In this document: positions 1 through 64,000 of the stretch, in pieces
Position numbering within the stretch: the first letter of the stretch is position 1
Layout: each line of letters starts with the position of its first letter
From: Arcobacter venerupis
GTDB lineage: Bacteria > Campylobacterota > Campylobacteria > Campylobacterales > Arcobacteraceae
Assembly (NCBI RefSeq): GCF_013201665.1
Contig: NZ_CP053840.1
Location: 62,001-126,000, forward strand
DNA: 64,000 nt
Reading direction: 5' to 3'
Program-made: the position numbers and the translations under genes
Notes under the pieces: generated by a model
Database searches by the model: none
Told to the model about the DNA's origin: nothing
The model's input: only the letters and a program-made list of their open reading frames with translations

Positions 1-275
1 GATATGGATTTTTGCACTCTTATGTGGTAAACAAAAGATTTATAAAAATCTCACCTTGGATTATGGATAATGAAGCCTTTTTAGATGCTGAGAAGCTTTT
101 GCGAGGAGTTTTATATTATCGAGGATTAAAAAGCATTTATGGATATGCTCCAAAAAATGTAAAAGAGATAGTGGATTTATATCAAAGCTATAAGTTTAAA
201 ATTTATGGGGATTTTAAACTTATGTATTTGAATGAAAAACCAAACATCATACTAGATAATTTATACGCAATTTAA
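1..275 (+). CDS. C-terminal fragment of an unrecognised protein at the tail of a nif-type cluster
   Basis: The reading frame is open from base 3 to the stop at 273-275. The first possible start in the window (TTG at 12) has no ribosome binding site and the frame continues upstream, so this is the 3' end of a longer gene. The visible 91 residues mix aromatic and charged residues and end in NLYAI. I see no cysteine motif, membrane segment or signal peptide, and I do not recognise the family. The next gene starts only 10 bases downstream behind AAAGGAG, so it is probably in the same operon as the nitrogen-fixation genes that follow. A nif-related role is inferred from position only. Confidence 0.6.
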   Translation, partial: YGFLHSYVVNKRFIKISPWIMDNEAFLDAEKLLRGVLYYRGLKSIYGYAPKNVKEIVDLYQSYKFKIYGDFKLMYLNEKPNIILDNLYAI

Positions 276-285
276 AGGAGTAATT

Positions 286-492
286 ATGGAATTAACACAT
301 GAGCAAAAAGAGTTAAAAAAAGAGTTGGCTAAATATAAAAGAAAAGTTGTTGAGTTAGCAGGTGAAGTTCATGACATCGTTGAAGATTCTATTTGGACTG
401 ATTATGTGAGATTACCAAAATTGAGCCAAGATATAGATTCTGGAATGAAAATTGTTAATGAGTTTTTAGAACGACATCCATACTTAAAGTAG
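286..492 (+). CDS. DUF683/CCE_0567-like small protein of nitrogen-fixation clusters
   Basis: This 68-residue, highly charged helical protein has an N-terminal stretch rich in Glu/Lys, then a conserved-looking block EVHDIVED followed by W-x5-LP. Pattern KR-(x)n-LHDLxED-(x)n-W-x2-P is what I recall for the DUF683 family, short antiparallel-helix metalloproteins found next to nifX in diazotrophs. The His in the VHD block would be the metal ligand in that family. A good AAAGGAG lies 6 bases before the ATG. Position between a gene fragment and further nif-type genes, including nifQ 1.3 kb downstream, supports the call. Exact function is not established. The family call is from memory of the motif, not a search. 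Confidence 0.65.
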   Translation: MELTHEQKELKKELAKYKRKVVELAGEVHDIVEDSIWTDYVRLPKLSQDIDSGMKIVNEFLERHPYLK

Positions 493-498
493 TATATA

Positions 499-747
499 AT
501 GGAAAATTTAAAAGATAAACAAATTTGTGAATGTGGGGGAATGACCATTCTTCAAGCACAAAAAATATTTGAAGAAACTGACTTACCATATAAAAAAGCA
601 AAAAAACTTGTTACTGGCTGTAGTCAAACTTGTTGTAGAAGACCTTTAATGGCTCTATTTAACATGGTTGAATTTGGTGAAGTTGATTATGAAGAGATTG
701 CATTTTTAATTGATGCGAAAAACGATAGATTAAAGGATGACGAATGA
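499..747 (+). CDS. small Fe-S-type protein with BFD-like cysteine pattern, in nif region
   Basis: 82 residues with five cysteines: C10-x-C12, then C41-x3-C45-C46 following a TGC and before RRP. C-x-C, a spacer of about 30 residues, then a second close cysteine pair is the layout of BFD-like [2Fe-2S] domains (bacterioferritin-associated ferredoxin, NifU central domain, NirB). The spacer here is 28 residues, slightly shorter than usual. A cluster-binding role in nitrogenase assembly or electron supply is inferred from this pattern and from its place between the DUF683-like gene and nifQ. It begins 6 bases after the previous stop, and its stop overlaps the LRR gene start (ATGA), indicating translational coupling. 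I cannot assign a named nif gene. Confidence 0.55.
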   Translation: MENLKDKQICECGGMTILQAQKIFEETDLPYKKAKKLVTGCSQTCCRRPLMALFNMVEFGEVDYEEIAFLIDAKNDRLKDDE

Positions 748-1739
748 GTTACGATATCGAACATTTTGTAAAATGGATAAGAGCTAACGATTTAACACCT
801 ATAATGTCAGTTGTTGAAGATGATTTGGAGTTATTAACACATTTAGATTTATCAAAAAGAAATTTAAAAGATTTACCTGAATCAATTGGAATTTTAAAAA
901 ATCTAAGCGTTTTAAAACTCTCAAATAACAAACTTAGAAAACTTCCAAAAGCAATTGGAGAATTAAAAAACTTAAGAAATCTTCAATGTGAAAATAATTT
1001 AATTGAAGAGTTACCAACAGAAATAGGAAATCTAGCAAATCTAATGATATTAAATCTAAATGTAAATAGACTAAAAGCCTTACCAAAAGGTTTTTATGAT
1101 TTAAAATCACTAACTAGACTTACCCTTGCTGCAAATAGAATTGAGAGTTTAGATGAAGATTTCAAAAAATTATCAAAACTTTTATATCTCTCACTTGAAA
1201 CAAATGAGTTAGAAGATATTCCTGATATTTTTGAGAATATGCAACAGCTTTATTATTTGGATTTATCGTTCAATCATTTAACTTCTTTGCCCTCTTCTTT
1301 ATCAAGAATAAAAGAGTTAGAGACTCTTATTTTAGAAGGAAATAGTTTAAAAGAATTACCATCTTTAGAATCTCACGATATGCTTATAAAACTTGATTTG
1401 AGTGGGAATAATTTAACATCTTTAGATTTTGATATTAGTCGTTTAGAAGACTTAAAAATATTAATTTTGGACAATAACTTATTAATAAAACTTCCAAAAG
1501 ATATTTGTAAGTTAAATAAACTTAGTACTTTGTCAGTTAGTTCAAATAAATTAGATGAGTTGCCTGATTTAATAGGTGATTTAGTAAATCTTCAAGAGTT
1601 AGATGTAGAAGATAATGATTTAAATTCTATTCCAGAGTCAATTAAAAATCTAACTAATTTGAATAATTTATTTATAGATAATAATAATGGATTAAAAAAA
1701 CCAAAATCACTTGAGTTAGAATTTTGTGATGTAAAATAA
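744..1739 (+). CDS. leucine-rich repeat protein in nif operon
   Basis: 331 residues made almost wholly of leucine-rich repeats of about 23 residues with the pattern L-x2-L-x-L-x2-N-x-L-x2-LP, running from about residue 28 to 320 (roughly a dozen units). There is no signal peptide or membrane segment, so the solenoid is probably cytoplasmic. Short helical residues 1-27 form the cap. Such LRR proteins serve as protein-binding scaffolds. LRR genes are known inside some nif clusters but have no agreed function there. The ATG overlaps the stop of the upstream Fe-S-type gene (ATGA), and the nifQ-like gene starts 10 bases downstream, so it belongs to the same transcript. Confidence 0.85.
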   Translation: MSYDIEHFVKWIRANDLTPIMSVVEDDLELLTHLDLSKRNLKDLPESIGILKNLSVLKLSNNKLRKLPKAIGELKNLRNLQCENNLIEELPTEIGNLANLMILNLNVNRLKALPKGFYDLKSLTRLTLAANRIESLDEDFKKLSKLLYLSLETNELEDIPDIFENMQQLYYLDLSFNHLTSLPSSLSRIKELETLILEGNSLKELPSLESHDMLIKLDLSGNNLTSLDFDISRLEDLKILILDNNLLIKLPKDICKLNKLSTLSVSSNKLDELPDLIGDLVNLQELDVEDNDLNSIPESIKNLTNLNNLFIDNNNGLKKPKSLELEFCDVK

Positions 1740-1749
1740 GGAGTATCCC

Positions 1750-2076
1750 ATGAGTAGTTTAGTACATATAACAATGGAAAGTGAAATTTTAGAACTTCTT
1801 CAAAGTCATGCAAATGACAAATATGCAAAAGATGAACTAGCTCCATGGATTGCAAAAACTTCATTACAAATGGGACATTTATACTCAGATTTAGGTTTAG
1901 AAAGTAGAGAAGAGATGGGGAAATTTATGAGCAAAAATTTCACCTCATTAGCAAAACTAAAACCTCAAGATAAACGATGGAAAAAGTATTTGTATGATTG
2001 TATTGGCAAAACAGCCCCTGCTTGTGCTGCTTGTGATGATATTAGTAACTGTTTTAATTGCTCTTTAAATCAATAA
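1750..2076 (+). CDS. nifQ: NifQ-like molybdenum-trafficking protein (short form)
   Basis: NifQ carries an Fe-S/Mo species and passes molybdenum to the NifEN/NifH FeMo-cofactor assembly site. The features I recognise are HLYSDLGL-SR near residue 40, the [KR]WKK[YF]LY block near residue 77, and the C-terminal cysteine cluster C-x7-C-x2-C-x5-C-x2-C. The family signature is C-x4-C-x2-C-x5-C, so the core C-x2-C-x5-C is kept but the first cysteine is shifted and an extra one is added. At 108 residues it is much shorter than typical NifQ (about 170-200), lacking most of the N-terminal half. AAGGAG precedes the ATG. It directly follows the LRR gene in the nif-type operon. Confidence 0.8.
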   Translation: MSSLVHITMESEILELLQSHANDKYAKDELAPWIAKTSLQMGHLYSDLGLESREEMGKFMSKNFTSLAKLKPQDKRWKKYLYDCIGKTAPACAACDDISNCFNCSLNQ

Positions 2077-2086
2077 AGGAAGCATA

Positions 2087-2200
2087 TTGAATATTAAAAA
2101 TAAGTCTCAAAATAGAAACTTTAGTAAAAAAGATTTAGCTATTTTAGTCTCTTTTGAGCTTATGATTGTTCTTGTTTCTTTATTTTTTACAATGGATTAA
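2087..2200 (+). CDS. 37-residue single-pass membrane peptide after nifQ
   Basis: A short frame starting with TTG at 2087 and preceded by AAAGGA with a 6-base gap. The first 17 residues are polar and basic (NIKNKSQNRNFSKKD). They are followed by about 18 hydrophobic residues (LAILVSFELMIVLVSLFF) and a three-residue tail, which gives one membrane helix with a cytoplasmic basic N-terminus. It starts 11 bases after the nifQ stop, so it would be the last gene of the nif-type operon. Its stop TAA overlaps the stop of the convergent pseudouridine synthase gene. Function unknown; the good ribosome binding site and the helix argue that it is translated. Confidence 0.55.
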   Translation: MNIKNKSQNRNFSKKDLAILVSFELMIVLVSLFFTMD

Positions 2201-3093
2201 TTTAAAAATTCATTGTAAAGGTCTTTGTTTTTAGAGAATATTTTATAAGTTACATCTTTGTATGTAAACTCTAAATAATTAGCATGAAGCCATAATCTAC
2301 TTGATTTTGTAACTTCAAATCTATCTTCAAGACTTAGGGTTTTATTTAGATAATTTTCTGCACTATCATCATCAACTCCATAAATTGGGTCACCTAAAAT
2401 TGTATGACCAATTGAGTGTAAATGAACTCTAATTTGATGCTGTCTCCCTGTTAATGGTAAGGCTTCAATAAGAGTTAAATCTTTTTCTTTATTATATTTA
2501 AGAGGTTTTATAATAGTAATAGACTCTTTCCCCTCATCGCAAACTTTCATTCGTACACCAATTACAAGCCCTTCTCTATCTAGCCCTTTATCTATTCTAA
2601 TCTCTTCTTTTATTTCGCCTTGAGCAATTGCCAGATATGATTTATGATATTTTTTTTCTTGGAACATCTCTTTTAGAGCAATTTCGCTTTTTTTGTTTTT
2701 CCCAACGATAATCAAACCTGATGTTTCAGCGTCAATTCTATGAATTAAATTTGCATCTTCCCCAAAATGAAACCTAATTTCATCAAGTAAAGAGTAAGGT
2801 GTACTTTTTGAAATTGGGTGAACCATAAGATTTGTAGGTTTATCAAAAATTGCAAAATCAGTAAACTCAAGAAGAGGTTTTAAGCCCTTTGAAACACCCT
2901 CAAAAACAGCTATATAAATGTAATCAGTTGGAATAGTTTCCCCAGTATTTATAGTGTTCATGTTTTCATCAAAAATTCTTCCTTTTGATGTGAGTCTTTG
3001 CCCTATTTTAGGGTCTAGACCTAACTCATGTATCAAAAATATTTGTATTTTTTTACCTTTGATAGCTTTGTGTTTTTTAAGTGTAAATGGCAA
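2197..3093 (-). CDS. RluA-family pseudouridine synthase
   Basis: Isomerises uridine to pseudouridine in rRNA or tRNA. The catalytic signature HRIDAETSGL (family HRLDxxTSGL, catalytic Asp) lies at about residues 118-127. FDKPTNLMVHP upstream and the C-terminal block TGRQHQIRVHL are the other hallmark motifs of the RluA/RluC/RluD family. The N-terminal 60 residues could be a small S4-like RNA-binding domain (RLTSKGRI). Length of 298 is normal. It is convergent with the nif-type operon, with overlapping stop codons and no room for a separate terminator. Target site cannot be told from sequence, so no specific symbol is given. Confidence 0.9.
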   Translation of the reverse strand: MPFTLKKHKAIKGKKIQIFLIHELGLDPKIGQRLTSKGRIFDENMNTINTGETIPTDYIYIAVFEGVSKGLKPLLEFTDFAIFDKPTNLMVHPISKSTPYSLLDEIRFHFGEDANLIHRIDAETSGLIIVGKNKKSEIALKEMFQEKKYHKSYLAIAQGEIKEEIRIDKGLDREGLVIGVRMKVCDEGKESITIIKPLKYNKEKDLTLIEALPLTGRQHQIRVHLHSIGHTILGDPIYGVDDDSAENYLNKTLSLEDRFEVTKSSRLWLHANYLEFTYKDVTYKIFSKNKDLYNEFLN

Positions 3094-3240
3094 ATTTTTA
3101 TCCTATTGTTTTTTGGTAATCTAATATTTTTTAATAGATTTTTTAAGTTTATATTGGTGTAATTTAGATACCATATCATACATAAATTAATAAAAATATT
3201 TAATAAAAATTCAAGAAACATGATTATAAGGGACATATAA

Positions 3241-4572
3241 ATGGTTGAAAGATACGCTAGAGTTGAAATGAGTTCAAAGTGGACTCAAGAAGCAAGATAT
3301 GCAGCATGGTTAGAAGTAGAAAAAGCTGCTGTTAAAGCTTGGAATAAAATTGGACTTATTCCCGATGCTGATTGTGAAAAAATAATAAAAAATGCTACTT
3401 TCTCAGTAGAGCGAATTGAAGAAATCGAAGCTGTTACAAAACATGACTTAATTGCATTTAATACAAGCGTATCTGAATCTTTAGGTGAAGAATCAAGATG
3501 GTTCCACTATGGAATGACATCTTCTGATGCTGTTGATACGGGTGTAGCTCTTCAAATGAGAGACTCTTTAAAAATAATTATTGAAGATGTGAAAATGCTA
3601 ATGGAGTCTATTAAAACAAGAGCCTATGAGCATAAAATGACTTTAATGGTTGGAAGAAGTCATGGTATTCACGGTGAGCCAATAACTTTTGGTTTAACTT
3701 TAGCTGTTTGGTATGATGAAGTTGCACGTCATCTTTTAAATCTTGAACAAACAATGGAAGTTATAGCAGTTGGACAAATCTCAGGCGCTATGGGTAACTT
3801 TGCCCACGCACCACTTGAACTTGAAGAGTATGCAATGGCAGAACTTGGGTTAAAACCAGAACCTTGCTCAAATCAAGTAATCCATAGAGATAGATATGCA
3901 AGACTTGCAACGGCTTTAGCACTACTTGCATCTAGCGTTGAAAAATTTGCAGTTCAAGTAAGACACTTACAAAGAACAGAAGTTTATGAGTGTGAAGAGT
4001 ATTTTGCAAAAGGTCAAAAAGGATCTTCTGCAATGCCTCACAAAAGAAATCCAATTTTAACAGAAAACATAACTGGACTTGCAAGAATGATTAGATCATA
4101 TGCAATTCCTGCTATGGAAAATGTTGCTTTATGGCACGAAAGAGATATTTCTCACTCTTCAACAGAGAGATTTTGGTTACCAGATGCCTTTATTACAAGT
4201 GATTTTATGTTACACAGAATGAATAGTGTAATTGCAAATTTAACTGTAATGCCAGAAAATATGATGAAAAATTTAAACTTAACTGGTGGATTAGTATTCT
4301 CTCAAAGAGTATTACTTGAGTTACCACTTGCAGGTGTTTCAAGAGAAGATGCCTATAGAATTATTCAAAGAAATGCGATGAAAGTTTGGGAAGAGATTCA
4401 ACATGGAAAACCAACAACAAATGAAAAAGGTGAATCTTTATACCTTCAATACCTTTTAGCAGATGAAGAATTAAGAAATTCATTATCTGAAGAACAAATA
4501 AGAGAATGTTTTAACTTCGAATACTATACAAAAAATGTGGATAAAATTTTCAACAGAGTATTCAAAAAATAA
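3241..4572 (+). CDS. purB: adenylosuccinate lyase
   Basis: Cleaves SAICAR and adenylosuccinate with release of fumarate, in de novo purine and AMP synthesis. The fumarase/aspartase superfamily signature SSAMPHKRNP is at about residues 262-271, with catalytic-loop serines just before it. TSSDAVDTG and GRSHGIHGEPITFG are the other two active-site regions. Length of 443 fits the family. Start at the ATG after AAGGGAC with about 6 bases spacing. It is followed 24 bases later by nrdA in the same direction, so the two nucleotide-synthesis genes may be co-transcribed. Confidence 0.97.
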   Translation: MVERYARVEMSSKWTQEARYAAWLEVEKAAVKAWNKIGLIPDADCEKIIKNATFSVERIEEIEAVTKHDLIAFNTSVSESLGEESRWFHYGMTSSDAVDTGVALQMRDSLKIIIEDVKMLMESIKTRAYEHKMTLMVGRSHGIHGEPITFGLTLAVWYDEVARHLLNLEQTMEVIAVGQISGAMGNFAHAPLELEEYAMAELGLKPEPCSNQVIHRDRYARLATALALLASSVEKFAVQVRHLQRTEVYECEEYFAKGQKGSSAMPHKRNPILTENITGLARMIRSYAIPAMENVALWHERDISHSSTERFWLPDAFITSDFMLHRMNSVIANLTVMPENMMKNLNLTGGLVFSQRVLLELPLAGVSREDAYRIIQRNAMKVWEEIQHGKPTTNEKGESLYLQYLLADEELRNSLSEEQIRECFNFEYYTKNVDKIFNRVFKK

Positions 4573-4596
4573 TATAAGATACTACAAGGTAAAATT

Positions 4597-6981
4597 ATGG
4601 GAATTATGATAAAAAAAAGAAATGGTCGCAAAGAAGTTTTAGATATTACTAAAATTCAAAAAATGACTGTGGAGGCAACTGAAGATTTAGATGGTGTCTC
4701 TCAAAGTGAACTAGAACTTGATGCTCAAATCAAATTTATTGATGGGATGAGTTCTTCTGATATTCAAGATGCACTTATTAAAACAGCCGTTGAAAAAATT
4801 GATATAGATGTTCCAAATTGGACATTTGTAGCAGCTCGTCTTTTTGTTTTTGATTTATATCACAGAGTTGGAAAAGCAACTCATGGGATAAAAGGTGAGC
4901 CATATTGCCATTTAAGAGATTATTTGAAATATGGAAAAGACGCAGGAAGATTAATTCCTAGTCTTGGTGAAGGTTACGATTTAGATGAATTAAATGATTA
5001 TATTGACCCTAAAAGAGATTTCTTATTTAACTACTTAGGAATCAAAACTTTATATGATAGATATTTAATTAAAAACAATAAAGCTGAACCAATCGAGTTA
5101 CCACAACATATGTTTATGGCAATTGCAATGTTTTTAGCTCAAGATGAAGTTAATAAACAACAATGCGCAAAAGAGTTTTATGATGTAGTTTCTAAATTTG
5201 AAGTAATGCTTGCCACTCCAACTTTATCAAATGCTAGAACAAATAGACACCAATTATCTTCTTGTTATATTGGAAGTTCTCCTGATAATATCGAGGGAAT
5301 TTTTGATGGTTACAAAGAGATGGCACTATTATCTAAATTTGGTGGAGGAATTGGTTGGGATTGGAATCAAATCAGAGCTTTAGGTGGTGTTATTGATGAC
5401 CACAAAAGTGCTGCTGGTGGAACAGTTCCATTCTTAAAAATCACAAATGATATAGCACTAGCAGTTGACCAATTGGGTACAAGAAAAGGTGCAATTGCCG
5501 TTTATCTTGAACCTTGGCACATGGATATAGTTGACTTTATTGACTTAAAGAAAAACTCTGGTGAAGAAAGAAGAAGAGCTCACGATTTATTCCCTGCTTT
5601 ATGGATAACTGATTTATTTATGGAGAGAGTTTTAGAAGATGCTCATTGGACTTTATTTGACCCTTATGAAGTAAAAGACTTAAGTGAGTGTTATGGTGAT
5701 GAATTCAAAGTAAAATATATTGCTTATGAAAATGATGAGTCTATTACAAAAAATGTGATGAAAGCAAAAGATTTATGGAAAAAAGTTTTAACTTCATATT
5801 TTGAATCTGGAAGTCCATTCTTATGTTTCAAAGATACAGCAAATAGAGCAAATCCAAATTCGCATGTTGGACATATTAGAAGCTCAAATCTTTGTACAGA
5901 GATTTTCCAAAATACAAATCCAAACTATTACAAAATCAGACTTGAGTTTGTAGATGGAACAGTTTCTACTTATGAAGAAGAAGAGTTAATTGTTGTTGAT
6001 GGTGGAATCACTAAAAAAGCAAATAAAGTTTCTGCTCTTGATAGTATTAATGGAAAAAGAGTATTTATTGTTGAAAAAGAAAAAATTGATGGAGATACAG
6101 CTGTTTGTAACTTAGCTTCTGTAAATCTTTCAAGAATTAATACAAAAGAAGATATTGAAAGAGTTGTTCCAATAGCTATTAGAATGCTTGATAATGTTAT
6201 TGATTTAAATTTCTATCCATTAAGAAAAGTAAAAGCTACAAACCTAAAATCAAGAAGTATTGGTTTAGGTGTTATGGGTGAAGCTGAAATGTTAGCTGAA
6301 TACAAACTTGTTTGGGGTTCAAATGAACACTTCAAAAAAATCGACCAAATTATGGAAGCAATTTCATATAATGCAATCAAATCAAGTTCAAATATAGCAA
6401 TAGAAAAAGGTATTTACCCTACTTTTGAGGGTTCTAAATGGTCTTTAGGAATTATGCCACATGACCACGCTCCTCAAGCTGTAAATGCACTTGTAAATAA
6501 AGATTTATTTGATGCTTCTTACGATTGGGATGAATTAAGAGCAAAAGTTAAAAAAGATGGAATGAGAAATGGTTATTTAATGGCCGTTGCTCCAACTTCA
6601 TCTATTTCAATTCTTGTAGGAACTACACAAGCAATAGAACCAGTTTACAAAAGAAAATGGTTTGAAGAGAACTTATCAGGATTAATTCCAGTTGTTGTTC
6701 CAAAACTAAGTCCTGAAACTTGGAATTATTATACTCCTGCTTTTGAAATTGACCAATTACAAGTAATTAAAGCAGCCGCAATTAGACAAAAATGGATAGA
6801 CCAAGGTCAATCAACAAATATTTTCATGAGCTTAGATAAAGCAAGTGGAAAACATCTACATGAAATCTATACATTAGCTTGGAAATTAGGACTTAAATCA
6901 ACATATTATTTAAGAAGCCAATCACCAGAAGCAAAAAATGATGTAGAAGACAGATCTATGGAGTGTAGCGGTTGTCAATAA
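4597..6981 (+). CDS. nrdA: class Ia ribonucleoside-diphosphate reductase, alpha subunit
   Basis: Reduces ribonucleoside diphosphates to deoxy forms. The N-terminal 90 residues match an ATP-cone allosteric domain (IKKRNGRKE start). Then come the barrel motifs: SSCYIGSSPDN with the first redox cysteine, SNLCTEI with the thiyl-radical cysteine, AVCNLASVNLS with the partner cysteine, and PTSSISILVGTTQAIEP. The C-terminal tail ends CSGCQ, the mobile cysteine pair that passes electrons from thioredoxin or glutaredoxin. 794 residues is normal. Start ATG has AAGG 7 bases upstream. nrdB follows 75 bases downstream. The enzyme is oxygen-dependent; no class III nrdD is seen in this window. Confidence 0.97.
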   Translation: MGIMIKKRNGRKEVLDITKIQKMTVEATEDLDGVSQSELELDAQIKFIDGMSSSDIQDALIKTAVEKIDIDVPNWTFVAARLFVFDLYHRVGKATHGIKGEPYCHLRDYLKYGKDAGRLIPSLGEGYDLDELNDYIDPKRDFLFNYLGIKTLYDRYLIKNNKAEPIELPQHMFMAIAMFLAQDEVNKQQCAKEFYDVVSKFEVMLATPTLSNARTNRHQLSSCYIGSSPDNIEGIFDGYKEMALLSKFGGGIGWDWNQIRALGGVIDDHKSAAGGTVPFLKITNDIALAVDQLGTRKGAIAVYLEPWHMDIVDFIDLKKNSGEERRRAHDLFPALWITDLFMERVLEDAHWTLFDPYEVKDLSECYGDEFKVKYIAYENDESITKNVMKAKDLWKKVLTSYFESGSPFLCFKDTANRANPNSHVGHIRSSNLCTEIFQNTNPNYYKIRLEFVDGTVSTYEEEELIVVDGGITKKANKVSALDSINGKRVFIVEKEKIDGDTAVCNLASVNLSRINTKEDIERVVPIAIRMLDNVIDLNFYPLRKVKATNLKSRSIGLGVMGEAEMLAEYKLVWGSNEHFKKIDQIMEAISYNAIKSSSNIAIEKGIYPTFEGSKWSLGIMPHDHAPQAVNALVNKDLFDASYDWDELRAKVKKDGMRNGYLMAVAPTSSISILVGTTQAIEPVYKRKWFEENLSGLIPVVVPKLSPETWNYYTPAFEIDQLQVIKAAAIRQKWIDQGQSTNIFMSLDKASGKHLHEIYTLAWKLGLKSTYYLRSQSPEAKNDVEDRSMECSGCQ

Positions 6982-7056
6982 GATAACCTTACATTCTATC
7001 AATACAAACAATTAAATTTATATAATAAAATCTTAGAAAAAAGCAGAGGACTCCAA

Positions 7057-8076
7057 ATGGAAAGAAAAACTAGTTATAACCCTGATTCTAAAGAGAGTTT
7101 AAACGATAGAAGAGTTTTTGGTGGAAATAGTGATGGAATGATTAATTTTACTAAAATGAAATATCAATGGGCTTTAAATCTTTGGGATACAATGGAAGCA
7201 AATACTTGGTTTCCAAGAGAAGTTCAAATGACAGGTGATGCAAAAGATTATAAATATCTAACAGAGCCTGAAAAAAGAATGTATGATTTAGTTTTATCTC
7301 AACTTATTTTTATGGATTCATTACAAACAAATAACCTAATGGATAATATAAATCCATATATCACAGCTCCTGAAATAAATGCTTGTTTAGCAAGACAATC
7401 TTATGAAGAAGCAAATCACAGTAAATCATATGCAGTTATGGTTGAGTCTATTTCTGATAACACAGACTTGATTTATGATATGTGGAAAAATGATGTAAAA
7501 CTAAGAGAAAAAAACAACTACATTGCAGCTGTTTATAAAGACCTTTCAGGTGAAATCACAGATGAAAAAATCGTTTTAGCACTTTTCGCAAATCAGATTT
7601 TAGAGGGATTATATTTTTATGCTGGATTTGCAGCTATGTATGCCCTTGGAAAATCAGGAAAAATGCTTGGAAGTTCACAAATGATTAGATTCATCCAAAG
7701 AGATGAAGTTACTCACCTTTTACTTTTCCAAAACATGATAAATTCAGTTAGAAAAGAGAGACCAGAACTATTCACAGCCCAACTTGAAGAGACTGTAAGA
7801 GGAATGTTCAGAAAAGCCGTAGAACTAGAATCAGCTTGGGGTTCATATATCACTCAAGGTCAAATCCTAGGTTTCACAGATGGAATCATAAAACAATATA
7901 TTCAATATCTTGCAGATAAAAGATTAGATGCAGTTGGATATAAACCAGAATACAACGTAAAACACCCTATTCCATGGGTTGATGGTTATGCAAGTTTCAA
8001 TGACCAAAGAACAAACTTCTTCGAAGGTAATGTAGTTAACTACAGTAAAGGTTCAATCGACTTCGACGATTTTTAA
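7057..8076 (+). CDS. nrdB: class Ia ribonucleotide reductase, beta (radical) subunit
   Basis: Holds the diiron centre and tyrosyl radical that starts catalysis in NrdA. Visible metal-site segments are E-x2-H-x3-Y in [11 protein letters not shown] (ligands Glu and His, and the Tyr at the position of the E. coli radical residue), the [10 protein letters not shown] ligand segment, and [10 protein letters not shown] with the last Glu and His. C-terminal FDDF fits the NrdA-docking tail. 339 residues, normal. AGAGGA precedes the ATG at 6-7 bases. The gene is followed by a palindromic intergenic element that may end the transcript. Confidence 0.97.
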
Positions 8077-8190
8077 TAGTTCTTTTACACAATCTCAGCG
8101 TTGGAGCAATTTTTTTACTCAGTCACATACTGATTGTATGCTCCCTCGCAAAAAAATCACTCCGCCTTGACCTTGAATAAAATAACTATT
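8075..8190. repeat. nested imperfect palindrome between nrdB and an orphan membrane gene
   Basis: Three nested inverted-repeat pairs share one centre. The outer arms are AATAGTTCTTTT (8075-8086) and AAAATAACTATT (8179-8190), with one mismatch. The middle arms are GGAGCAATTTTTTT (8103-8116) and AAAAAAATCACTCC (8150-8163), with two mismatches. The inner hairpin is CATAC-TGATT-GTATG (8126-8140). The whole covers about 115 bases and overlaps the nrdB stop. It could act as a bidirectional terminator, but it is longer and more layered than the simple hairpins elsewhere in this window. It resembles small palindromic intergenic elements seen in many bacteria, although I cannot name the family. Confidence 0.7.
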
Positions 8191-8196
8191 AAAAAA

Positions 8197-9063
8197 TTAA
8201 ATTAGCCCATTTTCTACAATATATTTCTTTCCTTCATCATTAACTTTATAGATGTATTGCTGTTTATTAGGACTGTATTCATTTGTTAAGAGTCTTTTTG
8301 CAATTAAATTCTTTAAAATATAGTCTGCTTTTAACTCTGGAAGATTTAATAATTTTGATATTTCTTCTAAAGTAGTTTCTTTTTTATGATTACTTGCAAA
8401 ATCTTTCATTATTAATCTTTCTTCATCTGAAGAGTTTCTATATGTTTTATCTAATTCTTTTTTAAGTAACGTATTATGTTCACTAAAAGTTTTTAAGTTA
8501 TTTTGTAATTTTTGATTTTCTTGAATTAATTCTTCAGTATTTTTTGTATCTTTTTTGTATTCATCAATTTTATTTAAACTTTCTAATAATAAATGTTCTT
8601 TTTCATCAAGAAACTTTCTAAGTTGTGTGATTTCTTTGTCTTTTTCTGAAAATGTTTTACTGAAACTTAATTCTAATTCAAAATATTTTTGTTGAAGTTC
8701 TCCAAATTCTTTTTCAGTAAGTACTTTTCCATTACTTATTTTTTTTAATTCATTTTGATGCCATATCCAAGCTTTATGAATAAATTTAGAAATAAATGGT
8801 AAAACTAAAACATAAGCAAGTGCAATTAATAAGGGCAATAACAATCCATTGATTGGTATATTTAAGATTGAAATAGAAATATAATCTGTTTTGTATAGGT
8901 TATCTATAGCTACAAATTTGTTTTCAGAAGTTAAATCTTTATCAAATAAAATTACAATAAACTTGTAATTACAAATAATCCAATAAAAAATAAAAGAACC
9001 AAGCAGTGGACTAGTTGTTCTTTCATAGAGATTTGCTTTGAATGAGTTAATCATGTCTTTCAT
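8197..9063 (-). CDS. orphan protein: two membrane helices, long coiled coil, C-terminal winged-helix-like domain
   Basis: 288 residues of unknown function. The N-terminus has a short amphipathic segment, then ERTTSPLLGSFIFYWI and a first membrane helix (about 20-42). A loop of some 30 residues is followed by a second helix (about 72-94). Residues 100-215 are Lys/Glu/Leu-rich with heptad spacing, indicating a long coiled coil. The last 70 residues (EERLIMKDFASNHKKE, then EISKLLNLPELKADYILKNL and YIYKVNDEGKKYI) look like a winged-helix domain. It stands alone between two palindromic elements, unlike its housekeeping neighbours. The 'SPLLGSF..YW' entry into a first helix is seen in hypothetical proteins of accessory regions. 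A defence or stress-sensor role is only a guess. Confidence 0.8.
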   Translation of the reverse strand: MKDMINSFKANLYERTTSPLLGSFIFYWIICNYKFIVILFDKDLTSENKFVAIDNLYKTDYISISILNIPINGLLLPLLIALAYVLVLPFISKFIHKAWIWHQNELKKISNGKVLTEKEFGELQQKYFELELSFSKTFSEKDKEITQLRKFLDEKEHLLLESLNKIDEYKKDTKNTEELIQENQKLQNNLKTFSEHNTLLKKELDKTYRNSSDEERLIMKDFASNHKKETTLEEISKLLNLPELKADYILKNLIAKRLLTNEYSPNKQQYIYKVNDEGKKYIVENGLI

Positions 9064-9139
9064 TAAAAATCCTAAATTAAAATTGTTAGGATAATAGCAA
9101 AAAAATTAATAAAAAAGATAAAAGCTAAAACCGAAGAAA

Positions 9140-9340
9140 TCCCAGCCTTTGTCAAAGCCGAGTAGTTTTAAATTTTTTTCGGAAAAAGTCGAGGACTGTT
9201 TGAGTAAAAAAGAGTGACAAATTCACTCTTTTTTGCGAGTTCCGCAGACTAGAAAACAAATTTGAAACTAGGAGGGAAGCTTTGCCTTTGACAATATGGC
9301 TGTGGCTTTTTGTTTTACTTTTTACCACTAAAAAGTAAAG
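9140..9340. repeat. complex multi-hairpin intergenic element (within 362-bp gene-free gap 9064-9425)
   Basis: A layered, nearly self-complementary stretch. The core is a perfect 12-bp stem AAAAAAGAGTGA / TCACTCTTTTTT (9206-9217 and 9223-9234) with a 5-base loop. Around it lie AGTCGAGGACTG and CGCAGACTAG; outside those, TAGTTTTAAATTT (from 9163) pairs imperfectly with AAATTTGAAACTA (9258-9270), and AGCCTTTGTCAAAG (9144-9157) with CTTTGACAATATGGCT (9286-9301). Next to it is a second perfect 11-bp stem TTTACTTTTTA / TAAAAAGTAAA (9314-9324, 9329-9339). The sequence is richer in G+C than its surroundings. I recall similar modules (GTCGAGGACTGTTTGAG... with a TACTTTTT/AAAAAGTA hairpin) between genes of unrelated bacteria, but their function is unknown to me. 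The rest of the gap holds nothing else I recognise apart from the ribosome binding site of the next gene. Confidence 0.7.
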
Positions 9341-9425
9341 AAAATATTACAACTTCCAAATATCTTTAAACAAAATATAAACCCTTTTCGTTAAACTATC
9401 CTCCTTTTAAATTGGAGAAAATAAA

Positions 9426-9875
9426 ATGTTCACAGAAATAATAAAACCAAGATTTTTAGAAACAGATGCGCTTGGGCATATTAATAACAACACTTACGGT
9501 GTGTGGTTTGAAGCTGCACGAGATGAGATATTTCGTATCTTTATGCCAAAGGCAAATGTAAAAGAGTGGAATCTTATCATGGCTCATACTTCTTTTGACT
9601 TTTTAAAAGAGGTATTTTGGGGTAAAGAAGTTATCGTAAAAACTGGTGTTACAAAATTAGGTAACTCTTCTATTGAATTATGTCACGCAGTTTATCAAGA
9701 TGGAAAACTTTGCACAACTGGAAAGTGTATTATTATTCACTATAATTTTATGACAAAAGAGGCAGTAAGAATCCCTGATAATATCAGAACTATACTTGAA
9801 TCTCATATTTTCTCAATCCCTTGGATGGGAACTTTAGCAGAAGTTGAAGAGTTTGAAAAAAGTAATAAGAGTTAA
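9426..9875 (+). CDS. acyl-CoA thioesterase, hotdog fold (4HBT/YbgC type)
   Basis: Probably hydrolyses acyl-CoA thioesters. The motif RFLETDALGHINNNTYGVWFEAARDEIF at the N-terminus is the 4-hydroxybenzoyl-CoA thioesterase signature (D-x3-H-x-N-N-x-x-Y, catalytic Asp at about residue 14). 149 residues is typical for one hotdog domain acting as a tetramer. GGAG lies 8 bases before the ATG. It is convergent with the LysE-type exporter gene 7 bases downstream. Substrate cannot be deduced. Confidence 0.88.
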   Translation: MFTEIIKPRFLETDALGHINNNTYGVWFEAARDEIFRIFMPKANVKEWNLIMAHTSFDFLKEVFWGKEVIVKTGVTKLGNSSIELCHAVYQDGKLCTTGKCIIIHYNFMTKEAVRIPDNIRTILESHIFSIPWMGTLAEVEEFEKSNKS

Positions 9876-9882
9876 TCTCTTA

Positions 9883-10500
9883 TTACCAATTTCCAAGAAT
9901 AACTGGCAGAACGGATACAACTAAAAGTATCGCCATGATTAGATTGAACTTTCTTACATGACTTTCATCTTTTATAAATCTTTTTAAAGCAACACCACCT
10001 ATTGCCCAAGCATTACACGAGATTATTCCAGCTATTAAAAACAAAAAAGCAATGATAATTACTTGAGTTATACTATTCTCTTTTGATGTTACAAATATTG
10101 ACATAGCAGTCATTGACATAATCCAACCCTTTGGATTTACCCATTGAAAAAGTGCTGCTTGTATAAAAGTAAAAGGTTTGTGTTTCTCTTTTATTTTCAG
10201 ATGACCTTTGCTAGAACCTATTTTATATGCCATCCAAAATAGATAAAGAAGTCCTACAACTTTTAGTATTTTTAATACTATTGGAAACTTTTCAAATACA
10301 ATTCCAATTCCTAATCCCACAAGTAAAACCATCAAAGCAAAACCTAAAAATACTCCAAATACATGGGGAATACTTCTTTTATATCCAAAGGTTAAACCAG
10401 AAGATAAAAGTAAGACATTATTTGGTCCTGGTGTTATTGTGGCTGTTAATGCAAATGCAGCAATAGAAATCAACATTGTTAGCGTATAAAAATCTTCCAT
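9883..10500 (-). CDS. LysE/RhtB-family amino-acid exporter
   Basis: 205-residue inner membrane protein with about six hydrophobic segments. The N-terminal ATITPGPNNVLLLSSGLTFGYKRSIPHVFGVFLG is the LysE/RhtB signature (TPGPN). The QAALFQWVNPKGWI segment near residue 115 is also typical. Proteins of this family export amino acids or related small compounds. The ATG has AAGGAG 6 bases upstream. It is divergent from the AraC/GyrI regulator 137 bases away, which could control it. The last residue is Trp and the membrane topology is complete. Confidence 0.9.
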   Translation of the reverse strand: MEDFYTLTMLISIAAFALTATITPGPNNVLLLSSGLTFGYKRSIPHVFGVFLGFALMVLLVGLGIGIVFEKFPIVLKILKVVGLLYLFWMAYKIGSSKGHLKIKEKHKPFTFIQAALFQWVNPKGWIMSMTAMSIFVTSKENSITQVIIIAFLFLIAGIISCNAWAIGGVALKRFIKDESHVRKFNLIMAILLVVSVLPVILGNW

Positions 10501-10637
10501 TTTAACTCCTTTTTAATTTTTATGAATTCTATCTTTTAATTTTCTTTTATTCTTTACATATTTTGGTTTAAAAGTTATCTATTATTGTTTAAAAAGTATG
10601 CCTAAATATGTTAAACTTATGACTAATAAGGATTATT

Positions 10638-11522
10638 ATGCAAAAAAGAACTACTTATAACAAAAATGTACAAATAGCAAATGATGCAATGTATTATATT
10701 TATGAGTACATAGATACAGATATTAATATTGATGAATTAGCTTTAAATTTTGGTATTAGCAAGTTTCATTTGCACAAACTTTTCAAAGAAGTTATGGGGA
10801 TAAATATCTATGAAACAATAAAATCAATACGGCTTCAAAAAGCTTCAAGTTTACTTCTTACAAATAAGTATTCAACTATTACTCAAATAGCTTCAATGTG
10901 TGGGTATAGCTCACAAACTTCATTTATTAGAGCATTTAAAGAAAGATTTAATCAAACACCAAAAGTGTGGAGAAATGGAGGATATGAAGAGTATTCAACT
11001 AATATTTTAAGAAATTCTAATATGGCTTATTATGAGAAAAAAGATTTTGAAAACATAGAACCAAAAATTATTAAATCAAAACCTCTAAGAACTTATTACA
11101 TAAGACAAAGGGGTTATCTAAAAGAAGAAGTTACAAGAGTATGGCAAAAACTTCAAGCTTGGGTTTATACAAACAATATTACAAAATATGAAGAGATTGG
11201 TATTTATCATGATAATCCAACTATAACACCTCACAGTGAGTGTTTTTATGTGGCAGGAATTATTCCAAAAGGTGATGTTGATTTATCAAATACAAGTCTT
11301 CCTATTTTTGATACTCCTGAGGCTTTATATGCAACTTTTGAGATAAAAGGAGAGACAGGAGATATTCTTAGATTTATCCAATGGGCATATCAAGAGTGGC
11401 TTCCAAAGAGTGGGTTTGAAACAACAACAAATCCACCTTATGTAATATTTAAAAAGAATCACTTTTTGAATGAAGATAGAACTTTTGAAGCGACATATTA
11501 TTTGCCAATACAATATGTCTAA
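10638..11522 (+). CDS. AraC-family regulator with GyrI-like ligand-binding domain
   Basis: 294 residues. The first 105 hold two AraC helix-turn-helix motifs (LALNFGISKFHLHKLFKEVMG and IASMCGYSSQTSFIRAFKERFNQTPKVWR). Residues 135-294 form a GyrI/SOUL-type (Bacterial transcription activator effector-binding) domain with the usual final block FEATYYLPIQ. Members such as Rob or SoxS-like regulators respond to small aromatic or toxic compounds and control efflux. Starts at ATG after AAGGA. It lies divergent to the LysE exporter and 18 bases before a VOC-fold gene, so it may regulate one or both. Confidence 0.9.
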   Translation: MQKRTTYNKNVQIANDAMYYIYEYIDTDINIDELALNFGISKFHLHKLFKEVMGINIYETIKSIRLQKASSLLLTNKYSTITQIASMCGYSSQTSFIRAFKERFNQTPKVWRNGGYEEYSTNILRNSNMAYYEKKDFENIEPKIIKSKPLRTYYIRQRGYLKEEVTRVWQKLQAWVYTNNITKYEEIGIYHDNPTITPHSECFYVAGIIPKGDVDLSNTSLPIFDTPEALYATFEIKGETGDILRFIQWAYQEWLPKSGFETTTNPPYVIFKKNHFLNEDRTFEATYYLPIQYV

Positions 11523-11529
11523 AATTTGT

Positions 11530-11535
11530 TATAAT
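11530..11535 (+). promoter_or_regulatory. -10 hexamer TATAAT giving a possibly leaderless VOC mRNA
   Basis: TATAAT ends 5 bases before the ATG at 11541 and no Shine-Dalgarno sequence lies between the AraC stop and this ATG. A start of transcription 6-7 bases after the hexamer falls on the start codon itself. The region is AT-rich, so chance occurrence is possible. Confidence 0.4.
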
Positions 11536-11540
11536 TTTTA

Positions 11541-11930
11541 ATGATTAAAATTAATAGATTAGACCATTTTGTATTAACAGTAAAAGATATAACGGCTACT
11601 GTTGAGTTTTATACACAAATTCTAGGTATGGAAAAAGAAGTTTTTAAAGGTTCAAGAATTGCATTAAAATTTGGAAATGCAAAAATAAATCTTCATGAAT
11701 TAGGACATGAATTTGAACCAAAAGCTTTTAATGTAAAAGAAGGTAGTGCCGATTTATGTTTTATAATTGATACACCTTTACTTGAAGCAAAAAGTTATAT
11801 TGAGAGTTTAGGTATTGTTATTGAAGAGGGAATTGTTAGTAGAACTGGAGCTCTTGGAGAAATTGAATCAATTTATCTAAGAGATCCTGATAAAAATTTG
11901 ATTGAACTATCAAATTATAAAAGCAAGTAA
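11541..11930 (+). CDS. VOC-superfamily (glyoxalase/bleomycin-resistance fold) protein
   Basis: 129 residues with two beta-alpha-beta-beta-beta modules. RLDHFVLTVKDITATVEFYTQILGM at the start carries the first metal-ligand His, and YLRDPDKNLIELSNY at the end carries the last ligand Glu. The middle NLHELG-H may supply another His. Family members include glyoxalase I, fosfomycin/bleomycin resistance proteins and ring-cleaving dioxygenases; this single-domain protein cannot be assigned more finely. It has no ribosome binding site and a TATAAT just upstream, so it may be leaderless. It is in line with the AraC/GyrI gene. Confidence 0.88.
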   Translation: MIKINRLDHFVLTVKDITATVEFYTQILGMEKEVFKGSRIALKFGNAKINLHELGHEFEPKAFNVKEGSADLCFIIDTPLLEAKSYIESLGIVIEEGIVSRTGALGEIESIYLRDPDKNLIELSNYKSK

Positions 11931-11941
11931 AACTTGCTTTT
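11919..11941. terminator. bidirectional terminator hairpin
   Basis: Perfect 9-bp stem AAAAGCAAG / CTTGCTTTT with a 5-base loop between the convergent VOC and dienelactone hydrolase genes. U-rich flanks occur on both strands, and the stem runs into the end of the VOC coding sequence. Confidence 0.8.
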
Positions 11942-12668
11942 ATTTTAATGTCTCTTCTAAAACTTCTGTAAATCTTTTCCAAGATTTTTTATCTGCATCT
12001 TCCCTATAACTTTTTGCTCCAAAAACTGTAAAAGCATGTGGTGCACCACTATAAGTTGTCATTTCATGATTTATTCCTGTTTTTTCTAGCTCAACAGCTA
12101 AAGAAGCAAATTCGCTAAATGGTACAACTGTATCTGCACTTCCGTGAAATACTACGATTTTACCTTTTGTATTTTTATAATCTTCACCCTCAGGAGTTGC
12201 AAGATTTCCATGAAAAGGAACAAAAGCTTTCATATTAGCTCCACTTCTTGCCATTTCAAGAATTGCACTTCCTCCAAAACAATAACCCATTCCCAGTGTA
12301 TTTGATACATTTGCACCTAGTTTTTTTGCTTCTTCAAATCCTGTATTTAATCTTTTTCTCATTTCATCTCTATGTGAATAAAGATATTTTGTCTGAGCGA
12401 TTTTGTCATTAAGTTCTGTTGGTCTTATACCTTTTCCATATAAATCAACTGCAAAAACTGAATAACCTAAATCATTTAACATTTTTGTTCTTTTGATTTC
12501 ATACTCAGTGATTCCATCCCAATCATGTACCATAAAAATAAGAGGTGCAGTTTTTGAAACAGGACTATAATATCCCTCATACTCTTTTCCATCAATATTG
12601 TAAGTAACATTTCCATTTGCAAAAGATATGCTTACAAGTGATAATATTGTTAAAATAAACTTTTTCAT
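11940..12668 (-). CDS. dienelactone hydrolase-family alpha/beta hydrolase, exported
   Basis: 242 residues. A signal peptide (MKKFILTILSLVSISFANG, cleavage near residue 19) indicates periplasmic location. The nucleophile motif GYCFGG (Cys, as in dienelactone hydrolase) is at about residue 128, FHGSADTVVPF supplies the Asp, and SGAPHAFT the His of the catalytic triad. HDWDGIT near residue 48 is the family oxyanion region. The substrate is unknown; periplasmic members are rare enough to note. The cytochrome c gene ends 15 bases upstream of this start, in the same direction, so they may share a transcript. Confidence 0.88.
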   Translation of the reverse strand: MKKFILTILSLVSISFANGNVTYNIDGKEYEGYYSPVSKTAPLIFMVHDWDGITEYEIKRTKMLNDLGYSVFAVDLYGKGIRPTELNDKIAQTKYLYSHRDEMRKRLNTGFEEAKKLGANVSNTLGMGYCFGGSAILEMARSGANMKAFVPFHGNLATPEGEDYKNTKGKIVVFHGSADTVVPFSEFASLAVELEKTGINHEMTTYSGAPHAFTVFGAKSYREDADKKSWKRFTEVLEETLK

Positions 12669-12683
12669 AAAATATTTCCTTTT

Positions 12684-13172
12684 TTAAAATTTAGTTTCAT
12701 CAAAATAAAACTCATTAACTCCATTAAATCCCTCTAAAAAATATAAAAAGTGAGAAACTTCTTCTATTTGAGTATCATTGATTTTACCTTTCATTGAAGG
12801 CATGGTATTAAAGTGCCTAATTACACCCTCAAGACAGATTGTTTTAGCTTTATCTGGATTAATTATATAATCTTTTACGAAAGCTGTGGTTTGCATAAGA
12901 TGAAATTCTACATCATCCCTACTTCCAATTTGTTGTTTTAGTCTAAAGGAGATTTCATTTCCAGTTGGAGCCTTTAGATTCAAAGTTTGGTTATTCTCTT
13001 CAATAAAATTTTTCATCAAAAGAGGAATTGGCATTGATTTTTGGTGACACTCCATACATTTATTTTCAAAGACTTTTTCACCTTGGTTATATAAGTCTCT
13101 ATCAAATTCTTCAGGTAATTCATTGGCAAATATAAAGCCTGTAAAGGCAAGGGTTAAAACTATATTTTTCAT
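12684..13172 (-). CDS. periplasmic c-type cytochrome
   Basis: 162 residues from the ATG at 13172, which has AAGGAG 6 bases upstream and begins a clear signal peptide (MKNIVLTLAFTGFIFANE). The frame stays open 138 bases upstream but that extension has no ribosome binding site and is not used here. One heme site CMECH is at about residues 38-42 of the precursor. Methionine in MPSMKG near residue 128 is a plausible distal ligand. A second cysteine (ICLEGV) sits without a CxxCH. It probably carries electrons in the periplasm. It precedes the dienelactone hydrolase gene by 15 bases. Confidence 0.85.
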   Translation of the reverse strand: MKNIVLTLAFTGFIFANELPEEFDRDLYNQGEKVFENKCMECHQKSMPIPLLMKNFIEENNQTLNLKAPTGNEISFRLKQQIGSRDDVEFHLMQTTAFVKDYIINPDKAKTICLEGVIRHFNTMPSMKGKINDTQIEEVSHFLYFLEGFNGVNEFYFDETKF

Positions 13173-13257
13173 CGTAACTCCTTTTTTAAATTTTAGCACA
13201 AAATTAAATATATTAAATTGTTTTGATAAAATTAATAAAATATAAAAAAGGTAAGTT

Positions 13258-13728
13258 ATGGCTTTAGAAATAGAAAGAAAATATCTTGTTGATTTAGAAA
13301 AACTTGGCACTTTAGAAAATGGAAGCAGAATAAAACAAGCTTATCTTTCAACAAATAAAGATGCAGTTGTAAGAGTTAGAGTTAAAAATGACAAAGCATA
13401 TCTAACAATAAAAGGCTCAAATATTGGAGTTACAAGATTAGAGTTTGAATATGAAATTCCTTTAGATGAAGCAAATGAGATGTTAGATAAATTATGTCAA
13501 AAACCAGTGATTGATAAAACAAGATATTTGATAACTCATGAAAATCATATTTGGGAACTTGATATTTTTTATGGAGAGAATGAGGGTTTAGTAGTTGTTG
13601 AAGTTGAACTTTCAAGTGAAGATGAAACTATAATTTTGCCTTCTTGGGTAAAAGAAGAAGTAACAACTGATGCCAGATATTACAACTCAAATCTTATGAA
13701 ACATCCATTCAAAGATTGGCAAAAATAA
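13258..13728 (+). CDS. CYTH-domain protein (triphosphate tunnel enzyme)
   Basis: 156 residues with the N-terminal ExExK signature (LEIERKYLV), then RVRVKNDKAYLTIKG and the later EVELSSEDE acidic strand, which together build the metal-binding tunnel of CYTH enzymes. Members hydrolyse inorganic triphosphate or thiamine triphosphate, or act as class IV adenylate cyclases. Single-domain bacterial forms of this length are most often inorganic triphosphatases. AAAAAGG precedes the ATG by 6 bases. It is divergent from the cytochrome gene and convergent with hcp, with a shared terminator. Confidence 0.9.
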   Translation: MALEIERKYLVDLEKLGTLENGSRIKQAYLSTNKDAVVRVRVKNDKAYLTIKGSNIGVTRLEFEYEIPLDEANEMLDKLCQKPVIDKTRYLITHENHIWELDIFYGENEGLVVVEVELSSEDETIILPSWVKEEVTTDARYYNSNLMKHPFKDWQK

Positions 13729-13751
13729 AGAGAATAAATTCTCTTTATTTT
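13722..13751. terminator. bidirectional terminator between CYTH gene and hcp
   Basis: Perfect 13-bp stem AAAATAAAGAGAA / TTCTCTTTATTTT with a TAAA loop, between convergent genes. U-rich on either strand. Confidence 0.85.
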
Positions 13752-15075
13752 AAGCGATTAGAAGTTTTGCTAAATCATCTTTTGCATTTGTTGTAAGTGT
13801 AAGATTGAAGTTTTCTGCTAAGAAGTTGAAAATATCTTCATTTACAAATTGTGGAGGTTTTGGCCCTAAGTAAATATTTTTTATTCCAAGTGAGAATAGA
13901 GCTAATAAGACAATAATAGCTTTTTGCTCCATCCACGATAATACAATTGAAATTGGTAAATCATTGATTGGAGTATTTAATGCTTCGCTTAAAGCTTTAG
14001 CAATTTCAACTGCACCATTTGAGTCATTACATTGACCTAAGTCTAGGTATCTAGGAATTCCAGTTCCTTCAATCTCTCCAAAATCAATATCATTGAATCT
14101 GAATTTACCACAAGATGAAGTGATGATTACACAATCTTTTGGTAAAGATGAAGTTAATTCTCTATAATATTCTCCACCTTTCCCTGGTGCATCACAACCA
14201 GCAACTACGAAGAATTGTTTGATTTTCCCCTCTTCTAATGCTTTTAAAATTTGTGGAGCTAAAGTTAAAACTGTTTTATAGTGATGACCAGTTGTTAATG
14301 TTGTAGTTTCATTAAAATCAATTCCATTTGCATCTGCGCACTCTAAAGTTCTTTTGATTAAAGCATCAAAGTTATCATTTTCAATAGGAGTTGAACCCTC
14401 AACACCTACGATTTTGTAAGTGAATAATCTATCTAAATATCCACAATTTTTCTTTGGAGGAACAATACAGTTTGTATTTACTACAAAAGTTCCAGGGAAT
14501 TTTTCCATCAGTTTTGCTTGGTCAAACCATGCTTTCCCAACATTTCCTTTTAGGTGTTTATATTTTCTTAGTTCTGGATAACCATGAGCTGGTAACATTT
14601 CAGAGTGTGTATAAACATTAATTCCTTTATCTTGTGTTGCTATTAACAATCTTTCAAACATCTCTAAATCATGTCCAGAAACTAAGATAGCTTTCCCTTC
14701 AACTTTGTTTTGAGAAACAGTTACGGGAGTTGGAATACCAAATTTATTAGTGTGAGTATTTGATAATCTATCCATTACTAAACTTCCAGCTCGTCCAATT
14801 TTCATTAGTTGATTGATGTGGTCGTTAAAATTAAAATTCACATTTGTAAGTGTAAAATAAAGCGTTTCACTCATAACATCATCAATTTCTTTTGTAAGTT
14901 CAGGTTTAAATGTATTTAAATGCTCTCTATATGCACTAAGACCTTTTAAACCAAAAATCATAATATCTTGTAATCTTGAAAGATTTTCATCTTTCCCACA
15001 AGTTCCAACAACTGCACCAGTACTTCCACAACCACCTTTTTGACTCATTTCACATTGATAACAAAACATACTCAT
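13750..15075 (-). CDS. hcp: hybrid cluster protein (NO/hydroxylamine reductase), short form
   Basis: Hcp reduces nitric oxide or hydroxylamine and can transnitrosylate proteins. The N-terminus MSMFCYQCEMSQKGGC-x9-C gives the first Fe-S cluster. The hybrid-cluster ligands appear in SGHDLEMFERL, NTNCIVPPKKNCGY, VAGCDAPGKGGEYY and SCGKFRFN. At 441 residues it is over 100 shorter than the common 540-550-residue forms, missing most of the second helical segment of domain 1, as in the short (class III) Hcp proteins. The promoter holds a perfect FNR/CRP-type palindrome at -41.5 and a TATAAT. No hcr reductase gene is adjacent. Confidence 0.95.
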   Translation of the reverse strand: MSMFCYQCEMSQKGGCGSTGAVVGTCGKDENLSRLQDIMIFGLKGLSAYREHLNTFKPELTKEIDDVMSETLYFTLTNVNFNFNDHINQLMKIGRAGSLVMDRLSNTHTNKFGIPTPVTVSQNKVEGKAILVSGHDLEMFERLLIATQDKGINVYTHSEMLPAHGYPELRKYKHLKGNVGKAWFDQAKLMEKFPGTFVVNTNCIVPPKKNCGYLDRLFTYKIVGVEGSTPIENDNFDALIKRTLECADANGIDFNETTTLTTGHHYKTVLTLAPQILKALEEGKIKQFFVVAGCDAPGKGGEYYRELTSSLPKDCVIITSSCGKFRFNDIDFGEIEGTGIPRYLDLGQCNDSNGAVEIAKALSEALNTPINDLPISIVLSWMEQKAIIVLLALFSLGIKNIYLGPKPPQFVNEDIFNFLAENFNLTLTTNAKDDLAKLLIA

Positions 15076-15103
15076 AATATAAAATCCTTTTAAGTTTTGA
15101 GGG

Positions 15104-15109
15104 ATTATA
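15104..15109 (-). promoter_or_regulatory. -10 hexamer of hcp
   Basis: TATAAT on the minus strand. With transcription starting 7 bases on (about 15097), the FNR-type palindrome centres at -41.5. The hcp leader would be about 22 bases and contains AAAAGGA. Confidence 0.7.
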
Positions 15110-15131
15110 TGGTTTTAACAGATGTGATACA

Positions 15132-15145
15132 TTGATACAAATCAA
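15132..15145. promoter_or_regulatory. FNR/CRP-family palindrome shared by hcp and the 86-residue gene
   Basis: TTGATACAAATCAA, a perfect TTGAT-N4-ATCAA site. Its centre (15138.5) is 29.5 bases from the near edge of TATAAT on the hcp side (15109) and 29.5 bases from TATAAA on the other side (15168). Both are class II activator positions (-41.5). The regulator could be FNR-like, DNR/NssR-like or another Crp/Fnr protein; it is not encoded in this window. Confidence 0.8.
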
Positions 15146-15167
15146 TACTTGTTTATGTTTTGTAAGT

Positions 15168-15173
15168 TATAAA
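15168..15173 (+). promoter_or_regulatory. -10 hexamer of the 86-residue gene
   Basis: TATAAA on the plus strand, placed as the mirror image of the hcp -10 about the FNR-type palindrome. The predicted start is about 15180, leaving a leader of about 31 bases that ends in AAAAGGATTATT before the ATG. Confidence 0.6.
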
Positions 15174-15210
15174 ATCCTAGAATACGAACTTTAAAATAAA
15201 AAGGATTATT

Positions 15211-15471
15211 ATGTCAAAAGATAGAATTAGAGATTTTATAGATATTCAATTTGAAAATTTAGAGGATCCTATTTATAAAATTGAAGAAGATGAGAATCAT
15301 GTTTATGCAATTTTCACAGAAGTTTTAAGTAAAAATGTATCTAAGGAGATAACTTTTAAAATATTAAATGATATTTTATATCTACATTCTGTAACTTATG
15401 GTTGGAAACCAGTAGAAAAAGGGAATGCAAATAAATATTTTTGGATTGAACTTTTAAAAACAGAAGCCTAA
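15211..15471 (+). CDS. unknown 86-residue protein, divergent from hcp and sharing its FNR-type site
   Basis: A small acidic cytoplasmic protein with no cysteines, no signal peptide and no membrane segment. Alternating short strands and helices (VYAIFTEVLS, EITFKILNDILYLHS, KYFWIELL) suggest a compact alpha/beta fold. I do not recognise a family. Strong ribosome binding site AAAGGA with a 6-base gap. Its promoter mirrors that of hcp about one FNR/CRP palindrome, so it is probably induced together with the NO/hydroxylamine reductase. It is convergent with the GltD-like gene, whose stop overlaps this one by 4 bases. Confidence 0.8.
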   Translation: MSKDRIRDFIDIQFENLEDPIYKIEEDENHVYAIFTEVLSKNVSKEITFKILNDILYLHSVTYGWKPVEKGNANKYFWIELLKTEA

Positions 15472-16685
15472 GAAGCTACTGTTTTTGCTGGAAGTTTAGA
15501 AATAAACTCTTCAATAGACAAAGCAACTCTTTTAGAAAAGGCAACAGCTTCTACAACAGTTCTGGCACCGGTAACCACATCACCAGAAGCAAATACACCA
15601 CGTCTAGCTGTTATTCCATTTTCATCACTTTGTAGTAGTCCATTTTCGCCTAAAGATAATCCAGTATTATTTCTTACAATTAAATCCCTTGCTGTTTGAC
15701 TAATTGCAATTAATATAGAATCAGCTTCTTCAAAACTTTCTCTATTTACTTCTTGATCTGTTGTCATATATCTAATGCCTTTTTCTGTTAGTTCTAAAGG
15801 TAATTTGTGAAGATTGAATTTTACACCATCTATTTTTGCATGGTCAATTTCCATTTTTTCTGCATGCATATCTTCTTCACCTTTTCTATACATTAGTGAA
15901 ACATCATTTGCACCATTTCTAATGGCAGTTCTTGCAACATCCATGGCAACATTTCCAGCACCAATTACAACAACTTTTTTGCCTAAATCGTAAGCTTTTG
16001 GAGTTTTTAGATAATCAATCGCAAAGTGAACATTTCCAAGACTTTCGCCTTTGATTCCTAGTTTTTTAGGTGCCCAAACACCTGTTCCTATAAATATCGC
16101 ATCAAAGCCATCTCTTTGTAAATCATCAAGGGTGATATTTTTCCCAATCATGATATTTTTTCTAATCTTAACCCCTATTTTTTTTAGCTTATCTTCTATT
16201 GTGTCTAAGATAGTTTTGTCAAGTCTAAAATCAGGAATACCATATCTTAAAACACCGCCGATTTGGTTGTTCCCTTCATACATAGTTACATTGTAACCTT
16301 TTATAGCCATTATCATTGCAAGACTAATTCCAGCAGGTCCTGAGCCAATGATTGCTATGTTTCTACCCTTTTGAATTGGTTTTTCAAACTCCCTATAATT
16401 CATATAATAAGTTGAGATATAGTTTTCTATTCCACCTACATTTACGGGAGTCGATTTTTTATTTAAAACACAATGTCCTTCACAATGCTTTTCATGTGGA
16501 CAAACTAAAGAACAAACAATTGATAAAGGATTATTATCAAATACTAATTTCCCTGCTTCTTTGATATTTCCACTTAAAAAAAGTCTAATCATTTCTGCAA
16601 TTGGAGTGCTAACAGGACAACCTGTTTGACACTTAGGTTTTTTACAATCTAGACAAGTTTGCGCTGAATTTATTATATGTTGCAT
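15468..16685 (-). CDS. GltD-like NAD(P)H oxidoreductase (glutamate synthase small-subunit family)
   Basis: 405 residues. The N-terminus has the paired cysteine clusters of the GltD/DPD family (CLDCKKPKCQTGCPV, then CSLVCPHEKHCEGHC), which bind two [4Fe-4S] centres. A FAD dinucleotide fold follows (GSGPAGISLAM near 114), and an NAD(P) fold (GAGNVAMDVAR near 245). The final ASGDVVTGARTVVEAVAFS is the FAD-binding end. No glutamate synthase large subunit is nearby, so it may donate electrons from NAD(P)H to another partner, and its position beside the hcp locus makes Hcp one candidate. That link is only positional. Confidence 0.88.
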   Translation of the reverse strand: MQHIINSAQTCLDCKKPKCQTGCPVSTPIAEMIRLFLSGNIKEAGKLVFDNNPLSIVCSLVCPHEKHCEGHCVLNKKSTPVNVGGIENYISTYYMNYREFEKPIQKGRNIAIIGSGPAGISLAMIMAIKGYNVTMYEGNNQIGGVLRYGIPDFRLDKTILDTIEDKLKKIGVKIRKNIMIGKNITLDDLQRDGFDAIFIGTGVWAPKKLGIKGESLGNVHFAIDYLKTPKAYDLGKKVVVIGAGNVAMDVARTAIRNGANDVSLMYRKGEEDMHAEKMEIDHAKIDGVKFNLHKLPLELTEKGIRYMTTDQEVNRESFEEADSILIAISQTARDLIVRNNTGLSLGENGLLQSDENGITARRGVFASGDVVTGARTVVEAVAFSKRVALSIEEFISKLPAKTVAS

Positions 16686-16862
16686 TTTATACTCTTTTTG
16701 TTTTGTATGTAATTATAACAAATTAATTAATCTATTAAAATAATTTAAATATAGCAAGCAATTTTCTAGTTATTTCTTCACTAATTAAGTATAATATTCA
16801 ACTTTAAATAAATAGTTATTAAACAACTAACATAATAAAAATAATTATATAAAAGGATGGTG

Positions 16863-17888
16863 ATGTCTCTTGTTAAAAAGGTAGTTTTCTTGGTAGTTTT
16901 ATTGCTTGGATTTATAGTATATTCTGTTTATACATTTGATTATGATACAGCTTTAAATACTAATTCAGCAGTTTCAAATTCTGAAAAAATACAAAATAAA
17001 GTTTCCCAAATAGGCTTTGTTGATAAAATTATTAATATGTTTGATTCTTCTGATGATACACAAACTAAACCTTTTAGTTTTGTTTTAACTAAAAAAGATG
17101 GAATGCTAGTTATGGATGGTATTTTTTCAAGTGAAGATGATACAAAAAAAATATCAGATATTTTAAATATTAATCGTGATGGTGAATATACTTATGAAGA
17201 GGATATATCAATTGACGAAGATTTAATAAGTAAAATTGCTAATTTAATTACACCTTTAAAAGATTTTTTTGAAGATGGGGCAAAACTATCAATTATAAAT
17301 AATGAAGTTTTTTTATCAGGGGAATTAAAAGATCCAAATTATTCTTCATTATTAGAAACAATGATTTCAAGATTAGATATTAATATAATAGAAGATATAA
17401 AAATATCAAATCCTATACTTGTAAGTGAATCAACTTCTTTAGAGAACAATGAATCAATCTTAAACACTGAATTACCTAATGATAAAACTGTTAATGCTAA
17501 TAATAAAAAATCTTTGAATATTCAAGAGATACAAGCAAATATAAATAAATTATTAGCAGATAAAAAAATTACATTTGAAAGAAGAAGTACTTCTGTTACT
17601 GAGGATTCTTATTCAACATTAACAAAAATCTCACAGATAATGAAAGAAAATAAGAGTTTAAAAATTGAAATAGCCGGACATACTGATTCAAGAGGTGAAA
17701 AGGCATTAAATAAACAGATTTCTCAAGAAAGAGCAAATAGTGTTAAAAATGTTTTAGTGTCTTTAGGCATCCCCTCAGATAGTTTAACTGCAGTTGGTTA
17801 TGGTGAAGAACTTCCTCTTGTTAAAGATGATGAAAACGGATTATCAGAAATTAACAGAAGAGTTGAATTTAATATTATAGGAGAATAA
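16863..17888 (+). CDS. OmpA-family peptidoglycan-binding protein with N-terminal membrane anchor
   Basis: 341 residues from the ATG at 16863. The earlier in-frame ATG at 16857 touches the AAAAGG ribosome binding site, so the later one fits better. One N-terminal membrane helix (VVFLVVLLLGFIVYSVYTF) is followed by a periplasmic region with weakly repeated segments, then an OmpA domain at about 225-341: IEIAGHTDSRG, RANSVKNVLVSLGI and GYGEELPL...INRRVEF carry the diaminopimelate-binding Asp and Arg. A TATAAT at 16790-16795 could be its promoter. The HhH membrane protein gene follows after 3 bases, indicating one operon. Confidence 0.88.
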   Translation: MSLVKKVVFLVVLLLGFIVYSVYTFDYDTALNTNSAVSNSEKIQNKVSQIGFVDKIINMFDSSDDTQTKPFSFVLTKKDGMLVMDGIFSSEDDTKKISDILNINRDGEYTYEEDISIDEDLISKIANLITPLKDFFEDGAKLSIINNEVFLSGELKDPNYSSLLETMISRLDINIIEDIKISNPILVSESTSLENNESILNTELPNDKTVNANNKKSLNIQEIQANINKLLADKKITFERRSTSVTEDSYSTLTKISQIMKENKSLKIEIAGHTDSRGEKALNKQISQERANSVKNVLVSLGIPSDSLTAVGYGEELPLVKDDENGLSEINRRVEFNIIGE

Positions 17889-17891
17889 AAA

Positions 17892-18374
17892 ATGTTTGAA
17901 ATTGCATCATTAATTGTTGTGAACTTGTTGCTTGCTGGAATTATAGGATTTATTATAGGTTATCTAGTTGGTAGAACTAATTCTCCGAAAATTAAATCAA
18001 TAAAGAATAATAATAGCGATGAACCAAGAGATGAAAAAGTAAGACATTCTATAAACCCAATTTTTAAAAAGAATTCGACTTTAGATTTTAAACCACTTAT
18101 TTTAACTTGTCCAAAGTTATCTGGAAAAGATGCTTTAACAAAAATTAAAGGTATAAATAAAAAGATTGAGAATGATTTGAATAACTTAGGTATTTATCAT
18201 TTTGAACAAATTTCAAAATGGTCAAATAAAAATTCTGAATGGATTGAAGAGTTTTTATTGCTTCCTGGAATTGCAAGAGGTAATCAATGGGTTGAACAAG
18301 CCAAAATCTTATGTTCAGGTAGAAATACTCCTTATAGTTTGCAAGTTGAAAATGGTGAAATTGAAGTAGATTAA
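17892..18374 (+). CDS. membrane-anchored protein with helix-hairpin-helix-like domain
   Basis: 160 residues. One N-terminal membrane helix (about 5-28, IVVNLLLAGIIGFIIGYLVG), a basic linker, then a domain with LTKIKGINKKIENDLNNLGIYHFEQISKWS, the [KI]-x-GI-(G/N)-x-x-x-x-x-L-x-x-x-GI pattern of the helix-hairpin-helix fold seen in 'flap endonuclease-1-like 5-prime DNA nuclease' annotations. In other genomes such domains often sit in membrane proteins of unknown role. It is translated directly after the OmpA-like gene (3-base gap), suggesting an envelope function rather than DNA repair. Confidence 0.75.
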   Translation: MFEIASLIVVNLLLAGIIGFIIGYLVGRTNSPKIKSIKNNNSDEPRDEKVRHSINPIFKKNSTLDFKPLILTCPKLSGKDALTKIKGINKKIENDLNNLGIYHFEQISKWSNKNSEWIEEFLLLPGIARGNQWVEQAKILCSGRNTPYSLQVENGEIEVD

Positions 18375-18387
18375 GTTTTAATCTACT
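18365..18387. terminator. bidirectional terminator
   Basis: 10-bp stem AGTAGATTAA / TTAATCTACT with a 3-base loop, followed on the plus strand by CTTTTATTTTT, between convergent genes. The stem overlaps the last codons of the HhH gene. Confidence 0.75.
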
Positions 18388-19369
18388 CTTTTATTTTTAC
18401 TACATATCTTCCTACTGCTTTTCCTGATAAAAGAAGCTCATAAGCAGATTTTATTTCATATAATGAAATTTCATTTACTATTGTATTTAGACTATTAATT
18501 TTCCATCTACTAGCTAGTTTTTCCCAAGCAGCTTGTTTTTTTTCTAATTTACACTCAACTGAATCAATTCCTATTAGTCTTACACCTCTTAAAATAAACG
18601 GAAATACATTTGTATTTAATTCAAAAGAAGATGTTAACCCACAACACGTTACTATTCCATCATATTTTACTTGTTTAAGTGCATTTGCTAATATTTTTCC
18701 ACCAACTGTATCAATTACTCCTGAGTATTTTTCACTTAACATTGGCTTTGTAGATTCTTCTTCAAATTCTTCTCTTGAAATTACTTCATTTGCACCGATT
18801 TTTTTCAAGAATTCAACTCTTTCTTTTTTCCCTGAAATGGCAGTTATTGTATAACCCAATTTACTTAAAATCGCTATTGCAATTGAACCTACTCCACCTG
18901 TTGCACCTGTAACTAAAATATCTCCACTTTCTGGTTTTATTCCATTTTCAATTAACTCATTTACACTAAGAGCTGCTGTTAATCCAGCTGTTCCAAAAGT
19001 CATAATTTCTTTATCTGAAACAGAATCAGGAATTCGAGCAACCCAAGATGCAGGTATTTTTACAAATTGAGCATGACCTCCATTTGAATTCATCCCCATA
19101 TCATAACCAGTTACTAAAACTCTCTCACCTACTTTAAAAATTGGTGAAGTTGATTCATAAACAGTTCCCGCAACATCAATTCCTGTAACATGTGGGAAAT
19201 TTTTAGTGATTCCTGGATTTCCCATAGCACTTAAGGCATCTTTATAATTTAGTGAAGAGTACGTAACTTTTATTACAACTTCATTCTCTTCACATTTTGG
19301 AGTTTTTATATCTTGGACGTCTGATACAAACTCATCCTCTCCAACTTTTTCAACTACAAAAGCTTTCAT
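18383..19369 (-). CDS. YhdH/YhfP-type quinone oxidoreductase (acryloyl-CoA reductase family)
   Basis: 328-residue medium-chain dehydrogenase without catalytic zinc ligands. Recognisable blocks are YSSLNYKDALSAMGNPG, PHVTGIDVAGTV, the nucleotide-binding VTGATGGVGSIAIAIL (about 152-167), and the terminal GKAVGRYVVKI. The subfamily includes E. coli AcuI, an NADPH-dependent acryloyl-CoA reductase that detoxifies acrylate-derived CoA esters. Length fits. Convergent with the HhH gene; the TonB gene lies downstream in transcription terms on the other side and is probably separate (69-base gap). Confidence 0.9.
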   Translation of the reverse strand: MKAFVVEKVGEDEFVSDVQDIKTPKCEENEVVIKVTYSSLNYKDALSAMGNPGITKNFPHVTGIDVAGTVYESTSPIFKVGERVLVTGYDMGMNSNGGHAQFVKIPASWVARIPDSVSDKEIMTFGTAGLTAALSVNELIENGIKPESGDILVTGATGGVGSIAIAILSKLGYTITAISGKKERVEFLKKIGANEVISREEFEEESTKPMLSEKYSGVIDTVGGKILANALKQVKYDGIVTCCGLTSSFELNTNVFPFILRGVRLIGIDSVECKLEKKQAAWEKLASRWKINSLNTIVNEISLYEIKSAYELLLSGKAVGRYVVKIKE

Positions 19370-19438
19370 TTATTTCCTTTTTCCTATTTGTATTTATACT
19401 TTAGCTAAAATATTGTAAAAGCTAAATAACATTTTGTA

Positions 19439-20143
19439 TTAATTTATTACAACAAATTCTAATGGAACATCAAAATCCATATACTCTTTATTTATATCTT
19501 TATCAAATGCTTTATATGCTTTTGTCTCATATAAAGCTCTTAAAGCTGCTTCATCTAATCTTTTGATATTACATGAGCTTTTTAGTTTTATGTTCTCAAA
19601 TAGACCATTCTTTTGCACTCTAAAGCTAATTATTACTTTTCCTTCTTCTTTTAATTTTCTTGAAATTACAGGATAGCTTTTATTTTTATTTATCTCTTGT
19701 CGTAACTGCATCATATAGTTTTGAATAAAGAGTTTTTCTTTATTTATTTGATCTTGTGTGATTAAATTTTCTTTTATCTCGTTTTGATTTTTTGTATGGC
19801 TATTTTCTACTTCTTTTACTTCTTGAGTTATATTTTTCTCAGAATTTTCTTTTGAAATAAGTGGAGTTATATTAGGTTTTGTAACTTCTTTTTTGACTTG
19901 AACAGTTTTTTCTATTTGTTTTATAGTTTTAGTTTCATTTTTAGGTTTTGTAATCTCTCTTTGAGTTATAGCTTCTTGATTTAATACTTCTTTTTTTGTT
20001 TGAGTTTTTGAAAGTTGTAATGAAATAAAAGTACTCTTTTGTTGTTGATTTTGCTCTATTTTATCTGTTTTTAAAAAATTGATAAGTACAAAGTGAGCTG
20101 TTGAAACTAAAATAAAACTAAGAGTAATTATAAATTTATTCAT
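19439..20143 (-). CDS. TonB-family energy transducer
   Basis: 234 residues: N-terminal membrane helix (FIITLSFILVSTAHFVLINFL), a long Lys/Glu/Thr-rich periplasmic spacer (about 30-140), then a C-terminal TonB domain starting at SYPVISRKLKEEGKVIISFRV and ending YMDFDVPLEFVVI. TonB transmits the proton-motive force to outer membrane receptors. No ExbB, ExbD or receptor gene is in this window. The spacer is unusually poor in proline compared with E. coli TonB. Follows gpsA by 9 bases in the same direction, so it probably shares its transcript. Confidence 0.85.
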   Translation of the reverse strand: MNKFIITLSFILVSTAHFVLINFLKTDKIEQNQQQKSTFISLQLSKTQTKKEVLNQEAITQREITKPKNETKTIKQIEKTVQVKKEVTKPNITPLISKENSEKNITQEVKEVENSHTKNQNEIKENLITQDQINKEKLFIQNYMMQLRQEINKNKSYPVISRKLKEEGKVIISFRVQKNGLFENIKLKSSCNIKRLDEAALRALYETKAYKAFDKDINKEYMDFDVPLEFVVIN

Positions 20144-20152
20144 AATTTATAA

Positions 20153-21049
20153 TTAATGTTTTAATAAATCTTTTAAACTATCTTTTGGATTTTTACCATC
20201 TAATATAAGTTTCACTTCATTTGCAATTGGTGTATATATTTCATGTTTAATTGATAGGTTATATATAGCATCGGCTGTTTTAATACCCTCTGCAACTTCA
20301 CCTAAATCTTTTAAAATTTCATTAATTTTTTTATTTGAAGCAAGACCAAGTCCTACTCTATAGTTTCTACTCATTGTAGAGTTCGCAGTCAAAAACAAAT
20401 CTCCTGCTCCACTTAAACCTAAAAAAGTTGATTTTTTTGAGCCAAAGAATCTACCAAATCTCTCCATTTCAACTAATCCTCTTGCTATTAATGAAGCTTG
20501 AGCATTTTTACCGAGATGTAATCCCTCACAAATTCCACTTGCAATTGCTAAAACATTTTTATATGCACCGGCAACTTCTGCTCCAATAACATCAGAACTA
20601 TAATAAGTTTTAATAAAAGTTGGGAAAAAAGCAGAGAATTTTTTAAAAAGTTTCTTTGAATCTGAATTTAAAACTAAAGCACAAGGTAAACCTTGAATAA
20701 CTTCAGCTGCAAATGATGGTCCAGAAATAAATCCTATATTTTTATTTGGAACAAATTCAGCATAAATTTCATTTAAAAACTCTCCACTTGAAGCTTCAAT
20801 ACCTTTTGAAGCAACAAGAATTTTTTGTCCTTTAAAAATAAAATTCTCTTTTAACCAAGCTCTAATTTCTTGAGCAGGAATGGCAATTATTAAATATTCA
20901 CACTCTAAAGCAGTTTTCAAATCAACGAAGTTTTTTATATCTCTTGGTGTTCTTGATGTTATAAAAGCTTCTTGTTTTTGACTAAGTGCAAAATGAAGAG
21001 CTTGTCCCCATTTCCCTGCACCTATAACTGCAATAGAGTTGTTTTTCAT
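20153..21049 (-). CDS. gpsA: NAD(P)-dependent glycerol-3-phosphate dehydrogenase
   Basis: Reduces dihydroxyacetone phosphate to sn-glycerol 3-phosphate for phospholipid synthesis. Motifs: IAVIGAGKWGQAL (nucleotide binding), GFISGPSFAAEV, GAYKNVLAIASGICEGLHLG with the catalytic lysine, GLSGAGDLFLTANS and SRNYRVGLGL. 298 residues is slightly shorter than the E. coli enzyme (339) but usual for this phylum. The start ATG overlaps the gatB stop by one base, so translation is coupled to gatB. Confidence 0.96.
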   Translation of the reverse strand: MKNNSIAVIGAGKWGQALHFALSQKQEAFITSRTPRDIKNFVDLKTALECEYLIIAIPAQEIRAWLKENFIFKGQKILVASKGIEASSGEFLNEIYAEFVPNKNIGFISGPSFAAEVIQGLPCALVLNSDSKKLFKKFSAFFPTFIKTYYSSDVIGAEVAGAYKNVLAIASGICEGLHLGKNAQASLIARGLVEMERFGRFFGSKKSTFLGLSGAGDLFLTANSTMSRNYRVGLGLASNKKINEILKDLGEVAEGIKTADAIYNLSIKHEIYTPIANEVKLILDGKNPKDSLKDLLKH

Positions 21050-22476
21050 TAAGATAATCTTTGTTTTAATAGGTCATTTACTTTAGCAGGATTTGCACTA
21101 CCTTTTGATTCTTTCATAGTTTGACCTACAAAGAAACCAAATAGTTTATCTTTACCTGATTTATATTCAGATACTTTATCTTGATTTGCAGCAAGTATTG
21201 TATCAATAATAGTTAATAGTGCACCATCATCAGATACTTGTTTAAGTCCTAATTTTTCAATAGCTGAATCAACATCTGTTGATTCATTTTCTATTAGGAA
21301 ATCTAGTACTTCTTTTGCTGCTTTTCCTGAAATTGTATTATCTTCAATTCTTTTAACAATTGTTGCTAAAGTTTTTGCATCGATAATTGAATCTTCAAGT
21401 GAAGCGCCCTCTTTTAGTCTTGCAAGTAATTCAACAGTTAACCAAGTAACTGCATTTTTTGCACTAATTCCCTCAGACATCATTTCATCAAAATATTTAG
21501 CCATTTCCAAACTTGCTGTTATAACTGAAGCGTCATACTCTTTAAGTCCAAAATCTTTTACAAATCTCTCTTTTTTCTCATCTGGAAGTTCTGGAATTAC
21601 TGAATATTTAGCAAGCATTTCATCTGTAATAATTACGGGTAAAAGGTCTGGGTCTGGAAAATATCTGTAATCAGCAGCATCTTCTTTTCCTCTCATAGAT
21701 CTTGTTTCACCAGTATTTGGATCAAAAAGTCTTGTTTCTTGAACAATCTCTTTTGAATGAACTCCATCTTCCCATGCTTCAATATGTCTATTTACTTCAT
21801 AAGCAATTGCTTTTTCAATGAATTTAAATGAGTTCATATTTTTGATTTCACATCTAGTGTAAAGGTTTTTATCACCTTTTGGTCTAATAGAAACGTTTAC
21901 GTCACATCTAAAGCTTCCCTCTTGCATATTAGCGTCACTTATACCTAAATATCTTACAATTGAATGTAATTTTTTCAGGTATAAAACAGCTTCTTCTGCA
22001 CTTCTCATATCAGGTTCAGAAACGATTTCAAGTAGTGGAGTACCTGCTCTATTTAAATCAACCTGTGAAACACTTCCTGCATGGATATTTTTTCCTGCAT
22101 CATTTTCTAAGTGAGCTCTTGTAACTCCAATAGTTTTTTGTCTTCCATCTGGAAAATCAATTACTAATTCACCAAGTCCAACAACTGGAACTTCAAATTG
22201 AGAAATTTGATAACCACTTGGTAAATCTGGATAGAAGTAGTTTTTTCTATTAAATACTGATTTTTGATTTATTTGTGCTTTTAGTGCAGTTCCTAGCATA
22301 ATTGCTTTATGAACAGCTTCTTTATTTAGTACTGGAAGTGCTCCTGGTAATCCTAAACAAGTTGGACATACATTCGTGTTTGGTTCTTCTCCAAAACTCG
22401 TTGCACAAGAACAAAAAAGTTTACTATTAGTATTTAATTGAACATGTACTTCTAATCCTATAATAACTTCAAACAT
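21049..22476 (-). CDS. gatB: aspartyl/glutamyl-tRNA amidotransferase subunit B
   Basis: Part of GatCAB, which converts Glu-tRNA(Gln) and Asp-tRNA(Asn) to the amidated forms in organisms lacking the direct synthetase. [23 protein letters not shown] starts the kinase-like domain; the zinc cysteines are CSC and [20 protein letters not shown] and [12 protein letters not shown] are diagnostic. The C-terminal YqeY-like helical domain ends the protein. 475 residues, normal. gatA and gatC are not in the window. Together with gltX at 60828 it fits an organism using indirect Gln-tRNA synthesis. Confidence 0.97.
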
Positions 22477-22490
22477 ATTTTATATTCCCT

Positions 22491-23315
22491 TTATCTTACT
22501 ATTTTTATATCAGCTGTTAATTTCTCTTTTTCAAAGTAATCTTTTAGATATTTTTTTTCTCTTAAACTCATCATATCATTAAATATTTTTGCTTTAACGC
22601 TTTCAAAATTAAGTGAAGTTGTTCCTTCTTTTCTTGTTACAAACAAAGAAATGAATTGTTTATTAGCTGTAAAAATTGGAGTGAAACTATTTGTTTTAGT
22701 TTCATTTAATAAATATTGCATTTGAGGTTGTAATTTATCACTTGCTAATCTTACTGGCTCTCTTTCAACATCAGAAGGAAGAACCATTGGATTTTTTATT
22801 GCACTATTTAAAGAAGATTTATTTTTTGATGTATATTGAGTTACTTCATAAAATTTTGAAGTTGAAAATTGCTCTTTATTTTTTTCATAATATAGTTGCA
22901 TATCTTCTTCTGTAGCAATTGCAAGTTGACCTTTTACAATTTTTTGAATTAGTTTTTGTCTAATTACTGCATCTTTTGCTTCATCTTCAAAAGCTGTATA
23001 ATCTCCATATTTTTGTTTTACAACTGATTTAAATGTGTATATATCCATCCCATTAGCATTTGCTAATTTTTCAATGTAATCATTGATTTCAAAAATATCT
23101 GCACTGATGTTATTTTCTTTTATAGATTGTTCATATAGAGCTTTATCTATCAATAATCCAACAGCTTGATTTTTGCCTATTTTATTTACTGACATAGTAT
23201 TATCAATATCATAAATTGTAATTGGTTCATCATTAACAATTAAAGCAACACCATTTACCATACCTGCAAATGATATTCCTGAACTTACAAGTAGTGTTAA
23301 AAAAAGTTTGTACAT
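22491..23315 (-). CDS. SurA/PpiC-like periplasmic chaperone or peptidyl-prolyl isomerase, divergent
   Basis: 274 residues from the ATG at 23315, which has AAGGAA 6 bases upstream and begins a signal peptide (MYKLFLTLLVSSGISFA). The frame extends 36 bases upstream but that start lacks a ribosome binding site. After the signal, VNGVALIVNDEPITIYDID is the typical SurA N-terminal opening. Helical residues 40-150 match the SurA_N chaperone region. The remaining part (EVTQYTSKNKSSLNSAIK... VRLASDKL) is at the position of a parvulin domain but its signature is weak. Probably assists outer membrane protein folding. Followed by gatB after 14 bases. Confidence 0.8.
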   Translation of the reverse strand: MYKLFLTLLVSSGISFAGMVNGVALIVNDEPITIYDIDNTMSVNKIGKNQAVGLLIDKALYEQSIKENNISADIFEINDYIEKLANANGMDIYTFKSVVKQKYGDYTAFEDEAKDAVIRQKLIQKIVKGQLAIATEEDMQLYYEKNKEQFSTSKFYEVTQYTSKNKSSLNSAIKNPMVLPSDVEREPVRLASDKLQPQMQYLLNETKTNSFTPIFTANKQFISLFVTRKEGTTSLNFESVKAKIFNDMMSLREKKYLKDYFEKEKLTADIKIVR

Positions 23316-23386
23316 AGATTTTCCTTTTTCATAAAGCAGATATTTTACCAAAAAAATGGTAAATATCTGTTTTGTTGGAAAAAAGA

Positions 23387-26224
23387 TTATAAAGTTTTAG
23401 TTTTAGTTACTTTATTAATTAAATAAAATATTGAATTGTAGTCTAATCCTGATTCTTCACTTAGTCCAATTTCACAAGTTTTACTTGTAGAAAATGCCAT
23501 TTTTGCACCAGCTGTTTGCTCTTTTAAGTGTCTTAATGCAGATTTGTTCAGTTCTGGAAAATTAAATCCTCTATCTCCTGCAAAACCACAACATTTTACA
23601 TCTGCTGGAATTATTACATTTGTAGAGCACAATGTTGCTAAAGTTTTAAACTTATCTTCTAATCCCATTTTTCTTGAACTACAAGTTGTATGAATTGTAA
23701 TTGCTTCATCTATTGCTGTGAATTCTAAATCTTTTGTTAAAAACTCTAAAGCAAATTCAATTGGTTCATAAATGTTAATTTTCTTTGTAAAGCTTTCCAT
23801 CATTTTTTTAGTACAAGGACTTGTGTCACATAATACTGGATATTCTCCTGAATTACTTACTTTTAATAAAGCTTGTTCTAACTGAGATGATTTTGTATGT
23901 GCTGCTTCATTAAAACCTTTTGATGAAAATGGCATACCACAACATAAGTTTGATAAATTTTCAGGGAATAGTATTTGATAACCAGCTTTTAGCAATAATT
24001 CAACTGTAGTTTCAAATAGTTGTTTTTCTTCTTTTGATACGGCATTTAATCCCATACTTCTATTTAGACATGAAGGAAAATATACTACTTTTTTATCACT
24101 AACTTTTTGTTCAAAATTTAAATCAATATTTGTTCCTATTGGCATTGTAACGCTCCATTTAGGAATAGAATTACTAAAATCTCTAAATGTTTTAGTCATT
24201 GTTTCCATGCTTGGAGTTCCAAGAACTTTATGAATAAAGTTTGCACTATGAAGTCCAAATCTAACACCTTTTAGAGTTGCTGAAAAATTATTTGCTACAA
24301 AATTTGCAATTGATTTTCCAGTATTTGAAATTTGTTCAGCTCTCAAATGCTTGGTTAAACTTCCTGTATCAATTTTTACTGGACATGCAGTTGAACATAA
24401 ACTACAAGTTGCACAAGTTTCAATTCCATCATATTGGTATAAATCTTTATATTCTTTTGCTTCCTTTTTATTTCCAATACTTTCAAGTCTTGAAATTTCT
24501 CTATTAATTACAATTCTTTGTCTTGGAGTTAAAGTTAGCTCATTTGATGGACATGTTGGTTCACAAAATCCACATTCAATACATTTATCAACAATTTCAT
24601 TTGTTGCTGGAAGTGTTTTAAGATTTTTTAAGTGAGCTTGGGCATCATCATTTATTATAACACCTGGATTTAAAAGCCCTTTTGGGTCAAATAATGATTT
24701 TATTTTTTTCATCATAATATAAGCATCATACCCCCACTCAATTTCAATAAATGCAGCCATGTTTCTTCCTGTTCCATGTTCTGCTTTTAGACTTCCTTGA
24801 TATTTAACGGCAACAGAGTGAACAACTTCATTCATTAAATCATCATATCTTTTTATCTCTTTTGGATCTGAAAAATCTTGTGTAAATACAAAGTGGAAAT
24901 TTCCCTCAAGTGCATGCCCAAAAATTAAAGCTTCAGAGTAACCATGTTTTTTAAATAGTTCTTGAAGTTCAAGTGTTGCTTCTGCTAAGCATTCAATAGG
25001 ATATGCAACATCTTCAATAATTACTGTTGTTCCTGTTACTCTTACAGCTCCCACTGCTGGAAATAAACCTTTTCTAATTTTCCAATAAAGAGTATATTCT
25101 GCAACATCTTTTGTAAAATAAATATCTCTAACAACTGAAAACTCTTTTAATAACTCTTCAATTTGTGCTGTTTGAATATCAAGTTGTTTATCACTTATTG
25201 CTCTTGTTTCAATTAAAAGAGCTGTTATATTTTCATCAAAATCTTTTATAAATGCTGGCATTGCTGGGTCATTCTCAATACTTTTTAACCCTGCTCTATC
25301 CATTAATTCAACTGCATCTACAGTGATTTTATTTGCATCTTTTGCAAGTTTCAATTTAGTAACAGCAGAACATGCTTCATTCATATCTTTGAAATAAATT
25401 AGTGAACTAGCTTTATCTTTTAAATCTTCAACTGTGTAATAAGTAATCTCTTCAATAAAGGCTAAAGTTCCTTCACTTCCAATGATTAAGTGTTCAAGAA
25501 TTTCAAACTCATCACTAAAATCAATTAAAGCATTTAGTGAGTAACCACATGTATTTTTGATTTTGAACTTTCTTTCAATTTTTGCTTTTAACTCTTCATT
25601 GTTTTTTGTATCATCTGAAAAACTTTTTAGACTTTTTAGAAATTCGCCATGTGATTTTCTAAATGCTTCTTTGCTCTCATTACATCCTGTATCAAGTTTT
25701 GCCCCATCTGCAAAAATTAATTTCATTGATTTTAATGTTTTATATGAATTTTGTGAAATTCCACAACACATCCCTGAAGCATTATTTGCAGCAATTCCAC
25801 CAATCATAGCAGCATTTATACTAGCTGGATCTGGACCGATTTTTTTAGAATATCTTGCTAATAGTCCATTTACTTGTGCACCTGTAAGTGCTGGTTGAAG
25901 TGAAATAAAACTAGCATCTGGTGAAATTTTGAAGTCTGAAAACTTTCTTGAAGTGATTATTAAAATAGAATCACTAATTGCTTGACCAGACAGTGAAGTT
26001 CCCGCTGCTCTAAAAGTTATACTTAAATTCATTGAATTTGATAATTCAATAATATCTTGAACCTCTTTCGCATTATCTGTTTTGATTACTATTTTTGGAA
26101 TTAATCTATAAAATGAAGCATCTGTTCCATAAGCCAGTGTGTGGAGTTTATCTGTAAAGATTCTCTCTCTTTCAATTTTTTTTACGATTTCATCGTGAAA
26201 TTTTTGGTATTTACTATCTAACAT
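23387..26224 (-). CDS. FAD/Fe-S D-lactate dehydrogenase-like oxidoreductase (Dld-II type)
   Basis: 945 residues. Residues 1-480 are a FAD_binding_4 plus FAD-oxidase C-terminal pair (SITFRAAGTSLSGQAISDSILI, IGPDPASINAAMIGGIAANNASG, LKAEHGTGRNMAAFIE). Residues 530-610 hold two [4Fe-4S] motifs (CIECGFCEPTCPS and CATCSLCSTACPVKID). The C-terminus has two CCG repeats (CCGMPFSSKGF, CCGFAGDRGF), which usually mark quinone- or heterodisulfide-type electron transfer. This fusion is typical of respiratory D-lactate (or glycolate) dehydrogenases of this phylum. It is the last gene after the TRAP operon of the lactate locus, separated from dctM by 216 bases with a hairpin near the dctM end. Substrate is inferred from the neighbours. 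Confidence 0.85.
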   Translation of the reverse strand: MLDSKYQKFHDEIVKKIERERIFTDKLHTLAYGTDASFYRLIPKIVIKTDNAKEVQDIIELSNSMNLSITFRAAGTSLSGQAISDSILIITSRKFSDFKISPDASFISLQPALTGAQVNGLLARYSKKIGPDPASINAAMIGGIAANNASGMCCGISQNSYKTLKSMKLIFADGAKLDTGCNESKEAFRKSHGEFLKSLKSFSDDTKNNEELKAKIERKFKIKNTCGYSLNALIDFSDEFEILEHLIIGSEGTLAFIEEITYYTVEDLKDKASSLIYFKDMNEACSAVTKLKLAKDANKITVDAVELMDRAGLKSIENDPAMPAFIKDFDENITALLIETRAISDKQLDIQTAQIEELLKEFSVVRDIYFTKDVAEYTLYWKIRKGLFPAVGAVRVTGTTVIIEDVAYPIECLAEATLELQELFKKHGYSEALIFGHALEGNFHFVFTQDFSDPKEIKRYDDLMNEVVHSVAVKYQGSLKAEHGTGRNMAAFIEIEWGYDAYIMMKKIKSLFDPKGLLNPGVIINDDAQAHLKNLKTLPATNEIVDKCIECGFCEPTCPSNELTLTPRQRIVINREISRLESIGNKKEAKEYKDLYQYDGIETCATCSLCSTACPVKIDTGSLTKHLRAEQISNTGKSIANFVANNFSATLKGVRFGLHSANFIHKVLGTPSMETMTKTFRDFSNSIPKWSVTMPIGTNIDLNFEQKVSDKKVVYFPSCLNRSMGLNAVSKEEKQLFETTVELLLKAGYQILFPENLSNLCCGMPFSSKGFNEAAHTKSSQLEQALLKVSNSGEYPVLCDTSPCTKKMMESFTKKINIYEPIEFALEFLTKDLEFTAIDEAITIHTTCSSRKMGLEDKFKTLATLCSTNVIIPADVKCCGFAGDRGFNFPELNKSALRHLKEQTAGAKMAFSTSKTCEIGLSEESGLDYNSIFYLINKVTKTKTL

Positions 26225-26411
26225 TTTTATCCTTTTTTATTTTTTTTGTTTATTAAAAATAAATAAATTGTTACTCTAGTCTTGGTACCGTATATATTCT
26301 TTGTTGAGGATCATATATAAAAGCAAACATTTTATCTTTGATTTTATATATGATATTGAAGATTAGTTCTAAAAAATATTTACAAGTTTTCATTTTACTT
26401 CTCAATTATGT

Positions 26412-26439
26412 AGTAAAAGAGGTTTTTGCCTCTTTTACT
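26412..26439. terminator. hairpin after dctM
   Basis: Perfect 11-bp stem AGTAAAAGAGG / CCTCTTTTACT with a 6-base loop, immediately after the dctM stop on the minus strand. It lacks a clear U-run on that strand. The remaining 190 bases up to the dehydrogenase gene hold only AT-rich sequence and that gene's ribosome binding site. Confidence 0.6.
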
Positions 26440-26440
26440 A

Positions 26441-27802
26441 TTATAGTTTTGGATTTATTCCAAAAACTTCTGGATAAAAAACAATTAACATTAACACAAA
26501 TATTTGTATTATAATAAACGGAAGAACACCTTTATAAATATCAATAGTTCTAACACTAGCTGGTACAACTCCTTTTAAGTAGAAAAGGGAGAACCCAAAT
26601 GGTGGTGTTAAAAATGATGTTTGTAAATTCATTGCAATTAATATTGCAAACCAAACTGGACTAATATCTAAATTCATCGCAATTGGAACTAAAATAGGAA
26701 CAATAATATATGAAATTTCAACAAAGTCAATAAAGAATCCTAAAATAAATATTGCTAACATTGTAAATAAAATAAACGCAAATTTCTCATCACCTGGCAA
26801 ATTCATCATAAAATGCTCAACTATCTCATCTCCACCTGTGTATGTGAATACCATTGAAAATGCTGTTGCACCAATTAAAATACCAAATACCATAGATGTG
26901 ATTTTTACAGATTCAAAAGCTGCTTCTTTTACCATATCAATTGAAAAAGTACGATATAAAACTGCTAATAATACAGCTCCAATACAACCAACTGCTGATG
27001 ACTCAGTAGGTGTTGCAATACCAGCAAAAATTGAACCTAAAACCATTATAATAAGCGTTAAAGAAGGAATAATTGCAAGTAAAGCTGAAATTACTTGTTT
27101 AGTTTTATTTCCTCTTGATGGATCTTTTGGAATAGCAGGTGCCATGTCTTTTTTGAAATAAGAGACAATTAATATAAATATAATATATGCAGCAACAAGT
27201 GTAAGTCCTGGCCAAACAGCAGCTGCAAACAAGTCACCTACTGGAACTTGAAATACATCTCCTAAAATAATTAATACAATTGAAGGAGGAATAATTTGTC
27301 CTAAAGTACCTGAAGCACAAATTGTTCCAGTTGCTAATGGAAGATTATATTTATACTTCATCATAACAGGAAGTGAAATAACACCCATCGCAACAACTGA
27401 TGCTCCAACAACTCCTGTAGATGCTGCAAGTAAAGTACCAACTAAAACTGTTGAAATTGCAACTCCACCTCTTATTTCTCCAAAAAGAAAAGCCATTGAT
27501 TCAAGTAGTTTTTCAGCAAGACCAGTTTTTTGTAAAATAATTCCCATAAAAATAAACATAGGAACGGACATTAATATTGTATTTTGCATTATAGACATAA
27601 TTCTATAAGGCATAAAGTCAAACATTGCAAGACCTTCATCTAAACCATCAACTAAGCCATCTAATATTCCATTGTCAAAACCAACTTCAAGAATACCAGC
27701 CATTATTCCAAAAAATAAAGATACTGCTGCAAAAGTAAATGCTACTGGAAAACCAAAAGATAACATTACTAATGAAGCGAAGAACATAACAATACCTATC
27801 AT
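26441..27802 (-). CDS. dctM: TRAP transporter large membrane subunit (DctM)
   Basis: 453-residue polytopic protein with about 12 hydrophobic segments. Family landmarks are FGFPVAFTFAAVSLFFG at the N-terminus, GGVAISTVLVGTLLAASTGVVGASVVAMGVISLPVMMKY, and ASGTLGQIIPPSIVLIILGD. It is the sodium-coupled transport subunit of a tripartite transporter. An extra loop near residues 45-80 (LDGLVDGLDEGLAMFDFMPYRI) is seen in larger DctM forms. Its ATG overlaps the dctQ stop (ATGA). Substrate is probably lactate or another short 2-hydroxy acid, given LutABC and the lactate dehydrogenase around it. Confidence 0.93.
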   Translation of the reverse strand: MIGIVMFFASLVMLSFGFPVAFTFAAVSLFFGIMAGILEVGFDNGILDGLVDGLDEGLAMFDFMPYRIMSIMQNTILMSVPMFIFMGIILQKTGLAEKLLESMAFLFGEIRGGVAISTVLVGTLLAASTGVVGASVVAMGVISLPVMMKYKYNLPLATGTICASGTLGQIIPPSIVLIILGDVFQVPVGDLFAAAVWPGLTLVAAYIIFILIVSYFKKDMAPAIPKDPSRGNKTKQVISALLAIIPSLTLIIMVLGSIFAGIATPTESSAVGCIGAVLLAVLYRTFSIDMVKEAAFESVKITSMVFGILIGATAFSMVFTYTGGDEIVEHFMMNLPGDEKFAFILFTMLAIFILGFFIDFVEISYIIVPILVPIAMNLDISPVWFAILIAMNLQTSFLTPPFGFSLFYLKGVVPASVRTIDIYKGVLPFIIIQIFVLMLIVFYPEVFGINPKL

Positions 27803-28410
27803 TTGTTCTCTCCTTTTGTATCTTCTAAATCAACTACATGATGTTTGTGTTGTTTTAATTCATTTTTTAAATTTTCAATTTCACCTTTTAAATTGTATCC
27901 ATCCATTGATCTAAGACCTTTATACACATTTAAATTTTTAATAAAAAATCCAATTGATGTGATAATTAATAGGAAAAAAGATAATGGAATCATTGATTTT
28001 ACAATCCATCTATATGGTAAACCACCTGGATCGCCACTTTGCTCATTTGATGCAAATGATTCTATTACATAAGGAATAGATTCAATTCCAATCAATAATG
28101 CAACTGGAAGAATAAATAACACAACTCCCGCCATATTTATTCTAGCTTTCTTTTTATCAGTTAATCTATCGTAAATAATATCAACTCTTACGTGACCATC
28201 TTCTTTTAATGTGTAAGAGATACCTAATAATATTATCACAGAAAATAGGTGCCATTCCATCTCTTGCATTGCAATGCTACCTGTATTAAAAAAATATCTC
28301 ATGACAACGTCATAAGTTACATTTAATATCATTAGTACCATTACAAAAGCAGTGAAATAACCTATTATATCTGCAAATTTATCAAAACCTTTTTCAAGCT
28401 TTAACAGCAT
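27799..28410 (-). CDS. dctQ: TRAP transporter small membrane subunit (DctQ)
   Basis: 203 residues from the ATG at 28410, chosen because AAAAGGA lies 6-7 bases upstream; an in-frame start 33 bases earlier lacks one. Four membrane helices are visible, with TYDVVMRYFFNTGSIAMQEMEWHLF as the family signature (first-loop RYFF and EMEW). The C-terminal 35 residues are highly charged (LKGEIENLKNELKQHKHH), an extra cytoplasmic tail or short coiled coil. Operon with dctM and dctP. Confidence 0.9.
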   Translation of the reverse strand: MLLKLEKGFDKFADIIGYFTAFVMVLMILNVTYDVVMRYFFNTGSIAMQEMEWHLFSVIILLGISYTLKEDGHVRVDIIYDRLTDKKKARINMAGVVLFILPVALLIGIESIPYVIESFASNEQSGDPGGLPYRWIVKSMIPLSFFLLIITSIGFFIKNLNVYKGLRSMDGYNLKGEIENLKNELKQHKHHVVDLEDTKGENK

Positions 28411-28493
28411 ATATAATCCTTTTGTAATTTTTAAATAAGTCAAATAAACATATTAAGGTAGATTTACTTGATTTATTTGGAGTTAGATAATCC

Positions 28494-28511
28494 AACTCTC
28501 TTTCGAGAGTT
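28494..28511 (-). promoter_or_regulatory. stem-loop with GAAA tetraloop between dctP and dctQ
   Basis: On the minus strand AACTCTC-GAAA-GAGAGTT forms a 7-bp stem with a GNRA tetraloop, 10 bases after the dctP stop. The downstream GGATTATCTAACTCC can pair with the same arm instead, giving a competing fold. No U-run follows, so it is more likely an mRNA-stabilising or partial attenuation element than a full terminator. Confidence 0.6.
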
Positions 28512-28520
28512 AGAAAGTTT

Positions 28521-29588
28521 TTATAAATTGTCTTTTAAGTATAAGTAATCAGACATTTTTGTCCATTCTCTTGCTTTCTTTTGGTACGCAGCTTGAGAAT
28601 CTAAAATCTCTTTTAATAAAGGAGATTCTGTTTTAAGTTCAGTTAATAACTCATCATTTGCTTTTTTCATAGCATCCATAACAGGTTTTGGGAAAGTTTT
28701 AACTTTGATATTTGGGAATTCTGTTAACATTGTTGCCCAAGCTTCACTACTCATGTGGTAATTTTGAATATACATATCATAAGCAGATACTCTCATTGCA
28801 GTTAATAAAATTTGTTGATAGTCTTTTGGTAATTTATTAAAGTCTTTTTCATTTACCATAAATTGTAATTCAGTTGCTGGTTCATGCCAACCTGTGTAAT
28901 AATAAGGTGCAATTTTGTGGAATCCCATTGATATATCCATTCCAGGGCCAACCCATTCCAATGCATCAATAGTTCCTCTTTCAAGTGATGTATATAATTC
29001 ACCCGGAGCTATATTTGTAACTGATAATCCTAGTTTTGCCATAACTTCTCCAGCAAATCCTGGAATTCTCATTTTTAGACCTTTTAAGTCATCAAGTGTA
29101 TTGATCTCTTTTCTAAACCAACCACCCATTTGGTTACCAGTATTTCCTCCAGGGAATGATAAAACTCCATGTTTTTTATATGCTTTTTGCATTAACTCCA
29201 TACCACCACCATAGTAAAACCATGCATATTGTTCTGGTGCAGTCATACCAAAAGGCATAGTTGTAAATGGTAAAAGTTCTATATCTTTACCTTTCCAGTA
29301 ATATGATGCTGAGTGAGCCATTTCATATTGACCACCTTTTACCATATCTAGAACACCAAGTGGCGCTTTATGTTTATTTGCAGCATCAATTCTGATTTGG
29401 AATTTTCCATCAGACATCTCTTCTACAAGTTTAGCCATATTTGTTGGTGCATCAATAAATGGATTAAGTGTTGAACCCCATGTTGTTGCAAGCTTCCATT
29501 TAATAACCTTATCATCAGCATTCGCTACTATTGATAAACCTGCAATAAGTGCAGATGTAACAAGCAATTTTGTCGTAAATTTTAACAT
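28521..29588 (-). CDS. dctP: TRAP transporter solute-binding protein (DctP)
   Basis: 355 residues with a signal peptide (cleavage after SIVANA, about residue 24). The DctP/TAXI-type features are WKLATTWGSTLNP, GGQYEMAHSASYYWKGKD, GLKMRIPGFAGEVMAKLG with the Arg that binds the substrate carboxylate, and DALEWVGPGMDISMGFHK. Similar sequences bind 2-keto or 2-hydroxy acids and often dimerise. It is the first of the dctPQM genes and follows the response regulator by 65 bases. AAGGAG lies 8 bases before the ATG. A close paralogue is encoded at 45835-46899. Confidence 0.93.
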   Translation of the reverse strand: MLKFTTKLLVTSALIAGLSIVANADDKVIKWKLATTWGSTLNPFIDAPTNMAKLVEEMSDGKFQIRIDAANKHKAPLGVLDMVKGGQYEMAHSASYYWKGKDIELLPFTTMPFGMTAPEQYAWFYYGGGMELMQKAYKKHGVLSFPGGNTGNQMGGWFRKEINTLDDLKGLKMRIPGFAGEVMAKLGLSVTNIAPGELYTSLERGTIDALEWVGPGMDISMGFHKIAPYYYTGWHEPATELQFMVNEKDFNKLPKDYQQILLTAMRVSAYDMYIQNYHMSSEAWATMLTEFPNIKVKTFPKPVMDAMKKANDELLTELKTESPLLKEILDSQAAYQKKAREWTKMSDYLYLKDNL

Positions 29589-29653
29589 TTCATTTCTCCT
29601 TAGATTTGTTAGTTTTAAATTTTAACTTTACCGAATGATAATGATATGATAAT

Positions 29654-30298
29654 TTAGCTTATTTTAAAAATATAACCAGTGTCAACAACTGTTTGAATAT
29701 AATCTTTATCTAATAATTTTCTTAGTCTTCTTATTAGGCTTCTTATTGATTCTAAAGAGACGAAACTGCCTTCCCATACATAGTTTTCAATAGTTTCATA
29801 AGTTATAACTTGATTCTTTTTACTAAGAAAGAGATTCATTAAAAGTTTTTCTTTTTTTGTTAATCTTGTCTCTTTATTATCAATTACTACTGTTGCAGAT
29901 TTGAAATCGAAATAAGAATTATCATCAAAATAGATATTGTTATCTTCAATATTACAAAGTTTTTCTATTTTAATTTCTAATTCATCTATAAAAAAAGGTT
30001 TTTTTAAATAATCATTACAACCAAAATCATAAGATTGTTTTATAACATCTAGTTCAACACTTCCACTTATGATTATTACTGGCACGATTTTATAATACTC
30101 TCTTATTTTTTTTAAGATATTTATTCCATCAACATTTGGAACGTTTATATCTAATATAAAACAAGAAAAACCTTCGGTTATTTTTTCGTAAGCATCAGCA
30201 CCATCAGTAAATGAGATTACATTATAGTTCTTTATTTTTAATCTTTTTGTGATGGTATCATTTAGTTTTTTATTATCTTCAAGAAGTAAAATTTTCAT
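29654..30298 (-). CDS. OmpR-type response regulator of the lactate/TRAP locus
   Basis: 214 residues. Receiver domain 1-118 with acidic pocket E7-D8, phosphorylation Asp at about residue 50 (CFILDINVP), Ser/Thr switch in IIISGS and Lys in YLKKPF. The C-terminal domain (about 125-214) is a winged helix of the OmpR/PhoB class (TRLTKKEKLLMNLFLSKKNQVIT, SLIRRLRKLLDKDYIQTV, GYIF). It follows the histidine kinase by 2 bases, and lies just upstream of dctP. It probably activates the transport and/or lut genes in response to the substrate. Confidence 0.92.
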   Translation of the reverse strand: MKILLLEDNKKLNDTITKRLKIKNYNVISFTDGADAYEKITEGFSCFILDINVPNVDGINILKKIREYYKIVPVIIISGSVELDVIKQSYDFGCNDYLKKPFFIDELEIKIEKLCNIEDNNIYFDDNSYFDFKSATVVIDNKETRLTKKEKLLMNLFLSKKNQVITYETIENYVWEGSFVSLESIRSLIRRLRKLLDKDYIQTVVDTGYIFKIS

Positions 30299-30300
30299 CT

Positions 30301-32496
30301 TTAAGCCTTTTTGTGAGGAAGTTTTATTGTGAAGATTACATTATCACCATCATTTTTAGCGTTAATTGTTCCTCTCATTTTTTCTTCTATTATAATTTTG
30401 GCCATATAAAGTCCAAGTCCAGTTCCATCTGCTTTTGTTGTAAAATATGGTTCAAAAATTGAATTTATAATTTTTTCATCAATTGAGCCTGCATCATCAA
30501 TTATTTCTATGGTATTAAAGTTTTGACATCTTTGAATATTTATATTTATATTACCTTTTTTATTTATAGGTAAATTTTTATCTACGATTTTATTTTTTGC
30601 ATTATTAATAATATTTAATAAAACCTGTTTAAACTCATTTTCATATCCATAAACAAGAAGTTCTTCATTCTCGTTTTTATAATTAAAATTCATTTTGATA
30701 TTTGAATAAAATACTTGTTTTCCAATTATTTCATTAATTTCACTTAAAGATTTAGAAATTGAAAATAGCTTTTTTTTCGTTGATGGTTTAAGGAAATTTC
30801 TAAAATCATTAAGTGTTCTTGACATATATTTTATTTGAACCATCGAGTCATTAACAAACTCTTTAACCTCATCGTCTTTTAACTCTTTTAATAAATAAGA
30901 TGTTTGAATATCTTGAACAAGTGCAGATAATTCCACAAGAGGTTCATTCCATTGATGAGCAATTGCTGCAATCATATCACCCATTTCTGCTAGTTTACTT
31001 TGTTGAATCAAAAACTGTTTTTGTTGAATTCTCTCTGTAATATCATCCATAATACAAACAATACCACCAACACTTCCATCAATATTTTTATAAACTGCTT
31101 TATTTAAAATAATATGTTTCATCTCATTTGAAGCTGTATAAAAAGTAAATTCAGAAGTACTTGTACAAAAAGTCAGTAATAACTCTTTATCTCTTGCTGT
31201 ATTTTCGCTAGCTACTTTATATGGAAAAAAATCAAAGGCTGTTTTTCCTATTACTTCATTTCTTGAAGAACTAACTAATGATGCAAAACTTGTATTACAA
31301 CCTAAGAATTTTCCTTCAACATTTTTATAATAAATAGGATTAGGAATAGTATCAAGAAGAACTTTATCAAATTCAATTCGATTTGAAAGTTCTAGTTCAA
31401 GTTTTTCTCTTCTTATTATATTAGCTCTTAAAATTACTACTATAATACTTAATATTAAAATGATTAAAATTGTTATAATAAAGAATTTTGAGTGCTCTTT
31501 ATATATAGTACTTGGTTCATTAATTATTATTGGATTTTCAACATAATCTGGAATATCAAGATTGAATCTTTTTAATTCATCATAATTAAACATATATAAA
31601 TTTGGTGATTTTTCTAAAATAGGAATATCCGTAATTTTCTTACCATTTAAAACTTCTAAAGCCATTTTAGAAACAGTTTCCCCTTGCGCAACTGCTGAAG
31701 TTAATAATCCTCCTACAATTCCACTATGTAAATAAAAATCCCAAAGTCCATAAATTGGCACTTGACTTACTTTTCTTACTTCTTCAAAACTTTGTTTATG
31801 GGTGAAAAATTTCCCCGTTGTATCTTTAAATAAAAGTACGAATAGTATTACGCTATTTTTTTTATCTAAATTTGAAACTTTATCTTGAAGATTACTAATT
31901 TCTAAGTTATCTGTATATTCAATATTGAAGCGGTTTTGATATTTTTCAATTATTGGATTTAGATCCCGTTTAATTGCAGAACCAGTTGATGAAGTATCAT
32001 TTATAATTAATAGATTTTTTAAATTTGGATGCATATGTGAAATTAGCTCAAAATTCTTTTCAATATCAACTTCTTCTGCTAATCCAGACATATATTTATA
32101 CATGTCATTTTCACCTAAAAGAACCTTATCAAAATTATTTATTCCACAAAATAGAACAGGAATATTTTTAAATAAGTAATCATGATATTTAATCATAAAA
32201 TCAAAAGCATTATTATCACTTACGATAATTAAATCAAATTTTCGCCCTTCAAACTGTTGTTTATAAAGTTTTGAAAGGTTATATAAATAAGTAGAATCAT
32301 CAATTCTTTTTGTATCCATATAAACAGTTGTTAATTCTATGTTTTTATGGCTATCAAAATTCTTTTCAATTGTTCTTGAAATATCATCAGTCCAAATATA
32401 TCCTTTATGATATGAATGAATTAATAAAACTTCTTTCGATTGATCCGCAAATAAGTAGTTAAAAAAAAGTATGCTAAATAGTAAAAAATATTTCAT
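30301..32496 (-). CDS. sensor histidine kinase with periplasmic ABC-binding-type sensor domain and PAS
   Basis: 731 residues. A signal/anchor helix at the N-terminus is followed by a periplasmic domain (about 20-330) that resembles the 'ABC transporter substrate-binding' sensor domain (EVLLIHSYHKGYIWTDDI, DLIIVSDNNAFDFM, VPVLFCGINNF, YGLWDFYLHSGIVGG). A membrane helix lies at about 338-357, a PAS domain at 375-490 (YYKNVEGKFLGCNTSFASL), and the kinase core has the H-box AAIAHQWNEPL (His about 514), the N-box NIINNAKNKI, and G-boxes DDAGSIDEKI and TGLGLYMAKII. The periplasmic domain may sense the transported acid or ligand-loaded DctP. Pairs with the response regulator 2 bases downstream. Confidence 0.9.
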   Translation of the reverse strand: MKYFLLFSILFFNYLFADQSKEVLLIHSYHKGYIWTDDISRTIEKNFDSHKNIELTTVYMDTKRIDDSTYLYNLSKLYKQQFEGRKFDLIIVSDNNAFDFMIKYHDYLFKNIPVLFCGINNFDKVLLGENDMYKYMSGLAEEVDIEKNFELISHMHPNLKNLLIINDTSSTGSAIKRDLNPIIEKYQNRFNIEYTDNLEISNLQDKVSNLDKKNSVILFVLLFKDTTGKFFTHKQSFEEVRKVSQVPIYGLWDFYLHSGIVGGLLTSAVAQGETVSKMALEVLNGKKITDIPILEKSPNLYMFNYDELKRFNLDIPDYVENPIIINEPSTIYKEHSKFFIITILIILILSIIVVILRANIIRREKLELELSNRIEFDKVLLDTIPNPIYYKNVEGKFLGCNTSFASLVSSSRNEVIGKTAFDFFPYKVASENTARDKELLLTFCTSTSEFTFYTASNEMKHIILNKAVYKNIDGSVGGIVCIMDDITERIQQKQFLIQQSKLAEMGDMIAAIAHQWNEPLVELSALVQDIQTSYLLKELKDDEVKEFVNDSMVQIKYMSRTLNDFRNFLKPSTKKKLFSISKSLSEINEIIGKQVFYSNIKMNFNYKNENEELLVYGYENEFKQVLLNIINNAKNKIVDKNLPINKKGNININIQRCQNFNTIEIIDDAGSIDEKIINSIFEPYFTTKADGTGLGLYMAKIIIEEKMRGTINAKNDGDNVIFTIKLPHKKA

Positions 32497-32521
32497 TATT
32501 GTCCCCTATTTAGCAATTATA

Positions 32522-33109
32522 TCAAGATTTTATGAAGATTACATAACCTGATTTTGGTCCATGTGCTCCAATTACAAGTGATTGTTCAATATCTGCTGTT
32601 TTTGATGGACCTGAAATAAATACACCATAACCAGCATCTTCAAAATCAATTTTCTCATAAGCTTCATGCATATTATTTAAAAGTTCATTTTCATCAATTA
32701 CAATAACAATATTTTGAGCAATAAAATATAAAGCTCTATGTCTGTTATTTTCATTTTTCATCCAAATTGCACCATTTTCAGCAATTGCAAAATTACCTTT
32801 TACAACAGCTAAATCAATATTGCTTAGGTCATGTGCATCATCAAAATTATTTGCATTAAAATTTCCAATAGAACAAAAATCAACATCACTTGCTATTTGT
32901 TTTTCATCAGGATAAAGAGCTTTTATTGTTTCATCTAGTTTATCTTTTTCAATCAATAAAGCTTTTCCTCCAACACTTTCAATCATAGTAGAAAAAGTTT
33001 CAAATTTATTGTCATACTTAATACCAAAATTTTCATAAGTTGGAAGTTTTACATTTTTAACAACATTATTGTCTTTAATATTTTTTAATATTTTTTCTTT
33101 ACTAGTCAT
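32522..33109 (-). CDS. lutC: lactate utilisation protein C (LUD domain)
   Basis: 195 residues of the LutC/YkgG (LUD, formerly DUF162) family. Diagnostic are IDLAVVKGNFAIAENGAIWM, the ALYFIAQNIVIVID strand and the end SKTADIEQSLVIGAHGPKSGYVIFI. With LutA and LutB it forms an iron-sulfur L-lactate oxidase that passes electrons to the respiratory chain. It overlaps lutB by 8 bases, and precedes the histidine kinase by 25 bases. Confidence 0.93.
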   Translation of the reverse strand: MTSKEKILKNIKDNNVVKNVKLPTYENFGIKYDNKFETFSTMIESVGGKALLIEKDKLDETIKALYPDEKQIASDVDFCSIGNFNANNFDDAHDLSNIDLAVVKGNFAIAENGAIWMKNENNRHRALYFIAQNIVIVIDENELLNNMHEAYEKIDFEDAGYGVFISGPSKTADIEQSLVIGAHGPKSGYVIFIKS

Positions 33110-34472
33110 CTAATTCTCCATCTCTAAACATTTCTTTAAAACTTTTTGAAGGCATTTTAGGCATATCCCTTTGTTTTCCCCACGCATTTGCTTTATTATA
33201 TATAATAGAATTTGGTAATTTTGGCACTATAAATCTAGCCATTTTTCCAGCAAACTCAAATAGTGTTGGTTTACTCATTAACCAAGCAGTTACTTTTAAT
33301 GCCATTTTTTTCTTTGGATCAATTAAATTTGCTTCTGATAAATCTTGTCTTAGACTATATAATTGTGAATCCAAATCAATTTTTACTGGACAAACATTTG
33401 AACATGAACCACATAATGTACAAGCAAATGGTAAAGAATTATGTTTTTCTGGCTCTTTTTTTGAACCTAAAATCGAACCAATTGGTCCTGGAATTACATA
33501 TTCATAAGAGTGACCACCACTTCTTCTGTAAACTGGACAAGTATTCATACATGCACCACATCTAATACAGTTTAGAGCTTTTTTATTTTTTTCAGATGCT
33601 AAAAATTGACTTCTATTATTATCAACAATAATAATATGCATTTCACCACCTTCAACTGGTGCATGAAAATGAGAAGTATAAGAAGTTATTGGCTGACCAG
33701 TTGCACTTCTTGCTAATAATCTTGTAAATACAGATAAATCTTCAAGTCTTGGAATAATTTTTTCAATTCCCATAGAAGCGATATGAAGTTTTGGAACACT
33801 AGCTCCCATATCTGCATTTCCTTCATTTGTACAAACTACAACTCCACCAGTACTTGCAATTGCAAAATTTACTCCTGTAAGTCCTGCTTGTGCAGTTAAG
33901 AAATCTTCTCTTAAAGCACCTCTTGCTGCACGAGTAAGATATGTTGGGTCATAATTTCCTTGCTCTGTTCCTAAATGTTCATGAAAAGTATCTGATACAT
34001 CAGATTTTTTTAGGTGAATTGCTGGAAGAACAATATGTGATGGAGTCTCATGTCTTAGTTGAACGATTCTTTCCCCTAAATCTGTATCTATAACTTCTAT
34101 TCCTAAATTTTCTAAATATGGATTTAAGTGACACTCTTCTGTTAACATAGATTTTGATTTTACAAGTTTTGTTACATTATGCTCTTTTAAAATATCTGCA
34201 ACAATTTGATTATGTTCTAAAGCATCAATTGCAAAATGAACTTTAATACCTTTTTTTGTTGCATTCTTTTCAAATTCTAAAAGATAAGTGTCAAGATTTG
34301 CCATTGTATGAGTTTTGATTTGATTCGCAAATTCTCTTAAATGTTCCCATTCAGGAATTGATTTACTAGCTCTATCTCTTTTTTCTCTTACAAACCAAAG
34401 TGCTTGATCATGCCAATGCATTCTCTCATCATTAGCTACAAATTTACTAGCATTTACACTGTGACTACTCAT
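33102..34472 (-). CDS. lutB: lactate utilisation iron-sulfur protein B
   Basis: 456 residues: an N-terminal LUD domain (AIDALEHNQIVADILKEHNVTKLVKSKS, TAQAGLTGVNFAIASTGGVVVCTNEGN, PRLEDLSVFTRLLARSATGQ) and two C-terminal [4Fe-4S] motifs, CIRCGACMNTCPVYRRSGG at about residue 300 and CTLCGSCSNVCPVKID at about 350. Length is usual for LutB/YkgF. Overlaps lutA by 4 bases upstream and lutC by 8 bases downstream, indicating tight translational coupling. Confidence 0.95.
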   Translation of the reverse strand: MSSHSVNASKFVANDERMHWHDQALWFVREKRDRASKSIPEWEHLREFANQIKTHTMANLDTYLLEFEKNATKKGIKVHFAIDALEHNQIVADILKEHNVTKLVKSKSMLTEECHLNPYLENLGIEVIDTDLGERIVQLRHETPSHIVLPAIHLKKSDVSDTFHEHLGTEQGNYDPTYLTRAARGALREDFLTAQAGLTGVNFAIASTGGVVVCTNEGNADMGASVPKLHIASMGIEKIIPRLEDLSVFTRLLARSATGQPITSYTSHFHAPVEGGEMHIIIVDNNRSQFLASEKNKKALNCIRCGACMNTCPVYRRSGGHSYEYVIPGPIGSILGSKKEPEKHNSLPFACTLCGSCSNVCPVKIDLDSQLYSLRQDLSEANLIDPKKKMALKVTAWLMSKPTLFEFAGKMARFIVPKLPNSIIYNKANAWGKQRDMPKMPSKSFKEMFRDGELDD

Positions 34473-35218
34473 AGTTTAACTCCTGCAAGAATTTCTACAA
34501 TATGCATAACTTTTATTGGATTTTTATCTCTGTTTATAATCCCATCCATATGCATTAAACATGACATATCAGCACCTGTTATTACTTGTGCTGATGAATC
34601 TAAATGGTCTTTTATTCTATCTTTACCCATAGCAACTGAAATAGCTTCTTCTTGAACACTAAATGTTCCTCCAAAACCACAGCATTCATCTTCTCTTTTT
34701 AATGTAACTAATTCAATATCAGATATTTTATTTAGAAGATTTTTTAGTTTTGAATCATAAGGAATATTAAGTTCACTAGCAGTTGCTAGTTTTAAAACTC
34801 TATGTCCATGACATGAGTTGTGAACTCCAACTTTATGAGGGAATGAAACATTAAAATTAATATTTTCAATCTTTATAATATCATGTAAAAATTCACAAAC
34901 TTCATAAATAGAAGCTTTTACTTTATTGTAATCTTTATCGTTATCAAAAAACTCTGCATAATGCTCTTTTACCATTGCAACACATGAACCACTTGGTGCA
35001 ACGATATAATCGTAATCTTTAAATGTTTTTACAAATTCAAGTGCTAATTTCTTAACATCTTTCGAACAACCAGAATTTGCCATAGGCTGGCCACAGCAAG
35101 TTTGACTAAGTGGATACTCTATTTGTAAACCTTGATCTTTTAGCACTTTGTATGTTGCTTTGCAAATATTTGGATATAACTCATTCATAAAACAGGGAAT
35201 AAAAAGACCTATTTTCAT
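34469..35218 (-). CDS. lutA: lactate utilisation protein A (CCG-domain Fe-S protein)
   Basis: 249 residues. Start taken at the ATG at 35218, since AGGAG lies 5 bases before it; the GTG six bases upstream would overlap that site. Two CCG modules (CCGQPMANSGC at about residue 40, CCGFGGTFSV at about 175) bind the unusual cluster of LutA/GlpC/HdrB proteins; HNSCHGHRVL adds a further Cys/His pair. It is the first gene of the minus-strand lactate locus; the 55 bases to the methyltransferase gene stop upstream are AT-rich and must carry any local promoter. Confidence 0.93.
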   Translation of the reverse strand: MKIGLFIPCFMNELYPNICKATYKVLKDQGLQIEYPLSQTCCGQPMANSGCSKDVKKLALEFVKTFKDYDYIVAPSGSCVAMVKEHYAEFFDNDKDYNKVKASIYEVCEFLHDIIKIENINFNVSFPHKVGVHNSCHGHRVLKLATASELNIPYDSKLKNLLNKISDIELVTLKREDECCGFGGTFSVQEEAISVAMGKDRIKDHLDSSAQVITGADMSCLMHMDGIINRDKNPIKVMHIVEILAGVKL

Positions 35219-35279
35219 GTACACTCCTACTTTTTAATAACTTATTTTATATTTAGTATATGAGAAATATATGATAATT

Positions 35280-35849
35280 TTATTTTTTTATAAATATACT
35301 AATATCATTGTCTAAATAATTCTCTTTTATTTTCACTTTTTTTGATATTTTTTTACAAAAATCTATTACTTCAATATGGTCAATCTCTGTTAATGAATCG
35401 TTTTTTAGAAAATTAAAAATAAATCCAACTTTTGAAGCTAGAAAGCATTTTTCTATAAAAATAAATATCTCATTTTTTTCTAAAATGTTTAAAGCACCAC
35501 TACAAATATAATAATCAGCAAAAGAGAGTTGATCTTCCAAAATATTTGAAATTTCGAACTTTGCTTCCAAAAATCTCTTTGATGCTAAATTTATCATTTT
35601 TTCTTCGCAGTCAATTCCCAAATATGATTTTGGTTTTAATTGATTATCAAATAAGTAGTTGTAATACTCACCAAAACCACAACCAGCGTCAATAATATTT
35701 GATTGAATAACTTTTTCTTCTATAAAACTTGTTAATACTTCAAATCTTTTGTATTGCGTGTATGTTGAATTCCAATGAACACCTTGTGGACTTATTCCAT
35801 ATTTTGAAATAGCAGATTTATAGAATTTATTATTGTCTTTGTATGCCAT
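35280..35849 (-). CDS. class I SAM-dependent methyltransferase
   Basis: 189 residues with motif I NIIDAGCGFGEYYNYLF (about residues 53-69), motif II acidic residue in YLGIDCEEKMINLA, and motif IV-like DYYICSGALNIL. The fold is that of small-molecule class I methyltransferases (Methyltransf_11/25). The substrate is unknown. It lies 8 bases after the dCMP deaminase gene, so they are probably co-transcribed. Confidence 0.82.
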   Translation of the reverse strand: MAYKDNNKFYKSAISKYGISPQGVHWNSTYTQYKRFEVLTSFIEEKVIQSNIIDAGCGFGEYYNYLFDNQLKPKSYLGIDCEEKMINLASKRFLEAKFEISNILEDQLSFADYYICSGALNILEKNEIFIFIEKCFLASKVGFIFNFLKNDSLTEIDHIEVIDFCKKISKKVKIKENYLDNDISIFIKK

Positions 35850-35857
35850 AAATATTT

Positions 35858-36295
35858 TTATTCAGATATTTGTTCTATTTGAACATTATTGTCTTTTATA
35901 AATTTTGATATTATTTCTGAGTTTGTATGTTCATAAGCTTTTTCATATACTATTCTTTTAATTCCACTTGCAATCAGATTTTTAGAACATTCACTACAAG
36001 GTTCTAATGTTACATAAATTGTTCCACCTTCTATTGAAATACCTTTTCTAGCTGCCCAGATTATGGCATTCATTTCTGCATGAATTTCATAAGTTTTTGA
36101 CCATTCATGGTGATCTTTTGTATATTCACCATTCCAATGTTCGCTACAATTTTTATATCCAGCTGGCGTTCCATTATAACCTGTTGATAATATTCTTCCA
36201 TCTTTTACAATTACTGCTCCAACTTGTTTTGATACGCATTTTGATGCAAGTGCTATCTCTTTTGCAATATTAATAAAACTTCTATCGTTTAACAT
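35858..36295 (-). CDS. deoxycytidylate deaminase family protein
   Basis: 145 residues of the cytidine/deoxycytidylate deaminase fold. The zinc-binding HAEMNAIIWAA (His plus catalytic Glu) and PCSECSKNL (two Cys) are intact. SKQVGAVIVKDGRILSTGYNGTPAG is the dCMP deaminase (ComEB-type) signature that includes dNMP-binding residues. It would supply dUMP for thymidylate synthesis. It is divergent from accB across a 170-base gap. Confidence 0.92.
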   Translation of the reverse strand: MLNDRSFINIAKEIALASKCVSKQVGAVIVKDGRILSTGYNGTPAGYKNCSEHWNGEYTKDHHEWSKTYEIHAEMNAIIWAARKGISIEGGTIYVTLEPCSECSKNLIASGIKRIVYEKAYEHTNSEIISKFIKDNNVQIEQISE

Positions 36296-36407
36296 TTTAT
36301 TCCTAATTAAATTTTTTTGATTATATCAAAAAGATATTTTAATCAAATACAAGAGATAATTCTATCTGAAACTTAAATAAAACTTATTTAAATATATAAA
36401 AATATAT

Positions 36408-36441
36408 TTATCAGAAAAAATGTGCTATTATCAGAAAAAAT
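36408..36441 (+). promoter_or_regulatory. tandem 14-bp direct repeats at the accBC promoter
   Basis: TTATCAGAAAAAAT occurs twice, at 36408-36421 and 36428-36441, with a period of 20 bases (two helical turns). Between and overlapping them is TGTGCTATTAT, an extended -10 (hexamer 36426-36431), giving a start at about 36438 and a leader of about 28 bases. Two identical half-sites on the same DNA face around the -10 suggest a repressor operator. The remaining gap upstream (36296-36407) shows nothing else I recognise. Confidence 0.55.
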
Positions 36442-36465
36442 TTTATTAAATTAAAAAGGCTGAGT

Positions 36466-36930
36466 ATGGATTTTAAAGATATCAAAGAATTAATAAGAGT
36501 ATTTGATAAGAGTGAACTTAACAAATTAAAGGTTAAAGAAGGTGAATTTGAGATTTCTATGCAAAGAGGTTTTGAAAATGGATTTGCAACTACGGTAACA
36601 ACTACAGCACCAGTTACTCAAACTGCTCCTGTTGCTGCTTCAATTTCTGTTGTACCTGCTTCAGTTGAAGTTGCAAAAGTTGCAAACTCTGGTGAAACTA
36701 TAAATTCACCAATGGTTGGGACTTACTACTCTTCACCATCTCCTGAATCACCATCTTTTGTTGAAGTTGGAGCTACAGTTAAAAAAGGTCAAACACTTTG
36801 TATTTTAGAAGCAATGAAAATTATGAATGAAGTTGAAGCTGAATTCGATTGTAAAATTGTTGAAATTTTAGTAAAAGATGGTTCACCTGTTGAATATGAT
36901 ATGCCAATCTTTATTGTTGAAAAATTATAA
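36466..36930 (+). CDS. accB: biotin carboxyl carrier protein of acetyl-CoA carboxylase
   Basis: 154 residues: N-terminal helical region, an Ala/Pro/Thr/Val-rich flexible linker (about 45-78), and a C-terminal biotinyl domain with the EAMKIMNEVE site (biotinylated Lys at about residue 120). It carries CO2 between biotin carboxylase and carboxyltransferase in the first step of fatty acid synthesis. accC follows 9 bases downstream. AAGG precedes the ATG at about 7 bases. Confidence 0.97.
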   Translation: MDFKDIKELIRVFDKSELNKLKVKEGEFEISMQRGFENGFATTVTTTAPVTQTAPVAASISVVPASVEVAKVANSGETINSPMVGTYYSSPSPESPSFVEVGATVKKGQTLCILEAMKIMNEVEAEFDCKIVEILVKDGSPVEYDMPIFIVEKL

Positions 36931-36939
36931 GAGTTAATT

Positions 36940-38292
36940 ATGGCAGAAATTAAAAAAATTTTAATAGCTAATAGAGGCGAAATCGTTCAAAGAGCTGTTA
37001 GAACTATTAGAGAAATGGGTAAAAAATCTGTTGCTATTTATAGTACAGGTGATAAAGATGCATCTTATTTAAAACATGCAGATGAAGCTGTATGTATTGG
37101 CGGTGCAAAATCTAGTGAATCTTACTTAAATATTCCAGCAATTATTACAGCTGCTGAAATGACAGGTTGTGATGCTATTTTCCCAGGTTATGGATTTTTA
37201 TCTGAGAATCAAGATTTTGTAGAAATCTGTAGACTTCATAATATTAAATTTATTGGACCATCTGTTGAAGTAATGGAAAAAATGGCTGATAAATCAAAAG
37301 CAAAAGAAGAGATGATAAGAGCTGGTGTTCCTGTAGTTCCAGGTTCAAAAGGCGCTGTTCATTCTGTTGATGAAGGGAAAAAGAAAGCCCTTGAAATTGG
37401 TTATCCAATTATGGCAAAAGCTTCTGCTGGTGGTGGTGGAAGAGGAATGAGACTTATTCATGATGAGTCAGAATTTGAACAACTATTTATGGCAGCTTCA
37501 AGTGAAGCATTAGCTGCATTTGGTGATGGAACAATGTATCTTGAAAGATTTATTAATAACCCAAGACACATTGAAGTTCAAGTTGTTGGAGATTCTCATG
37601 GTAATGCTATTCATATTGGAGAGAGAGATTGTTCACTTCAAAGAAGACATCAAAAAGTTATTGAAGAATCACCTGCTATTTTATTAAATGATGAAACAAG
37701 AGCAAAACTTCATGAAGTAGCTGTAAAAGCTACTAAATATTTAAAATATGAAGGTGCTGGAACTTTTGAATTTTTAGCAGATGACAAACAAAATATCTTT
37801 TTTATGGAAATGAATACAAGACTTCAAGTTGAGCATCCCGTTTCTGAAATGGTTTCAGGAATTGATATTGTAGAACTTATGATTAAAGTAGCTGAGGGTG
37901 AAAAAGTTCCTCCTCAAGAATCAATTAAATTCAAAGGTCATGCAATTGAGTGTAGAATTACAGCAGAAGATCCTAACTCATTTTTACCAAGTCCTGGAAA
38001 AGTAACACAATGGATGGTTCCTGGTGGAAGAAATGTAAGAGTTGATTCTCACGTTTATACAAACTATATTGTGCCGCCTTATTATGACTCAATGATAGGA
38101 AAACTTATCGTTTGGGGAAGAGATAGAAATAAAGCAATTAATATTATGAAAAGAGCTTTAGCAGAATTTGAAGTTGAAGGAATTAAAACAACAATTCCTT
38201 TTCATCAAAAAATGATGGAAAATGAAGATTTTATCTCGAATAATTACGATACAAAATACTTAGAAAACTACAAAAAGCTAGATGACTTATAA
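36940..38292 (+). CDS. accC: biotin carboxylase subunit of acetyl-CoA carboxylase
   Basis: 450-residue ATP-grasp enzyme carboxylating the biotin of AccB. Motifs: KKILIANRGEIVQRAVRT, IFPGYGFLSENQDF, the glycine-rich MAKASAGGGGRGMR (ATP loop), GERDCSLQRRHQKVIEESPA, and MNTRLQVEHPVSEMV. Length and order are standard. In an operon with accB; a terminator-like hairpin follows. Confidence 0.98.
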   Translation: MAEIKKILIANRGEIVQRAVRTIREMGKKSVAIYSTGDKDASYLKHADEAVCIGGAKSSESYLNIPAIITAAEMTGCDAIFPGYGFLSENQDFVEICRLHNIKFIGPSVEVMEKMADKSKAKEEMIRAGVPVVPGSKGAVHSVDEGKKKALEIGYPIMAKASAGGGGRGMRLIHDESEFEQLFMAASSEALAAFGDGTMYLERFINNPRHIEVQVVGDSHGNAIHIGERDCSLQRRHQKVIEESPAILLNDETRAKLHEVAVKATKYLKYEGAGTFEFLADDKQNIFFMEMNTRLQVEHPVSEMVSGIDIVELMIKVAEGEKVPPQESIKFKGHAIECRITAEDPNSFLPSPGKVTQWMVPGGRNVRVDSHVYTNYIVPPYYDSMIGKLIVWGRDRNKAINIMKRALAEFEVEGIKTTIPFHQKMMENEDFISNNYDTKYLENYKKLDDL

Positions 38293-38317
38293 GAAATAGA
38301 GGTTCCCTCTTTTTCTT
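38291..38317 (+). terminator. terminator after accC
   Basis: AAGAAATAGAGG and CCTCTTTTTCTT form a 12-bp stem with one mismatch and a 3-base loop. The 3' arm itself is U-rich. Confidence 0.65.
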
Positions 38318-38531
38318 AAAGCTTAAATTTATCTAAAATTAGATACAATCCCAGAAATTTATACACATTTATATACCCATTTTACTTTGATATATTAATC
38401 AAAGATTCATTTTCATTAAACTGACTTACTTGCAAGACTCGAATTGCGTTTTAATTGTACATTTATGGGGAGATTAAATCTAACTTATATAACCGTGTGT
38501 ATTTTTTTATAAATATATACTAAGGTAAAAA
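38318..38531 (+). promoter_or_regulatory. gene-free leader region upstream of the DEAD-box helicase
   Basis: About 214 bases without a credible gene. It holds a 7+6+7 inverted repeat CTTTGAT-ATATTA-ATCAAAG (38385-38404), close to a Crp/Fnr-type half-site pair but with a 6-base spacer. It is followed by a comparatively G+C-richer stretch (TTGCAAGACTCGAATTGCG, about 38431-38449) unlike ordinary AT-rich spacer. A 15-codon frame (38465-38512) lacks a ribosome binding site. Long structured leaders are common for cold-induced deaD/csdA genes, so an RNA regulatory leader is possible. Confidence 0.35.
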
Positions 38532-40229
38532 ATGACTTTTAACGAATTTAACTTCAAAGAACAATTGCAAAAAGCAATTGAAGAAGCAGGTTTTAAAGAA
38601 CCAAGTCCAATACAAGAACAAGCAATTCCAGTTATTACATCTGGAAAAGATATGGTTGGGCAAGCACATACAGGAACTGGTAAAACAGCAGCATTCGGAC
38701 TTCCAATTTTAAATAAACTAAAAGGGAAATCAGGTGTTGAAGCAGTTGTAATTGTGCCAACAAGAGAACTTGCAATGCAAGTTTCAGATGAATTATACAG
38801 ATTTGGTAAATTCTTAGGATTAAATACTGCAACTGTATACGGTGGTCAAGCGTATGCTAGACAAATCAAACTTATAGAAACTGCAAGTATTATTGTTGCA
38901 ACTCCAGGTAGATTTTTAGATTTACTAAGAGGACAAAAAATCGATATTAAACCAGAATATGTTATTCTTGATGAAGCAGATGAAATGCTTGATATGGGAT
39001 TCTTAGATGATATTAAAGAGATTTTTACTTTCTTACCAAAAGAAAGACAAACTTTATTATTCTCTGCAACTATGCCAACTGCTATTAAAAATTTAGCAAA
39101 AACTATTTTAAACGAGCCAGAATTTATTACATTAACTAAAAGTGATGTAACTAATGCAAAAATTACTCAAACTTTTTATGTTGTTGATGAAAGAGAAAGA
39201 GATGATGCTTTAATTAGATTATATGATTATAAAAATCCAACTAAGTCAATTATATTCTGTCGCACTAAAAAAGAAGTTGATAGATTATCAACTTTTATGG
39301 TTTCTCAAGGATTCATGGCAAAAGGTCTTCATGGTGATATGGAACAAAGACAAAGAGAAGAAGCAATTAGAGCGTTTAAAACTTCTAAATTAGAAATTTT
39401 AATCGCAACAGATGTTGCTGCACGTGGACTTGATGTTAATGATGTTTCTCACGTATTTAATTATCATTTACCATTCGATTCTGAGTCGTATGTACATAGA
39501 ATTGGAAGAACTGGACGTGCAGGAAAAGAAGGTGTTGCTATTTCTATTGTAACTCCACATGAGTTTAGAATGTTACAAAAAATTGAAAAAAACATAGGTA
39601 CTAAATTAGAAGGAAAAGCTATTCCTAATATTGATTCAGTAAAAGAGAAAAAAATTGTTGAATTAAAAAATCAAATTAGTGAACAAGAAATTAGTGATTA
39701 TGCATTAGCACTTGTAGAAGATTTAAAAGAAGAGTTTGATATTTCTACAATTGCATTTAAATTAGCATCAATGATTTCAGCATCTACATTAGTTCAAGGT
39801 AATAATAATATTGGAAAATCAGAATCTGATATTAAAAGACTTATTGAAAATTCAAGTAGATATGATAATGATGGTTCATCTTCTGGAAGAAATTCAAGAG
39901 GTGGAAGAGGTGGAAGATTTGGTGGTTCTCGAGGTGGAGATTCAAGAGGTGGAGATAGAGGTCCTAGAACTGGGGATAGAAACTCAAGAGGTGGAGATAG
40001 AGATAGAGCCCCAAGAGGTGATAGACCATCAGGCGATAGAGCTCCAAGACCATCAGGTGACAGACCAGCTGGAGATAGAAAACCAAGTGGTGATAGAGCT
40101 CCAAGAGGTGATAGACCATCAGGAGATAGATCACCTAGACCATCAGGTGATAGAAAACCAAGTGGCGATAGAGCACCAAGACCATCAGGTGATAGACCAT
40201 CTGGCGACAGAAGTAGAAAAAGAGATTAA
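38532..40229 (+). CDS. DEAD-box RNA helicase with Gly-Asp-Arg-rich tail
   Basis: 565 residues. The helicase core (about 1-370) has the Q motif (F-x-P-S-PIQEQAIP), motif I AHTGTGKT, Ia PTRELAMQ, II DEAD, III SAT, IV-V SIIFCRTKKEVDRL and ATDVAARGLDV, and VI HRIGRTGRAG. A middle region (about 370-455) resembles the DeaD/CsdA dimerisation segment. The tail (about 455-565) is low-complexity: first RGGRGGRFGGSRGG, then about 17 GDR units spaced by AP, RP, PS or KP. This basic disordered tail should bind RNA non-specifically. Likely roles are ribosome assembly or mRNA decay, especially in the cold. The symbol deaD is plausible but not certain. Confidence 0.95.
   Translation: MTFNEFNFKEQLQKAIEEAGFKEPSPIQEQAIPVITSGKDMVGQAHTGTGKTAAFGLPILNKLKGKSGVEAVVIVPTRELAMQVSDELYRFGKFLGLNTATVYGGQAYARQIKLIETASIIVATPGRFLDLLRGQKIDIKPEYVILDEADEMLDMGFLDDIKEIFTFLPKERQTLLFSATMPTAIKNLAKTILNEPEFITLTKSDVTNAKITQTFYVVDERERDDALIRLYDYKNPTKSIIFCRTKKEVDRLSTFMVSQGFMAKGLHGDMEQRQREEAIRAFKTSKLEILIATDVAARGLDVNDVSHVFNYHLPFDSESYVHRIGRTGRAGKEGVAISIVTPHEFRMLQKIEKNIGTKLEGKAIPNIDSVKEKKIVELKNQISEQEISDYALALVEDLKEEFDISTIAFKLASMISASTLVQGNNNIGKSESDIKRLIENSSRYDNDGSSSGRNSRGGRGGRFGGSRGGDSRGGDRGPRTGDRNSRGGDRDRAPRGDRPSGDRAPRPSGDRPAGDRKPSGDRAPRGDRPSGDRSPRPSGDRKPSGDRAPRPSGDRPSGDRSRKRD
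39880..40220 (+). repeat. in-frame low-complexity repeats in helicase tail
   Basis: Degenerate tandem units such as CCATCAGGTGATAGA (PSGDR) and GGTGATAGAGCTCCAAGA (GDRAPR) repeat through about 300 bases. All keep the helicase frame, and the period is a multiple of 3. Expansion or contraction between strains is expected. Confidence 0.85.
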
Positions 40230-40239
40230 TTCTCTTTTT
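40217..40239 (+). terminator. terminator after the DEAD-box helicase gene
   Basis: Perfect 9-bp stem AAAAAGAGA / TCTCTTTTT with a 5-base loop containing the stop codon. Confidence 0.7.
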
Positions 40240-40424
40240 CAAATCTTATAAATACATTTTCCTTCTTAATAAATCCCCTTCTTTTTAGTAATAATATATT
40301 GTGATTAGTTATAATTTAATGAGTAAGTCTATAATAAATTTAAGCTTTCTTAAAGCTATGATAAGCGAAATGCCACTATAATACTGCCTTACTTAGGTTA
40401 CAAGATAGTTACAAAAGGTTCACT

Positions 40425-42008
40425 TTGGATATTAAAACAATTAACAAATTTGAGAAAGCTAGAGATAAGACTCTTCCTGGCTTTGCAAAACTTTCACTGG
40501 CATTACTTTTTATAGTAGTAGTTTTTTTATGGTCATATACTTCTAATGGTAATGTTCCTAATAACACATTTCTAATAATTGGTGCAATATTTGGTGCATA
40601 TATGGCTATGAATATAGGTGCAAACGATGTTGCAAATAATGTTGGCCCAGCTGTTGGTTCTAAAGCATTAACTCTTACAGGTGCAATATTTATTGCAGCA
40701 ATTTTTGAAAGTTTAGGTGCTTTTATTGCAGGTGGTGATGTTGTAAAAACAATTAAAGATGGGATAATTAATCCAGCTTTAATATCTAATCCAGAAATAT
40801 TTATTTGGGCTATGACAGCAGCACTTTTATCTGGTGCTTTATGGTTAAATTTTGCTACGTCAATTGGTGCTCCTGTTTCAACAACTCATTCAATTGTTGG
40901 TGGTGTTATGGGTGCTGGAATTGCAGCTGCTGGTTTTTCAATTGTTGCTTGGGACACAGTAGGTAAGATTGTTGCTTCTTGGATTATTTCACCTTTATTG
41001 GGTGGGATTGTTGCAGCAGGATTTTTGTTTTTTATCAAGAAACAGATTATTTACAAAGAAGATGTATTAGCAGCTTCAAATAAATTTGTTCCTTTATTAA
41101 TTGCTTTTATGGCTTGGTCATTTAGTACATATCTAATATTAAAAGGTCTCAAAGCAATTATTGATGTTAACTTTTTAGTTGCTACATTAATTGGTTTTGC
41201 TATTGCAATTGGAATTTATTTTGTTGTTAAACCATTGGTTGCAAAAGTATCAGCTAAATTACAAAATAATAGAGCATCTATAAATACATTATTCAATTTG
41301 CCACTTATTTTTGCAGCTGCTTTATTATCATTCGCTCATGGTGCAAATGATGTTGCTAATGCAATAGGACCACTTGCAGCAATTAATGATGCTATTATGA
41401 ATTCTGATATTTCATCGAAAGTTTCTATTCCTATATGGGTTATGGCTGTTGGTGCATTTGGTATTGTTGTTGGACTTGTATTATATGGACCTAAATTAAT
41501 TAAAACGGTTGGGTCTGAAATAACTGAACTTGACCAAATGCGAGCTTATTCAGTTGCTATGTCTGCTGCACTTACAGTTATTATTGCAAGTCAATTAGGT
41601 CTTCCCGTTTCTTCTACACATATAGCAATTGGTGGAGTTTTTGGTGTTGGATTTTTAAGAGAGTACCTTGATGCGAATGAACAAAGATTTTTACAAGAAA
41701 CAAGAAAAAAATTTAAAAAGCATAAAAAAGAACTTGACTCAATGCATGAAGAATTAGAAAAATTAGAGATTATTAAAGATAAATCAAAAGCAAATTACAT
41801 GAGAATTGTTGAACTTTACAAAAAAATTGATGACAGAGAAGAGTTAGTTAAACAAGATAGAAGAGATGTTAAAGATGCGAAAAGCACAAAGTATGTAAAA
41901 AGGGATGCTGTTAAAAAAATTATTGCAGCTTGGATTATTACTGTTCCTGCTGCTGCTATTTTAGCTGCTGCGATATTTTTTATGATTAAAGGTGTTATGA
42001 TTGCATAA
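40425..42008 (+). CDS. PiT-family inorganic phosphate transporter
   Basis: 527 residues, starting with TTG at 40425 (AAAAGG six bases upstream). The two PiT signature repeats are present: GANDVANNVGPAVGSKALT near residue 66 and HGANDVANAIGPLAAIN near residue 305, each followed by a SSTHS-like motif (APVSTTHSIVGG; LPVSSTHIAIGG). About 11 membrane helices. Residues 410-490 form a charged, coiled-coil-like cytoplasmic insert (FKKHKKELDSMHEELEKLE) before a last helix. Such inserts replace the separate DUF47/PhoU-like partner in some lineages. It exchanges metal-phosphate with H+ or Na+. Confidence 0.93.
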   Translation: MDIKTINKFEKARDKTLPGFAKLSLALLFIVVVFLWSYTSNGNVPNNTFLIIGAIFGAYMAMNIGANDVANNVGPAVGSKALTLTGAIFIAAIFESLGAFIAGGDVVKTIKDGIINPALISNPEIFIWAMTAALLSGALWLNFATSIGAPVSTTHSIVGGVMGAGIAAAGFSIVAWDTVGKIVASWIISPLLGGIVAAGFLFFIKKQIIYKEDVLAASNKFVPLLIAFMAWSFSTYLILKGLKAIIDVNFLVATLIGFAIAIGIYFVVKPLVAKVSAKLQNNRASINTLFNLPLIFAAALLSFAHGANDVANAIGPLAAINDAIMNSDISSKVSIPIWVMAVGAFGIVVGLVLYGPKLIKTVGSEITELDQMRAYSVAMSAALTVIIASQLGLPVSSTHIAIGGVFGVGFLREYLDANEQRFLQETRKKFKKHKKELDSMHEELEKLEIIKDKSKANYMRIVELYKKIDDREELVKQDRRDVKDAKSTKYVKRDAVKKIIAAWIITVPAAAILAAAIFFMIKGVMIA

Positions 42009-42032
42009 GTAAATTTTACTTATGCATTTTTT
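42002..42032 (+). terminator. strong rho-independent terminator after the phosphate transporter
   Basis: TGCATAAGT / ACTTATGCA, a 9-bp stem (extendable through AAA/TTT), followed directly by TTTTTT. Confidence 0.9.
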
Positions 42033-42085
42033 CTAAATATTTATCTCATTAATGATAAAATCTCTAAAATTTTTATTAGGGATTT

Positions 42086-43003
42086 ATTATCGAAGCTATA
42101 TTCTCAGTTTTACCTGTTTATTTCTTTATCTTATTAGGCTTTATAGCAAAAAAAGTTTTTACTAATCAACTTGATGAGAGAACATTAGTTTTACTTTCAC
42201 TTTATTTTTTTCAACCAGTTCTTATTTTTTGGGGTTTAACAAAAAGACCAATTGATTATGAATTTATTGTATCTCCTATTTTATATTTTCTTATTATGCT
42301 TGTATCTTTAGGTGTTTTAATATTAATTAATAAAAAAATATTTTCTCAAAGACAAGACCAATCAATTTATTTAGCAACAGCATTAGTTGGAAATACTGGA
42401 AACTTAGGAATTCCTCTTGGGATTGCTCTTTTTGGTATGGATTCAGTTCCTTACACAAGTATAATTAATATTGCAAATACTTTTTTTATCTATATTTTTG
42501 CTGTTTATTTTTTTGCAAGAGATAACTTTTCTTTAAAAGAAGCAATAATTTCTATAATGAAAATACCTGGTATTTGGTTCGCAATATTAGCTTTATTAAT
42601 AAACTCACAGGGTGTTGGAATCAATAAACATGTTTATTCTGCACTTGAAATGGGTGCTTATACTTCTATGGTAATTCAACTTATTATTTTTGGTATGTAT
42701 TTATCAAGTGTTAAAGTAAAAATTTTACCTTGGTATTCCTCTTTACATATTAGTTTTGTAAAACATATCTTATTACCTGCTATTGGTATTCTTATAATTG
42801 TTAATTTTACGAATTTAAATTCTTATGTTGCTTCTATTTTAATTATGGAATTAATGGTTCCACTTGCAGTTAATAATGTAAATCTTGCTGCTTTATATCA
42901 TTGTAAACCTTATGATGTTGCAGCATCTATTCTTATTTCTAGTGTTGTTTTTGTTTCTCTATTATATTTTTATATTCAAATTATTGAATATTTTGTTAAG
43001 TAG
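42086..43003 (+). CDS. AEC-family (auxin efflux carrier type) transporter with apparent ATT start
   Basis: 305 residues if read from ATT at 42086, matching the usual family length of about 305. A TAG lies in frame at 42077-42079 and no ATG, GTG, TTG or CTG occurs in frame until the ATG at 42296, which would remove the first 70 residues and two membrane helices. From 42086 the protein reads M-I-E-A-I-F-S-V-L-P-V-Y-F-F-I-L-L-G-F, a typical AEC N-terminus, and TTAGGGA sits 3-4 bases upstream. About ten helices follow, with GNTGNLGIPLGIALFG as the family's conserved motif. It may be translated weakly from ATT, or have lost its start by mutation. Substrate unknown. Confidence 0.75.
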   Translation: MIEAIFSVLPVYFFILLGFIAKKVFTNQLDERTLVLLSLYFFQPVLIFWGLTKRPIDYEFIVSPILYFLIMLVSLGVLILINKKIFSQRQDQSIYLATALVGNTGNLGIPLGIALFGMDSVPYTSIINIANTFFIYIFAVYFFARDNFSLKEAIISIMKIPGIWFAILALLINSQGVGINKHVYSALEMGAYTSMVIQLIIFGMYLSSVKVKILPWYSSLHISFVKHILLPAIGILIIVNFTNLNSYVASILIMELMVPLAVNNVNLAALYHCKPYDVAASILISSVVFVSLLYFYIQIIEYFVK

Positions 43004-43009
43004 TTTTTT

Positions 43010-44800
43010 ATGTGTGGGATAATATGTACAAATTTTTTGTCAAATAAGTTTGATAAATCTTTAGAACTTTTGAATCATAGAGGTCCTGATTTTCAAAAAT
43101 CAATAAAAATTGATAATAAACAGTTTGGACATACAAGACTTGCAATTATTGATTTAGATGAAGAAGCAAATCAACCAATGATATTTGATGATATCTTGCT
43201 TGTATTTAATGGAGAAATTTATAATTACAAAGAATTGATTCACGTGGAACATTTAGAATGTAAAACATCAAGTGATAGTGAAGTCTTAATTAGACTCTAT
43301 CAAAAGTATGGATTTGACTTTTTAAATAAATTAAATGGAATGTTTTCTTTTTGTATTTATGATATGAAAAAAGAGTTATATTTTTGTGCTAGGGATAGAT
43401 ATGGTAAAAAACCATTTTTTTACTATTTTAAAGATAATCAATTTATCTTTTCATCATCAATAAAATCAATATTAAATCTACTTGATTATAAACCAAATCT
43501 AAATAAAGTAGCACTTTCAAAATATATGCAGTATTTTGTCTCTTTTGGTGAAGACACTTTTTATCAAGAGATTTTTAAACTCGAAGCATCTACATATATG
43601 ATTTACGAGCCAAATAAGAGCCCTGAGCTTCAAAAGAAGAAATATTACAAGATAAATACCTATAAAGCAATAAAAGACGAAAAACAGGCTTTAAATGATA
43701 TTGAAGAACTTTTATTCAAAAGTATTGAATATAGACTCAAAAGTGATGTTGAAGTTGCATCACTTTTGAGTGGTGGAATTGATAGTTCATTAATCTCTGC
43801 TCTTTATACAAAAATCTCAGGTAAAAAGATAAATACTTTTAGTGTTGGATATAATGAATACAAAAACTATTGTGAGTTGGATTATGCACAGATAACAGCT
43901 AATCATATTGATTCAAATCATAATCCAGTGATTATAAATCAAAATGAGTATATAAAGCATTTTGAACAAACACTTGATATGCTTGAAGAACCCCATGGAG
44001 ATAGTGCAGCAATTCCTTTAAATATTTTAACAAAACAGATACATAAATCTGGAATAAAAACTGTACTTTCAGGTGAAGGAAGTGATGAGATATTTTTAGG
44101 TTATGATAACTATGCAAAGTTTTTAAAATATTATGAGTTTGAAAAAAGTTTATCAAATGAACAAAATGTTTTTTTAAATGACATAATTGGAGCTTTACAA
44201 AATAATACTAAAGAGAGTGAATATTTAAGAAGAATTGTAAAAAAACAAAATCTTTATAACTCTTTTGGGGAAATTTACACAGATATTCAAAGAAAAAGAT
44301 TGTTTAAAAAAGTACCAACTTTTAAAAGTGAAACAGCAAAACAAGATCCAGTTGATTGGATGAGTTATATTGACTTAAAAATTTGGCTAGGAGAAGCTTT
44401 ATTATCAAAAGTTGATAGAATATCAATGGGAAACTCTTTAGAGGTTAGAACACCGTTTTTAGACTTTAATTTAGTGAATTATATGTTTCGTGTTGACTCA
44501 AATATTAAAGTTGGAGATACAAATAAATATTTATTAAAAAAAATAGCTTCTAAATATATTCCTGAAACTATAATCAATAGAACAAAAAAAGGATTTAATT
44601 CACCTTTCAATGAGTGGTTAAATAAAGAATATAAAGATAAAATACTTGATGTTATAGTTGAAGTAAATAATGAGACAAATTTATTTAATCATGAGTATAT
44701 TTTACATATTTACGAGCTTAGTAAATCCAATAAATTTAAACAACATTTATATTCGCTTTTTGTATTTTCATTGTGGTTTAAAAAAGAATTTTTATCTTAA
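43010..44800 (+). CDS. asnB: asparagine synthetase (glutamine-hydrolysing)
   Basis: 596 residues. MCGI at the start supplies the nucleophile Cys2 of the N-terminal glutaminase domain; LNHRGPDF, HTRLAIIDLDEEANQPM and FNGEIYNYKEL complete it. The synthetase domain has the pyrophosphate loop SLLSGGIDSSLISALY near residue 253, LSGEGSDEIFLGYDNY and LEVRTPFLDFNLV. It could make asparagine from aspartate, but the divergent family also serves amidation of surface polysaccharides. It starts 6 bases after the AEC transporter stop, with only a weak ribosome binding site, so translation may be coupled to it. Confidence 0.9.
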   Translation: MCGIICTNFLSNKFDKSLELLNHRGPDFQKSIKIDNKQFGHTRLAIIDLDEEANQPMIFDDILLVFNGEIYNYKELIHVEHLECKTSSDSEVLIRLYQKYGFDFLNKLNGMFSFCIYDMKKELYFCARDRYGKKPFFYYFKDNQFIFSSSIKSILNLLDYKPNLNKVALSKYMQYFVSFGEDTFYQEIFKLEASTYMIYEPNKSPELQKKKYYKINTYKAIKDEKQALNDIEELLFKSIEYRLKSDVEVASLLSGGIDSSLISALYTKISGKKINTFSVGYNEYKNYCELDYAQITANHIDSNHNPVIINQNEYIKHFEQTLDMLEEPHGDSAAIPLNILTKQIHKSGIKTVLSGEGSDEIFLGYDNYAKFLKYYEFEKSLSNEQNVFLNDIIGALQNNTKESEYLRRIVKKQNLYNSFGEIYTDIQRKRLFKKVPTFKSETAKQDPVDWMSYIDLKIWLGEALLSKVDRISMGNSLEVRTPFLDFNLVNYMFRVDSNIKVGDTNKYLLKKIASKYIPETIINRTKKGFNSPFNEWLNKEYKDKILDVIVEVNNETNLFNHEYILHIYELSKSNKFKQHLYSLFVFSLWFKKEFLS

Positions 44801-44860
44801 GATAAAAGATAGTAAAATCATAATACATACTAAATAATAAATATTTGAAAAGAGATTAAT

Positions 44861-45163
44861 ATGACAATTTTAATACCTGTAGATTCTAAAAATAGACATG
44901 AATGTGTAATTTCATCTATTGAAGAAAATAAAGCGTGGGCGTTTGTAACTTTAGATGAAGGAAAAATCACTAATATTGAGTTTTTTGATAGACGAGAAGA
45001 TATTTCAGTTTGGATTGATGCTGTTGTTGTAATAAATGAATTAGAATACGTTTGGCCTTTTATGGATGAGGGAATAATCGCTTTAATTGCTCCTAGTCAA
45101 AAAAGTATTGATGAAATTGTTGAAGCTTTCTTATTTAAAGATCTACATGATTTTTCTATTTAA
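44861..45163 (+). CDS. unknown 100-residue protein, distantly NifX/NafY-like
   Basis: Starts MTILIPVDS and runs in short strands and helices (AWAFVTLDEGKITNIEFFDRRED; DAVVVINELEYVWPFMDEGIIALIA; SIDEIVEAFL). The order (IPVD opening, strand-hairpin, then a helix after an 'IIAL' strand) recalls the dinitrogenase FeMo-cofactor-binding fold of NifX/NafY/MTH1175 proteins. It lacks any obvious metal-binding Cys or His beyond H13 and C15. The resemblance is weak and no other nif gene is near. Its stop overlaps the bluB-like start by one base (TAATG). Confidence 0.7.
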   Translation: MTILIPVDSKNRHECVISSIEENKAWAFVTLDEGKITNIEFFDRREDISVWIDAVVVINELEYVWPFMDEGIIALIAPSQKSIDEIVEAFLFKDLHDFSI

Positions 45164-45783
45164 TGAAATTTAATAAAAAAGATTTAAATACTCTTACAAA
45201 AATTATCACTTCAAGAAGAGATGTAAGAGGTAATAACTTTATAAATAAAAAGATATCAAGTAAAAAGCTCGATATTATTTTGCAATCTGCTTTAAATGCA
45301 CCATCTGTAGGATACTCTCAACCATGGAAATTTCTTATTGTAAATAAAGAGGAACAAGAGCTTGTTTATAATCATTTTTCTAAATCATTTGAAAAAAGTA
45401 AAAAGAATTTTATTGATAAACCTTTATATAATAATTTAAAACTTGAGGGTATAAAAGAATCTGATATTAATATTGCAGTTTATTACAAAAAAAATAAAGA
45501 TAATGTACTTGGTCAAACATATATGAAAAGAACAGGTGAATATTCTGTTGTATGTGCCATTTTAAATATGTGGCTTACTGCACGAGCTTTAAATATTGGT
45601 ATGGGTTGGGTTTCAATTCTAAAACCTAAAAAAATAAATAAAATATTTGATATAGATAAAAATGAATACAAGTTTATTGCTTATTTGTGTTTTGGTTATA
45701 CAAAAGAATTTTATGATGAGCCAGAACTTAAAAAACTTAAATGGAATAATAAAAAGAAATTAAAAGATTGCCTTTTTACTTAA
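45163..45783 (+). CDS. bluB: BluB-like 5,6-dimethylbenzimidazole synthase (nitroreductase fold)
   Basis: 206 residues. BluB splits FMNH2 with O2 to make the lower ligand of vitamin B12. Matching blocks are SRRDVRGNNFINKKISSKKLDIIL, APSVGYSQPWKFLIV (family APSVG-x-QPW), LKLEGIKESDINIAVYY, YSVVCAILNMWLTARALNIGMGWVSIL. These distinguish BluB from ordinary nitroreductases. No other cobalamin gene is in the window. It overlaps the upstream 100-residue gene by one base and precedes dctP2 by 51 bases. Confidence 0.85.
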   Translation: MKFNKKDLNTLTKIITSRRDVRGNNFINKKISSKKLDIILQSALNAPSVGYSQPWKFLIVNKEEQELVYNHFSKSFEKSKKNFIDKPLYNNLKLEGIKESDINIAVYYKKNKDNVLGQTYMKRTGEYSVVCAILNMWLTARALNIGMGWVSILKPKKINKIFDIDKNEYKFIAYLCFGYTKEFYDEPELKKLKWNNKKKLKDCLFT

Positions 45784-45834
45784 GCCTTTTAATATTTTCT
45801 TAAATATATAATTCTTCAACTTCTAGGAGAAATT

Positions 45835-46899
45835 ATGAAAAAAACAATCAAAAAACTTTGTATTTTATTAACTTTATTTACTGCATCTTCAGTTTTAAGT
45901 GCAAATGAAAAAGTATATAAATTGTCAATGGCTACAACTTGGGGAGAAACTGCATCTCCTTTAATTGATACTGCAAAAAGTATGGCTAAACTTGCAGAAG
46001 AAATGTCTGATGGTAGATTAATCATTAGAGTTGATTCTGCTAATAAACATAAAGCACCTTTAGGTGTTTTTGATATGGTTAAAGGTGGACAATATGATAT
46101 TGCGCATACTGCATCATATTATTGGAAAGGTAAAGATATAAATACTTTACCTTTTACTTCTATGCCTTTTGGTTTAACTTCACCTGAACAATACGCATGG
46201 TTTTACTATGGTGGAGGAATGGAACTCATGAAAAAAGTTTATGATAAACATGGTGTTCTATCATTTCCTGGTGGAAGTACTGGTGTTCAAATGGGTGGAT
46301 GGTTTAAAAAAGAGATTAAAACTCTTGATGATTTAAAAGGCCTAAAAATGAGAATACCTGGATTTGCTGGAGAAATTATGGCAAAACTTGGTGTTCAAGT
46401 TACAAATGTACCAGCAGGTGAATTATTTACTTCATTAGAAACAAATAATCTTGATGCTTTAGAATGGGTTGGCCCTTCTATGGATATTTCAATGGGATTT
46501 CATAAAATTGCACCATACTATTACACTGGTTGGCATGAACCAGCTTCTGAAATGCAGTATATAATTAATACTAAAAAATTTGAAAAATTACCAGCTGATT
46601 TACAACAAATATTAGTTGTTGCTATGAGAGTAAGTGCATATGATATGTATATTCACAATTATGATATGAATGCAAATGCTTGGCAAGAGATGAAATCTGA
46701 GTATCCTAATATTCAAGTGAAAACTTTTGCGAAAGATATTATGGATGCTATGAAAAAAGCTAATCAAGAGTTAAGAACTGAAATGTCAGCAGAAAACCCT
46801 TTATTAAAAGAGATTTTAGATTCACAAGATGCTTATATGAAAAAAGTTAGAGAGTGGACAAAAATGTCTGATTATTTATATTTAAAAGATAACTTATAA
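45835..46899 (+). CDS. orphan TRAP solute-binding protein, paralogue of DctP
   Basis: 354 residues with signal peptide (MKKTIKKLCILLTLFTASSVLSANE). It lines up without gaps over most of its length with the DctP at 28521-29588: ANKHKAPLGV-DMVKGGQY, SYYWKGKDI, GLKMRIPGFAGEIMAKLG, DALEWVGPSMDISMGFHKIAPYYYTGWHEPA and the identical ending KMSDYLYLKDNL. By eye most positions are identical. There are no dctQ or dctM genes beside it, so it may use the permease of the lactate locus with a different ligand or affinity, or serve as a sensor ligand for the kinase. AGGAGA precedes the ATG. Confidence 0.92.
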   Translation: MKKTIKKLCILLTLFTASSVLSANEKVYKLSMATTWGETASPLIDTAKSMAKLAEEMSDGRLIIRVDSANKHKAPLGVFDMVKGGQYDIAHTASYYWKGKDINTLPFTSMPFGLTSPEQYAWFYYGGGMELMKKVYDKHGVLSFPGGSTGVQMGGWFKKEIKTLDDLKGLKMRIPGFAGEIMAKLGVQVTNVPAGELFTSLETNNLDALEWVGPSMDISMGFHKIAPYYYTGWHEPASEMQYIINTKKFEKLPADLQQILVVAMRVSAYDMYIHNYDMNANAWQEMKSEYPNIQVKTFAKDIMDAMKKANQELRTEMSAENPLLKEILDSQDAYMKKVREWTKMSDYLYLKDNL

Positions 46900-46903
46900 T
46901 TTA

Positions 46904-46933
46904 TTAAATAGAGAGAATCTTCTCTCTATTTAA
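46904..46933. terminator. bidirectional terminator between orphan dctP and the Fe-S subunit gene
   Basis: Perfect 14-bp inverted repeat TTAAATAGAGAGAA / TTCTCTCTATTTAA with a 2-base centre, between convergent genes. Confidence 0.85.
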
Positions 46934-47667
46934 AATCCATTTGGATTAAACCCACCAAAATCATCCTCAAAACTTTCATTAAAATCAAAACTTTGCTCAT
47001 ATGGATTTGTATATCCATTTTGAACTGAAATATTTTGTAATTGCATAATATCTGCTTTTGGATCAATACTTTGAGGACAAACTAATGTGCAAGCACTACA
47101 TAAGGTACAATCCCATATTCCACTTGATTGAATTGAATCAAGTATAGTTGCTTTATTTAAGAGTTTTTTATCATTTAGGTATCTCAATGCTCTTGTTAGT
47201 GCAAAAGGGCCTAGAAACTCTTTATTTGCATCGTAAACAGGGCAAGAGCTATAACATGAATTACAAAGAATACAATTACTTTGTGAATCAATTTTCTTTA
47301 TATCTTCTTGAGATATTTCACTTAAATTTTCATTCTCATCTAGTGAAATTTTTGTTTTCTTTATCAAAATTGTTTCATGTGAAACATTTACTATCAAATC
47401 CTTTATTATATTTAAATTTTTAATTGGCTCAATAAAATCATTTTCTTTTATAAATGTCTTACATGCAAGTTTCTCAATTCCGTTTACTCTAATTGCACAA
47501 GAACCACACACACCACTTTTACAACCACATCTAAATGTTAAACTATTATCTTCTTTTGTTTTAATCTCTATTAGCGCTTGGAGTAAATTACTGTTATTAA
47601 CTTCATATTCAGATATATAATTTGGCTCAGAAATTTCACTGTTAAATCTTTTAATAGAAATTTTCAT
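46930..47667 (-). CDS. succinate dehydrogenase/fumarate reductase-type iron-sulfur subunit
   Basis: 245 residues. The N-terminal plant-ferredoxin-type domain has FRCGCKSGVCGSCAIRVNG (2Fe-2S). The C-terminal domain has CILCNSCYSSCPVYD and CTLCSACTLVCPQSIDP, the ligands for [4Fe-4S] and [3Fe-4S] centres. This is the SdhB/FrdB pattern. It overlaps the flavoprotein gene by 4 bases. No membrane-anchor subunit (SdhC/D, FrdC or a CCG-type SdhE) is found next to it, so the quinone link is unknown. It may be soluble, or use an anchor encoded elsewhere. Specific symbol withheld because direction (oxidation or reduction) cannot be told. Confidence 0.88.
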   Translation of the reverse strand: MKISIKRFNSEISEPNYISEYEVNNSNLLQALIEIKTKEDNSLTFRCGCKSGVCGSCAIRVNGIEKLACKTFIKENDFIEPIKNLNIIKDLIVNVSHETILIKKTKISLDENENLSEISQEDIKKIDSQSNCILCNSCYSSCPVYDANKEFLGPFALTRALRYLNDKKLLNKATILDSIQSSGIWDCTLCSACTLVCPQSIDPKADIMQLQNISVQNGYTNPYEQSFDFNESFEDDFGGFNPNGF

Positions 47668-49265
47668 ATTATTTCCTCAAACTCAATTTCGATTTTATCC
47701 CCTACTTTTCTAATCAAAGATGTTTTTTCATATGAATCATTTTTTATTGGATAATCCAATCTATAATGACTCCCTCTACTTTCTAATCTTTCTTTTGCAC
47801 ATAATGCTGTAAGTATTGAAACTTTTACAATATTAATAAATTCAATAAATTCAACTAAGTTTTTATTATAGATTTTTGATTTATCCCCTATTCCCATATT
47901 TGGAATATTTGATTCAATTTCTTTTAATTCTTCTAATAAAATTGACATATCAGATTCATTTCTAAATAAACCTAATTTTTCAAAAAGTAAAGCACTTATC
48001 TCTTCTTTTTTAGAGTAAAAATTCATTTCATTTTGGTTTTTATAAAGATTACTTACAAACTCTTTATCTAAAGATAATTGATTTGATATATATTCAATAG
48101 TTGTGATTTCTTTTGAATTATTAGATGCAATTAATCCAACTATTTTACCAAATGTTACAATTTCTAGTAATGAATTTCCACCTAATCTATTTGCACCATG
48201 AATAAATGATTGCGCACATTCACCACAAGCATAAAGATTCTTTATATTAGTCTTTCCATCAATATCTGTTTTTATTCCACCCATGCTATAGTGAGCGGCA
48301 GGTGTGATTGGTAATAATTCATTCTCTACTTTAATATTTGAATACTGTAAAGCTAATTTTCTTTCTTGAGGGATTAACTCTTTTATCTTATTAAGGCCAA
48401 AATGTCTTAAATCTAAATATACTTTTTCATTATTCAAAATTCGTTCATAGATTGCACGAGCAACTTCATCTCTTGGTTTTAGTTCATCAATAAATCTATT
48501 TTCATCTTTATCTAATAAAAGTCCACCCTCACCTCTAGCGCTTTCGCTTATTAGAATATTTGAGTTTTCTAAAGTTGTTGGATGAAATTGAATAAATTCC
48601 ATATTTGATAATTCAACTCCTGCATTAAATGCAACAACTATACCATCTCCTGTATTTGAATATGAATTTGTAGTATGTTTTGAATAAATGCCTGCATATC
48701 CACCTGTTGCTAATAATACTGTTTTAGAATAATATTCTTTTACAATTCCAGTATTTATGTCAAGTGCTGTTACTCCAATACATAGTTGCTCTTTTATGAT
48801 TAGATTTAACAGTAAATGTTCACTTTCAATTTTAATATTTAAATCTATTGCTTTATCATAAAGAGTATGTAAGACTTTTAAACCAGTATAATCACTTGAA
48901 TAACATGTTCTAATTTTTGATGTTCCACCAAATTTTCTTTGTGCTATTTTATTATCATTAGTTCTATTAAATGGTACTCCAATTTTATCAAGCCACAAAA
49001 TTGCATCTTTAGCATTTTCACACATACGTTTAATATTTTTTTTATTAGCTAGATTACAAGATGCTTTGTATGTATCTTCTATATGATTATTAATATTGTC
49101 ATTTTCTTCGTATATAACAGCATTTATTCCACCTTGTGCTTGTACACTTTGTGAATGAGTAGGAAAAGTTTTAGATAATACTAAAACTTTTGAGTTATTT
49201 TGAGATGCATTTATTGCTGCTGTTAATCCAGCTATACCTGAACCAATTATAAGTACATCAATCAT
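47664..49265 (-). CDS. succinate dehydrogenase/fumarate reductase-type flavoprotein subunit
   Basis: 533 residues from the ATG at 49265, chosen because the protein then opens directly with the FAD fold MIDVLIIGSGIAGLTAAI. Diagnostic are THSQSVQAQGGINAVI (QGG with the FAD-linking His region), HPTTLENSNILISESARGEGG, the catalytic Arg in KPRDEVARAIY, HYSMGGIKTD, and the HGANRLGGNSLLEIVTFG block. Length is short of the usual 580-600, as in L-aspartate oxidase and soluble fumarate reductases, but the partner Fe-S subunit indicates a two-subunit dehydrogenase. It starts 2 bases after the stop of a Phd-like gene. Confidence 0.87.
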   Translation of the reverse strand: MIDVLIIGSGIAGLTAAINASQNNSKVLVLSKTFPTHSQSVQAQGGINAVIYEENDNINNHIEDTYKASCNLANKKNIKRMCENAKDAILWLDKIGVPFNRTNDNKIAQRKFGGTSKIRTCYSSDYTGLKVLHTLYDKAIDLNIKIESEHLLLNLIIKEQLCIGVTALDINTGIVKEYYSKTVLLATGGYAGIYSKHTTNSYSNTGDGIVVAFNAGVELSNMEFIQFHPTTLENSNILISESARGEGGLLLDKDENRFIDELKPRDEVARAIYERILNNEKVYLDLRHFGLNKIKELIPQERKLALQYSNIKVENELLPITPAAHYSMGGIKTDIDGKTNIKNLYACGECAQSFIHGANRLGGNSLLEIVTFGKIVGLIASNNSKEITTIEYISNQLSLDKEFVSNLYKNQNEMNFYSKKEEISALLFEKLGLFRNESDMSILLEELKEIESNIPNMGIGDKSKIYNKNLVEFIEFINIVKVSILTALCAKERLESRGSHYRLDYPIKNDSYEKTSLIRKVGDKIEIEFEEII

Positions 49266-49267
49266 AG

Positions 49268-49654
49268 TTAATCCCAAAATTCTTTTAGTGGTTCGTCTTT
49301 ATCTTTTGTTAAATCTGAATTAAATGAAAATTCAAGATTATCTATTTCATTTTCTTTTATGATAATTGAATTATTATCTAAGTCTATTTCCTTATTAATT
49401 TCAGCTTTTTGTTTTAGAGTTGCTGCTTTTATAAAGCCATTTGCTTTATTTGTTTGTTGTTTTAAAGTTAGATATTCTGTCATTATTTTTTCATAATAAT
49501 TGAAATCAAGAAGTATAATTCCAGGTTTACCATCCCTTAAAATTATTGCTTTTTCAATTTCTTCTTTATTCAATTTATCAAAAATATTTTTGCTTTTTCT
49601 TACAAGTTCTGTTGAAGAAAACATTTCATTTGAAGTATATTGTAACAATCCCAT
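49268..49654 (-). CDS. Phd/YefM-like antitoxin-family protein without a toxin partner
   Basis: 128 residues. The N-terminal 70 (MFSSTELVRKSKNIFDKLNKEEIEKAIILRDGKPGIILLDFNYYEKI) match the Phd/YefM DNA-binding fold (short helix, then a strand 'AIILRDGKPxxILL' and 'xxYE'). The last 55 residues are polar and acidic, longer than usual antitoxin tails. No Doc, RelE or HicA-like toxin lies on either side; instead the flavoprotein gene follows after 2 bases. It may be a transcriptional autoregulator of the dehydrogenase operon rather than an antitoxin. Tandem 12-bp repeats lie in its promoter. Confidence 0.8.
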   Translation of the reverse strand: MGLLQYTSNEMFSSTELVRKSKNIFDKLNKEEIEKAIILRDGKPGIILLDFNYYEKIMTEYLTLKQQTNKANGFIKAATLKQKAEINKEIDLDNNSIIIKENEIDNLEFSFNSDLTKDKDEPLKEFWD

Positions 49655-49668
49655 ATATATTCCTTTTA

Positions 49669-49692
49669 TGTATTATAATATGTATTATAACA
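49669..49692. promoter_or_regulatory. tandem 12-bp repeats upstream of the Phd-like gene (likely operator and promoter)
   Basis: TGTATTATAATA is followed at once by TGTATTATAACA. The core TATTATAATA is a perfect palindrome. Read on the minus strand the repeats contain TATAAT hexamers 20-30 bases before the ATG. A Phd-type autoregulatory site overlapping the promoter fits well. Confidence 0.55.
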
Positions 49693-49960
49693 CATAATAG
49701 AATTATTGAATGTTTTTATTAGCATAAATTTTTTCTAGAGTATATTTCTAATCCAATACATATTTTAGGCTTCTAATTTGAGTTTTATTACATAAAAATA
49801 CATTTTTAATTTAAATATGATATGTAAGATTTAAACTAGAGTAAATTATATATAATAAAATTTTATATAAGTGAAAATGATTTATATTATGATTTAAAAA
49901 AAGAGTTATAATAGATTTATAATAGATTTATTTTATATCCATAAAATTTATTTATGGATA
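49693..49960. other. AT-rich intergenic region without a recognised gene
   Basis: The gene-free gap from 49655 to 49960 holds the tandem repeats above. It also contains a direct repeat TTATAATAGAT (49907-49917, 49918-49928) and a hairpin ATATCCATAAA / TTTATGGATAT (49935-49945, 49951-49961) at the 3' end of the PhoH-like gene, perhaps its terminator although a U-run is missing. I see no open frame with a ribosome binding site. Confidence 0.5.
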
Positions 49961-51364
49961 TTATTTTGAGAATATTTCTTCTGCCCACTCGGTTATTGGA
50001 CCTCTTAAAACTTTTTGTAATTTGATTGCATATGTGTTTACAAGAGTATTTTCATTCTTTGTAGATTTTAAAAGTGTAGTTAGAGCATTAGTATATTTAT
50101 TTACATAGAAGTTATCTATTTGTTTATTTGATCCAAGAACTACAACTTTACAGCTACTGTCAATTCTTGATAATACCATTTGCATAGTTTTGTTAGACAT
50201 ATTTTGTGCTTCATCAATTATAATAAAAGCATTTGATAAAGTTCTTCCTCTCATTTCCCCTACCCACATTGTTTCAATTCCATAATTACTTATCATCTGC
50301 TCAATTCTAGCTGTTACTTCACTGTCATCAAGTTCTGATACTACAAGGTCTGGATTTTTTTTATTTCTTTTTCTTTTATGTTCAGTTCTAATAATATAAT
50401 CTAAACTATCCATCAAAGGATGATTATATATTTTGAATTTTTCTTCAAGTCCTGGAAGATAACCAACATCCTCACCTTTATCAAGTGATTCAATTGAATT
50501 TCTTATGTATATAATCTTTTGAAAGAACTTTTGTCTAACTAGTTTTAAAGCACCACTAAGGGCTAAAAGTGTTTTTCCTGAACCAGCCTTAGCTTCTACA
50601 ATTAAAACGTTGTATAGGTGGCTTAAAATTGCATCACTGAAGAAAAGTTGTTCTTTATTTAGTGGAGTTATTACTTGATCTCTTATTTCATTTTCATCTA
50701 AGAGTTTTATTCTTTTATTTTGAATATTTGCTAATATTACTTGATCTGATGATTTAACTTTAAAGCAATAAGAAAAATTGTAAGGCTTATATTCTTTATC
50801 AAAGTTTTCAATTAATTGATTATCAATAAATTCTAAGTCTTCAAAATTAATAGTAATTTCTTTGCTAAATTCAAAGTCAAAAGCATCTTTATCTTTTCCA
50901 ACTAAGGCATCTGTTTTTATATCAAGTGATATAGCTCTTGTTCTTGCCATAATATCTAAAGATAAAAACTCTACTTGTTTTTTGTAGTAACTGTTAGTAA
51001 AAGTTGCAATTTCAAGTATTTTTCTATCATTGATTATATTTGGAGAAACATTTTTTATATTTACTTGATACTCTTCTTTTGAAATTATATCAATAAAGGT
51101 ATTTTTTTCACTGATTTTTAATCGAATAATTTTATATAAATCTTTTTTGATTGATTCAACGATAATTGCATTTTCAAGGATTCTTGCAAATTCTCTTGCT
51201 TGAAAATTTATTTCATCAAATCCACTCTTTTTTGTATCAATCTCATCAAGAACTGTTTCAGTTAAAATTATTAGATTTTTTCCATCTTGAGAAAGTTTAT
51301 ATATGTTTGAAGCATCTTCAAGTAAAATATTTGTATCTAATATATAGTATTTCTCAAAATTCAT
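49961..51364 (-). CDS. PIN-domain/PhoH-like ATPase
   Basis: 467 residues in two parts. Residues 1-140 are a PIN-type nuclease domain (YILDTNILLEDA with the first acidic residue; VLDEIDTKKSG; later acidic residues in SLDIMARTRA). Residues 225-467 are a PhoH ATPase with Walker A VEAKAGSGKTLLALSGAL, Walker B AFIIIDEAQNM and an arginine-containing sensor (LRGPITEWAEEI). PIN-PhoH fusions are RNA helicase/nucleases in the studied homologues. Its stop is 4-5 bases from a hairpin; its start overlaps the hemJ-like stop by one base. Confidence 0.9.
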   Translation of the reverse strand: MNFEKYYILDTNILLEDASNIYKLSQDGKNLIILTETVLDEIDTKKSGFDEINFQAREFARILENAIIVESIKKDLYKIIRLKISEKNTFIDIISKEEYQVNIKNVSPNIINDRKILEIATFTNSYYKKQVEFLSLDIMARTRAISLDIKTDALVGKDKDAFDFEFSKEITINFEDLEFIDNQLIENFDKEYKPYNFSYCFKVKSSDQVILANIQNKRIKLLDENEIRDQVITPLNKEQLFFSDAILSHLYNVLIVEAKAGSGKTLLALSGALKLVRQKFFQKIIYIRNSIESLDKGEDVGYLPGLEEKFKIYNHPLMDSLDYIIRTEHKRKRNKKNPDLVVSELDDSEVTARIEQMISNYGIETMWVGEMRGRTLSNAFIIIDEAQNMSNKTMQMVLSRIDSSCKVVVLGSNKQIDNFYVNKYTNALTTLLKSTKNENTLVNTYAIKLQKVLRGPITEWAEEIFSK

Positions 51365-51885
51365 TATTTAGTCTCTCTTTTTGGTTTCATTATCACATAA
51401 GATATATATGCAAATAGTAGCACAATTATTAAAGTAAATAGTAAAGAAAATGTTTTAGTAATAACATATCCTACGATTAATATTGATAGCATTGTTGGAA
51501 GTTCATTATACATTCTAAAAAATTTACCACTTTTTTTACAAGAATTATTTTCTAATTTTTTTCTATATTTTTCAAGTGAAAAAGAGTAAATAATTAAAAA
51601 GAACAGTGCTGTAAGCTTTGCATACATCCATGGCGAAGTATTAAAATCAAGTAAATAAGGATTTAATGTAAGCATAGTTATACCACTTAATATAGTTGCC
51701 CACATTGCAGGCATTCCAATATATTTATAGATTTTGTACTCTTGAATTTTTACAATTTCAACGTACTCATTTTTTTCAATATTTTCTACATGATAAACAA
51801 AAAGTCTAGGTAGATAAAATAGCATTGCCATCCATGACATAAACGCTACAATATGAAAAGTTAAAACCCAAGTGTAATATTCCAT
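51364..51885 (-). CDS. hemJ: HemJ-like protoporphyrinogen IX oxidase (UPF0093)
   Basis: 173-residue membrane protein with four helices. The N-terminal WVLTFHIVAFMSWMAMLFYLPRLFVYH carries the conserved His and the W-M-x-x-L-x-Y-L-P-R-L-F-V-Y-H signature of HemJ, and PAMWATILSGITML and KLTALFFLIIYSFSLEKYRKKL are the second-half landmarks. It oxidises protoporphyrinogen IX in the step before haem in bacteria lacking HemG and HemY. 173 residues is a little longer than most (about 145-150), because of a C-terminal helix. Overlaps phoH-like gene by one base. Confidence 0.88.
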   Translation of the reverse strand: MEYYTWVLTFHIVAFMSWMAMLFYLPRLFVYHVENIEKNEYVEIVKIQEYKIYKYIGMPAMWATILSGITMLTLNPYLLDFNTSPWMYAKLTALFFLIIYSFSLEKYRKKLENNSCKKSGKFFRMYNELPTMLSILIVGYVITKTFSLLFTLIIVLLFAYISYVIMKPKRETK

Positions 51886-51886
51886 T

Positions 51887-53077
51887 TTAATCCTCTTTTT
51901 TATTCTTAATTTTGTTTAACCACTCATTTAAAGTTTTTTCAAATCCAATATTTGAATTTTCATAAAGACTTAAATCTTCTTTTAAATATTCTTGCTCAAC
52001 ATATCCACCAAAATCATGGGGGTATAAATAGCCTATATGTTGCGAATCTAAGTGTTTTGGTATATCAAGTAGTTTTCCAGCTTTTATCTCTTGTAGAGCT
52101 TTATTTACACCTTTATATGCACTGTTAGATTTTGGACTTGAGGCTAAGTAAATTGCACATTGAGAAAGTATAATTCTAGATTCTGGATATCCAATTTTAT
52201 TACAAGCCATCATAGTATTAACAGCAAGATTTAGTGCATTTGGATTTGCATTTCCAATATCTTCACTTGCAAAAATTACTAACCTTCTTGAAATAAAATC
52301 AACACTCTCTCCACCATTAATTAATCTACTCATATAATATAATGCTGCATCAATATTTGAACCTCTTAAAGATTTTATCATAGCACTTGCTAAATCATAG
52401 TGAGTATCTGATGATGAAACTCCATCCCCTATTACATTTTCTCTTAATTCTCTTAATAAACTAACATCAATATCTTTTGATACTTTATATGCAAAATTTA
52501 GAAGTGTAAGCATTGCTCTTGCATCACCTGAACTTGATGTAATCAAGTATTCTAAAGCAAGAGGTTCAATATTTATTTCTATATCTTTTAAAGCAATATG
52601 AAGAATTTTATTCATTTCATCTTTTGTAAATGCTTTAAATTCATATAAAAATGATCTTGAGCGAATTGCAGAAGTTAAAGTAAAAAATGGATTTTCTGTA
52701 CTAGCACCAATAATAATTGCATCATAATTTTCCATAATGGGAAGAAGAACTTCTTGCTGGTTTTTAGAAAGTCTATGCACTTCATCTATAAAAATTAAAG
52801 GCTTAATCAAACTTCCCTTATATTTATCAAATACTTTTCTTAAATCTTCAACTTTTATACTTGTAGCATTAAAGTAAAAGTAATCTGTGTTGATTTCACG
52901 TGCAATTATTTTTGCTAGTGTAGTTTTTCCAGTCCCCGGTTTTCCATAAAAAAATAGATGAGGAATGTCTTTTTGTTTGATTAGTTTGTAAAGTGCTTTA
53001 TCTTTTGAGATAATGTGGGATTGACCAACAAAATTATCTAAATTTGTTGGTCTTAGTTTATTAGAGAGATCTATCAT
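51887..53077 (-). CDS. rarA: replication-associated recombination protein A (AAA+ ATPase)
   Basis: 396 residues, RarA/MgsA family, acting at stalled replication forks. FVGQSHIISKDKALYKL, Walker A YGKPGTGKTTLA, Walker B LIFIDEVHRLSKNQQEVLLP, sensor GASTENPFFTLTSAIRSRS, and the C-terminal tetramerisation region YKGVNKALQEIKAGKLLDIPKHL and YLYPHDFGGYVEQEYL are all recognisable. The start overlaps the rluB end by 17 bases. Followed by hemJ after 1 base. Confidence 0.95.
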   Translation of the reverse strand: MIDLSNKLRPTNLDNFVGQSHIISKDKALYKLIKQKDIPHLFFYGKPGTGKTTLAKIIAREINTDYFYFNATSIKVEDLRKVFDKYKGSLIKPLIFIDEVHRLSKNQQEVLLPIMENYDAIIIGASTENPFFTLTSAIRSRSFLYEFKAFTKDEMNKILHIALKDIEINIEPLALEYLITSSSGDARAMLTLLNFAYKVSKDIDVSLLRELRENVIGDGVSSSDTHYDLASAMIKSLRGSNIDAALYYMSRLINGGESVDFISRRLVIFASEDIGNANPNALNLAVNTMMACNKIGYPESRIILSQCAIYLASSPKSNSAYKGVNKALQEIKAGKLLDIPKHLDSQHIGYLYPHDFGGYVEQEYLKEDLSLYENSNIGFEKTLNEWLNKIKNKKED

Positions 53078-53867
53078 CTTCGTTCATAAAGATTCTTAGA
53101 TTTTTATATTCTTCTTTTGTTAAAAATCTAGTTTTTCCAGTTGGTAGATTATTTAAAGAAATTCCACCATACTCTAATCTTTTTAAATCAAGTACATCAA
53201 GTCCAAAGTGAGCAAAAAATCTTCTTAACTCTCTATTTTTACCTTCAGAAATAACTACTTTAATTTTAGAGAATTTTTCTGCATTAGTTAAAATATCATA
53301 AGCTAAAAATGGAGCAAAAGTCATAGACTTGATTTTACTTGTTTTAAATGCACCAGATGTTGCATCTTCTATTTCTAAACCATTTTGCATTGCTTGCTCA
53401 ACAGGTTTTGTAATTAAGCCATTTACTTTGATTTTATAAACTCTTTCTAAATCAGAGTGCATTAATGCATCAACAATTTCTACGCTATCAGATAAAAGTA
53501 ATAAACCTTCACTAGCATAGTCAAGTCGCCCAACACTTAAAAAGTGTTTATATTTATGATCAAGTGAATCATAGATAGTTTTTCTTCCTTGAGGATCTTT
53601 TTTAGAAACAATTTCACCTTTTGGTTTGTTATATACAATAACAGTAGATATTTTATTCTTATCTTCTCGTATTTTTTTTCTACCAATTTCAACTTCATCA
53701 CTATTTGAAACTTTAGTAGCAAGATTTACAACAACTTTACCATTAACTTTTACTTTACCCTCTTCTATTAGCTTATCAGCTTCTCTTCTTGAATAGTTAC
53801 TATTGTGAGATAAAAATTTATTTAATCTAACTAATTCCTCTTGAGTTTCTTCTATTTTCTTTTTCAT
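53061..53867 (-). CDS. RluB/RsuA-family pseudouridine synthase
   Basis: 268 residues. An S4 RNA-binding domain at the N-terminus (RLNKFLSHNSNYSRREADKLIEEGKVKVNG), then the RsuA/RluB catalytic domain with VGRLDYASEGLLLLSD (catalytic Asp) and EGKNRELRRFFAHFG. The longer RluB-like arrangement suggests 23S rRNA as target, but RsuA/RluE cannot be excluded. It overlaps kdsD by 4 bases and rarA by 17 bases. Confidence 0.9.
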   Translation of the reverse strand: MKKKIEETQEELVRLNKFLSHNSNYSRREADKLIEEGKVKVNGKVVVNLATKVSNSDEVEIGRKKIREDKNKISTVIVYNKPKGEIVSKKDPQGRKTIYDSLDHKYKHFLSVGRLDYASEGLLLLSDSVEIVDALMHSDLERVYKIKVNGLITKPVEQAMQNGLEIEDATSGAFKTSKIKSMTFAPFLAYDILTNAEKFSKIKVVISEGKNRELRRFFAHFGLDVLDLKRLEYGGISLNNLPTGKTRFLTKEEYKNLRIFMNEDDRSL

Positions 53868-54826
53868 TTTATACCAGCTTCAATTAAATCATGAATATGT
53901 AATACACCAACTAATTTATCATTCTCATCAGTTACAATTAATAGCTGTATTTTATAACCTTCTATTATTTGCAGTGCATCACTTGCTAAAAGCTCTTTAT
54001 TTTTTAATATTTTTGGATTTTTTGTAGCAATATCTTCTACTTTACAATCCATTGAAAAATTACCATTCATTAAAGCTCGTCTTAAATCTCCATCACTTAA
54101 TAGTGCAATTACTTTTTTATTTGCATCTTCAATAATTACACTTCCAAGTCTTCCTTCACTCATTATAAGAATTGCATCTTTTAGTTTAGTTTCACGTGAA
54201 ACTACAGGAAGATTCTCTTTTCTCAATAAATCATCAACTTTTACAAAAAGTTTCTTACCTAAACTTCCACCTGGATGAAAAGATGCAAAATCTTCTTTTT
54301 TAAAATCTCTTTTTTTCATTAAACAAACTGCTAAAGCATCACCCATTGCCATAGTTAAAGTGGTAGAAGACATTGGTGCAGCATCAAGTGGACAGCCTTC
54401 TTTTTCAACATTGATATTTATAAAAATATCCGCATATTTTGCAAGTGTTGATTCTGGATTTCTAGCCATTGCAATTAAAGGGATATTTAATCTTTTTAGG
54501 TGAGGAAGAATTTGAACCAATTCATCACTTTCTCCACTATATGATATTCCTAAAACAATATCTTCCTTACCAACCATTCCTAAATCACCATGCATGGCTT
54601 CAGTTGGATGAAGAAAAAAAGAACTTGTTCCTGTACTAGCAAGCGTTGCCGCTATTTTTGTTCCAACAAGTCCTGATTTTCCAACACCAGTAATAATGAG
54701 TTTACCTTTTGAATTCATGATTAAATCAATAGCTTTTTCAATATCAAAAGAGACTCTTTGAGCAGCTTTTTCAAGCTCATTTGCCTCTGTTAATAAAACA
54801 TCTTTTACTATTTGTATAAAATCCAT
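53864..54826 (-). CDS. kdsD: arabinose-5-phosphate isomerase (KpsF/GutQ/KdsD)
   Basis: 320 residues: SIS domain (KLIITGVGKSGLVGTKIAATLASTGTSSFFLHPTEAMHGDLGM) followed by two CBS domains (from about 205). It converts ribulose 5-phosphate to arabinose 5-phosphate for Kdo and lipopolysaccharide. HPTEAMHGDLG carries the catalytic His and substrate residues. Order rsmA-rnj-kdsD-rluB on one strand is characteristic of Campylobacterota. It starts 11 bases after the RNase J stop. Confidence 0.94.
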   Translation of the reverse strand: MDFIQIVKDVLLTEANELEKAAQRVSFDIEKAIDLIMNSKGKLIITGVGKSGLVGTKIAATLASTGTSSFFLHPTEAMHGDLGMVGKEDIVLGISYSGESDELVQILPHLKRLNIPLIAMARNPESTLAKYADIFININVEKEGCPLDAAPMSSTTLTMAMGDALAVCLMKKRDFKKEDFASFHPGGSLGKKLFVKVDDLLRKENLPVVSRETKLKDAILIMSEGRLGSVIIEDANKKVIALLSDGDLRRALMNGNFSMDCKVEDIATKNPKILKNKELLASDALQIIEGYKIQLLIVTDENDKLVGVLHIHDLIEAGIK

Positions 54827-54837
54827 ATATATATTCC

Positions 54838-56772
54838 TTATTGAACGAAGATTGTTGGTACTATCATTGGGTATTTTTTATATTTTCTTGTACAATGTTT
54901 TCTTACAACTTTTCTTAATTCATCCTCTAAAATTCTATTATTTTGTAAAATTCCAGGTTTAATATTTTCTAAGAATGTTGTTAATAAATCTTCAATTTCT
55001 TTTGAGAAGAATTTATCTTGTTTATCTGATACTAAACCAAATGATGTAACTCTTGGCTTTTGTGCTAATGTTCTATCATTTTCATTTATTTGTGCAACAA
55101 TCATAACAACACCTTCGTTTGCCATTGTTTGTCTATCTAAAATTATATCATCAGAAATTTTGAAATTTAATTGATTATCAATGTAAACTTTTCCTGTTTT
55201 AACAGTTTTTACTTTTTTAAGATATTTTGGTGTAACTTCAATTTGTTCACCATCACTCATGATGTAAACATTTCTTTCTAATACACCACAATCAATACCT
55301 GTTTGACCATGTTTTAATGCATGATTATATTCACCGTGAACTGGTAAAAAGAATTTAGGTTTTACAAGTCTTAACATTAATTTTTGCTCTTCTTGTGCAG
55401 CATGTCCTGAAACGTGAATATCTGGGTAATCTTGATAAGCTACTTTTGCACCAGCTTTTAATAAATGATTTATAATTTCAGAAACACTTCCTTCATTACC
55501 AGGAATTGCTTTTGCAGAAAGAATAATTTGATCTTCAGGTTTTATTTTGATATGTCTATGTTCATGAATTGCCATTCTATAAAGAGCTGACATTGATTCA
55601 CCTTGAGAACCAGTTGTTACAATTAAAACTTCTTTATCATTATATTTATTTACTTCATGCGCTTCAATAAATTGATCTTTTGGAAATTTAATATAACCAA
55701 GACTCATTGCAAGTTCTAAGTTTTTCTCCATTGATCTTCCAATAACACATATTTTTCTGTTATGAAAAAGTGCTTTTTCAATAGCTTGAGCAACTCTGTG
55801 AATATTAGATGAGAAAGTAGACATGATAACTCTACCTTTTGCATTTTGAAATATTCTATCAAAAGTTGGTCCAACTGTTTTCTCAGTTCTTGTAAATCCT
55901 GGTGAATGTGAATTTGTAGAATCCGATGTTAAAACTAAAACCCCCTCTTCTCCATAATGTGCAATTCTATGTAAATCTGTTGGGAATCCATCAATTGGAG
56001 TATGGTCAATTTTAAAGTCACCTGTGTGAATCATTGTTCCAGCAGCTGTTTTAACAGCAATACATGATGAATCAATAATTGAGTGAGTTACGTGCATCCA
56101 CTCAACTTCAAATTCATTTCCAATTTTTATAGGTGTTCTTTTTTGAATAGCTCTAAATAAAGATCTATGTTCTCTCATTTTATGTTCATCAAATTTTGAA
56201 CCAATCATCTCTAAAGGTAATGAAGTTCCATAAACAGGAAATTGCATCTCTTTAAATAAATATGGCATTGCACCAATATGATCTTCATGTCCATGAGTAA
56301 TAATAACACCAACAATTTTATCTTTGATTTCTCTAATATAAGTAAAGTCTGGAATTAAAATATCAACACCATGCATATTTTCATCAGGGAAACTCATACC
56401 AACATCAACAATTATTGCTTCATTTTCAGTTTCAATAACCATCATGTTTCCACCGATTTCACCTAATCCTCCAAGTGGAGTAATTTTAAGTTTTGCAGTA
56501 GTATTTAGGTTTAGTTTATAGTGAGGATTTAATCTATCTCTATGTATTTTTTCATTTACTAAATATGCTTTTTTAAGATCTGTAATCCATCCATCACCTT
56601 TAATTTGTTGGTTGATTTGATTCTCTCTTGGAACCTTTGGTTTTGGTTTTCTTTTTTTGAAAGGTGGTTTTTTAGTTTCTGTATTTTCTACAGTTTCTGT
56701 ATTTTGTGAATTGTTTTCAACAATAATTGGTGAAGTTACAACAACTTTTTCTTCGTTTTTAATTTCTTCCAT
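54838..56772 (-). CDS. rnj: ribonuclease J
   Basis: 644 residues. The metallo-beta-lactamase core begins near residue 85 with [16 protein letters not shown]; the zinc motif [12 protein letters not shown] and the partner residues in HTGDFKID are intact; the beta-CASP part has [12 protein letters not shown] and [27 protein letters not shown]. A basic, Lys/Pro-rich N-terminal extension of about 80 residues ([14 protein letters not shown]) is typical of the RNase J of this phylum (as in Helicobacter, where it binds the RhpA helicase). It is the main 5' exonuclease for mRNA decay here. Overlaps rsmA by 14 bases. Confidence 0.95.
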   Translation of the reverse strand: [644 protein letters not shown]

Positions 56773-57553
56773 TTTTTACCCTTGTATGCATTTGGCTATA
56801 CAAAGATGAACTTACTTCATGAGGTCTAACATTATCATCGACATTTAATTCTTCATACATTCTAGATATAGAATTTTTATCCAATACAGATGTAAGATTT
56901 TTAGAAAGTTTTTTTCTCGGCTGTACAAAACAGGCCTTTAAAAACTTATTAAAATCTTTATCTAGGAATTTATTCATATCCTTTTTAATGTAAAGAATTG
57001 AAGATATAACTTTTGGAGGTGGATCAAAAGATTCAGGAGGAACATCGAAAAGTATCCTTGCATCAATTGACATTAAATCAGTAATTATTCCTAAAGAAGA
57101 AAATTCTTTGTTATTTACCTTTGCAGTAAACTTCTCAGCAACCTCTTTTTGAACCATTACTATAATATTTTCACAAGCTCTATCTTCAAATGCTCTTAAT
57201 ATAATGTTTGTTGCAATATAGTACGGTAAGTTTGCAATTAAGTCATATTTACCGTCATGTAGGGTTTTCTGCTTATCCCAAGCCTCTAAAACATCTGTGT
57301 GGATCAGTTTTAGTCTACCCTCTTCTATTTCTATTGCAAATTTAGACTTTAAAATACCAATTAAATCAGTATCAACTTCATAAGCAGTCATATCTTTGTA
57401 CTTGACTAAATTTTTGGTCAAATCACCTAATCCAGGCCCAATTTCCACCACATAGTTATTGTTGTTGGGCATCGATTGGATGATCTTATCCAAAATTGTC
57501 GTATCTTTTAAAAAGTTTTGTCCGTATTGTTTTTTTGCTTTTACTTTTTCCAT
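56759..57553 (-). CDS. rsmA: 16S rRNA dimethyladenosine transferase
   Basis: 264 residues (KsgA). KKQYGQNFLKDTTILDKII is the conserved opening, VVEIGPGLGDLTKNL motif I, NLPYYIATNIILRAF the catalytic NLPY motif IV, and VPPESFDPPPKVISSIL the C-terminal signature. It dimethylates A1518 and A1519 in helix 45 during small-subunit assembly. Divergent from hisF across 73 bases. Confidence 0.97.
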   Translation of the reverse strand: MEKVKAKKQYGQNFLKDTTILDKIIQSMPNNNNYVVEIGPGLGDLTKNLVKYKDMTAYEVDTDLIGILKSKFAIEIEEGRLKLIHTDVLEAWDKQKTLHDGKYDLIANLPYYIATNIILRAFEDRACENIIVMVQKEVAEKFTAKVNNKEFSSLGIITDLMSIDARILFDVPPESFDPPPKVISSILYIKKDMNKFLDKDFNKFLKACFVQPRKKLSKNLTSVLDKNSISRMYEELNVDDNVRPHEVSSSLYSQMHTRVKNGRN

Positions 57554-57626
57554 AATTGCAAGGAGTATATCTGCTTTTAACTTACAATTAGATAAGATAA
57601 TATTTAGTTATTAAGAAGGATTATAT

Positions 57627-58388
57627 TTGAGTAGTTTTGCAAAAAGAATAATACCATGTTTGGATGTTGATAATGGACGAGTTGTAAAAGGTGTAAACTT
57701 CGTTGGATTAAGAGATGCTGGTGATCCTGTTGAAGTAGCAAAAAGATACAACGCAGAAGGAGCTGATGAGCTTACTTTTCTAGATATTACAGCTAGCCAT
57801 GAAAATAGAGGAACGATAGTTGATATTGTAAAAAAAGTTGCTCAAGAAGTTTTTATTCCTTTAACAGTTGGTGGAGGTATACGAAAACTTGAAGATATAT
57901 ACTCTTTACTTAATGTTGGTTGTGACAAAGTTTCTATTAACTCTTCAGCGGTTACAAATCCAAATTTAATAAATGAAAGCTCAAATAGATTTGGTTCTCA
58001 ATGTATTGTTGTAGCCATTGATGTAAAAAGAGTTTCAGATGGTTCTTATCATGTTTTTGTAAAAGGTGGACGAGAAGACACTGGCCTTGATGCATTAGCT
58101 TGGGCAAAAGAGGTTTATGATAGAGGTGCAGGAGAAATACTTTTGACTTCTATGGATACAGATGGTGCAAAAACTGGATTTGAATTAAATATAACAGGAC
58201 AAATCTCAAAACTTGTAGATATTCCAGTAATTGCAAGTGGTGGTGCTGGAACTATGGAACATATAAAAGAAGCTTTTGAATGTGGAGCAAGTGCAGCACT
58301 TGCTGCTTCAATATTTCACTTTAAAGAAATAGATATTATGGATTTAAAAAGATATTTAAGAGCAAATAATATTCCAGTAAGAATATAA
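57627..58388 (+). CDS. hisF: imidazole glycerol phosphate synthase, cyclase subunit
   Basis: 253-residue TIM barrel. Starts with TTG at 57627 (AAGGA 6 bases upstream), giving the standard N-terminus [21 protein letters not shown]. Catalytic Asp residues are in IPCLDVD and [13 protein letters not shown]; phosphate loops [21 protein letters not shown]. It makes IGP and AICAR from PRFAR using ammonia from HisH (not in this window). Confidence 0.97.
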
Positions 58389-58404
58389 AAAAGAAGGATA
58401 AAGA

Positions 58405-59097
58405 ATGAAAAAAATATTAGTTGGAATGACTTTATGTTTATTACCTGTTTTGTCATTTTCTTATGAATTAAATTTTAATAAGGGTTTTTCAAAAGTTGTA
58501 AATCCTGATTTACTAACAACAAGTATTGATGTTAGTGTAGAGAAAAAAAATGAAAATGCAGTTAATACTGAAATTGAAAAGTTTAATGATTTTATAAAAA
58601 AAACTACTAATGTAACTTTGAAAAATGGTAGTTTTACATTAAGTCCAAAATACAAATATTATGATAATAAACAAGAGTTTATTGGGTATGTTGGAAATCT
58701 AAGATATTCAGCTGAATCAAAAAATGCAAAAGAGTTAAATGGTTTTATGGATAAATTAATTTCAATAAAAGACAGCATAAAGTCAGACGATGTAAAATTA
58801 AATATTTCAAATGTTGCATGGAATATAAGTGATGATTTACAAAATAAAAGTATTGATGATTTAAGATTAGATGCAATTCATTGGATAGAAGCTTATTCGA
58901 AATCTTTATCAACTTCAATATCTAAAAATTGTGAAGTTACAAAAATAAATATTTCTGAAACAAACACAGGAAATATTGTTTATGCTAGAAGTGAAATGTT
59001 ATATTCAACTATGTCAAAAAAAGTTGCTGATGTGTCACCTATGAATAGTGAACAAAATATCACAATAAGCCCAAATTTTGTATTGGAATGTAAATGA
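58405..59097 (+). CDS. SIMPL-domain (DUF541) periplasmic protein
   Basis: 230 residues with signal peptide (MKKILVGMTLCLLPVLSFSYE). The rest follows the SIMPL pattern: an N-terminal strand with TTSIDVSVEKKNENAVNTEIEKFNDFIK, a central LSPKYKYYDNKQEFIGYVGNLRYSAESKN (family 'Y-x-W-x-G-Y-x-x-x-x' region), and a C-terminal half with V-A-W-N-I-S-D and repeated strands. Function of the family is poorly defined (envelope and stress roles). Starts 16 bases after hisF and overlaps the next gene by 4 bases (ATGA). Confidence 0.8.
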   Translation: MKKILVGMTLCLLPVLSFSYELNFNKGFSKVVNPDLLTTSIDVSVEKKNENAVNTEIEKFNDFIKKTTNVTLKNGSFTLSPKYKYYDNKQEFIGYVGNLRYSAESKNAKELNGFMDKLISIKDSIKSDDVKLNISNVAWNISDDLQNKSIDDLRLDAIHWIEAYSKSLSTSISKNCEVTKINISETNTGNIVYARSEMLYSTMSKKVADVSPMNSEQNITISPNFVLECK

Positions 59098-59630
59098 TTA
59101 TTTGTGCTGGAAGAAACGAAACATTTCCTTTCGCCCATCCAATTGGTGTGGGCTTAATTGAAAGTGCAATAAACCTTACAAGAATGTGTCTATTTGATAA
59201 ACCTGAATATCTACTTTTTGTTGGAAGTGCTGGGTCTTATGGTAACCATAAAGTTTTTGATATTGTTGAATCAAAAAGAGCTTCAAATATCGAACTTGGA
59301 TTTTTAACACAAAGTGCATATACGCCACTTGATAATGTTTTAGAATCAGAAAATAAATTTGCAAGAAATGACACAATTGTAAACTCATCAAACTATATAT
59401 CAACAAATGAAAAATTATGTAAAGAGTTTAATGAATATGGTGTTGGAATTGAAAATATGGAATTTTTTTCAATTCTAAGTGTTGCAAAAGAGTTTGAAAT
59501 TCCAGTTGCTGGAATATTCGTAATAACAAATTATACAAATGAAAATGCCCATGAAGATTTTATAAAAAATCACAAAGAGGCAATGGATAAATTAACAAAA
59601 TATTTAATTGAAAAAAATATAATAAAATAA
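59094..59630 (+). CDS. nucleoside phosphorylase-superfamily protein, short
   Basis: 178 residues. The PNP/MTA nucleosidase fold is indicated by LLFVGSAGSYG (phosphate/ribose loop), GVGIENMEFFSILSVAKEFEIPVAGIFVITNY (nucleoside-binding ENME plus the strand before the catalytic Asp/Asn). In the usual motif VSD, Asp is the base-protonating residue; here it is ITN, suggesting Asn as in 6-oxopurine-specific phosphorylases. It is some 50 residues shorter than common forms. Overlaps the SIMPL gene by 4 bases, and rlmN follows 22 bases later. Confidence 0.78.
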   Translation: MIICAGRNETFPFAHPIGVGLIESAINLTRMCLFDKPEYLLFVGSAGSYGNHKVFDIVESKRASNIELGFLTQSAYTPLDNVLESENKFARNDTIVNSSNYISTNEKLCKEFNEYGVGIENMEFFSILSVAKEFEIPVAGIFVITNYTNENAHEDFIKNHKEAMDKLTKYLIEKNIIK

Positions 59631-59652
59631 ATAAAATACTGGATAAATTATA

Positions 59653-60735
59653 ATGGCAAAAGAAGGACTACCATCTATATATGATTACACATTAGATGAA
59701 TTAAAAGAAAAATTAAAACCATCATTTAGAGCAAAACAAGTATATAACTGGCTTTACAAGAAGTATGCAAACTCTTATGATGATATGAAAAATATACCAA
59801 ATGAATTAAAAGAAGATTTAAAAGCAAACTATCCTATTGATGTTATGGAAATTGTTAAAAAAGAGCAAAGTATTGATGGAAGCATAAAATATCTTTTTAA
59901 ATTAAGAGATAACCACACAGTTGAAGCTGTTTTACTTTTAATGAAAGAGAAGAAAAAAGATGAAGATGGGAATATTGTAAGAAGTGAAAAATTTACTGTT
60001 TGTATCTCATCTCAAGTTGGTTGTAAAGTTGGATGTAGTTTTTGTTTAACTGCAAAAGGTGGCTTTGTGCGGAACCTTACAGTTGGAGAGTATATAGCTC
60101 AAATTGTAAATATTAAAAGAGATAATGATATAGCTGAAAATAAAGCTTTAAATATTGTTTATATGGGAATGGGTGAACCCCTTGATAATTTTGATAACTT
60201 TGTAAAAGCTGTTTCTATTTTCTCAGAACTTGATGGACTTGCAATTTCAAGAAGAAGACAAACAGTTTCAACTTCTGGAATTGCATCAAAAATTGAAAAA
60301 TTAGGAAAAATTGATTTAGGAATACAATTAGCTATCTCTTTACATGCTGTTGATGATGAGTTAAGAAGTGAATTAATTCCTATGAATAAAGCGTATAATA
60401 TCGCTTCAATTATTGATGCTGTTAAAAAGTTTCCAATAGATACTAGAAAAAAAGTTATGTTTGAATATCTAGTAATAAAAAATAAAAATGATTCTGTAGA
60501 AGCTGCAAAAAAACTAATCAAACTTCTAAATGGAATACAAGCAAAAGTGAATCTTATTTTCTTTAATCCATATCCAGGAACAACATATCAGCGACCTGAA
60601 GTTGAAGATATGCTAAAATTCAAAGATTATTTAAATGAGCGTGGGTTAATTTGTACAATTAGAGAATCAAAAGGTATTGATATATCAGCTGCTTGTGGGC
60701 AGTTAAAGGAGAAAGAAGCAAATGGGAATTCTTGA
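59653..60735 (+). CDS. rlmN: 23S rRNA/tRNA adenine-C2 methyltransferase
   Basis: 360-residue radical SAM enzyme. The cluster motif is CKVGCSFCLTAKGGFVRNLT (C-x3-C-x2-C). FRAKQVYNWLYKKY is the N-terminal helical landmark, YMGMGEPLDNF the SAM-binding GEP motif, and ACGQL near the end carries the catalytic Cys that forms the methylated intermediate. It modifies A2503 of 23S rRNA and some tRNAs at A37. Its last 14 bases overlap the small ORF at 60722. Confidence 0.97.
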   Translation: MAKEGLPSIYDYTLDELKEKLKPSFRAKQVYNWLYKKYANSYDDMKNIPNELKEDLKANYPIDVMEIVKKEQSIDGSIKYLFKLRDNHTVEAVLLLMKEKKKDEDGNIVRSEKFTVCISSQVGCKVGCSFCLTAKGGFVRNLTVGEYIAQIVNIKRDNDIAENKALNIVYMGMGEPLDNFDNFVKAVSIFSELDGLAISRRRQTVSTSGIASKIEKLGKIDLGIQLAISLHAVDDELRSELIPMNKAYNIASIIDAVKKFPIDTRKKVMFEYLVIKNKNDSVEAAKKLIKLLNGIQAKVNLIFFNPYPGTTYQRPEVEDMLKFKDYLNERGLICTIRESKGIDISAACGQLKEKEANGNS

Positions 60736-60823
60736 GATATCACTATTGGTTTTTATAGCAACAGTAGCAATAGTAACAGGCGTAGGATTTTATATACAAA
60801 ATAAAAAAGAAGAGGAGAAATAA
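60722..60823 (+). CDS. 33-residue single-pass membrane peptide between rlmN and gltX
   Basis: ATG at 60722, within the end of rlmN in another frame, with AAAGGAG about 10 bases upstream. It encodes GILEISLLVFIATVAIVTGVGFYI, one membrane helix, and a charged tail QNKKEEEK. Stop 4 bases before the gltX ATG, and its tail codons (GAGGAGAAA) also form the gltX ribosome binding site. The hydrophobic-then-charged pattern and complete filling of the gap suggest a real small protein. Function unknown. Confidence 0.55.
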   Translation: MGILEISLLVFIATVAIVTGVGFYIQNKKEEEK

Positions 60824-60827
60824 TTTA

Positions 60828-62237
60828 ATGGCAATAACAAGATTTGCACCAAGTCCAACTGGTTACCTTCATATTGGAGGTTTACGAACATCTTTATATA
60901 GTTATTTGTGGGCAAGAAAAACAGGTGGTGTATTTAGATTAAGAGTTGAAGATACAGACACAGCTAGAAATAATGAAGATGCAATGGAAGCTATTATTAA
61001 TGCTTTTGATTGGGTTGGGTTAAATTATGATGGAGAAGTATTTTATCAATCAAGAAGAACAGATATTTATAAAATATATATTGATAAATTACTTGAAAGT
61101 GGTAAAGCATATAAATGTTACATGAGTAAAGATGAACTTGATGCTTTAAGAACAGCACAAGAAGCGGCAAAACAAAGTCCAAGATATGATGGAACTTGGA
61201 GACCAGAAGATGGTAAGGTATTGCCAGCAATTCCTGAAGGAGTTGAACCAGTTATTAGAATTAAAGCACCAACAAGAGGAACAATAGAGTTTGATGATGG
61301 TGTAAAAGGTTATATGAAATTTGATGCTAACCAAGTTGATGATTATGTAATTGCTAGATCTAATGGAATGCCAACTTATAACTTTGTTGTTGCTATTGAT
61401 GATGCATTAATGGAAATGACTGATGTAATAAGAGGCGATGATCATTTATCAAATACACCAAAACAAATTGTAATTTATAATGCTTTAGGATTTAAAGTTC
61501 CTAAATTCTATCATGTTGCAATGATTAATAATCCATCTGGTAAAAAACTATCTAAAAGAGATGGTGCTATGGATGTTATGGATTATAAAAGATTAGGTTA
61601 TTTACCAGAAGCATTGTTGAACTTTTTAGTAAGATTAGGTTGGTCACATGGGGATCAAGAAATATTTTCTATGGAAGAGATGTTAGAATTATTTGATCCA
61701 AATAACTTAAATAAATCAGCCTCTTCATTTAATGGTGAAAAACTTTTATGGTTAAATTCAGAGTACATAAAAGCAGTTTCAAATGATAGATTAATAGAAG
61801 AGTTAAAATTCTTTGATTTAGATTTAACACATCATGCTAAAAAGACAGAACTATTAGATTTATCAAAACAGAGAGCTCAAACTCTAGTTGAATTAAAAAA
61901 ATCTGTTACAGATATTTTGGATATTCCAACTTCTTATGAAGAGAGTGGAGTTAAAAAATTTGTAAAAGAAGATACAAAAGATTTCTTAGAAAAATATCTT
62001 GAATTATTAGAAAAAAATAAAGATGAGTTATATAATGTTGAAAATGTAGAAGCAATTACTAAACCATTTATTGAACAAAATGGATTGAAATTTCCACAAT
62101 TATTTCAACCAATAAGAATAGCATTAACTGGTGGAACTCAAGCACCATCTGTTTATGACATCATCGCAATATTAGGTTTTAGTGAGGTTTCTGCAAGGTT
62201 AAAAGAAGCTCTTAAAAGAAATTTTCAAAATACTTGA
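60828..62237 (+). CDS. gltX: glutamyl-tRNA synthetase
   Basis: 469-residue class I synthetase. RFAPSPTGYLHIGGLRTSLYSYL contains the HIGH motif (HIGG), DDHLSNTPKQI and KLSKRDGAMDV (KMSKS-type KLSKR) complete the catalytic domain. The C-terminal anticodon-binding domain is all-helical. The Campylobacterota often carry two GltX forms, one discriminating for tRNA-Gln; only one is in this window, so which form it is remains open. Works with GatCAB (gatB at 21049). Ribosome binding site GAGGAG. Confidence 0.96.
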   Translation: MAITRFAPSPTGYLHIGGLRTSLYSYLWARKTGGVFRLRVEDTDTARNNEDAMEAIINAFDWVGLNYDGEVFYQSRRTDIYKIYIDKLLESGKAYKCYMSKDELDALRTAQEAAKQSPRYDGTWRPEDGKVLPAIPEGVEPVIRIKAPTRGTIEFDDGVKGYMKFDANQVDDYVIARSNGMPTYNFVVAIDDALMEMTDVIRGDDHLSNTPKQIVIYNALGFKVPKFYHVAMINNPSGKKLSKRDGAMDVMDYKRLGYLPEALLNFLVRLGWSHGDQEIFSMEEMLELFDPNNLNKSASSFNGEKLLWLNSEYIKAVSNDRLIEELKFFDLDLTHHAKKTELLDLSKQRAQTLVELKKSVTDILDIPTSYEESGVKKFVKEDTKDFLEKYLELLEKNKDELYNVENVEAITKPFIEQNGLKFPQLFQPIRIALTGGTQAPSVYDIIAILGFSEVSARLKEALKRNFQNT

Positions 62238-62290
62238 TTATTTAAAAATAATCTGGCATAATAGCCACACATTTACAAAGGACAGAATAG

Positions 62291-62557
62291 ATGAATATTT
62301 ACGTAGGAAATTTATCATACAGAACAAATGATAAAGATTTAGAAGAGCTTTTCACAAAGTTTGGTGCAGTAAAAAGTGCAAAAGTTATAATGGATAGAGA
62401 AACAGGAAAATCAAAAGGTTTTGGTTTTATTGAAATGGAAGATTCATCAGCTGGTACTAAAGCAATCGAAGCTTTAAATGGTAATGAAAGCGAAGGTAGA
62501 ACTTTAAGAGTTAATGAAGCTAAACCTAGAGAAGAAAGACCAAGAAGACAATTCTAA
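62291..62557 (+). CDS. RRM-type RNA-binding protein
   Basis: 88 residues forming one RNA recognition motif. RNP2 is IYVGNL (residues 3-8) and RNP1 is KGFGFIEM (about 42-49), with the aromatic residues kept. A short basic tail (PREERPRRQF) follows. Such small RRM proteins occur in cyanobacteria and Campylobacterota and are often cold-induced. It stands alone with a terminator. AAGGA lies 7-8 bases upstream of the ATG. Confidence 0.92.
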   Translation: MNIYVGNLSYRTNDKDLEELFTKFGAVKSAKVIMDRETGKSKGFGFIEMEDSSAGTKAIEALNGNESEGRTLRVNEAKPREERPRRQF

Positions 62558-62565
62558 TTTAAGAA

Positions 62566-62603
62566 AAGTAGTGGTTTTTTAGAAAAACACTACTTCCTTT
62601 TTA
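62566..62603 (+). terminator. terminator after the RRM gene
   Basis: AAGTAGTG / CACTACTT (62566-62573, 62588-62595) extended by TTTTT/AAAAA past a bulged G, followed by CCTTTTTA. Confidence 0.85.
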
Positions 62604-62663
62604 TACAACTTAAAACAATCAGAAATGATATTTCTTTTATGATATAATTTTTCAAGGATTATT

Positions 62664-63326
62664 ATGAAAATATTATTATTAGAAGATGATTTAATACTTA
62701 GTGAAATTATAGAAGAACATTTAATTTCACAAAACCACGAGATAACAACTGTTTTTACAGGTTTTGACGCACAAGATTTGCTTTACAGCAAAAAATTTGA
62801 TTTATTACTTTTAGATGTAAATGTTCCTTTATTAAATGGCTTTGAACTATTAAAAGATTTAAGACTCAAAGAGATTCTTACACCAGCCATATTTTTAACC
62901 TCTCTAAATCAAGTAGATGATATAGAAAAAGGTTTTAAATCTGGTTGTGATGACTACATAAAAAAACCCTTCGAATTAAAAGAATTAGATATAAGAATAA
63001 ACAATATTAAAAGATTATTTAATATTGAAAATGATAATTTAATACAAATCTCAAAAGATATATATTTAGACAAAAAAAATCTTTTAATTAAAAAAGAACA
63101 AAATCAAATACACATAGCTAAAAAAGAGAGCGAAGTTTTAGAATATTTGATAAATAATAGCACTAAAACTGTAAGTATTGAAGAGCTTAGTTTAAATGTT
63201 TGGGCTTATGAAGATGCTCCTATTTCTTCAACAATTAGAACTTATATAAAGAATCTTAGAAAAATTCTAGGAGATGAATATATAATAAATTTAAGAGGAG
63301 TAGGTTATAGATTTAACAAGAAGTGA
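62664..63326 (+). CDS. OmpR-type response regulator
   Basis: 220 residues. Receiver domain with E7-D8-D9, phospho-acceptor Asp at residue 51 (LLLLDVNVP), Thr in IFLTSL and Lys in YIKKPF. The C-terminal winged helix has KKESEVLEYLINNSTKTVSIEELSLNVW, SSTIRTYIKNLRKIL and RGVGYRF. The sensor kinase gene follows immediately. A TATAAT (62643-62648) lies close upstream, but would give a very short leader. Confidence 0.93.
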   Translation: MKILLLEDDLILSEIIEEHLISQNHEITTVFTGFDAQDLLYSKKFDLLLLDVNVPLLNGFELLKDLRLKEILTPAIFLTSLNQVDDIEKGFKSGCDDYIKKPFELKELDIRINNIKRLFNIENDNLIQISKDIYLDKKNLLIKKEQNQIHIAKKESEVLEYLINNSTKTVSIEELSLNVWAYEDAPISSTIRTYIKNLRKILGDEYIINLRGVGYRFNKK

Positions 63327-64000
63327 AAAAATTACTTTTTTAAGATTTTTATTCTTATATTTGGGTGCTTCGTTTATTTTGATGGTATTTATCGCTATTC
63401 TTTATTATCAAAATGAAAAAATACTATATTTTGATTTAACTAAATCAAATATGCAAAATGAGGTCTCTAAAATTTCCTCAGAAATTATACTTTCACATAT
63501 GAAAGGAAGTGAATTTAATAAGAAAAAACTCTTGGAAAAAGAAGATTATAAAGTATCTTTTTATGATAAAAACAAAAATAAGATATATGGAAATCTTGAT
63601 GAAAAAATAGATTTTACAAAAAAGATTATTGATGCAAAAAATAGTTTTATCTTAATTGATGATTCAGTTTTAGGTCACTTAGATATCTATTATATTGCTT
63701 TAAAAGAGAATATGTATTTTAAAAAGATTGAAGAGTTGAAATTAAATATAATTGCAGTATTTTTTGCCATTTATTTAATTATTGCAATTATTGGATTTTA
63801 TTTGGCGAAGCTTTTTTTAAAACCAATAAAAGAAGAACGAGAAAAACTAAATAATTTCATAAAAGATACAACACACGAATTAAATACCCCAATTAGTGCT
63901 ATTTTAATGTCAACAGAAAATAAAAATCTAACTGAAAAACAAATTGAAAGAATAAAAATTAGTGCTAAAAGAGTCTCTGAAATCTACAATGATTTAACTT
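63323..64000 (+). CDS. sensor histidine kinase, 3' end outside the window, with apparent 1-base frameshift at its start
   Basis: The frame open from 63304 to the window end codes for a first membrane helix (ITFLRFLFLYLGASFILMVFIAILYY), a periplasmic loop of about 110 residues, a second helix (NIIAVFFAIYLIIAIIGFYL), and the start of a kinase core with the H-box KDTTHELNTPISAIL. No ATG, GTG or TTG begins it before the first helix is half gone (TTG 63361, ATG 63382). The expected coupled start is the GTG at 63323, overlapping the regulator stop as GTGA. It is one base out of frame: MKKLLF then TAA. One extra A or T in A6 (63326-63331) or T6 (63336-63341) restores MKKITFLRF or MKKLLFLRF. Pairs with the upstream response regulator. 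Confidence 0.8.

Follow-up and report, generated by a model that had tools for sequence, protein, structure and literature searches.

The gene for the hybrid cluster protein, hcp, and a gene for an 86-residue protein (ORF86) diverge from each other in Arcobacter venerupis with a perfect TTGAT-N4-ATCAA palindrome midway between them. Does this site control both genes, or hcp only? An earlier note on this DNA had argued for both, with TATAAT of hcp and TATAAA of ORF86 each placed so that the palindrome is at -41.5 of either promoter. We analyzed the window, the whole 64-kb stretch of DNA around the locus, and compared the locus across a set of 104 Arcobacteraceae genomes. The features discussed, including a regulator gene outside the window, are:

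13750-15075, minus strand: hcp, hybrid cluster protein / hydroxylamine reductase, 441 aa, with matches to TIGR01703, PF03063 and PDB entries.
15104-15109, minus strand: the hcp -10 box, TATAAT (ATTATA on the plus strand), 29.5 bases from the palindrome centre, with the site at -41.5.
15132-15145, centre 15138.5, no strand: TTGATACAAATCAA, a perfect TTGAT-N4-ATCAA and putative Crp/Fnr-family (Dnr/Nss-type) site of the hcp promoter.
15168-15173, plus strand: TATAAA, the mirrored -10 box of the earlier note, 29.5 bases from the centre.
15178-15183, plus strand: TAGAAT, most likely the true ORF86 -10 box, of the form TAnAAT conserved in relatives.
15211-15471, plus strand: ORF86, an 86-aa protein of an Arcobacteraceae-restricted family with a predicted alpha-beta5-alpha fold.
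15468-16685, minus strand, convergent with ORF86: a GltD-like NAD(P)H/FAD oxidoreductase with a Fer4_20 domain, 405 aa.
G000:C1:3115083-3115727 (locus L091, to 3115755): a candidate Dnr/Nss-type Crp/Fnr regulator, 215 aa, with a perfect TTGATGTCAATCAA at its own promoter.

The palindrome, TATAAT and TATAAA are all present where the earlier note had placed them, each box 29.5 bases from the centre. The palindrome is the sole perfect copy in the window. Genome-wide (G000) there are 27 perfect copies, 22 of them inside open reading frames, against seven for the reversed control pattern. This excess together with conservation at hcp puts the palindrome beyond chance. A perfect copy precedes 19 of the 20 hcp genes found in the 104 genomes, 59-77 bases from the start codon, and the twentieth has a copy with one mismatch. 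The spacing from centre to TATAAT is exactly 29.5 bases at 14 of the 20 loci, or at 15 if TACAAT is counted. ORF86 does not face hcp at 11 of the 20 loci, and the palindrome is still there (ten perfect, one with a mismatch). In the nine genomes where hcp is divergently adjacent to ORF86, the sequence from the palindrome through TATAAT of hcp aligns without gaps, the columns of the TATAAT are invariant and the hcp-side spacing is constant. The hcp-side evidence spans five genera and is independent of the probable kinship of the hcp-adjacent genomes. With both the palindrome and the hcp -10 box conserved, the comparison supports the earlier reading of the palindrome as a Crp/Fnr-family site centred at -41.5 of the hcp promoter. 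Regulation of hcp through it is well supported by this conservation.

Across relatives the region upstream of hcp retains the palindrome and TATAAT, as the note's proposal predicted, but neither the TATAAA on the other side nor ORF86 as a constant neighbor. TATAAA is 29.5 bases from the centre in two of the nine hcp-adjacent genomes, the window and G004, and at other distances in the remaining seven; the symmetric -10 box and the -41.5 geometry claimed for ORF86 are thus confined to these two. Shared class II activation of hcp and ORF86 was rejected for this lack of conservation, though in the window and G004 the palindrome could additionally activate ORF86. Over the nine aligned loci the length of the ORF86 side differs by up to 12 bases. 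The element conserved before ORF86 is TAnAAT followed by AC or AG, about 32-34 bases before the ATG, and in the hcp-adjacent loci it lies 38.5, 39.5, 44.5 or 50.5 bases from the palindrome centre. G032, with hcp elsewhere in the genome, has a near-identical ORF86 promoter element, GGTATAAAAACATAAAATACGCG, and no palindrome, and a similar box is found at many other ORF86 loci in genomes without hcp. According to the passage of PMC3824568 that cites Petersen et al. (2003), C. jejuni promoters have a T-rich periodicity of 10-11 bases upstream of the -10 box, and a TATAAA 10 bases upstream of TAnAAT is what such a periodicity would lead one to expect. In G001, G006, G010 and G015 a gene on the same strand closely precedes ORF86, which may be transcribed from an upstream promoter in these genomes.

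The earlier note had called the mirror symmetry hard to explain by chance. The geometry is indeed present in the window, but a TATAAT-like hexamer falls at the exact mirrored position in 4.1% of shuffles, and within one base of it on either side in 12%. A and T make up 80% of the 65 bases from the palindrome to ORF86, among which five hexamers match TATAAT at five or more of the six positions. Given these hexamers and the shuffle frequency, the symmetry is weak evidence.

We also examined how ORF86, hcp and the palindrome are distributed. Relatives of ORF86 are encoded in 34 of the 104 genomes. Nineteen genomes encode hcp by our survey; the twentieth is G017, where the 5' end of hcp lies beside ORF86 at a contig edge. 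Both genes are found in 14 genomes, while 20 of the 34 with ORF86 lack hcp and six of the 20 with hcp lack ORF86, a distribution at variance with the proposal that ORF86 is a partner in the Hcp system. The earlier note had tied that proposal to the small gene lying beside hcp in relatives; ORF86 is not divergently adjacent in 11 of the 20 hcp genomes, and is absent from six of those 11. The palindrome is upstream of ORF86 in all nine genomes with divergently adjacent hcp and in none of the 25 without, even allowing one mismatch, within 150 bases. The Fisher value for this contrast, 1.9e-8, counts too many events as independent because the nine genomes are probably one clade, so that the contrast approximates one evolutionary event and not 34.

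Where hcp is missing from the genome, ORF86 still occupies the same chromosomal block. Usually an OmpA-like gene and one for 130-163 aa come after it, and often the GltD-like gene as well. The gene in front of ORF86 there encodes a cytochrome c, a CYTH protein, a 137-aa protein or a PocR/GAF/GGDEF protein. At loci L046, L047 and L050 (G027, G008 and G030; about 3930-5900) a protein of 652-653 aa is encoded opposite ORF86 in the place of hcp, and its L046 copy has the domains PocR-PAS-GAF-GGDEF. In the 13 genomes that allowed a measurement on a single contig, ORF86 and hcp are 136 bases to 2.6 kb apart, in at least three arrangements; G017 is the fourteenth genome with both. Co-occurrence of the two genes is above expectation (Fisher p 0.0003, without correction for relatedness). 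Of the signs of a link that are left, the closeness of the genes is the strongest. Descent of the block from a common ancestor accounts for it with no need for a shared function, and a shared function is also compatible with it.

Taken together, we give a probability of about 0.85 to the reading that the palindrome is an hcp activator site for a Dnr/NssR-type regulator and that ORF86 is a separate gene with its own promoter and no conserved dependence on the palindrome. A Dnr/NssR-type Crp/Fnr protein without the FNR iron-sulphur cysteine cluster, probably responsive to NO or nitrogen oxides, would bind TTGAT-N4-ATCAA at -41.5 and recruit RNA polymerase to the TATAAT at 15104-15109, as in class II activation. 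ORF86, fast-evolving and restricted to the family, would face hcp by happenstance in one clade and be read from its TAnAAT promoter at 15178-15183.

Two other readings join the genes more closely. One dimer could act as a bidirectional switch with class II activation of both hcp and ORF86, the latter serving in nitrosative stress or Hcp maturation. This would fit the exactly mirrored boxes of the window and G004, the closeness of the genes (within 2.6 kb in the 13 measurable genomes and adjacent in G017) and their co-occurrence beyond expectation, uncorrected for relatedness as that value is. We consider it quite unlikely, as the geometry is lost in seven of the nine hcp-adjacent genomes, the palindrome is missing at ORF86 in the 25 others, each gene occurs without the other (20 of the 34 ORF86 genomes, six hcp genomes) and a mirrored hexamer has a 4% chance. 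The co-induction proposed in the earlier note is likewise not supported for ORF86, with the palindrome at 0 of the 25 copies lacking adjacent hcp and 20 of the 34 in genomes with no hcp. Co-regulation could instead be limited to the clade: hcp and its site arrived or stayed beside ORF86, and in some strains ORF86 is raised as a by-product without shared function. With the site 38.5-50.5 bases upstream of the ORF86 TAnAAT, contact between dimer and polymerase is possible in some arrangements. However, the spacings to the presumed ORF86 start (about 50.5, 51.5, 56.5 and 62.5) do not share one helical phase, and this speaks against ORF86 activation having been selected. We consider this reading quite unlikely too.

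For the preferred reading, an hcp activator site, the 215-aa Crp/Fnr protein is a candidate master of a nitrogen-oxide regulon. The TTGATGTCAATCAA precedes its start by about 21 bases, and a palindrome with at most one mismatch is found at 27 of the 30 regulator homologues examined. The protein has the cNMP-binding domain PF00027 (E 1.2e-12) and the HTH_Crp_2 domain PF13545 (E 2.3e-13), a recognition helix PETFSR of the E..SR type and a single cysteine (Cys94), without the FNR-type N-terminal cysteine cluster. Divergent from it, and likewise preceded by an intergenic palindrome, is a gene of the YgbA_NO 'nitrous oxide-stimulated promoter' family. The other intergenic palindromes (L073, L086, L092) precede genes for a NIT-domain protein, an Aer2-like methyl-accepting chemoreceptor and a bacteriohemerythrin. 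The NIT domain is nitrate/nitrite-sensing. The position of these palindromes suggests that taxis and NO defence are under a common regulator. From this probable regulon we infer heme/NO sensing by the protein, with NO or nitrogen oxides as the probable signal. Near G000:C1:520100-520700 the genome encodes another Crp/Fnr protein of the E..SR type, so the 215-aa protein is a candidate rather than the established regulator. Matches to the 215-aa protein are found in 90 of the 104 family genomes, many just 31-42% identical; the hcp-bearing G041 and G127-G129 have homologues of 37-41% identity only. A 2019 review states that A. butzleri has no FNR/CRP-family regulator (PMC6682613), with which the 90 matches are at odds.

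The palindrome at hcp is of an already known type, a Crp/Fnr (Dnr/FNR-box) activator site. DNR sites have the consensus TTGATnnnnATCAA, and one precedes hcp in Acidithiobacillus ferrooxidans (PMC1274295). The DNR regulon of denitrifiers (Pseudomonas and β-proteobacteria) shares with Arcobacteraceae the same FNR-box consensus upstream of hcp (PMC1274295); both regulons, that of Arcobacteraceae probably, concern nitrogen oxides, and the candidate Arcobacteraceae regulator also lacks the FNR cysteine motif. However, its alignment with the PDB's DNR protein is weak (E 8.6e-5), and YgbA_NO, hemerythrin and chemoreceptors make its probable regulon unlike that of DNR. The Dnr-type proteins NssR of C. 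jejuni and NssA-C of Wolinella resemble it in phylum, Crp/Fnr family and nitrogen-oxide response. The C. jejuni NssR site is TTAAC-N4-GTTAA, different from TTGAT-N4-ATCAA in Arcobacteraceae. Nitrogen-oxide respiration in Campylobacterota is controlled by the Dnr-type NssA/B/C (PMC6682613, PMC11539149), and the palindrome-bearing set in Arcobacteraceae agrees with these regulators and with the known DNR sites (PMC1274295).

The Hcp of the window matches TIGR01703 with E 2.7e-160 and 534 bits, above the curated cut-off of 361. It is short, lacking about 110 residues in its N-terminal part when compared with the 553-aa PDB Hcp. The spacing of its N-terminal cysteines is C-X2-C-X7-C-X9-C, against C-X2-C-X7-C-X5-C in the closest PDB relative. 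We found no Hcr-like gene adjacent to hcp, in agreement with the earlier note. The GltD-like neighbor was considered as an Hcr substitute and rejected: it is found in genomes without hcp and is absent or degraded beside some hcp genes, and is no obligatory partner of Hcp. In G014 (L055, 6255-6518) it is an 87-aa remnant while the adjoining hcp and ORF86 are intact.

ORF86 is a real gene, as its dN/dS of 0.03-0.29 (leaving out the G008/G030 pair, which has a frame error) indicates purifying selection and eight residues are invariant across 23 sequences. Despite this selection it diverges far faster than hcp, with 77% identity against 98% (G000 versus G004 or G022). Among 397 genomes of the phylum it is absent from families other than Arcobacteraceae. 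Searches against Pfam, NCBIfam and the sequences of the PDB brought no significant match, with none in Pfam up to E 1, bearing out the earlier statement that the protein has no recognised family. Two AlphaFold2 models agree on a helix, five strands and a helix (pLDDT 90 and 91.5), and a fold search with both gave no match below E 0.05. The top rows, frataxin, PBP N-terminal and NTF2-like folds, are tied with Z under 5. Frataxin/CyaY, among the top Foldseek rows, has a like order of elements, but at E 0.37-0.9, TM about 0.4 and VIA Z 4.6-4.8 it is level with unrelated folds, and the resemblance is no evidence of kinship to frataxin. The PF01491 profile matches neither ORF86 nor anything else in the genome, and the search of relatives likewise turned up no frataxin gene. 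Starting from this result and from all 14 genomes with both genes keeping them close (at most 2.6 kb where measurable), one could imagine ORF86 as an Arcobacteraceae-only, possibly frataxin-like helper of Hcp or other iron-sulphur enzymes in nitrosative stress, with other clients in genomes lacking hcp; we regard this as very doubtful.

ORF86 stands as a lineage-specific, uncharacterised family, and comparison of Arcobacteraceae genomes assigns the palindrome to hcp. Short AT-rich boxes mirrored around a palindrome are no ground for co-regulation unless compared across genomes. For the Arcobacteraceae, the sites point to a probable nitrogen-oxide regulon of hcp, YgbA_NO, bacteriohemerythrin, two chemotaxis-type sensors and the regulator itself.
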